From: a virus
Virus record (IMG/VR): IMGVR_UViG_3300027770_000224
Span: 1-26,081 of that record
Strand: one strand, 5' to 3'
DNA: 26,081 nt
The position numbers were made by a program, and so were the translations under genes. Under the pieces are notes generated by a model. The model was not told the DNA's origin. It worked only from the letters and a program-made list of their open reading frames with translations, and did no database searches. Below, piece after piece: positions 1 to 26,081 of the stretch. How positions within the stretch are numbered: position 1 is the first letter of the stretch; every line of letters begins with the position of its first letter.

Positions 1-1
1 C

Positions 2-289
2 GAACGCTGGAACGCAGGCGAGGTCGAGTTGCTGCTAGCCCACCCTAAGTCGGCAGGCCACGGCCTGAACCTACAGCATGGCGGATGCCACATGGTGTTC
101 CTGTCGCTGCCGTGGTCGCTGGAGTTGTACGAACAGACGGTCGGGCGGTTGCATCGCAGCGGCCAGACAAAGGATGTCTGGGTCTATGTGATGTTGACCG
201 AAAAGAGTATCGACGAACGCATATGGGCGGCGCTGCACGACAAGCGTGCGGTGTCCGACATAGCACTAGAGGAACTAAAAAATGAGTAA
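2..289 (+). CDS. C-terminal part of SNF2/DEAD-DEAH-type helicase (5' end outside window)
   Basis: The reading frame is open from the window edge, so this is the last 95 codons of a gene that begins upstream. Visible motifs belong to the second RecA-like domain of superfamily 2 helicases: AGHGLNLQHGG (motif V) and EQTVGRLHRSGQ (motif VI with the arginine fingers), followed by a short helical tail. Such proteins couple ATP hydrolysis to translocation on duplex DNA; in phages they usually sit with replication or recombination genes. It is on the plus strand, opposite to the structural operon, and its TAA overlaps the ATG of the next small gene by 8 bases. The helicase family is clear; the exact subfamily and role cannot be read from the tail alone. 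Confidence 0.85.
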   Translation, partial: ERWNAGEVELLLAHPKSAGHGLNLQHGGCHMVFLSLPWSLELYEQTVGRLHRSGQTKDVWVYVMLTEKSIDERIWAALHDKRAVSDIALEELKNE

Positions 290-473
290 ACTAAACTGGC
301 GGTCGATGATTGCCGTGCTGTCTGACCTTACAGAAGACCAGCTAAAGCAGGCGCTGGACGCTGAACTGAAGACGCACAAGCGCCCAGCCATCGCCCGGCG
401 GTTGCACCAGCGTTACTCTGCCATGCGGACAGCGCGGGAGCGTGTCGAGATTATGATAGGTATGAAGAAATGA
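282..473 (+). CDS. Small hypothetical protein, 63 residues
   Basis: Starts inside the end of the helicase gene (8-base overlap) and ends in an ATGA overlap with the following 43-residue gene, so the three are probably translationally coupled. The product is charged and predicted helical, with a basic middle (KTHKRPAIARRLHQRY) that could contact nucleic acid. I recognise no family. It belongs with the plus-strand early/replication set by position. A function cannot be assigned. Confidence 0.6.
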   Translation: MSKLNWRSMIAVLSDLTEDQLKQALDAELKTHKRPAIARRLHQRYSAMRTARERVEIMIGMKK

Positions 474-601
474 CAGACCATGCGGCAGCCGCAGCAGAGG
501 CACTGGAAAAGGTGCTTGCCATGCTGCGGGCAGGCCATGTGCCAGAAGACTTAGGCGAGGCAGTAATACTAATCGGTCGCCTGATGGCTAGGCGCACCTA
601 G
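470..601 (+). CDS. Tiny hypothetical protein, 43 residues, overlapping the convergent phosphoesterase gene
   Basis: ATG at 470 lies in an ATGA overlap with the stop of the preceding gene and the frame runs to TAG at 599-601. The product starts MTDHAAAAAEALEKV and looks like one or two amphipathic helices separated by a GHVPEDLG turn. Coupling to its neighbour is the main argument for it being real. Its last 33 bases overlap, tail to tail, the end of the minus-strand metallophosphoesterase gene, so two opposing transcription units meet with no intergenic space. No family recognised. Confidence 0.45.
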   Translation: MTDHAAAAAEALEKVLAMLRAGHVPEDLGEAVILIGRLMARRT

Positions 602-1765
602 CATTTCGGTTGTGACCATGACGCGGCCCACAGCGCCGTACTTTTTATGGTACGTGATGGCCCAGGCTGCACGGTCTGCAATCCATCCGCCGCGTGCAGC
701 GTAGGCATCCCGCGCAGCCAGCGTTGGATGCTGCACCACAGTGACGCCGTTGTATTCTTTCTCGTCGCGGTGATGACGGTGGCCGCAGTGTATCTCACGG
801 CGCGTAGTGCGGCCCCACTGTTGCGGGAACTGCGCGGCGAACAACAGCGGCAGTGATTCGTTCTTGACCTTGTGGCCGTGATGCACGCCTATCATGGTGT
901 TGCCCCACTCGAACACGTAGAACGGCAGCACGCTGTCGTTGACAGTGACGCGCGGGTCTTCTTCGTAATGCACCGCGAACAGATCAGCTAACCAGCCGCT
1001 GCTTTCTACGTCGTGATTGCCTTCGGCTATAATCAGATACACTTCCTGATGGCGCTGCAATGACAGCGCGACCAGAGAGCGGATGATCCGTATGGCTGCG
1101 CGGCGTATCTTAGGGAAGCGGCTGTCCGCATCTAGGACGTGTTTACCTGTTGGTGTTACGGGTGTCTTGCCGTCGGTGTGCAGAAAGTCACCTTGGATGT
1201 TGACAATTGCCGTATGCGCTAACGGGCTTTGATTTATCATCTGTACCAGCGCCGCAAGAATAGTTTTCTCTGCGATGGACACAGACCAATCCGCCCCGCC
1301 TTCCTGATGCCACGCCAGCATACCAAGGTGATAATCAGTGAATGTGTACAGGTTGCACAGATGCTCTTCAGAAGCCACTGGCGCAACGACAATGTCCGCC
1401 GGCTGTATCTGGTCCTTGAAGCCAGCGACTGTCTCGCGCATGGCTTCTATCAGCGCATCATGCGTTAGCGACGCCTTAACCCACTGGCCTGACGGCTTGC
1501 CTTCGGAGTTGTAGTAGGTTGACACACCCTTGCTGACATAGCCCTGCGGCACAGGCCGGGTGAAGTCATGCTCTGGTGCGTAACCTCGCAACGCTGCCTT
1601 CTTCTTGACTGCGATGTAGGCATCGCTTGCGCCGCCTTGGTTGATACCTAATGCAATTGATGCAGCCCTAGCGCCGCCGTGTAACTCGATGGCTTCCAGC
1701 ATCTCGCGTTGGCGGGGCGTACAATAGTTGTACAAGTTTGGGTCTATCGTTATAGTAGGCGGCAT
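569..1765 (-). CDS. Calcineurin-like metallophosphoesterase with N-terminal HTH-like region
   Basis: 398 residues. The C-terminal two thirds carries the complete metal-binding set of calcineurin-like phosphoesterases: D144-x-H146 (TDYHLG), G192-D193 (QGDFLH), G249-N250-H251-D252, then H295/H298 (GVHHGH) and G328-H329-x-H331 (CGHRHH). These bind two metals and hydrolyse phosphomono- or diesters, in phages possibly nucleic acid. Residues 15-60 (TPRQREMLEAIELHGGARAASIALG...) resemble a helix-turn-helix as in terminase small subunits or sigma-like regulators, so it may act on DNA. It begins directly after the o-spanin stop (TAAATG) and is the last gene of the late operon. Substrate is unknown; nuclease or phosphodiesterase are both possible. 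Confidence 0.85.
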   Translation of the reverse strand: MPPTITIDPNLYNYCTPRQREMLEAIELHGGARAASIALGINQGGASDAYIAVKKKAALRGYAPEHDFTRPVPQGYVSKGVSTYYNSEGKPSGQWVKASLTHDALIEAMRETVAGFKDQIQPADIVVAPVASEEHLCNLYTFTDYHLGMLAWHQEGGADWSVSIAEKTILAALVQMINQSPLAHTAIVNIQGDFLHTDGKTPVTPTGKHVLDADSRFPKIRRAAIRIIRSLVALSLQRHQEVYLIIAEGNHDVESSGWLADLFAVHYEEDPRVTVNDSVLPFYVFEWGNTMIGVHHGHKVKNESLPLLFAAQFPQQWGRTTRREIHCGHRHHRDEKEYNGVTVVQHPTLAARDAYAARGGWIADRAAWAITYHKKYGAVGRVMVTTEMLGAPSHQATD

Positions 1766-1999
1766 TTATTTGCCTTTCGGGCAATCAGCCTCACAGATAC
1801 AAATAAAGGCGCTGTTATGCGCCTCAATTTCACTGACAGTTTCTGATGTATCTTTTGTTACATCGTAACTAATGGGTTTCGCAATAGCACAATAGCTATT
1901 TACGGGAACGGTCGAAACGGTCGCGCAACCGTTCGTCACGCTCAGGATCAGGGACGCTGATAGCAGCCGCGCCAAGTTCAATCTGCTCATTGATGGCAT
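1766..1999 (-). CDS. o-spanin (Rz1-like outer-membrane lipoprotein)
   Basis: 77 residues. An N-terminal signal-like segment (RLNLARLLSASLILSV) ends in TNGC, a non-canonical lipobox-like site, and is followed by a short Cys-containing domain (YCAIAKPISY...DT...TV..IEAHN...CICEADCP) that resembles the Rz1-like family. Together with the i-spanin such proteins bridge and fuse inner and outer membranes at the end of lysis. The gene begins inside the i-spanin gene in another frame (104-base overlap), the classical Rz/Rz1 arrangement. ATG at 1999 is chosen because AAGGA lies 8 bases upstream; an ATG at 1990 is an alternative. The lipobox lacks the usual Leu at -3, which lowers certainty about lipidation. 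Confidence 0.75.
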   Translation of the reverse strand: MPSMSRLNLARLLSASLILSVTNGCATVSTVPVNSYCAIAKPISYDVTKDTSETVSEIEAHNSAFICICEADCPKGK

Positions 2000-2108
2000 C
2001 GTTCATTTCCTTAATGGTTTCCTGACGCCCCTGCCGCTTCCAACGGTTCTCATTCCAAAGCCCTAACAGCTTGTTAATGATACCCAGCAGGGCCGTCAGG
2101 AACTTCAT
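1896..2108 (-). CDS. i-spanin (Rz-like inner-membrane spanin)
   Basis: 70 residues: a short hydrophobic N-terminus (MKFLTALLGIINKLLGLW) as signal anchor, then a strongly charged helical segment (NRWKRQGRQETIKEMNDAINEQIE) suited to a periplasmic coiled coil, then a charged tail. The frame is open further upstream, but ATG at 2108 overlaps the holin stop (TAATG) and puts the hydrophobic segment at the N-terminus, so it is preferred. The o-spanin gene overlaps its 3' part in another frame. It is short for the Rz family, and the identification relies on architecture and context rather than on a specific motif. Confidence 0.65.
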   Translation of the reverse strand: MKFLTALLGIINKLLGLWNENRWKRQGRQETIKEMNDAINEQIELGAAAISVPDPERDERLRDRFDRSRK

Positions 2109-2284
2109 TATTCGGCGGGGGCTTCGGCTAGGAACATGGCAACTACGCCAGCCAGACCGGCAACTGCCGTAGATACTGTGGCCCACTCTGCGTCGGACAA
2201 GCCGAACGCCAAAGCAATACCAGCGAAGCCTGCATAGGTGCTAGGCTCTTTCAAACGGTTTACTAACCAAGATATGATTTTCAT
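2108..2284 (-). CDS. Holin candidate, 58 residues
   Basis: Two hydrophobic segments are visible: residues about 14-26 (TYAGFAGIALAFG) and 33-52 (VSTAVAGLAGVVAMFLAEAP), separated by LSDAEWAT. The LKEPSTYAG start followed by small-residue-rich helices resembles small phage holins found next to endolysins. A holin makes the inner-membrane lesion that releases or activates the endolysin and sets lysis timing. ATG at 2284 is chosen: AAAGGA lies 8 bases upstream and it follows the endolysin stop by one base, although the frame is open further upstream. It overlaps the i-spanin start by one base. Which of this and the 60-residue membrane protein at 2675-2857 is the true holin is not decided. Confidence 0.65.
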   Translation of the reverse strand: MKIISWLVNRLKEPSTYAGFAGIALAFGLSDAEWATVSTAVAGLAGVVAMFLAEAPAE

Positions 2285-2285
2285 G

Positions 2286-2678
2286 TCATTTTCCTTTCGG
2301 GTAAAACTTCCAAGGCAGTTCCCAGTGCGGGCCATCCTTGAACGCGCGCCAATCGCCGCCCCATTGAAGCGGGACTTTCTCATCCGCCGCAGCGGCTTTA
2401 ACTACTTTAGCCAGCTTGTGATACAGCGGCCAATCCCAACGCACTTCGCCAGCAATCATAGGCGCCAGATCGACAGCGTGTCCGGTGATGTGACGTGAGT
2501 TCATAGTCTTCGATGCGCCTTGGCTGACTAGTTGCTTCTGCCGTTCGACGCTGCGTATGCCTTCTAACACAGTAAAGTCAAGGTCTGACAGCACCGCAGC
2601 CTTCTTGACCACACGCACCAAGTCAGGGTGGACGCCTTCAAGCCGTGACAAACTGCGCTGGCCTAAGACTATGGTCAT
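2286..2678 (-). CDS. M15-family peptidase endolysin (VanY/L-alanyl-D-glutamate peptidase type)
   Basis: 130 residues, a single catalytic domain without a wall-binding module, as usual for phages of Gram-negative hosts. The M15 zinc signature SxHxxGxAxD is present as S61-R-H63-ITGHAV-D70, and the third ligand is in D-G-P-H118-W-E-L. The family cleaves peptide crosslinks or stem peptides in peptidoglycan. No signal peptide is visible, so export would depend on a holin. ATG at 2678 has AAAGG about 6 bases upstream and overlaps the stop of the preceding membrane-protein gene (ATGA). It is followed by holin and spanins, giving a complete lysis cassette. Confidence 0.9.
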   Translation of the reverse strand: MTIVLGQRSLSRLEGVHPDLVRVVKKAAVLSDLDFTVLEGIRSVERQKQLVSQGASKTMNSRHITGHAVDLAPMIAGEVRWDWPLYHKLAKVVKAAAADEKVPLQWGGDWRAFKDGPHWELPWKFYPKGK

Positions 2679-2857
2679 GCAGCGCCTTTCTGAATTAGGT
2701 TAAACAATATGCCAACCAGCAGTACAATGATCGTACCGCAAGCAGTCATACCGACGCTCTCCAGACGCTTCATCCGCGCGCAGATACTTTCGTACCGGAA
2801 CGCGCAGACTTGTTCGTGCGTGTTAAGCTGCGCTTGTGTTTCGTCGATAGTAGCCAT
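2675..2857 (-). CDS. Small membrane protein with coiled coil and one TM (XhlA-like or holin/antiholin)
   Basis: 60 residues: a polar, helical N-terminal half (TQAQLNTHEQVCAFRYESICARMKRLESV) and one transmembrane segment at about 37-56 (MTACGTIIVLLVGILFNLI). This layout resembles XhlA-type small phage membrane proteins and some antiholins. It starts the lysis cassette, immediately after the last ejection protein gene (2 bases), with a GAGG element upstream, and overlaps the endolysin start by 4 bases. Function as holin, antiholin or accessory is inferred from position. Confidence 0.6.
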   Translation of the reverse strand: MATIDETQAQLNTHEQVCAFRYESICARMKRLESVGMTACGTIIVLLVGILFNLIQKGAA

Positions 2858-2859
2858 TG

Positions 2860-5328
2860 TTAGCGCCTCATAGCATTAGGAGATTTAAACCGCATATTTT
2901 CAGGTAATGTACCGTATATCGGTACAGGATAACCTTCTGAAAAATCAATATCTACCAGCGGATTGCCAGACTCAGGATCAAAGTCAGGAAAGCCATACTG
3001 TGCCCCTATTGTCGGCGGCGTTACGTTTTGCGTTGCTATCTGGGACACGGCTTGTTGTCTGACAGGCGCCGCCGGCACCCCATACAGCATTTTGTTTATG
3101 TAATCTTCAGCAGGCTTTACACGCAACAAATCACCCGCTTGACGCGGCGACGCCAACGCAGGGGCTAATGCGTTCATCGTTCTTTCAGATGCTTTCTCTG
3201 CCTGCCTTACACCAAACTGCTGCGCGGCCACACCGCCGCCACCAATCTTGGGTATGCTACCTACTAATCGCGCGCCTGCGGTAAACGCATTTGGCACAGA
3301 CGGCTGTAGCATTTCACCAACTTTAGCGCCGGCGCCTTGAGCAAAGTTTAACTTCTGCGATTGAGACAAATCATCAAGACCTGTCTGTGATACTTTACGT
3401 TGCGCTTCAATATCACGGCCCAGCTTGTTAGCCGTGGCTAAATCTGGCCCTTGCATTTCTACGTTGATGTCGTAGCGGCCCGGACCAAGAATGCTTTCAA
3501 CAAAGTCAGGGTCTTCACCTTTCATCACCTTAGCAAATCGTGCTTCGGGCAGCTTGGCAAGTTCACGCTGGAACTGTTGGCGCTCAATACCTTTCATGCC
3601 TTCGGAAAAAGTATCTAGGTACTTGCGCCATTTACCGCCGCCACCAGCGGCAGCATCGATTGCAGCGTCAATAGGTTTTTGCGCCGCCGCGACAAGCTGA
3701 GATGTGCCTTGCCGTAACGCTTTAGGGTCTGAAGTACCTAGTATGCTAGACACAAAAGAACTCATTTCGCGGCGGGCCAAGTTAAGCCCTTCCGCGTCGA
3801 TGATACCCCCAAACTTATCCGCGCGGCGTTGCAGATTGTTGGCAAACTCTGACAGTATCTTATACCGATCAGGGCTAACAAACTGCGCTGCGTCTGCTTC
3901 TGCCCGCAGATTGTTCACTACCTGTGAAATATCCAATGGCGCCAGCCCTTGCGCGCGCAAGTTGGCCGCAACTTCTTCGGCGGAGCGCGCGTCGGCGAAC
4001 GCTTGATTGGCACTGTATGACGTTTGGTCTGCGCCACTGGTAAACATTGGCGAATCACCAAAATATTTGCTGGCGCCTGTAAGACGGCGGGCGCTGTTTT
4101 CCAGTTCTTTTGCCAACGCAGTAGCAGCCGCGGCGTCTTGTTCTGCGGGAACAATTTGCAGCCGGCCAACATCCGCTGGGTTTAGGGCTTCGGCGCGCAG
4201 TATGTTTGTTTTGTCTTGCAATGCTTTCTTAGTAGAAGCTATGTTGCGTACTGAAGCTGTTTGATTTTCGCCGCCGCTAATGACTTGGCGCATACGGTTT
4301 TGCCCGGCTGCGCGCTGCTGCGCTACAGCCAGAAGCGGGTCGCTTTGTTTGCTGGCGCTGGCAATGCGGGTGGCCGCAGCCAGTTCAGGCGTAAGCAGAT
4401 TACGTGATGCCAAAAACTCAGCCGTGTTGGCCTTGATGTTCTTCGGCGCATTTCGCAATGCACTTTCAATTTTGGTTGCGTTGGCGCTTATTACTTCGCG
4501 TAGGATTCGCGCGGCTTCTACCGGCCCGGCGCGGCCCATGATAAGGTCGTAAGTTTTGCCTGCGCCAAACTTGAGGATGTGACCAAGTATAGGCACAGTA
4601 GCGCCCGACAACGCTGCGTCTAATACGTCTTGATCCGTAAACGCAGCAGATATGGCATTCGCGCCAGCGCCGCCCGCAGCGCGGACTGCGTTCCGGCCCG
4701 CCCGTGACTTAACAATAATGCTGCCCGCTTTTTCAGCCGCCTTTGTTGGCGCGCGTACACCCGCGCCGCCGGACGTTACCGCCCGGCCTATTTTTTCTAT
4801 TACAGGGCCTGCACGCGACATAACGGGTGTAAGCGCCCTGCCGCCTAATTGTATTCCCGCACCACCCAACATAGCTATTGGCGCTGTTCCAACAACTTCG
4901 CCGCCAATCTTACCAGCGGCAAACATATTAGGGTTAGCCTGTTGCCGTTCAGCGGCGTAAGTCGCAGTTCTTTTTTTGGTTTCAGGCGACCGATTGCCTA
5001 TAGGTATGTATTCTAACGGGTTAAGGTACGATAGCTTTTCAGCAATTGGCTTTAGCCCTTGCTCAAAACCAGATACGGCTGACGCAATTTTACTGCCGGT
5101 GTCGCGCAACGCCGACTTTTCATCTTCTGCGCGCTGCCGTGTCTGCCGTATGTATTTTTCTTTACCTGTCTCAAGGTTAAACCGGCGACGGATGTCAGCC
5201 TGCGTAGCAGGGTTTGCGCTGCGATACTCAGGCAGCGTAGCTACACGAGCGTTAAAAATAGCCTGTTTTGTGGCAGTATTAGCCTTGATGTAGTTTGGGT
5301 CTTTTAGAATATCCAACGCGTTAGGCAT
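2860..5328 (-). CDS. Large ejection (internal virion) protein, P22 gp16-position
   Basis: 822 residues, the largest product here. The N-terminus (about 1-75) is charged and helical; residues about 136-170 and 213-260 are Gly/Ala-rich and hydrophobic (AAGKIGGEVVGTAPIAMLGGAGIQLGG), as in proteins that enter membranes during DNA delivery; the middle is long helical Ala/Gln-rich sequence; the C-terminus is Pro/Asp/Phe-rich. It is third of three consecutive large genes after the tail genes, matching the P22 order gp7-gp20-gp16. Proteins at this position are packed in the head and ejected to form a conduit through the envelope. No lytic transglycosylase motif was seen. Assignment is by context and composition. 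Confidence 0.65.
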   Translation of the reverse strand: MPNALDILKDPNYIKANTATKQAIFNARVATLPEYRSANPATQADIRRRFNLETGKEKYIRQTRQRAEDEKSALRDTGSKIASAVSGFEQGLKPIAEKLSYLNPLEYIPIGNRSPETKKRTATYAAERQQANPNMFAAGKIGGEVVGTAPIAMLGGAGIQLGGRALTPVMSRAGPVIEKIGRAVTSGGAGVRAPTKAAEKAGSIIVKSRAGRNAVRAAGGAGANAISAAFTDQDVLDAALSGATVPILGHILKFGAGKTYDLIMGRAGPVEAARILREVISANATKIESALRNAPKNIKANTAEFLASRNLLTPELAAATRIASASKQSDPLLAVAQQRAAGQNRMRQVISGGENQTASVRNIASTKKALQDKTNILRAEALNPADVGRLQIVPAEQDAAAATALAKELENSARRLTGASKYFGDSPMFTSGADQTSYSANQAFADARSAEEVAANLRAQGLAPLDISQVVNNLRAEADAAQFVSPDRYKILSEFANNLQRRADKFGGIIDAEGLNLARREMSSFVSSILGTSDPKALRQGTSQLVAAAQKPIDAAIDAAAGGGGKWRKYLDTFSEGMKGIERQQFQRELAKLPEARFAKVMKGEDPDFVESILGPGRYDINVEMQGPDLATANKLGRDIEAQRKVSQTGLDDLSQSQKLNFAQGAGAKVGEMLQPSVPNAFTAGARLVGSIPKIGGGGVAAQQFGVRQAEKASERTMNALAPALASPRQAGDLLRVKPAEDYINKMLYGVPAAPVRQQAVSQIATQNVTPPTIGAQYGFPDFDPESGNPLVDIDFSEGYPVPIYGTLPENMRFKSPNAMRR

Positions 5329-5329
5329 A

Positions 5330-7219
5330 TTACATACCCCTTAGAAGCGGGTTATTGCGATCCACCTTAGTAGACGTACCTTTTTTACCCGCGCCTCTTG
5401 TGCTAATATACCGATCCGCAATTGCGGGTACGTTTAACCGCAACCTAGGGTCACTAGCGACTACATCGCCGTATTCAGCCGCGTATCCGTCAACGGCGCT
5501 TTTGCGCGTGCGGTACAGCTTGTTACGCATAGCTATCAATTCTGCATCCATTTTAGGCAGTTCACCTGTTTGGATCAGTTTGCTGGCTGCTTGTTCTACA
5601 ATTCTGGCGTCGCGGTCGGTCGGGTTAGCGCCAACTGGCGAAGCGCCCGTTTCTGTAGACTTACGCAAATCAATCAAGGATGTAAGCGTAGCTGTGTTTT
5701 TGATTTTATCAAAAGCAGCTTGCGCGTCAGCGCGCGCGCCGGTCTGCAAAAGCCGAGGCAGATTTCCTTCAATGGGGCCATTAATCAAATGGCGAGTAGG
5801 GCTACGCAAAAACTCATCAATAGTATTAATGCGATCATCTATATCCGCGATTATGGACAAGGTTGCGTTGCGTGCCTTTGGCGCGTCTGCCTTTAGCTGA
5901 ACGGTACGTTCTGCGGACTTAGTCGCCTTTGCAACTTCTGGCGCCATGTCTATCTCTACTTGCTTGGTAGCTTTTGCGTTGGCCGCGGCTTCTGCTGGCG
6001 TTATGCGCCCTGCCCGTGCTTCCGCAGCAACGCGTGGTAAAGGTACTCGTGCTGATCCGGGGTATGGCGACACATTAGGGTCGCGGCGCTGAACCGGCTG
6101 GTATTGCGCCATTGTGTTCTGCATTGGCGGCTGACCGCCTAGATCGGCAAACGACGCCTGCGGCGCTGGGCCGCGCATATCAGCGAACTGTGACTGCGGT
6201 CTTTGTACCGGGTTAGGCGCCATTGGTTGCTGCTGGTTCATTCCGCTGGTTACCAGCGACGGTGCGTCAGCTTGCAACGAAACGTTATTGCTGCGGAGTA
6301 CATCCACAATTCCCTGACGGGCTTGCGGCGGTGCCAACGCTAACATCTGGTCAAGGTCAATCTGCGCCATGACGCCTGTCTTGACAGCCGAGTCAATAAG
6401 GGCGGGGACCATGTCAGGCGACATCTGGCCTGCGGTTGGCGTACCCATACTGCCGAACGTAAAGGACGCGCCGGTATTCTTCATACCCAAACCTTCTTTC
6501 ATTCGGCGGATATGGTCCTGCTCAAAGGCGTCAAGCTGTCCGCCGTCAGGCGCGACTTTAGTTTCGCCAAACTTACCTGTTGGCACTGGGCCGGACGTTG
6601 TCGGCGGTGGTGCTGCGGTTGGCACAGGTGTAGATGTCCGCGCTGCTGTCGGGCTAGTTATGGGGGTTACTTCAGGGGTAAGACTGTTTCGGACTTGTAA
6701 AAGTGTACCTTCGGGAACAGGACGCCCTTGAGCATCAACACCACCCTTGCCGGCGTACTCATTGCTGTATGTAGCCTTGGGGACATTAGCATCAATAAAT
6801 TTGTCTGTTTCCATAAGCAGGGACAGCATTATATCTGCGTCATAAGTGTCTGAGGCTTGGCGGATTAGGGATGCCGCCTCCGAGTCTGCTTTGTCTACCA
6901 TCCCCAACCAACTTTGGTACGCGGCTTCGCGCCGCGTGGGGTCTTTAGTACGATAAACAGTCACGCCAAGATTGCGAAGACGCTTTGCAGTTTCGAGTTT
7001 GTAATCTAAATCTGCTTTACGCGTATTTGAGTCTAGTGTCTTTTCTTGGCGCTTACCTTCTTGTGTTTCCAAATCTAGTCTTTGCTGCGCTATCGTAGCT
7101 TGACGTTCAGCCGCTTCCTGCTGCTTCGTCGCGTTCATCATGTTGACATACTTCGCGGTCTGCGCGGCTGGGTCCGGCAGCTTCAGCAAGTTTACTGTGG
7201 GCATAATTTGGCTTGGCAT
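5330..7219 (-). CDS. Ejection (internal virion) protein, P22 gp20-position
   Basis: 629 residues. Residues about 25-90 are a charged, Gln/Glu/Arg-rich coiled coil; about 180-215 is a Pro/Thr-rich linker (TPITSPTAARTSTPVPTAAPPPTTSGPVP); about 320-400 is Pro/Gln/Met-rich; the C-terminal third (about 420-629) returns to helical sequence. It sits between the gp7-like and gp16-position genes, one base from the next gene, and is preceded by AAGG. No enzymatic motif was seen. An internal, ejected virion protein is the most economical reading, but sequence alone does not prove it. Confidence 0.6.
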   Translation of the reverse strand: MPSQIMPTVNLLKLPDPAAQTAKYVNMMNATKQQEAAERQATIAQQRLDLETQEGKRQEKTLDSNTRKADLDYKLETAKRLRNLGVTVYRTKDPTRREAAYQSWLGMVDKADSEAASLIRQASDTYDADIMLSLLMETDKFIDANVPKATYSNEYAGKGGVDAQGRPVPEGTLLQVRNSLTPEVTPITSPTAARTSTPVPTAAPPPTTSGPVPTGKFGETKVAPDGGQLDAFEQDHIRRMKEGLGMKNTGASFTFGSMGTPTAGQMSPDMVPALIDSAVKTGVMAQIDLDQMLALAPPQARQGIVDVLRSNNVSLQADAPSLVTSGMNQQQPMAPNPVQRPQSQFADMRGPAPQASFADLGGQPPMQNTMAQYQPVQRRDPNVSPYPGSARVPLPRVAAEARAGRITPAEAAANAKATKQVEIDMAPEVAKATKSAERTVQLKADAPKARNATLSIIADIDDRINTIDEFLRSPTRHLINGPIEGNLPRLLQTGARADAQAAFDKIKNTATLTSLIDLRKSTETGASPVGANPTDRDARIVEQAASKLIQTGELPKMDAELIAMRNKLYRTRKSAVDGYAAEYGDVVASDPRLRLNVPAIADRYISTRGAGKKGTSTKVDRNNPLLRGM

Positions 7220-7233
7220 ATCAATAAACCTTT

Positions 7234-8733
7234 TTAACCGACGGGTAGTTTGGTGCGGTTGTAGTAACCCATTATGGCGTTGTTCAAAGGCGCCGCGGTG
7301 GCATAGCCCGTTATCTGGCCGAGGGCGTTGTTAAACGCGTTAGCTGTCCCTGCGTACCCAGACGCGCGCGCGTTACCGGCGTTTATCGCGTTGTTTGCGT
7401 TGGCGTTGCCGACATTGTACGCGCTTGCTGACGCAGCGTTGCCTATGTTTGCTGCGCCGCGTTGCGCTGCGTCTGAAACATAAAAGGCGTTATTTGCGGT
7501 ATTCGTGCCTCGGTCCAGCGTAAGCCCGGCTACGTTGCCGTAATATGCCGCGTCGTTTGCTTTGGTTGCCGCGCCTTGGTTCATAAGATTTGATGCTGTT
7601 GTATTGCCGCGCGCCAGACCAATCCCTGCGGTTGCTTCGCCAAGGTTTAAAAGATTTGATGATGTTGTCGCGCCGCGTTGCATAGCGATATTGCCCGTCG
7701 CAGCGCCGCGACTTGTAGCAAGATTGCCAGTTGTAACCCCGCGCCCTATAGAGTTTGCGGATGTCGCCTGCGCCCGCGCCAACGCGTTTGCCGCGTTGTT
7801 TGAACCAAGCGTTCCCGCAGCGCCCGTCATGACATTTGACGCTGCCTGACCTGAAGCTGACAAACCACTAAGCGTGTTAAGGCGCGCGGCGCGTTCAGTT
7901 TGAGCGCGGTTAAATGCGTTTTGGTATTCTTGGCTGGCTAAGTCTTGGCTAAACCGCTGGATATTCTTTAGGGCGCCGCCGGACAATATGCCACCGCGTG
8001 CAGACGCCGACCGATCTAAACCCTTTAGACCTTCTGACATACGGAAAGCATAACCGGGGTCTTTTAAGAAGTCTTCTGTGCCAAAATTGCGCGCGTACTC
8101 GCCGTAATTGGCAGCGGTTGCGTCGCCGCCAAGACCCATAAGCTGCATGATTTGCTGTTGAGCAGTAAGGCCGCTTTTTATATATGGGTCTTGATATTCA
8201 CCCTGCCGCTGATACGCTTGCTCAAAATCACCGCGGGCGGTGTTGTAGCCTAGTTCTGTTGCAGCCAGCCCTGCGTCATAGCCTCTGTTGGCGTCGGTTA
8301 GTGCGGTGTCAAAACCCCTATTAACGTCGCCCAAAGCGGTGTCAAAGCCGGCGTCGCTAGCAGCTTGCGCCCCCGCATATGAAGAACGGTATGCGTCTAG
8401 AGCGGTGTCATAACCTTTGCCCAAAGCTGCTTCCGCGCCGGTAAATGCCCGCTGGTCCGCATCCCGCGCTTCGGTGTAGCGCAGGCGCTCCAAATTTTGC
8501 GCCTGAAAATTTGCTTCATTCTGCGCCTGCTGCGCTATTGCCGCTGCTTCTTTTGCCGCTGCAATGGACTCAGCCGACGCGTTCTTTTGCGCTTCTAACG
8601 CCAGCGCGTTGGCGCGCTCCGTTGCTGCGGTCGCAGTGTTAGATGCGGTTATCTGTGCGGCAGCCGCTTTTTTAGACGCGCCAATGGATACCCCTGCGCT
8701 TAATGCTGCCGCTCCGGCTACTACTGCGACCAT
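7234..8733 (-). CDS. gp7-like ejection / DNA-transfer protein with 11-residue repeats
   Basis: 499 residues. The N-terminus (1-25) is hydrophobic and Ala/Gly-rich, followed by an Ala-rich helix to about 100. Residues about 222-276 carry a block typical of phage DNA-transfer proteins (DPGYAFRMSEGLKGLDRSAS, ARGGILSGGALK, QDLASQEYQNAF). Two tracts of exact 11-residue periodicity flank it: 107-172 (six units such as GFDTALTDANR) and 310-463 (fourteen units such as GAATGNIAMQR). It is first in the gp7-gp20-gp16 order and about twice the length of P22 gp7. In P22 such proteins leave the virion and help move DNA across the envelope. ATG at 8733 has GGGGA upstream. Confidence 0.75.
   Translation of the reverse strand: MVAVVAGAAALSAGVSIGASKKAAAAQITASNTATAATERANALALEAQKNASAESIAAAKEAAAIAQQAQNEANFQAQNLERLRYTEARDADQRAFTGAEAALGKGYDTALDAYRSSYAGAQAASDAGFDTALGDVNRGFDTALTDANRGYDAGLAATELGYNTARGDFEQAYQRQGEYQDPYIKSGLTAQQQIMQLMGLGGDATAANYGEYARNFGTEDFLKDPGYAFRMSEGLKGLDRSASARGGILSGGALKNIQRFSQDLASQEYQNAFNRAQTERAARLNTLSGLSASGQAASNVMTGAAGTLGSNNAANALARAQATSANSIGRGVTTGNLATSRGAATGNIAMQRGATTSSNLLNLGEATAGIGLARGNTTASNLMNQGAATKANDAAYYGNVAGLTLDRGTNTANNAFYVSDAAQRGAANIGNAASASAYNVGNANANNAINAGNARASGYAGTANAFNNALGQITGYATAAPLNNAIMGYYNRTKLPVG
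7345..7806 (-). repeat. 33-base (11-residue) repeat tract, 14 degenerate units, in the gp7-like gene
   Basis: Codons for residues 310-463 form fourteen contiguous 11-residue units starting at 310, 321, 332 and so on to 453 without a phase break. Eleven of the fourteen begin with Gly. They are Ala/Asn/Thr-rich with a hydrophobic residue mostly at position 7 or 8 and often Arg at 11. Confidence 0.8.
8218..8415 (-). repeat. 33-base (11-residue) repeat tract, six units, in the gp7-like gene
   Basis: Residues 107-172 divide into six 11-residue units: GYDTALDAYRS, SYAGAQAASDA, GFDTALGDVNR, GFDTALTDANR, GYDAGLAATEL, GYNTARGDFEQ. Gly-aromatic-Asp/Asn starts recur in five of six, so the periodicity is unambiguous. 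Confidence 0.9.
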
Positions 8734-8734
8734 G

Positions 8735-9190
8735 TTATTCCCCGATCCATTTGCTGTAATATGTCTCTACAGGTTCCATTTTCAAAAATTCAAACATCCG
8801 TGACGCGTCTTTGTGAAGTTTGGAACCGTAAAACATACGATGCACGCCTCTCCTTTTAGCCTCTTTTTCAACTAAACGAAAGAGTTTTACACCACTAAAT
8901 CCACCACGCACATCTGGATGTGTCCAAAAGATGTCCATCGTCAGCGTCAGGCACGTTTGGTAGTGTAGCCCCGGCGCAATAAAACCTATGAAATATCCCA
9001 CTAAACGGCCAGTTTCGCGCAACGTCACCACTAGCACTTGGCCGGCGTTATCGCGGACAGCGTAAAGGTCGTACTGCGGATCAAGCGGAACTTTATCTTT
9101 GTTGAGCGCCAATTCTTCCCAATGCAGCGGCAACAACGGTTGCGCTTCTTCAATAAAGGGAACCCAATCTTCAACTTGTGCTGTAATCAT
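8735..9190 (-). CDS. GNAT-family N-acetyltransferase
   Basis: 151 residues. The central part has the GNAT order: a strand with GRLVGYFIGF, then TLTMDIFWTHPDVRGG, then the acetyl-CoA pyrophosphate loop R-G-G-F-S-G with the following helix (VKLFRLVEKEAKRRGV), then a strand with FYGSK and a C-terminal FLKMEPVETYYSKWIG as in many acetyltransferases. The loop deviates slightly from Q/RxxGxG/A (RGGFSG). It would transfer acetyl from acetyl-CoA to an amine; the acceptor is unknown. Its ATG overlaps the hydroxylase stop (TAATG), and it directly precedes the ejection genes, so virion proteins are plausible substrates. Confidence 0.8.
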   Translation of the reverse strand: MITAQVEDWVPFIEEAQPLLPLHWEELALNKDKVPLDPQYDLYAVRDNAGQVLVVTLRETGRLVGYFIGFIAPGLHYQTCLTLTMDIFWTHPDVRGGFSGVKLFRLVEKEAKRRGVHRMFYGSKLHKDASRMFEFLKMEPVETYYSKWIGE

Positions 9191-9732
9191 TATGCGCTCC
9201 TGATGTCTACAATGCAGACTATCCTATCATCTGCGCTGTTGTTTACAACAGAATGTGTTACGCGATTGTTGACCCACCAGATTTCGCCGCCGCGGAAGTT
9301 AACCGTTTCGTCGCCGCTGTGAAACAGCGCGCCGGGCAGGGACTGAAGCGCAATCTGGTAGCGGATATAAAACTCTGCTGGAGCGCCGCCGTCAACGTGC
9401 GGCGTAATCTGACCGCCCGGAGGCAGTTTAGTAATGATGCAGCGGCCAAGCTGGACGCCGTTGACGCGGTGGATCAGGTCCAGCACCATGCGGCGCAGCG
9501 ACGGTAGCCGCGCCCACGCAGGATACTCGACCGTCTGGATGTCATTAATAACACCGTCAGGCGTGTCAGGGATTGCGTTAAACCACAGCCAGATGTCGCT
9601 GACGGCTGCGTGTGCGGTGTCAGGGTGGCTGGTGCGAAGTGTATTCTGGTCCCACAACTCTGGCTGCGTGACTAACTCCCGTAGAACAGAAGATGTATTT
9701 AGCCCGTCAGCGATGCGTAGGAAATTCTTCAT
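9190..9732 (-). CDS. 2-oxoglutarate/Fe(II) dioxygenase, aspartyl/asparaginyl beta-hydroxylase-like
   Basis: 180 residues. The C-terminal half has the double-stranded beta-helix iron site: H112-x-D114 (ITPHVDGG) and distal H160 (NNRVTHSVVNN), with R170 ten residues later at the position that binds 2-oxoglutarate in this family (DDRIVCIVDIR). GEIWWVNNRVTHSVVN is typical of aspartyl/asparaginyl beta-hydroxylases. The reaction would hydroxylate a side chain with 2-oxoglutarate and O2. It is coupled to both neighbours by one-base TAATG overlaps. Prolyl-hydroxylase-like specificity or a small-molecule substrate cannot be excluded. Confidence 0.85.
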   Translation of the reverse strand: MKNFLRIADGLNTSSVLRELVTQPELWDQNTLRTSHPDTAHAAVSDIWLWFNAIPDTPDGVINDIQTVEYPAWARLPSLRRMVLDLIHRVNGVQLGRCIITKLPPGGQITPHVDGGAPAEFYIRYQIALQSLPGALFHSGDETVNFRGGEIWWVNNRVTHSVVNNSADDRIVCIVDIRSA

Positions 9733-10067
9733 TAGCTGATTTCGCGGCCAGACGCGCGCAAGTTGACTGCCGCTGCCGCTGACGCAAGCGTAGAGACAAA
9801 CCCGCCAGATGGCAGGGTGTGGCCTACGATTTCAGGGAAGGTGTAAGTCTCGCCGGGTTGCAGCGTCCGCGTCTTGACGATCAAGTTGCTGTTGCCTGTG
9901 GCTTCGCTGACCGCTGCCAAGTTGACGCTGACGTTAACCACGCTGCTGCTGAAGTTGGTAGCCGTGAACTTGTCAATGATAGCCGTGACGCCGGTCGCCA
10001 CATACTGCGTTGTCTGGGCGTTTTCCATATTCTTGGCGGGGATGATGTTTGCTGCGATAATTGCCAT
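9732..10067 (-). CDS. Small beta-rich hypothetical structural protein, 111 residues
   Basis: Starts MAIIAANIIPAKNMENAQTTQYVATG and is Ala/Thr/Val-rich throughout with alternating hydrophobic pattern (NVSVNLAAV, NLIVKTRTLQPGETYTFPEIVGHTL), which suggests a beta-sandwich. I know similar small proteins from tail regions of environmental phages, without a defined function. SD TAGGA lies 7 bases before the ATG. It lies between a fibre gene and the hydroxylase and overlaps the latter by one base. Confidence 0.65.
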   Translation of the reverse strand: MAIIAANIIPAKNMENAQTTQYVATGVTAIIDKFTATNFSSSVVNVSVNLAAVSEATGNSNLIVKTRTLQPGETYTFPEIVGHTLPSGGFVSTLASAAAAVNLRASGREIS

Positions 10068-10079
10068 GAGCCGGTCCTA

Positions 10080-10871
10080 TCAGGTTACGTTGCCGGTGAC
10101 GTAGAAAGTTTCAGTGCCGACGCATTGCACGTTAGCAACACCGTAGGCTGCGATGGTGCGGCTGCCTGTGGTTGCAGTGCCGCCAAGCCGTAGCGTCGTT
10201 CCAGCGCCCTGTGTGAGCGTAATGGAAGCGGCGCTGCTGTTAACCACATAAAACATATTGCCTGCTACAAACACGCCGGACGGGATTGTGGTGGTCGCAG
10301 ACACATACAGGTGCTTACCATCGTCAGAAGCGGCAGCCGTAGTGTTGAGGCTTTGCGGGACGCTGCGGTAGCCAACAGTGAACCCTGTACCGAGGCTGTC
10401 GTTGACAGTTGATGCCGAAGCCAGACCGGTGATGGTTTTGTTTGTCAGCGTTTGCGTGGCTGTCAGATAGACGCCGTTCGTCACAGTGCCAGCGTTACCG
10501 GATATATCGCCGGTAATAGTGGAGGTTGTGATTGTGACGCCAGCGATTGTGCCGCCGGTGATAGCCACGTTGTTGGAGTTCTGGCTGGCAATCGTGCCGT
10601 AGGTCGCGATGTTATCGACGGTCCATTGCAGCACGTCAGTCGCGCTTTTCAGTACTACCTTGTAGCTAGTAGCAGTAGAGAACCACAGGTTACATTCGCC
10701 GCGGGAGTCCAGAATAACTGGATTGGTGTTGGCCGTGACCGCCGACGCGTCAGTGTACGTCGCCAACGGCGTTGTTGTGCCGGCTGCATAGGTGTAGACC
10801 TTGCCGCCAACCAACGGCGTACCGTTAGCATCGAAGAATTGTGCTTTAGGTTGGGGGGCAAGAACAGACAT
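10080..10871 (-). CDS. Tail fibre/spike with P22-tailspike-type head-binding N-terminus
   Basis: 263 residues. The N-terminal about 75 residues (QFFDANGTPLVGGKVYTYAAGTTTPLATY..., VILDSRGECNLWF) match the head-binding region shared by P22 tailspike and many podovirus fibres, which attaches the spike to the tail hub. The middle (about 100-160) is Thr/Gly/Ile-rich repetitive fibre shaft (GGTIAGVTITTSTITGDISG, LTATQTLTNKTITGL). The last about 90 residues form a beta domain (DDGKHLYVSATTTIPSG...AGTTLRLGG...FYVTG). No endoglycosidase domain is apparent, so it is probably a short binding fibre rather than an enzymatic spike. AAGGTG precedes the ATG at 10871. Confidence 0.75.
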   Translation of the reverse strand: MSVLAPQPKAQFFDANGTPLVGGKVYTYAAGTTTPLATYTDASAVTANTNPVILDSRGECNLWFSTATSYKVVLKSATDVLQWTVDNIATYGTIASQNSNNVAITGGTIAGVTITTSTITGDISGNAGTVTNGVYLTATQTLTNKTITGLASASTVNDSLGTGFTVGYRSVPQSLNTTAAASDDGKHLYVSATTTIPSGVFVAGNMFYVVNSSAASITLTQGAGTTLRLGGTATTGSRTIAAYGVANVQCVGTETFYVTGNVT

Positions 10872-10880
10872 ATCTACACC

Positions 10881-11528
10881 TTAATTAAAGTTATCCGTAA
10901 CCGTCAGGATGACGGACGGAATTGCGGGGGCAGGGGCGGCAGCAGCCACGGCAACAATTTGGCAGCCTGTATCATCAGTAGAAAAAACCAGTTCAAAATA
11001 ATCACCGGCGTTTAGCTTTACCACATAATTCCATGCGGCGACAACTACCGCGCTACTTCCGGCTAAAGTTGCTTTTCTTGCAGAGTTTGCCACATTGACA
11101 CCGTTCACTCTGTACCAAATAAAAACATTTCCTGTGCCAACGCTGGCTTTGATAAGTTGCGCGGAAAACTGAAAGTTGTAAGTGCGTATGCGGTCCACAA
11201 ACACTTGCGATGTAGTTGCGCCAATGTAGACGCCATCAGTTATATCTGTGGTGTTAAACGTAATTGGATACGCTGTATTGATGGCAGCGGCTGTTTGTGT
11301 GGTCGTACTGTAGAACGCGCCGTTGCGGTTGTCTTCAAGTTGTGGCGTGTACAGCGGGGCCAAGTCTTGCCCGAAAGACGAACTTGCCGCCGAGTTAGCT
11401 TGACCACCGCCAGTTATAGTAAAAAGGTTAAACAGATACCTGTACCACTCACGCGTCACCGTACCGTTTTCGGTGTCCGTAATTGGCACACGCGACGCAG
11501 GGATACGGGTAAGTTGAGTCTCAGGCAT
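10881..11528 (-). CDS. Tail protein with C-terminal jelly-roll (TNF/C1q-like) domain at the tail-needle position
   Basis: 215 residues. The N-terminal about 80 residues (RVPITDTENGTVTREWYRYLFNLF) are a motif seen in many phage tail proteins. From about residue 85 the sequence looks like a C1q/TNF-type jelly roll: GAFYSTTTQT..NTAYPITFN, VDRIRTYNFQFSAQLIK, VFIWYRVNGVNVANSA, NYVVKLNAGDYFELVFSTDD. It overlaps the gp10-like gene by 8 bases, the place where P22 encodes the tail needle gp26. Some P22-like needles (Sf6) end in a TNF-like knob, but the long coiled coil of a needle is not obvious here. Needle, plug or receptor-binding protein are all possible. Confidence 0.6.
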   Translation of the reverse strand: MPETQLTRIPASRVPITDTENGTVTREWYRYLFNLFTITGGGQANSAASSSFGQDLAPLYTPQLEDNRNGAFYSTTTQTAAAINTAYPITFNTTDITDGVYIGATTSQVFVDRIRTYNFQFSAQLIKASVGTGNVFIWYRVNGVNVANSARKATLAGSSAVVVAAWNYVVKLNAGDYFELVFSTDDTGCQIVAVAAAAPAPAIPSVILTVTDNFN

Positions 11529-13053
11529 TTGTGCCGCTCAGTTGCAGTTCAGCGCCGGTCAAGTAGATACGGACAGGATCACTGCCAGACACTTCGTAGA
11601 CGCGGTCGCGCAGCTTTAGCGTCATGCCAAGCCGGCGCCATATGACGCGGGTGCCTGTTGCACCGATTGGACCCATAGACGCCCAATGTTCGTTGGACCA
11701 TGTATGGCCGCCATCGTCGGACCAGCGGAGCATGGCCTGCGGATCACTACCTTGGCCTGTTGTTATGCCAACGCCTGTTTCGCACTCAAGTTGCAAGGCG
11801 TGATTTGCTGTACGTTTGAGATTGTTTTGGCCTGTTGGCAGCGCGCGCCACGACCGCAGCCAACGCTGCGCTATATCGTTGTCCGCAAAAACATTTAGTT
11901 CAAGCGTGTAGATGTTGCCGTTAGCGTAGTCACCGACGATGATGTTGCCTTGGAAGTTACACTGGCAGTTGCTGCGGTGGCGCGGAAATACACCGCCAAC
12001 GCCGGAAGGCGTAAGCGGCTGCACAACGTAAAATGCGCTGGAATAAAACGATTCGGCCTCAAACCCACCTTCAGACGGCGCAATAGCTGAATAAGATGAT
12101 CGTTGATGCCATGCGCCCGTAGCCGCATCATACACCCAAGTTTCATCTGCGGACGGAAACGACAAGACGTAGAACGCATGGCCGTCCTGCTGGTAGGTGT
12201 AACCTATAGCGTCGCTCATATCTAAGTAGTTTTGGATTTGCCATTCAATTGCGTGCGTTGATATGCGCTGTGCGCTATAGCCAGCGGCCCTGTAAATGAC
12301 GCCTTGGCCGCGTGCATCCGCGCCAAGCCAGAACACGGTGTTGTCCATCTTGGCGATGGAGTACGGCGCAGCGCAACCGATTTCGTTGAACGCGCCTTGG
12401 ATTGGCGACAGCGGAAAGTCTAGCCCGCCAGAGTTGTACCACACTTCGGTGGAGTCCGTACCAAACACCCAGCATTCGCGGTGGTCTACCAACAAGCCAA
12501 CGACGCCGTCAGGGCTACCTTCGGCGCTGGCAAACTCTAGTGGGTCAACCTGAAAGCCGTCGTAAAGCTGCGTCACCCAAATCTTCTGGCTGTCTGGTTC
12601 GTTAAACACAAAATAGCCATCCAAGTATGCGACGGTAGCCGCACCCGGAAAGTCAGGGTCGGTGATCTGCGTAAACGTGTTGAGGGACTCGTCGTAAATA
12701 TACGCGTCAGGATTGCAGGCAAAGAATATTTGATTGCCGTTGTCGGCAATGGACACAGGGCCAGTGCCAGTTACGTCACCTAGTTTAGTGGGTGTTCCAG
12801 TAAGGCTAGACAGCTTATAAACTTCAAACCCAGACACGACGTAAAAGTCAGCGCCTTGCGTCTGGTGCGCCCACAGCCCGCGGATCGGGCCATCACCTAC
12901 GGTCTGCTGAAGCTGCAAGCCGGGGCAACGCTGAATGAACGCCGGCTCTATGCCGCCTTCTGGCACCGCTTCTGGAAACAAGTTCACCATGCGTGCGTTG
13001 GCAGCGTTTATTGAACGGGCCACATACGCGCTGCCCAAGATGGGCGTCTTCAT
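11521..13053 (-). CDS. P22 gp10-like packaged DNA stabilisation protein (tail hub)
   Basis: 510 residues, close to P22 gp10 (about 470). The opening (MKTPILGSAYVARSINAANARMVNLFPE) and the recurrent short beta motifs (DFYVVSGFEVYKL, QIFFACNPDAYIYDE, GYFVFNEPDSQKIWVTQL, ECWVFGTDSTEVWYNSG) are characteristic of the gp10 beta-propeller hub family. In P22 gp10 forms a hexamer below the gp4 ring, closes the head after packaging and carries the tailspikes. It starts in a TAATG overlap with the gp4-like gene, the same order as in P22. Confidence 0.88.
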   Translation of the reverse strand: MKTPILGSAYVARSINAANARMVNLFPEAVPEGGIEPAFIQRCPGLQLQQTVGDGPIRGLWAHQTQGADFYVVSGFEVYKLSSLTGTPTKLGDVTGTGPVSIADNGNQIFFACNPDAYIYDESLNTFTQITDPDFPGAATVAYLDGYFVFNEPDSQKIWVTQLYDGFQVDPLEFASAEGSPDGVVGLLVDHRECWVFGTDSTEVWYNSGGLDFPLSPIQGAFNEIGCAAPYSIAKMDNTVFWLGADARGQGVIYRAAGYSAQRISTHAIEWQIQNYLDMSDAIGYTYQQDGHAFYVLSFPSADETWVYDAATGAWHQRSSYSAIAPSEGGFEAESFYSSAFYVVQPLTPSGVGGVFPRHRSNCQCNFQGNIIVGDYANGNIYTLELNVFADNDIAQRWLRSWRALPTGQNNLKRTANHALQLECETGVGITTGQGSDPQAMLRWSDDGGHTWSNEHWASMGPIGATGTRVIWRRLGMTLKLRDRVYEVSGSDPVRIYLTGAELQLSGTNA

Positions 13054-13763
13054 TAGAAATTACCCGCAAAAATGTTATACCGCTGGCGGGTTGCTATGAG
13101 GCTGTACGGCATCGACATGATGTCATCAGGATTGTTGATGCGCTTCAGGTTGCGCTTAGAATACATAGCAATGCGCTGAACTTGTGGTGACGGTTCTTCG
13201 CCAAACTCAGGTGCTAGTTCGCACGCTAGATTATAGCGGAACGCACGCAGATAGCCGGGCGGAAACGAAAGGACTGTGTCAAGCGTCGCTGGCTGTGTCA
13301 GTTCTTCGACCGAAATGAAATGCCATTCCAGCGCGCGCGTGGGGCGTGGGTAGATGTACATATCAATGTCAGGATATGTCATGTTGACAAAGAGAACCTG
13401 CGGGAACGTAGAGGACACGGTCTTGACCGCGATGCCATCATACTGCTGCTGGTTGATCATTTTGATGCCGTAGCTAACGCCAGTGCTAGGGTCTTTGAAA
13501 TATGTGGCGTCATCCAGCAAGATAGGACGGTTGCCGACGAAGTCGCCGGAAGGCCCAAGCGTGCGGTTAAGTGTGGCGGCGGGCCATGTGAAGACTTGGT
13601 CTTGTGTCGAGAAGACAGCGAGGCGCTCAGTGTTCCAGCTATCAATCATCTGGTTCATGGCGCGCAGTGCGTCCTCCGACGTTTCAGCCGATGGAGTTTC
13701 GCCTTCTGCTAGAACACCTAGAAGTCTAAGCGAACCGTTGATTGTTTCACCAGCCGTAGCCAT
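13053..13763 (-). CDS. P22 gp4-like head-to-tail adaptor
   Basis: 236 residues. The start (GETINGSLRLLGVLAEGETPSAETSEDALRAMNQMIDSW) is the helical signature of the P22 tail accessory factor gp4 family, followed by a beta-rich insert (VLFVNMTYPDIDMYIYPRP) and a helical region (FPPGYLRAFRYNLACELAPEFG). gp4 forms a dodecameric ring under the portal onto which gp10 assembles. P22 gp4 also has muralytic activity; I see no clear evidence for it here. Length is greater than P22 gp4 (166). The gene is separated from the upstream small beta protein by a hairpin. Confidence 0.85.
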   Translation of the reverse strand: MATAGETINGSLRLLGVLAEGETPSAETSEDALRAMNQMIDSWNTERLAVFSTQDQVFTWPAATLNRTLGPSGDFVGNRPILLDDATYFKDPSTGVSYGIKMINQQQYDGIAVKTVSSTFPQVLFVNMTYPDIDMYIYPRPTRALEWHFISVEELTQPATLDTVLSFPPGYLRAFRYNLACELAPEFGEEPSPQVQRIAMYSKRNLKRINNPDDIMSMPYSLIATRQRYNIFAGNF

Positions 13764-13792
13764 GCCAAAATCCCCATAAAACCTTTAAAAAT

Positions 13793-13812
13793 GGACGGCC
13801 CGAAAGCCGCCC
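13793..13812 (-). terminator. GC-rich hairpin before the gp4-like gene; partial terminator or mRNA processing stem
   Basis: In minus-strand RNA the arms GGGCGGC and GCCGUCC pair over 7 positions (one G-U) around a 6-base loop, followed by AUUUUU. On the plus strand the wobble becomes an A-C mismatch, so the structure is specific to the operon transcript. The T-run is short and a start codon lies about 30 bases on, so read-through is expected. Confidence 0.5.
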
Positions 13813-13819
13813 AAATTAA

Positions 13820-14233
13820 TTATACGCAGTGAATGATAGCAAAGTTAATTACTATTGCTTCTGACAGCGTACCACCAGAAATGTTACGTAGCGTGATGCT
13901 GACAGTGCCAGCAGCCAGCGCGTTAGCAAACACGTTGTATGATCCGGCGGTCGTTTGACCACCAGCGATAGTCAGAATAATAGTGTCATTTGCAGAAATA
14001 AAACTATTGTTCAGCGTGAACGTAGCGTTAGTGGCAGTAGCCAACGACGCGTTGTTCATCGTAATAACGCCTGCTGCTTTGTTCAGCGTAACAGCAGTTG
14101 ACTTGCTGGTAGCCTGCGTAACCGTGCCTTGTGCTGCGGCGGTGTAGCCGATTTGCTCATCGCTCAAGAGATATTGTGCGCCAATAATGTCTTGGTCGAG
14201 GTATGCAACACCAATAGGTTTTGTATTAGCCAT
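13820..14233 (-). CDS. Small beta-sandwich protein near the coat gene, candidate head decoration protein
   Basis: 137 residues. The N-terminus (MANTKPIGVAYLDQDIIGA) is followed by a Thr/Ala/Val-rich beta domain (GTVTQATSKSTAVTLNKAAGVITMNN, FTLNNSFISANDTIILTI, GTVSITLRNISGGTLSEAIVINFAII). This pattern occurs in phage proteins next to the coat gene or inside tail fibres, and suggests a surface-exposed beta-sandwich. AGGAG lies 8 bases before the ATG, one of the best ribosome sites in the window. It is bracketed by two hairpins. A decoration role is inferred from location and fold pattern. Confidence 0.6.
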   Translation of the reverse strand: MANTKPIGVAYLDQDIIGAQYLLSDEQIGYTAAAQGTVTQATSKSTAVTLNKAAGVITMNNASLATATNATFTLNNSFISANDTIILTIAGGQTTAGSYNVFANALAAGTVSITLRNISGGTLSEAIVINFAIIHCV

Positions 14234-14254
14234 TGATTTTCTCCTGAAAAGGAT

Positions 14255-14274
14255 GCCCCGACCGAAGCCGGGGC
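14255..14274 (-). terminator. GC-rich UUCG hairpin between two small beta-protein genes
   Basis: Minus-strand RNA arms GCCCCGGC and GUCGGGGC pair over 8 positions with one G-U around a UUCG loop closed by C-G, the most stable tetraloop type. UCCUUUUC follows. The plus-strand version has a C-A mismatch. It may attenuate transcription or protect mRNA ends between highly expressed genes. Confidence 0.5.
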
Positions 14275-14281
14275 AAACCTA

Positions 14282-14680
14282 TTAGCCAGCGATGCGGTAC
14301 AGATTGTACGTTGTGTCGCCAGTTTTAACAGCGCGGAACAGTACGCTTTTGGATGCAACGCCTGCGCCTGAACCAACCAAGGTCCAGCCGGTGCCTACTA
14401 CGATAGTAGGAACGCCAGTGCTGGTAGCAACCAAAGCAATATCAAATGCTGAGTTTGTCTTTGCGCTGCTGATGGTTGCGTTAACAATAGCAACCGTAGG
14501 GAGTGTAAGATCGGCTGCACTAGACGAAGTGTAGACAACCAGACCACCGCCCAAATCGGCAGCAGTTAGGGTAGCTGCTGCAGTGTATGCAGTAGCAACA
14601 GGGGACGTGGTCAGGTTAACTTCGGTGAGGTTGCCGTCACCGAGTTGATAGCCGCCAGCGCCATTAGGTAAAGTAGGCAT
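14282..14680 (-). CDS. Small beta-rich protein directly after coat, candidate decoration or head-fibre protein
   Basis: 132 residues. The N-terminus (MPTLPNGAGGYQLGDGNLTE) leads into a beta domain (LTAADLGGGLVVYTSSSAADLTLPTVA, GVPTIVVGTGWTLVGSG, SVLFRAVKTGDTTYNLYRIAG). The last domain resembles the terminal beta domain of the two fibres in this window, so a head-exposed decoration or head fibre is plausible. AAAGGA is spaced 8 bases from ATG at 14680. It is first after the coat gene, separated by a hairpin. Confidence 0.6.
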   Translation of the reverse strand: MPTLPNGAGGYQLGDGNLTEVNLTTSPVATAYTAAATLTAADLGGGLVVYTSSSAADLTLPTVAIVNATISSAKTNSAFDIALVATSTGVPTIVVGTGWTLVGSGAGVASKSVLFRAVKTGDTTYNLYRIAG

Positions 14681-14703
14681 ATTAAAAATCCTTTAAGATA
14701 GTT

Positions 14704-14725
14704 GGCCCCCGGCGAACCGAGGGCC
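14704..14725 (-). terminator. Strong GC hairpin immediately after the coat gene
   Basis: Minus-strand RNA arms GGCCCUCGG and CCGGGGGCC pair over 9 positions with one U-G around a UUCG loop. No U-run follows directly (AACUAUCUU), so it is a poor classical terminator and more likely an attenuator or 3'-end stabiliser of coat mRNA. Confidence 0.5.
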
Positions 14726-14734
14726 GGTATTAAA

Positions 14735-15943
14735 TTAACCCCACATCCGAACAGCCATCTGTGGACGGATTGTGCTGTAACCGTACAGAACGTCAATACG
14801 GCAAGGCAGACGGTCGTTGTTGATGTCGTACTGACGAACAACGCGCAAGCTGATGCCGTTATGCACCTGACGCGAAGCCATATCTACACCCTGTGGGAGC
14901 AGAAGATCGGCGGTTGCGAAGGTGATAGCGTCCTTGTGGTAGATGAGGTTCTGCGGATATGCCGTTGAAGCCGTACCAACAAAGATGATTGCCTTCGAGT
15001 TGCCGGGCAACGAGTTAACGGTAGCAAGTGCCTGTGTAGCCGAGTAGATCGGTGAAACAGTGATGTTGCCTGCGCCAGAAGCGTTGAGCGTGACATCAGC
15101 AGTTGCAACAAACTGGAACAACGAACCAGTGCTTTCACGGGTTTGTGGGTTAACGCTGAAGCAGTCAGCTACAGTGAAAACGTCGCCAGCCTTAACGGTT
15201 GCCGATGCGCCAGCGCCAGTGATGGCGATGGTGGTTGCACCTTCAGTAGTAACAGCCGCCGAAGTCGTGCCGCCAGTTGCAGTACGCGAACCAACGGTAA
15301 ACTGCTTGATTGACTGCGACATATTGACTTCGTCGTAGCCAAGTACGCCTGTACCCATCATACCGTTCTTGAACTGTTTGCTGATCGTGTCGGTTGGGTT
15401 GAATAGACCCTTCAGACCTTCAACCAAACCAGCGTTGGCGGCTGGGTTAACAGTTGCATAGCGTGGCGACATTACAGCAGCATTTTCGTTGAGCTTCTGC
15501 TGTGCAGCAAGAAGAACAGCCGAAGTAGCTGGCGTAGTGCCGGGCGTGCCAACAGTGTTACCGATGGTCAAGAACGAGTTAGCAACGTCAGCGTCGATGC
15601 TGGCAGCAAGCTGCGAGATACGTGGCTTGAGAACGCGGTCTGCGAAATCGTCAAGCTGCATCGTCAATTCAGCAGTCGTGAAGTTGACGCCGATGTGCTT
15701 CTGGGTGGAAACAGCAAGAGTTGTGTACTGCTCGTTGTCATCCTGTACCTGAAGGGCTGCGCCGTCAGTTACAAGCGCACGGTCTGGAAGACGGATACGC
15801 AGGGTTGAGCCAATTTTAGCACCTTCGACAGCAAAGCTATCGTCGTACTGGCGGTTTACGTTACGTGTGAGCACAAGGTTGTTCTCAAGGATTTCGAGAG
15901 CCTTCCGTGTGATCATGTCAATTGTTAAAATCGAGTTAGACAT
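14735..15943 (-). CDS. P22 gp5-like major coat protein
   Basis: 402 residues, near P22 coat (430). The start (NSILTIDMITRKALEILENNLVLTRNVNRQYDDSF..GAKIGSTLRIRLPDRA) and TTLAVSTQKHIGVNFTTAELTMQLDDFADRVLKPRISQLAASIDADV are the N-arm and spine-helix region of P22-type coat proteins, which have an HK97 fold. Downstream are the P-domain-like segments (YATVNPAANAGLVEGLKGLFNP) and a beta-rich part (residues about 210-300) that occupies the place of the P22 insertion domain. It assembles on the scaffold encoded immediately upstream (15 bases), with the portal at one vertex. The identification is firm. Confidence 0.92.
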   Translation of the reverse strand: MSNSILTIDMITRKALEILENNLVLTRNVNRQYDDSFAVEGAKIGSTLRIRLPDRALVTDGAALQVQDDNEQYTTLAVSTQKHIGVNFTTAELTMQLDDFADRVLKPRISQLAASIDADVANSFLTIGNTVGTPGTTPATSAVLLAAQQKLNENAAVMSPRYATVNPAANAGLVEGLKGLFNPTDTISKQFKNGMMGTGVLGYDEVNMSQSIKQFTVGSRTATGGTTSAAVTTEGATTIAITGAGASATVKAGDVFTVADCFSVNPQTRESTGSLFQFVATADVTLNASGAGNITVSPIYSATQALATVNSLPGNSKAIIFVGTASTAYPQNLIYHKDAITFATADLLLPQGVDMASRQVHNGISLRVVRQYDINNDRLPCRIDVLYGYSTIRPQMAVRMWG

Positions 15944-15958
15944 GGTAATAATCCCAAA

Positions 15959-16744
15959 TTATCTGTTGCGTTGTGCCTCGTACTTCTTGATCTGCCGCAT
16001 ACGCTCTGCTTCGATCCATTCCGACGTAGTCATTGACTTAGTCGAACGAGGATCAGTTGTGTCAAACTGGTTTGACCCAGTAGAACGTGCTGTGACAGGC
16101 GCAATCGGAGCCGGGGCGTTTGAAGTTCTTTTAACCGGCGGATTTGAGGACAATGAAGCCTCAAGTTTTCCAATTTCTTTTGCCTGCAAAATTGGCGCTA
16201 GACGGGCAATACGATCAGCTTCTTTCGGATTAGAGCCGAGATAATATAGAACGTCTGGGCCTGCGTCTGACGCTTGGATGCTTTGCGCCATGAAATCCGT
16301 AATAGGAAGGTTGGGATTGTATGCGACTTGTTCAAAGTCATCATACCTGTCCCGCGCTGCCTCTTCTAGATCATGGTAGGCATCCTGCATTTCAGATTGC
16401 TGCCTTGCGGTTTCCCGCCTTGCAAGCAATTCTTCAGCTTTACGTTCGGCCAAAACCTCTGCGTAATCTTCATATGTCTCAAATTGATCAGGGGTAATAT
16501 CATAGCCTGCTTGCTGGCGGGCTTGGACTTCCTCTGCTCTTTGAGCCTGTTCGCGCTCCCATTTGCGCTGTTCTCTTGCGAGGCGCTTGCCAACAATTGC
16601 GTCAAGTTCTTCTTGTGTGAAGGACTTATTTGCTTCCTGTTCAGCAGGCGTTTCCGGCGTCGTGTTTTCTACAGGCTCGATTGCTGCCGTGGCTTCGAGT
16701 TCTGGCGCGGAGGCATCCGCTACGTTGGGGACTGTTTCGTCCAT
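15959..16744 (-). CDS. P22 gp8-like scaffolding protein
   Basis: 261 residues; acidic, Pro/Glu/Ala-rich N-terminus (1-40), long charged helices (about 43-140: QEELDAIVGKRLAREQRKWEREQ, EVLAERKAEELLARRETARQQ), a linker rich in Pro/Ser/Thr (about 200-230), and a basic C-terminal helix (EWIEAERMRQIKKYEAQRNR) corresponding to the coat-binding element of P22 scaffold. It precedes coat, as in P22. It nucleates procapsid assembly and leaves before DNA entry. The ATG at 16744 is preceded by GGAGTT that lies in a perfect hairpin. Confidence 0.85.
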   Translation of the reverse strand: MDETVPNVADASAPELEATAAIEPVENTTPETPAEQEANKSFTQEELDAIVGKRLAREQRKWEREQAQRAEEVQARQQAGYDITPDQFETYEDYAEVLAERKAEELLARRETARQQSEMQDAYHDLEEAARDRYDDFEQVAYNPNLPITDFMAQSIQASDAGPDVLYYLGSNPKEADRIARLAPILQAKEIGKLEASLSSNPPVKRTSNAPAPIAPVTARSTGSNQFDTTDPRSTKSMTTSEWIEAERMRQIKKYEAQRNR

Positions 16745-16748
16745 GTTT

Positions 16749-16763
16749 AACTCCTATGGAGTT
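16749..16763 (-). promoter_or_regulatory. Ribosome-site hairpin upstream of the scaffold gene
   Basis: On the minus strand AACTCC-ATA-GGAGTT is a perfect 6-bp stem with 3-base loop, and its 3' arm contains the only Shine-Dalgarno sequence (GGAG) for the scaffold start four bases further on. Pairing would hide the site, so scaffold translation could depend on ribosome passage or RNA unfolding. The tight loop makes the stem modest in stability. Confidence 0.45.
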
Positions 16764-16764
16764 C

Positions 16765-16781
16765 CTGATGTGCCGCATCAG
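16765..16781. other. Intergenic inverted repeat CTGATG/CATCAG
   Basis: A perfect 6-bp stem with a 5-base loop next to the scaffold ribosome-site hairpin. On the plus strand it is followed after five bases by TTTTTT, but there is no plus-strand gene to terminate; on the minus strand the A-run precedes it. Role unknown; possibly part of an RNA fold regulating scaffold expression. Confidence 0.35.
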
Positions 16782-16800
16782 TACGGTTTTTTGAGTAAGG

Positions 16801-17079
16801 TTACTCGTAAAAAACAGATACAACGGGTGTTGTGCCGCCGACAACGACGTACAAACCCTTGCTAAAACCTACACCGCCATCGTCGCCGGTCAAGTTGTAC
16901 AACCCTGCGGTGACTGGCGTAAATGTTGCAATTATGACAGGATCGGCGGTAGACGCCGTTGCGCTATCGTAGATAGCAACAGTCGGAGCGGTCCCTGAAG
17001 ATACGAAAATGCTCTTCAGTTTGCCAAGCCCAACTTTTACCTGTGCAGTTGCGGTTAAGTTTCTAAATGTTGCAGCCAT
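16801..17079 (-). CDS. Small beta-rich structural protein, 92 residues
   Basis: The sequence alternates short strands (QVKVGLGKLKSIFVSSG, PTVAIYDSATA, DPVIIATFTPVTAGLYNL, GVGFSKGLYVVVGGTTPVVSVFY). This is a pattern I associate with small phage proteins of unknown function near capsid genes. AGGAT lies about 9 bases upstream of ATG. The gene sits between the Dps-like gene and scaffold. Decoration or head-fibre function is only an inference. Confidence 0.6.
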   Translation of the reverse strand: MAATFRNLTATAQVKVGLGKLKSIFVSSGTAPTVAIYDSATASTADPVIIATFTPVTAGLYNLTGDDGGVGFSKGLYVVVGGTTPVVSVFYE

Positions 17080-17089
17080 ACGTATTATC

Positions 17090-17452
17090 CTAAGCCAAAA
17101 ATTTCAATTTGTACAAGGTTGAATAGTACAACCCAAAAATCTCGTCGATAATGTTTTGCAAGGGGGTGCAATCCTTATCAACGACTTTATACCGCATTTC
17201 CTCAAGTTCGTCTACCTGACCTTCAAGAAACGCAACAATATTGTTTGTCTTCTTAGCTGACATAAGCGAAATAGGGCCGATAAGGCCATATTTGCCTTGA
17301 TAAGCCTCAGCAAATTTGTCGGCTAAATCAACCACGCCGTTGTAGAACTTCTGCAACGCTTTGTGCTTTGCGTAGCTACGCGTGTTCAGGTGCGTCGAAT
17401 GGGCTACATCGCGCGCGAGAAACAGTGTGCCTACGAAGTCAGCGCATTTCAT
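17090..17452 (-). CDS. DUF5856-like protein with Dps/ferritin-like ferroxidase residue spacing
   Basis: 120 residues, predicted all-helical. The N-terminal helices (FVGTLFLARDVAHSTHLNTRSYAKHKALQKFYNGVVDLADKF..., given as pieces: DVAHSTHLNTRSYAKH, KALQKFYNGVVDLADK, FAEAYQGKYGL) fit a family I know as DUF5856 in phages. H18, H30, D45 and E49 have spacings 12, 15 and 4, identical to H51, H63, D78 and E82 of E. coli Dps ferroxidase; H21 is an alternative first ligand. The second Dps aspartate (D67) corresponds to Q34 and is missing. Dps proteins bind DNA and oxidise iron with peroxide. The gene is coupled (ATGA) to the fibre chaperone gene. Family membership is likely; the iron function is inferred. 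Confidence 0.65.
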   Translation of the reverse strand: MKCADFVGTLFLARDVAHSTHLNTRSYAKHKALQKFYNGVVDLADKFAEAYQGKYGLIGPISLMSAKKTNNIVAFLEGQVDELEEMRYKVVDKDCTPLQNIIDEIFGLYYSTLYKLKFLA

Positions 17453-17907
17453 GATGATGGACTTTCGGGCCAGACGATAGCAAATGGGTTAGCTTGCGTG
17501 GTTATGTCGCGCAATGCTTGGCGGTATGTAGCCCATGCAGGAGCGTCTGCCGAAGCGTCAGGTAGCTGCGTCCAATCGGATTCGACCAGCAGCTTGTTAC
17601 GTTCAGCGCGAATAATAGGCCATTGCGCTTTAACTTTTTCCGCGGATGCGTCTGCACTAAGGTCCGTCACACTATAGTTCTGTGTCCAAACGCCATCAAT
17701 CAGCAGGGCTGGGCCTTCATCAAGACTTTGCGTGGCTGGTTCGTGATATGGCGGCGTGACAATCTGTTTCTTATGCACGCCAAAACGCTCTACCTGTTCA
17801 GGTGTTAGCGCGCGGGCGTAGCAATAGTTATCCGCGTCCCACTGCGTTGGCTCGACATCAAAGATGTGCCGTATGAAGGTGTCGCCTTGGGCTTGGACAT
17901 ACCACAT
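17449..17907 (-). CDS. Tail fibre assembly chaperone-like protein (phage tail APC domain)
   Basis: 152 residues. The C-terminal about 60 residues (IRAERNKLLVESDWTQLPDA, PAWATYRQALRDITTQAN, FAIVWPESP) match the recurring phage tail assembly chaperone domain, which is typically encoded just after a fibre gene and helps the fibre trimerise. The N-terminal half is specific to this protein (RHIFDVEPTQWDADNYCYARALTPEQVERFGV). It starts in a TAATG overlap with the 100-residue gene and lies two genes after the 630-residue fibre, which is its probable client. Confidence 0.8.
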   Translation of the reverse strand: MWYVQAQGDTFIRHIFDVEPTQWDADNYCYARALTPEQVERFGVHKKQIVTPPYHEPATQSLDEGPALLIDGVWTQNYSVTDLSADASAEKVKAQWPIIRAERNKLLVESDWTQLPDASADAPAWATYRQALRDITTQANPFAIVWPESPSS

Positions 17908-18209
17908 TATTCTGCTTCCTTTGCTTCCCGCTTGGCGGTTACACGTACAACAGCCGCATCGTATGCGGCTTGGTCTTCAATCTGTTCTTTCAGCGCAGCC
18001 ATGATGGCCTCTACGTTGCCCATCTGCTTGCGTGTGTCGTTAAGTCTTTCTGCTACATTGGCCGCAAACTCATTGTCTGTAGCGTTTGCCAACAGATGCT
18101 CAAAGTTCTTGCGGTCAAAATCGTAATGAAAATACTCAACTTCACGCGCGTACATTGCATCCGCTAGGGTGTCGTATTTGTAATCATCGCTGAGTTGTGT
18201 GTAGATCAT
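17907..18209 (-). CDS. Hypothetical protein, 100 residues, between fibre and chaperone
   Basis: Starts MIYTQLSDDYKYDTLADAMYAREVEYFHYDFD, then helical (FEHLLANATDNEFAANVAERLND, VEAIMAALKEQIEDQAAYDAAVVRVTAKREAKEAE). Rich in acidic and aromatic residues at the N-terminus, no membrane segment. I have seen similar proteins in environmental phages near fibre chaperones, without known function. Its stop overlaps the chaperone start by one base, so it may assist fibre folding; this is inference from neighbours. Confidence 0.65.
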   Translation of the reverse strand: MIYTQLSDDYKYDTLADAMYAREVEYFHYDFDRKNFEHLLANATDNEFAANVAERLNDTRKQMGNVEAIMAALKEQIEDQAAYDAAVVRVTAKREAKEAE

Positions 18210-18222
18210 GTAAGGTCTTTCT

Positions 18223-20115
18223 TTATGTAACAGTAGTAAACGCTACGCCGTAGCCAAGGCCAGTAGGTAATGTAGCTGGATTGGTGTACTTAGTGCCAAA
18301 GGCAGAGCCAGACCAAGGGTAGGCTGTGATATACGGCGATGTCTGATGCGCTATCGCAATAGCACTACCAGTATTGTTAAACGCTACGCCGTTGCCGTAG
18401 CCCGCAACCGCTGTAGCTGGATCGGCGTATTTGGTGCCAAAGCCGGTGCCGGCGTTCCATGGGTAAACTGAAACAAACGGTGATACGTCATGCGCTACAG
18501 CAATGGCAGTTCCAGCAGGACTAAAAGCGACGCCGTAACCCTCACCCGTAGGCAGCGTAGCTGGATTGGTATATTTAGTACCAAAACCAGCGCCGCTCCA
18601 CGGATATGCGGTGATGTTGGGTGTTACTCCGCTGCCGTTCGCTACAGCAATAGATGTGCCGGCAGGATTAAAGGCAACACCAAAACCAGTGCCGGTAGGT
18701 AGTGTAGCGGGGTTAGTATATTTAACGCCGAAGCCAGTGCCGGCGTTCCAAGGGTATGCGTTAATATATGGTGATGCGTCATGCCCTACGGCAATAGTGT
18801 CACCCGCAGGGTTAAAGGCAACACCGTAACCATTGCCCCCAACCGCTGTAGCTGGATTGGTATATTTAGTGCCGAAGCCGGTGCCGGCGTTAAACGGATA
18901 AGCGGTTATATTTGGAGCCGTACTGTGCGCTACAGCAATAGAAGTGCCAGCAGGATTAAACGCTACGCCACGGCCAGTGCCTGTAGGTAGTGTAGCTGGA
19001 TCGGTATATTTGGTGCCGAAGCCAGCGCCGCTCCACGGGTATGCAGTGATAAAGCCCCCAAAAGGGCCGCCACCCACTGCGATAGCAGTACCAGCAGGAT
19101 TAAACGCTACGCCGTAGCCATTAGTGGTCGCAGGCAGTGTTGCGGGGTTAGTAAGCTTAGCGCCAAAGCCGGTGCTGGAGTTAAACGAATATACGGAAAC
19201 GTAGGGTGATGCAGTATGCGCTACAGCTATAATTTCACCTGTAGTATAGGAAGCTGGCGTGCCAGTTTGATATAAATAATTCGCCATCCATTTAGTAGCC
19301 GTGACTTTTATGCACATCAACGTTTGGTTGGCTGCAACTGCTATTGAACCTGTAGTGCCGTTGCCATACACCAGCGTGTCGCTAGTTATAACAACGCCAA
19401 CTGTTGTTCCGCCGTTTTCTACCGTGAACAACACAACAGTACCGATTGGAAACGCGACGCTGGCGTTAGCGGGTATGGTGTATGTGCGGACAGTAGTGTC
19501 GGCTACAGGGTGAAATATTTGCTTACCGGCGTCGCCAATTACCAGCGTGTAGTTAGCGGATTGACTGTTTTGCGGAAAAGACACGCCGCTTGATATAGCT
19601 GTAGATGCCCACGTTGTACCGTTGCTGGTCAAAACGTTACCTGAAGTACCCGGGGCAACAGAAGTCACAGCCGACGTGCCGTTGCCAATTAGGACGTTAT
19701 TAGCTGTAAGTGTGGCTAAACCTGTGCCCCCCGATGCAACACCAAGTGCGGTGGTAAGCGTTGTAGCGCCCGTAACGGCAAGTGTACTGCTAAGAGTTGT
19801 AGCCCCTGTGACGCCAAGTGTACTGCTAAGAGTTGCAGCGCCTGTAACACCAAGTGTGCCAGTAACCGTTGTATTGCCTGTAAGGCCCGTAGTGCCTGTG
19901 ACGGCAAAATTGTTAGGTATAGTGACGTTGCCCGCAGACGTTACGGAGATTGGCAACTCTTGTACCGCGCCGGCGCCTGACGTATCGCGACCAAGAACTT
20001 TACCAGCGGCGGCGGTCAATACGTGTTCTTGGTTCCAGTTGGACGGCTGGACAAGCGTTGCGTCGGCGCTGTCAGTTTTGGCAGACGTAAAGGTATGTTT
20101 GAGGCTTATAGTCAT
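18223..20115 (-). CDS. Tail/head fibre with C-terminal seven-unit beta-propeller-like domain
   Basis: 630 residues. Residues 1-70 are a fibre-type start; about 77-125 has 12-residue shaft repeats (LGVTGATTLSST and variants); about 126-175 is a Gly/Thr/Asn linker; about 180-285 is a beta domain (SANYTLVIGDAGKQIFHP, TYTIPANASVAFPIG, TLMCIKVTATKWMANY). Residues 294-630 consist of seven units of 48-49 residues, consensus IAVAHxxSPxITAYPW-x-GFGTKYTNPATLPTG-GYGVAFNPAG, which look like WD40-type blades. The first unit begins at the second strand and the last ends with the first strand, as in a ring closed by its two ends. Receptor binding is the likely role. It overlaps the portal stop by ATGA and is followed by a fibre chaperone. 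Confidence 0.8.
   Translation of the reverse strand: MTISLKHTFTSAKTDSADATLVQPSNWNQEHVLTAAAGKVLGRDTSGAGAVQELPISVTSAGNVTIPNNFAVTGTTGLTGNTTVTGTLGVTGAATLSSTLGVTGATTLSSTLAVTGATTLTTALGVASGGTGLATLTANNVLIGNGTSAVTSVAPGTSGNVLTSNGTTWASTAISSGVSFPQNSQSANYTLVIGDAGKQIFHPVADTTVRTYTIPANASVAFPIGTVVLFTVENGGTTVGVVITSDTLVYGNGTTGSIAVAANQTLMCIKVTATKWMANYLYQTGTPASYTTGEIIAVAHTASPYVSVYSFNSSTGFGAKLTNPATLPATTNGYGVAFNPAGTAIAVGGGPFGGFITAYPWSGAGFGTKYTDPATLPTGTGRGVAFNPAGTSIAVAHSTAPNITAYPFNAGTGFGTKYTNPATAVGGNGYGVAFNPAGDTIAVGHDASPYINAYPWNAGTGFGVKYTNPATLPTGTGFGVAFNPAGTSIAVANGSGVTPNITAYPWSGAGFGTKYTNPATLPTGEGYGVAFSPAGTAIAVAHDVSPFVSVYPWNAGTGFGTKYADPATAVAGYGNGVAFNNTGSAIAIAHQTSPYITAYPWSGSAFGTKYTNPATLPTGLGYGVAFTTVT
18226..19236 (-). 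repeat. Seven tandem 144-147-base units encoding propeller blades
   Basis: Units begin at residues 296, 345, 393, 441, 489, 538 and 586 (second strand IAVAH-like). The DNA shows the same period, for example GCTACAGCAATAG recurring near 18493, 18640, 18930 and 19218 on the plus strand. Copies differ at many synonymous positions, so they are not a recent expansion. Confidence 0.88.
19741..19887 (-). repeat. 12-residue fibre-shaft repeats
   Basis: About four 36-base units encode LTGNTTVTGT, LGVTGAATLSST, LGVTGATTLSST and LAVTGATTLTTA in tandem. Such short Gly/Thr repeats are typical of trimeric fibre shafts. Confidence 0.75.
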
Positions 20116-22343
20116 TCCATCATTCCTTCAGGTGGCATCTCAGGCATACCGCCCATATCTTGCATTGGTTGCTGCGGAGGCATTTCTTCGTTCATTTCAG
20201 GTTGCTCACGCATTTCTGGTGATCCGCTAATCAAATCACCTGTGTCTAACGCGCCAGCAATCGTCCCCATGACAATATCCTGAATTTGCTCTTCTGTCAT
20301 CCCTGCTTGCATCGCGCTGATACGTTTTGTTTCCGCATCGTAGGCGTCTACCTGCGCCTTGTATTCCTTGATGTCTACTTCGCGCTTTGCAACGTCAGCC
20401 TGCACGCCTTCGATAATATCGACCATGCGGTTGAGTTCTTGCGCCATAGCTTCCATCTGCTGCTGCGCTGCGGCCATTTCAGGTGACTCATCGCCGGTAG
20501 CAAGTACCTTGGGGTCAAGGATTTTCTTGAACCGTTCTGCCATTTCCTGCGCGCCGGGCCAATCCATGTTCTTAATGAACAGATCGCCCGCAACAGCCCA
20601 AAGCTGCGGGTTGGATTGCAGAATCTGGCTCATAGCGTCGAGTGCTTCTTGACGCTTGGTCATGTAGCCGGGGCCAGTAGTGACCATAACGTCGTATGTA
20701 CCAACGCCAGGGTTGTAAATCTTTTCGATCAGCCCGCCGGTTTCAGCATCGCGCACTTCACGCACTGGTTCTTCCTGCGACGGGTCCATTTTGACCATGC
20801 TGACTTCGCCGTCAGCACCAATGATGCGTGCAATACGCTGTGTGTCGTAGATTTTAGGGATCATATCGACGATTTGGCGTGTGATGTAGCGAATAGCCCG
20901 CGCAAGGTTGTCAACGTAGTGATACGTGCCAACATCGCCCTGCTTTTCGCGTGCGACGATAGCTTTTGCCGACCGTTCGTTGCCTTGTTCGCCTAGCGAC
21001 GCATCATACTGGCCGGTTGTGGCCTTGATGTCCTCTCCAGCGCCCATTTTAGCCTGTATCAGACCTGTTTGGGGCAAAGGTGGCTGTGCGCGTTGCGGGA
21101 GCGGTAGAACGCCTCCAGCGCCGTCTGTAACGTCTGGGTTGACTTCCAAATACGGCCAGTTGGTCGTGTTGGCAGTCTTCCACTGGTTTTCGTAGCCTTC
21201 AAACTGGCCGCCGTAACCGATAAATGGCGCTTTAGGCGCCAAGGCAAGCATTTCTGCCTCTTGGCTGGTCCAGTAGTTGTACATACGCTGGGCATCTTTG
21301 GCGTTACGCACAAGCCCAGAGATGTATATCTGGCCGTCAACTTCCCATTCGTTGCCAATTACGCGCACGACGGGGATATATTTGCCTGACCACTCGCGCT
21401 CATCAAGAATGTCATAGCCATTGGTCTTCATCCACATGACTTTTTTTCGGTCCACTTTGCGTGTGCGAAGCGGTTTGCCGTACATTTCTTTAAGCTGCTT
21501 GTCTTCTGGCGAGTTAGCCTTGGCAGTCTGGTTATTTGGGTACAGATGCAGCGTTTCGGAGTCGTAGACGTTGTAAAAATACTCCGCAATGCGGATTGTA
21601 TCTTCTTGCAGCCACGACGAAATGCCCTGATCACCAACGCCTTGGCTATATAATGTGCTGATTGGCGACGCGTCAGGGAACAAACGCTCATATTCTGACT
21701 TTAGTATATCTTCGGTGATAAAGCACCATTCGGCGTCTGAGCCGCATGGGTCTTGGATGGTGGGGTCCATGTAAACGCTAAATGCGTTACGGACACGGCC
21801 AATCTTGATGTCTTGGTCGAACGTATCGTCGTTGCAATACTCAGTCAGCAGCCGGATGTAACCTTCGCCGTAAGTGACTTGGTTGTCGCAGGCTGTGTCA
21901 TACGCAACGTCCGCATCTGACATATACTCAATGTGGCGGACCACACCATTGAAGATTTCAGCGACCTGTACGTCGGCGTTGTCATCCGCGGGTATTACTT
22001 TACCGTTTGGTCGGTTTTGACGCTGCTCGTTTGTTACCTGACGGACGTGCTGTGGCAGCTTGTTGATTGTCAGGCATGGACGTGCGTTGATAGCCTGTCC
22101 TTGCACGCTGCCGCGTGTTGACAACACGTCAGCAGGCCACTGCCACTGGTTGTCAGGGCTGCCGGCCATAAAGCGTAGATCGTCTAGTTCGTCCTCACGG
22201 CTGTCTGAATACGCAGCCTGCGCCATCTGAAGACGGCTACGCATGGTAGCCATCTTATCGTGATCGTCGCGCGTTGTCTTAGGCGCGTTCGATCCTACGT
22301 TGGCGACTTTGCCTGCCGCTTCAATGCCTGTGGGGTCGGCCAT
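20112..22343 (-). CDS. P22 gp1-like portal protein
   Basis: 743 residues, close to P22 gp1 (725). Recognisable P22-portal segments include the N-terminal FMAGSPDNQWQWPADV, ARPCLTINKLPQHVRQVTNEQRQNRP, VTYGEGYIRLLTEY, the YLEVNPDVTDG and LPLPQRAQPPLPQTGLIQAKMGAGEDIKATTGQYDASLGEQGNERS loop region (in pieces), and TGPGYMTKRQEALDAM. The C-terminus has a long helix (about 630-690), a barrel element as in P22, and ends in a Met/Pro/Glu/Gln-rich tail. It forms the dodecameric DNA channel and docks terminase. It follows a DUF6496-like small gene by three bases and overlaps the propeller fibre gene by 4. Confidence 0.92.
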   Translation of the reverse strand: MADPTGIEAAGKVANVGSNAPKTTRDDHDKMATMRSRLQMAQAAYSDSREDELDDLRFMAGSPDNQWQWPADVLSTRGSVQGQAINARPCLTINKLPQHVRQVTNEQRQNRPNGKVIPADDNADVQVAEIFNGVVRHIEYMSDADVAYDTACDNQVTYGEGYIRLLTEYCNDDTFDQDIKIGRVRNAFSVYMDPTIQDPCGSDAEWCFITEDILKSEYERLFPDASPISTLYSQGVGDQGISSWLQEDTIRIAEYFYNVYDSETLHLYPNNQTAKANSPEDKQLKEMYGKPLRTRKVDRKKVMWMKTNGYDILDEREWSGKYIPVVRVIGNEWEVDGQIYISGLVRNAKDAQRMYNYWTSQEAEMLALAPKAPFIGYGGQFEGYENQWKTANTTNWPYLEVNPDVTDGAGGVLPLPQRAQPPLPQTGLIQAKMGAGEDIKATTGQYDASLGEQGNERSAKAIVAREKQGDVGTYHYVDNLARAIRYITRQIVDMIPKIYDTQRIARIIGADGEVSMVKMDPSQEEPVREVRDAETGGLIEKIYNPGVGTYDVMVTTGPGYMTKRQEALDAMSQILQSNPQLWAVAGDLFIKNMDWPGAQEMAERFKKILDPKVLATGDESPEMAAAQQQMEAMAQELNRMVDIIEGVQADVAKREVDIKEYKAQVDAYDAETKRISAMQAGMTEEQIQDIVMGTIAGALDTGDLISGSPEMREQPEMNEEMPPQQPMQDMGGMPEMPPEGMME

Positions 22344-22346
22344 AGA

Positions 22347-22484
22347 TTATTTCTTGCCTTTGCTGGCGGCGCGCTTCACGCTGTAGGCGATTGCGACGGC
22401 TTGTTTCACAGGTTTGCCCGCATTTACTTCTGCTTTGATGTTCTTGCGGAACGCAGCTTTGCTGGGTGACTTACTAAGGGGCAT
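22347..22484 (-). CDS. DUF6496-like tiny basic protein, 45 residues
   Basis: Reads MPLSKSPSKAAFRKN, then IKAEVNAGKPVKQAVAIAYS, then VKRAASKGKK. The pattern of an IKxE...AGKPxKQAVAIAYS core with basic ends matches a small phage protein family I know as DUF6496. It is too short for usual ORF thresholds, but it fits exactly between the 82-residue gene and the portal (2- and 3-base gaps). No strong Shine-Dalgarno is visible, so it probably relies on coupling. The high Lys content would allow nucleic-acid binding; function unknown. Confidence 0.75.
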   Translation of the reverse strand: MPLSKSPSKAAFRKNIKAEVNAGKPVKQAVAIAYSVKRAASKGKK

Positions 22485-22486
22485 GA

Positions 22487-22735
22487 TTAACGCTTTTTGC
22501 CCATTGGGGTTGACTTCATGTTTACCGTCGTGCGGATCATTTGCACTGGCTTTGGTGCGGTAGGTTTGGCAGGCATCTTGACTGCACGTCCGCCGCCGGG
22601 GTTTGTCGTGCCTTCTTCGCGCATGATCTTTTCGGCAGCAGCCTTGCGGGCTGGGTCGCGGTTGGCAATCGCAGCTTTCTCAGATGCTACAGTGCCGGGC
22701 TTGTACAGGCTGCGCGTATATTTGTTGGCTGGCAT
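22487..22735 (-). CDS. Basic hypothetical protein, 82 residues
   Basis: Lys/Arg/Pro/Ala-rich and probably disordered in its C-terminal half (RAVKMPAKPTAPKPVQMIRTTV). The N-terminal part (VASEKAAIANRDPARKAAAEKIMREEG) is helical. The ATG directly abuts the stop of the 53-residue gene (TAAATG). It belongs to the run of four small basic proteins between terminase and portal. No family recognised. Confidence 0.6.
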   Translation of the reverse strand: MPANKYTRSLYKPGTVASEKAAIANRDPARKAAAEKIMREEGTTNPGGGRAVKMPAKPTAPKPVQMIRTTVNMKSTPMGKKR

Positions 22736-22897
22736 TTACTTACCCTTCTTAGCTGGTTTTTTAGCGGTTTTGGCGCTGTCTTTGAAATCTTTAGCTGAAG
22801 GCGCACCTTTGTCGCCTGCTTTACGCATTTTCTCGCCAGAGCCAGCAGCAATGCGGGCTTTTTTGGCGTTGATGTTTGCATACAATCCGGGTTTCAT
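22736..22897 (-). CDS. Tiny basic hypothetical protein, 53 residues
   Basis: Starts MKPGLYANINAKKARIAAGS, continues GEKMRKAGDKGAPSAKDFKD and ends in a Lys/Ala-rich tail. I recognise this KPGLYANI...RIAAGSGEKMRKPG pattern from environmental phages, where it also lies beside terminase and portal genes; no function is known. ATG at 22897 overlaps the upstream stop (ATGA) and has AGGTGG 8 bases upstream; an ATG two codons earlier is less well spaced. A 64-residue frame on the same stretch is a shadow. Confidence 0.75.
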   Translation of the reverse strand: MKPGLYANINAKKARIAAGSGEKMRKAGDKGAPSAKDFKDSAKTAKKPAKKGK

Positions 22898-23160
22898 GGG
22901 CATTTCCACCTTTTCAAACTAGCTTTGGCACGCTCGCCGTCTTTTGCCTTAGCAGCTACTGCACCCATGCGCGCGCAGAATGACGCTTTGCGTCCCGCAT
23001 CTGCTTTTGTTTTCGGGCTGGGCGCAGGCGCCTTTAAGTTACTACCTGTAGCAGCATTATACTTGGCTCTGCCAGCCGCTGTCAGACCCGCACCCTTTGA
23101 CACAGGCAGTTTCTCGCCTCTGCCAACGGATAGCGACACTGATTTTTTCTTGTCAGCCAT
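22894..23160 (-). CDS. Basic Ala/Lys-rich small protein, 88 residues, possibly DUF6321-like
   Basis: Begins MADKKKSVSLSVGRGEKLPV and contains GAGLTAAGRAKYNAATGSNLK, KADAGRKASFCARMG and a C-terminal SLKRWKCP. Two cysteines (in SFCARM and RWKC) recur in related phage proteins and could bind a metal or form a disulfide; I tentatively link them to DUF6321. ATG at 23160 is chosen two bases after the large-terminase stop; a GTG two codons earlier overlaps that stop. The basic composition and position next to terminase suggest DNA contact, but this is unproven. Confidence 0.7.
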   Translation of the reverse strand: MADKKKSVSLSVGRGEKLPVSKGAGLTAAGRAKYNAATGSNLKAPAPSPKTKADAGRKASFCARMGAVAAKAKDGERAKASLKRWKCP

Positions 23161-23162
23161 GC

Positions 23163-24698
23163 TCACGAACCCATCCAGCTAGTAGATATTCCCGCGGGAG
23201 AATAGCCTCTTGTGCGATGCTTGTCAACGCGTGTCAGACGCGGATCAGTAGATGCTACAGGAAACGCGAACGTGACCGCTATGGCGTCCGCTGCGTCAGG
23301 CGAGGCCAGCCCGCGTGACTTCATATCTTTCTTGCTTTCAAGGAACAGCGTCCCCCGGCTGTCAGGCTTGGTCCGCGGGCTTATGAGGTCTGTCTTCAGG
23401 AACCTATCTGATGGTATGTGGCCCGTCCTGAGCCAGTCACGCATGGCACCCCACATCTCTGCGCGCTTGTTACCCCACATCGTCTGGTTCTTAGCCTTGT
23501 TGCCGAAGTTCACGCCGCGTATCTTGTACCGCTGTTCCTTCAGCCTGTCTACGACGCCTGCGCCTAGCCCGCCTTCGTCGATGCAGACCAGCGCCGGCTG
23601 GAACTGCTCTATGGCGTCGATGACATGGCCTGCCACTTCCATTGTGTCCGCGCCGCGGTGTCTTCGCAACTCTAGGATGTCACGTCCTTGGCGCACAGCG
23701 ATGACGGTAGCGTCAGCCCCGAACCGTGCCGGGTCTACACCTATGACGATGGGCGCGCTGGTGTCCTTGGCAGGCGCACGTTTCATGGCGTCATCGACCA
23801 AGTTGCTGCCGATGAACTGATCGTCACCTTCTGACGGGAACGCGCCGTACACTTCGACACTGGCTTGGTAGCTGTCTGGCCCGTACTCATCAATAATGCG
23901 CTGGTACAGGTTTTTATCTGTACCCTCGACATCGCGGGCGTCGATGACCCGCGTTGACCAGAACGCCCGCTTGCTGTGGAACGTTTCGTAGAAATAGCCA
24001 GTATTGCGCCGTGGGTTGGAGAAGGCCAGATGGAACCGATGTGGTGTATTCTCTGTGAAGAAGCCGTCACTGACAGACCAGATGCTGTCAGGGATACCGC
24101 TGGCTTCGTCAAATATCAGCATCACACCGTCGAAGTTGTGGACACCAGCGTAGGCGTCAGGGTTCTCTTCGGACCACAGCCGGCCTTCGACTGACCAGTA
24201 GCGCGTACCTTTCTTGAGGTCACGCTCGACCAGTTCTGTCAGCCATTTGGCTGGCATGATGCGTGTGGCGGCTATCTCGAACCAATGACTGTTCAACGAC
24301 ATCGCCAGCCACTTGGTTATTTCTGCCCATGTTACTGAGCGCAACTGCGCCTCGGAGTTTGCCGACACGATGGTAGTGCTGCCGATCCTTGATGATAGCA
24401 TCCATATCGTTAGCCAACTGACTAGGGCCGACTTGCCAATACCGCGTCCTGACGCAATCGCCATGCGCGCGGTGTCGAAGTCAACCTTACCGTTGTTCTC
24501 TTTGATGTGGTCACGCAAGTCGGCAAGTATCTGACGTTGCCATTTACGCGGTCCGGGGAAGTGTTCCAGCGGCGTGCCGGCTTGGCCCCACGGGAATGTG
24601 TACAGCACGAACGCTAGTGGGTCATCCTTCAGCGTCGGCGACCACAGCCGCGCCATCAACTCCATCTCGTCTTGGGCTGAGTATATTGTGGTTTGCAT
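23163..24698 (-). CDS. terL: Terminase large subunit
   Basis: 511 residues. ATPase domain: Walker A G84-R-G-I-G-K89-S90 (ASGRGIGKSALVSW), Walker B 192-198 VMLIFDE with D197-E198, and a coupling motif FSNPR at 227-230. Nuclease domain of RNase H fold: D322 in VIGVDPARFGADATV, D374 in VCIDEGGLG, and D468/D471 in SPDAADAIA. It cuts concatemeric DNA and pumps it through the portal. The gene starts in a TAATG overlap with the 122-residue gene. Length matches P22 gp2 (499). The family is certain; whether packaging is headful or cos-type cannot be read here. Confidence 0.95.
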   Translation of the reverse strand: MQTTIYSAQDEMELMARLWSPTLKDDPLAFVLYTFPWGQAGTPLEHFPGPRKWQRQILADLRDHIKENNGKVDFDTARMAIASGRGIGKSALVSWLTIWMLSSRIGSTTIVSANSEAQLRSVTWAEITKWLAMSLNSHWFEIAATRIMPAKWLTELVERDLKKGTRYWSVEGRLWSEENPDAYAGVHNFDGVMLIFDEASGIPDSIWSVSDGFFTENTPHRFHLAFSNPRRNTGYFYETFHSKRAFWSTRVIDARDVEGTDKNLYQRIIDEYGPDSYQASVEVYGAFPSEGDDQFIGSNLVDDAMKRAPAKDTSAPIVIGVDPARFGADATVIAVRQGRDILELRRHRGADTMEVAGHVIDAIEQFQPALVCIDEGGLGAGVVDRLKEQRYKIRGVNFGNKAKNQTMWGNKRAEMWGAMRDWLRTGHIPSDRFLKTDLISPRTKPDSRGTLFLESKKDMKSRGLASPDAADAIAVTFAFPVASTDPRLTRVDKHRTRGYSPAGISTSWMGS

Positions 24699-25066
24699 TA
24701 GCGTTTAGGCTTCTGTTTCATATACGCATCGCTGTCAGCTTTCATGACTTCATGCAGAAACTGCTCACGGGCAAGCGCCGTTTTGTCATCTTTGTACACA
24801 GGAAACTTAATTCCTGACCGCGCGGCTAAACGCTGCGCCGTACTCGGCTCTAATATAACGCCGTCCCTGTACCGCGGGAACAGCATAGCGCCGTTATCTA
24901 CACCCATAACCGCGCCTCTGAATGTTGTCGGGCTGCCGTCTGGTTCTGTTATAAACGTGTTATTGTCCAGATTGTCCCTGTGGTACTGGATTACGTTCAT
25001 CTCTTCCGGCGTCAAATCTTTCGGGAGCGGTGTGTAGTAAGCGGGTGACGGAGGTCTGCTGGCCAT
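24698..25066 (-). CDS. Hypothetical protein between small and large terminase, 122 residues
   Basis: The gene starts at ATG 25066 with a strong ribosome site (AAGGAAGAG, 5 bases before ATG) inside the 3' part of the small-terminase gene, overlapping it by 107 bases in another frame. The central part (AVMGVDNGAMLFPRYRDGVILEPSTAQRLAARSGIKFPVY) resembles a short module found in several phage virion proteins (LIPRxWDGxxLSxxEAxxxAxxSGxxFPxF) and in some internal proteins; this is a recollection, not a search. The C-terminus is helical and basic (KPKR). Function unknown; terminase accessory is suggested by location. Confidence 0.65.
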   Translation of the reverse strand: MASRPPSPAYYTPLPKDLTPEEMNVIQYHRDNLDNNTFITEPDGSPTTFRGAVMGVDNGAMLFPRYRDGVILEPSTAQRLAARSGIKFPVYKDDKTALAREQFLHEVMKADSDAYMKQKPKR

Positions 25067-25487
25067 TAGTCTCTTCCTTTATTGCGGGCAGTTCTGTGTA
25101 CAGCCCTTCGATGACGCGCGTTTGTGCTTTTTCTAGCGCGCCTGTGATGCTTATCTGTTGGTCGATGTTTACGTCGATCTGCTGCTTGGCTACCCAGCCA
25201 TGGTTGTGCTTCAGTATGTCGAGTGCAGCCTTAGCGTCACCATCGCGTGCCGCTTCGTACATGGTCTTGGCCGCAGTCATCTCGCCGTCAGCACGACCCT
25301 TGATCTCAGCCATCTCGACCAGCGGGTCAGCGTCGGCCAACACGCGAAATTGCCGCGGGGTCATGCCGGCGGCCATAGCTAGGCTGTCACCCTTTAGGCC
25401 GTAGCGGGCAGCTTCATAGATAGACTCCAGCCGCGACTCGGTGGCTTGCACCCGCTCTGGTGTAAATGGCAGTGAGTAGAAAGTCAT
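24960..25487 (-). CDS. terS: Terminase small subunit
   Basis: 175 residues from the chosen ATG at 25487. The N-terminal region is a helix-turn-helix (SIYEAARYGLKGDSLAMAAGMTPRQFRVLADAD) followed by a long helical segment (VEMAEIKGRADGEMTAAKTMYEAARDGDAKAALDILKHNHGW) as in small terminases, then QQIDVNIDQQISITG and a flexible tail. It recognises the packaging site and regulates the large subunit. A TTG 12 codons upstream extends the frame, but ATG at 25487 begins the conserved sequence. No good Shine-Dalgarno is visible before either start. The last 107 bases overlap the next gene. Confidence 0.85.
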   Translation of the reverse strand: MTFYSLPFTPERVQATESRLESIYEAARYGLKGDSLAMAAGMTPRQFRVLADADPLVEMAEIKGRADGEMTAAKTMYEAARDGDAKAALDILKHNHGWVAKQQIDVNIDQQISITGALEKAQTRVIEGLYTELPAIKEETNGQQTSVTRLLHTAPERFDAGRDERNPVPQGQSGQ

Positions 25488-25577
25488 TGGGCGTACAATA
25501 ATCCAAAGGACGCAGATACGCAACAGGCTTTGATGCAGTGAAATTTATAAAAAATAAAAATTGTTTGCGATCCCTCC

Positions 25578-25590
25578 CGTGACAGTCACG
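25578..25590. repeat. Short perfect inverted repeat CGTGAC-A-GTCACG
   Basis: Six-base arms around a single A, about 90 bases before the small-terminase start. Could be a protein-binding dyad. Length is small enough that chance is possible. Confidence 0.35.
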
Positions 25591-25628
25591 CGGCCCACCG
25601 GCCCTACCCACCCCGTCTAAATATTTAC

Positions 25629-25648
25629 TGTATTAATACACTAACACA
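25629..25648 (-). promoter_or_regulatory. Operator-like element copy A
   Basis: On the minus strand this reads TGTGTTAGTGTATTAATACA, identical over 20 bases to copy C on the plus strand. It consists of a half site TGTGTT, a 2-base spacer and the 12-base perfect palindrome TGTATTAATACA. Confidence 0.65.
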
Positions 25649-25665
25649 GTGCTGCCAGCAGTAGG

Positions 25666-25685
25666 TGTGTTGCTGTGTTAACACA
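25666..25685 (+). promoter_or_regulatory. Operator-like element copy B
   Basis: Reads TGTGTTGCTGTGTTAACACA: the same half site and spacing as copies A and C, with palindrome TGTGTTAACACA. The changed bases preserve the dyad (A to G matched by T to C). With flanks the palindrome extends to 14 bases (25673-25686). AGG precedes it as in copy C. Confidence 0.65.
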
Positions 25686-25740
25686 GTGATTAGCGTTCTG
25701 CTTTTGTTCTGGCTGGCGTAGGATTGGCCTTTCCCTATTG

Positions 25741-25756
25741 CTGACACTGGTGTCAG
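25741..25756. repeat. Inverted repeat CTGACAC-TG-GTGTCAG
   Basis: Perfect 7-base arms with a 2-base centre, lying between operator-like copies B and C. A dyad of this size fits a dimeric regulator. It is different in sequence from the TGTRTTAAYACA family. Confidence 0.5.
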
Positions 25757-25783
25757 TAAAAAACACATTGCTAGCTAGCTAGG

Positions 25784-25803
25784 TGTGTTAGTGTATTAAT
25801 ACA
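25784..25803 (+). promoter_or_regulatory. Operator-like element copy C
   Basis: Reads TGTGTTAGTGTATTAATACA, a perfect 20-base inverted copy of A; the palindrome extends to GTGTATTAATACAC (25791-25804). It ends two bases before the first iteron block. Confidence 0.65.
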
Positions 25804-25805
25804 CC

Positions 25806-25825
25806 AGTTAGGCTATCTAGGCTAT
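25806..25825 (+). repeat. Iteron block 1: two 9-base iterons
   Basis: TTAGGCTAT (25808-25816) and CTAGGCTAT (25817-25825) in tandem. Together with the preceding AG, the 20 bases recur exactly inverted at 25995-26014. Confidence 0.75.
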
Positions 25826-25880
25826 GAGATAACAAGTCGCTGACGAATTGATTGACGTTAACGTAAAGTTTGAGGGTAAG

Positions 25881-25907
25881 TTAGGCGTTCTAGGCTATTT
25901 AGGCTAT
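25881..25907 (+). repeat. Iteron block 2: three 9-base iterons
   Basis: TTAGGCGTT (degenerate), CTAGGCTAT and TTAGGCTAT in direct tandem. The sequence that follows (AAGTCGCCGCGAATTG) is also related to that following block 1 (AAGTCGCTGACGAATTG), so blocks 1 and 2 are parts of a larger imperfect direct repeat of about 80 bases. Confidence 0.75.
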
Positions 25908-25934
25908 CGGGTTTTAAGTCGCCGCGAATTGTCG

Positions 25935-25995
25935 CAAACCATATAGGTTATATTTTATATATCATTTTTCATTTCATTAATGACTATAAAACAAA
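25935..25995. other. AT-rich segment between opposed iteron blocks
   Basis: About 60 bases dominated by A and T (for example TTATATTTTATATATCATTT), between plus-oriented block 2 and minus-oriented block 3. It is suitable as a DNA-unwinding element, or as promoter DNA for divergent transcription. Confidence 0.55.
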
Positions 25996-26014
25996 TAGCC
26001 TAGATAGCCTAACT
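25995..26014 (-). repeat. Iteron block 3: two 9-base iterons, inverted
   Basis: On the minus strand AGTTAGGCTATCTAGGCTAT, a perfect inverted copy of block 1. Confidence 0.75.
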
Positions 26015-26069
26015 AGGTTTCAAACCCGCCGAAATCCGCCACAAAAGTTGGGCGGTTTACGCCTGGCAA

Positions 26070-26080
26070 ATAGCCTAACT
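26070..26080 (-). repeat. Iteron copy 8, inverted, at window edge
   Basis: On the minus strand AGTTAGGCTAT, matching the start of blocks 1 and 3. The window ends one base later, so the array may continue. Confidence 0.65.
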
Positions 26081-26081
26081 C

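What the first reader, a model, noticed from the sequence alone, without database searches (positions are those of the whole stretch)
17090..17452. Phage protein with Dps-type ferroxidase spacing in the fibre/head region
In this 120-residue helical protein H18, H30, D45 and E49 are spaced exactly as H51, H63, D78 and E82 of E. coli Dps (12, 15 and 4). HLNTRS also resembles HWNMRG of Dps. The family (DUF5856-like, from memory) has no assigned role. A Dps-like protein made with late genes could protect DNA against iron/peroxide damage, bind DNA, or be carried in the virion. The missing Asp (Q34 in place of D67) and the alternative ligand H21 mean the site may be altered.
Basis: partly seen in the sequence, partly recalled or inferred. 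Interest (0 to 1): 0.65.

Follow-up and report, generated by a model that had tools for sequence, protein, structure and literature searches.

The report
Phage mini-ferritin related to Dps
A small protein of unknown role, made next to the head genes of this phage and shared by T4 and over a thousand other phages, turns out to be a short relative of the bacterial iron-oxidising, DNA-protecting protein Dps; relatives have been found in purified phage particles.

Summary
ORF 17452..17090, minus strand, is a 120-aa DUF5856 protein (PF19174, 3.6e-23; PHROG 858, 8.5e-28).

The Dps link holds, with one correction: the counterpart of Dps H51 is H21, not H18. In 53 non-redundant relatives H21, H30, D45 and E49 are invariant (53/53), while H18 is not (45/53). 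Two members carry three extra residues that restore the Dps spacing H-12-H from H21. The fifth Dps ligand (D67) is lost.

A DUF5856 profile finds solved Dps proteins by sequence (best E 6.6e-6). HHalign matches cellular Dps end to end (1.5e-5) but not bacterioferritin. AlphaFold gives a four-helix bundle (pLDDT 94.7) whose best PDB matches are Dps (Z 14.1, 2.3 A over 118 residues).

In P22-like phages the gene usually overlaps the portal stop codon (155 of 195 loci). One member is a confirmed virion protein (LIMEstone1 ORF78); two more are probable virion proteins.

Best reading: a phage-specific short Dps-like mini-ferritin with a two-fold-interface metal site, made late and probably virion-associated, limiting iron/peroxide damage. 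Activity, oligomer and packaging in this phage are untested. Database labels and one paper already hint at Dps/ferritin for relatives: a new variant of a known kind.

The parts
17090..17452 (-). Dps-like mini-ferritin gene, DUF5856/PHROG 858 (120 aa, 13.6 kDa, predicted pI 7.7); four helices at residues 3-23, 27-55, 72-90, 96-118
17390..17392 (-). H21 codon: counterpart of E. coli Dps H51 (first subunit, end of helix A); invariant 53/53
17363..17365 (-). H30 codon: counterpart of Dps H63 (start of helix B); invariant 53/53
17318..17320 (-). D45 codon: counterpart of Dps D78 (helix B, would come from the two-fold related subunit); invariant 53/53
17306..17308 (-). E49 codon: counterpart of Dps E82 (helix B, two-fold related subunit); invariant 53/53
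17399..17401 (-). H18 codon: conserved in 45/53 only; not the H51 counterpart
17449..17452 (-). ATGA overlap: start of the DUF5856 gene and stop of the upstream gene, consistent with translational coupling
17449..17907 (-). tail-fibre assembly chaperone (PF16778), directly upstream
18223..20115 (-). 630-aa fibre-like protein with repeats; with 17907-18209 and 17449-17907 it forms a cassette lying between portal and DUF5856 in this phage
20112..22343 (-). P22-like portal protein (PF16510); in most relatives its stop codon overlaps the DUF5856 start
16801..17079 (-). 92-aa uncharacterised neighbour, starts 10 nt after the DUF5856 stop
15959..16744 (-). head scaffolding protein
14735..15943 (-). 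P22-like coat protein (PF11651)

Best explanation
The gene encodes a phage-specific, shortened member of the Dps/mini-ferritin superfamily. Shown by computation: it is homologous to Dps over its whole length, has the Dps four-helix fold, and keeps four of the five Dps ferroxidase ligands (H21, H30, D45, E49 = Dps H51, H63, D78, E82) while losing D67. Inferred: as in Dps, H21/H30 of one subunit face D45/E49 of a two-fold partner. H30 and D45 are 15 residues apart on one helix, so a single chain cannot join them in one site. The dimer interface would then bind Fe(II) and oxidise it with H2O2 or O2, lowering Fenton damage to phage DNA late in infection or in the particle. Inferred from the operon and from relatives: it is made with the head and tail proteins and is probably virion-associated.
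For: A profile of 54 members finds solved Dps proteins: best E 6.6e-6, most of the top hits being Dps, with the four ligands paired. HHalign against 18 cellular Dps: E 1.5e-5 over 131 columns; bacterioferritin, reversed and shuffled controls give scores of 10.9 or less against 29.4. AlphaFold pLDDT 94.7, pTM 0.88, four helices. The ten best PDB matches by VIA-align are all Dps, Z 12.9-14.1, 118-119 of 120 residues; the Foldseek top 50 are almost all Dps. H21, H30, D45, E49, G53 invariant in 53/53. T4 RI.-1 gives the same fold (pLDDT 91.2, best Z 13.9 to Dps). Gene coupled to portal in 155/195 P22-like loci and next to head-tail adaptor, terminase or portal genes in other lineages. LIMEstone1 homologue, with a putative late promoter just upstream, confirmed in virions by MS.
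Against: No PF00210 match for this protein, and PF00210 not among the listed families of its relatives. Foldseek E-values are weak (best 0.23), and Z near 13 can occur for unrelated helical bundles. D67 is replaced by G, Q or N in most members, so a dinuclear centre may be weakened. The short BC-loop helix of Dps is absent from the model, so a 12-mer is uncertain. No activity, metal or oligomer data. T4 RI.-1 has been linked instead to lysis inhibition (PMC6832632).
Confidence: 0.62

Rival explanations
1. A Dps-derived virion protein whose metal site is structural (for example Zn or Mn at the dimer interface) and which acts as a head, neck or internal component or DNA-associated cargo, without ferroxidase function.
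For: Tight coupling to the portal gene; LIMEstone1 homologue in virions; loss of the D67 ligand; near-invariant residues outside the site (D103 51/53, N100, Y114).
Against: The counterparts of H51, D78 and E82, which bind the best-occupied iron in Dps (established knowledge), are kept along with H63, more strictly than most of the protein; T4-type genes lie in the rI operon, not in the head cluster.
Confidence: 0.22
2. An accessory regulator of lysis timing (lysis inhibition), as proposed for T4 RI.-1; the Dps fold is an ancestry relic or senses iron/redox state.
For: T4 rI.-1 is directly downstream of rI; over-expression slightly delays lysis-inhibition collapse (Golec et al. 2010 as reviewed in PMC6832632).
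Against: Effect reported as slight. Members occur in phages without T-even lysis inhibition (RaK2, PMC3622015; P22-like and T7-like phages here).
Confidence: 0.06
3. Iron-carrying virion component used for entry (the 'ferrojan horse' idea), proposed for the Vi01-like homologue.
For: Sajous1 gp217, called ferritin by Phyre2 (96.7), found in CsCl-purified virions; most likely the DUF5856 gene by gene order.
Against: Same paper: TonB and FeoB mutants were infected about equally well. In P22-like phages the gene is tied to portal rather than to a tail operon.
Confidence: 0.05
4. Chance: an unrelated four-helix bundle with coincidental residue spacing.
Against: Full-length profile match with controls, ligands invariant across 53 members, best structural hits concentrated in one family.
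Confidence: 0.03

Closest known systems
Dps / mini-ferritin family (PF00210; E. coli Dps, M. smegmatis Dps2, H. pylori NapA)
   Same: Fold, helix order, H51/H63/D78/E82 ligands, HxNxR-type motif at the A-B turn
   Different: 120 aa instead of about 150-167; 3-residue deletion in the A-B loop; no BC-loop helix in the model; no D67; no Lys-rich N-terminal tail; does not reach PF00210
DUF5856 (PF19174) / PHROG 858 'starvation-inducible transcriptional regulator', including T4 RI.-1 (MobD.7)
   Same: This protein is a member (82.9 bits, cut-off 34.6); same invariant residues and fold
   Different: Pfam gives no role; the PHROG name looks like a garbled Dps description and nothing here supports transcription regulation; T4-type genes lie in the rI operon, here in the head/tail operon
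Dps enzymes already reported in phages (Lactobacillus phages, Gratiaviridae; PMC8008677)
   Same: Phage-encoded ferritin-like protection proteins
   Different: Described there as DPS-family enzymes of gut and Lactobacillus phages, with no mention of DUF5856 in the passages read; DUF5856 is a divergent group in T4-like, Vi01-like, P22-like and T7-like phages
LIMEstone1 ORF78 / Vi01-like 'ferritin' gp217 (PMC3296691, PMC10892097)
   Same: Same family (ORF78 by sequence; gp217 by gene order)
   Different: Ackermannviridae myoviruses; there near tail/structural genes, ORF78 with its own putative late promoter

Membership tests
DUF5856 (PF19174) | Score above the curated Pfam cut-off | tested here: met
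   82.9 bits against 34.6; all 54 members of A3 match the family
Dps (mini-ferritin) | Four-helix ferritin-type bundle | tested here: met
   predicted model, best matches Dps
Dps (mini-ferritin) | Inter-subunit ligands H51, H63, D78, E82 | tested here: met
   H21, H30, D45, E49 aligned to them and invariant 53/53; their geometry across a dimer was not modelled
Dps (mini-ferritin) | Fifth ligand D67 (Asp/Glu four residues after H63) | tested here: not met
   Position 34 is G 29, Q 12, N 5 of 53; acidic only rarely. It is therefore called Dps-like, not Dps
Dps (mini-ferritin) | Short helix in the B-C loop at the two-fold interface | tested here: not met
   Residues 56-71 have no helix in the model
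Dps (mini-ferritin) | Membership in Pfam Ferritin PF00210 by score | tested here: not met
   No PF00210 hit for P0001 at E up to 10; PF00210 not among the 25 families listed for the members
Dps (mini-ferritin) | Sequence homology to Dps | tested here: met
   Profile E 6.6e-6 to Dps in PDB; HHalign E 1.5e-5, controls negative
Dps (mini-ferritin) | Dodecameric shell | not testable with these tools
   Only single-chain prediction available
Dps (mini-ferritin) | Ferroxidase activity with H2O2 | not testable with these tools
   Needs bench work
Bacterioferritin/ferritin | Detectable profile similarity to a ferritin/Bfr alignment | tested here: inconclusive
   HHalign score -0.09 to 16 Bfr/Ftn proteins, though Bfr chains also match structurally at Z about 12

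The most novel reading that the evidence does not exclude
A whole clade of DUF5856 mini-ferritins, including T4 RI.-1 and the portal-coupled proteins of P22-like phages, is packaged in or on virions as an iron/peroxide defence for the phage genome: a phage counterpart of nucleoid protection by Dps, carried with the particle.
Probability: 0.33. Interest if true: 0.75.

Novelty: new variant of a known kind. Interest (0 to 1): 0.55.

Why it matters
If right, phage T4 and more than a thousand sequenced phages encode a Dps-type iron protein that has gone under 'unknown', 'structural protein' or the misleading 'transcriptional regulator'. It gives a testable role to T4 RI.-1 and to a confirmed virion protein of Ackermannviridae, and it brings iron and oxidative damage into the biology of lytic phages of common enterobacteria, where the earlier reports found here concerned gut and Lactobacillus phages.

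Tried and rejected
Single-sequence search of PDB sequences: no match. Literature search for DUF5856: no paper. Alignment A1 (and A2 on genome contigs) had no stretch conserved enough for a collection scan. Bacterioferritin kinship by profile: no signal. A cellular origin of the gene was considered: the family occurs in only 3 of 399 genomes of one bacterial order, one beside a P22-like portal, so it is a phage gene. Foldseek E-values against PDB are weak (best 0.23), so the fold match alone was not taken as proof. Golec et al. 2010 is not held; it is cited through a review.

Full report
What is there. The window is a 26,081-base virus record from IMG/VR. Its genes run mainly on the minus strand in P22-like order: terminase large subunit, portal, a fibre cassette, the gene in question, a 92-aa protein, scaffold, coat, then head-completion and tail genes. 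The gene is 17452..17090 on the minus strand, 120 aa. It overlaps the upstream tail-fibre assembly gene by ATGA, and its stop is 10 nt before the next start.

Family. It is a DUF5856 protein (PF19174, 3.6e-23) and belongs to PHROG 858, named 'starvation-inducible transcriptional regulator' (8.5e-28). The T4 member is RI.-1/MobD.7, directly downstream of rI. In bacterial genomes it is rare: 3 of 399 in one order, one of them beside a P22-like portal and so in a prophage (L318).

Conservation. From 272 loci, 53 sequences under 85% identity were aligned. H21, H30, D45, E49 and G53 are invariant. H18 is H in 45 and R, K or Y in 8. Position 34, the counterpart of Dps D67, is G, Q or N in most.

Homology to Dps. 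A profile of 54 members searched against all PDB sequences returned H. pylori NapA first (6.6e-6), with most of the other leading hits Dps proteins, pairing H21/H30/D45/E49 with the NapA residues equivalent to E. coli H51/H63/D78/E82 (a second profile gave the same). HHalign against 18 cellular Dps, drawn from genomes of the phylum of a bacterial MAG that carries the gene, gave E 1.5e-5, score 29.4, over 131 columns. The bacterioferritin set gave -0.09, and reversed or shuffled controls gave at most 10.9.

Structure. AlphaFold2 with 54 sequences: pLDDT 94.7, pTM 0.88, four helices, no BC-loop helix. The ten best PDB matches by VIA-align are Dps (Z 14.1, rmsd 2.3 A, 118 residues for M. smegmatis Dps2; E. 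coli Dps Z 12.8). Foldseek ranks almost only Dps but with weak E-values. Because helical bundles can reach such Z by chance, the fold is taken as support together with the sequence evidence, not alone. T4 RI.-1 gives the same fold (pLDDT 91.2; best Dps Z 13.9). The viral structure library also lists giant-virus proteins among the matches.

Setting. In 195 P22-like loci with a portal gene, the DUF5856 start overlaps the portal stop by 8 nt or less in 155 (90 by 4 nt, 65 by 1 nt). In this window a three-gene fibre cassette sits between them. In other lineages it lies after a T7-type head-tail adaptor (L113), between terminase and portal (L245), or shortly upstream of terminase (L206, L226). T4-type members lie in the rI operon.

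Virion evidence for relatives. LIMEstone1 ORF78 is the DUF5856 gene (100% to the query used), 13.15 kDa, found in virions by mass spectrometry with 3 peptides and 28% coverage (PMC3296691), annotated 'confirmed structural protein' with a putative late promoter just upstream. In Klebsiella T4-like phages ValerieMcCarty03/04, the protein with the PHROG 858 name had 26/27 spectra in CsCl-purified virions (PMC13119998); its identity rests on the name only. In Sajous1, gp217 was detected in virions and called ferritin by Phyre2 (PMC10892097); its identity as DUF5856 rests on gene order in the related phage Guerrero. Those authors proposed iron-mediated entry but found no effect of TonB or FeoB mutations.

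Mechanism. In Dps the iron site lies between two subunits (established knowledge): H51 and H63 of one, D78 and E82 of the other. H30 and D45 here are 15 residues apart on one helix, too far to share a site within one chain, so a two-fold dimer as in Dps is the natural reading. Fold, homology and ligand conservation are shown by computation; dimer, metal, oxidation chemistry, protection of DNA and packaging in this phage are inferred. Loss of D67 may leave one strong and one weak metal site.

Novelty. Dps proteins in phages are known (PMC8008677), one DUF5856 member was deposited as 'putative starvation-induced DNA protecting protein', and one was probably the protein called ferritin in Sajous1. 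What is added here is the family-wide test, the corrected register, the extension to T4 RI.-1 by structure, and the coupling to portal in P22-like phages. Hence: new variant of a known kind.

Noticed in passing
window 9190-9732 (-): Aspartyl/asparaginyl beta-hydroxylase-like protein (PF05118, 5.5e-14), an Fe(II)-dependent oxygenase family, in the tail gene region, followed by a GNAT acetyltransferase (8735-9190). The podovirus MW202483 also has a gene named 2OG-Fe(II) oxygenase between its DUF5856 and coat genes.
   Followed up: no
L317 233-1222 (+) and 1444-1806 (+): A reverse transcriptase (PF00078) just upstream of a 120-aa ORF at the place where DUF5856 matched in a bacterial genome; possibly a diversity-generating retroelement of a prophage.
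   Followed up: no
BFVD hits (Pithovirus LCPAC404 A0A481ZC29, Fadolivirus A0A7D3V608): Giant-virus proteins without an assigned name match the Dps-like model.
   Followed up: no
BFVD hits (A0A6J7WIS1, A0A8S5MNG7, A0A6J5N5R9): Long phage proteins labelled prohead protease (432 aa), NUDIX hydrolase (713 aa) and Ferritin/DPS domain protein (679 aa) match the Dps-like model, which suggests ferritin-like domains fused to other phage proteins.
   Followed up: no
window 18223-20115 (-): 630-aa fibre-like protein with a run of near-identical repeats (GVAFNPAG...) in its C-terminal half; with two small genes it lies between portal and the DUF5856 gene, where most relatives have the two genes overlapping.
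   Followed up: partly
phages record OR844944 (hit H43): A record labelled Enterococcus phage carries a DUF5856 gene identical to that of Salmonella Kuttervirus phages: probably contamination or mislabelling.
   Followed up: no
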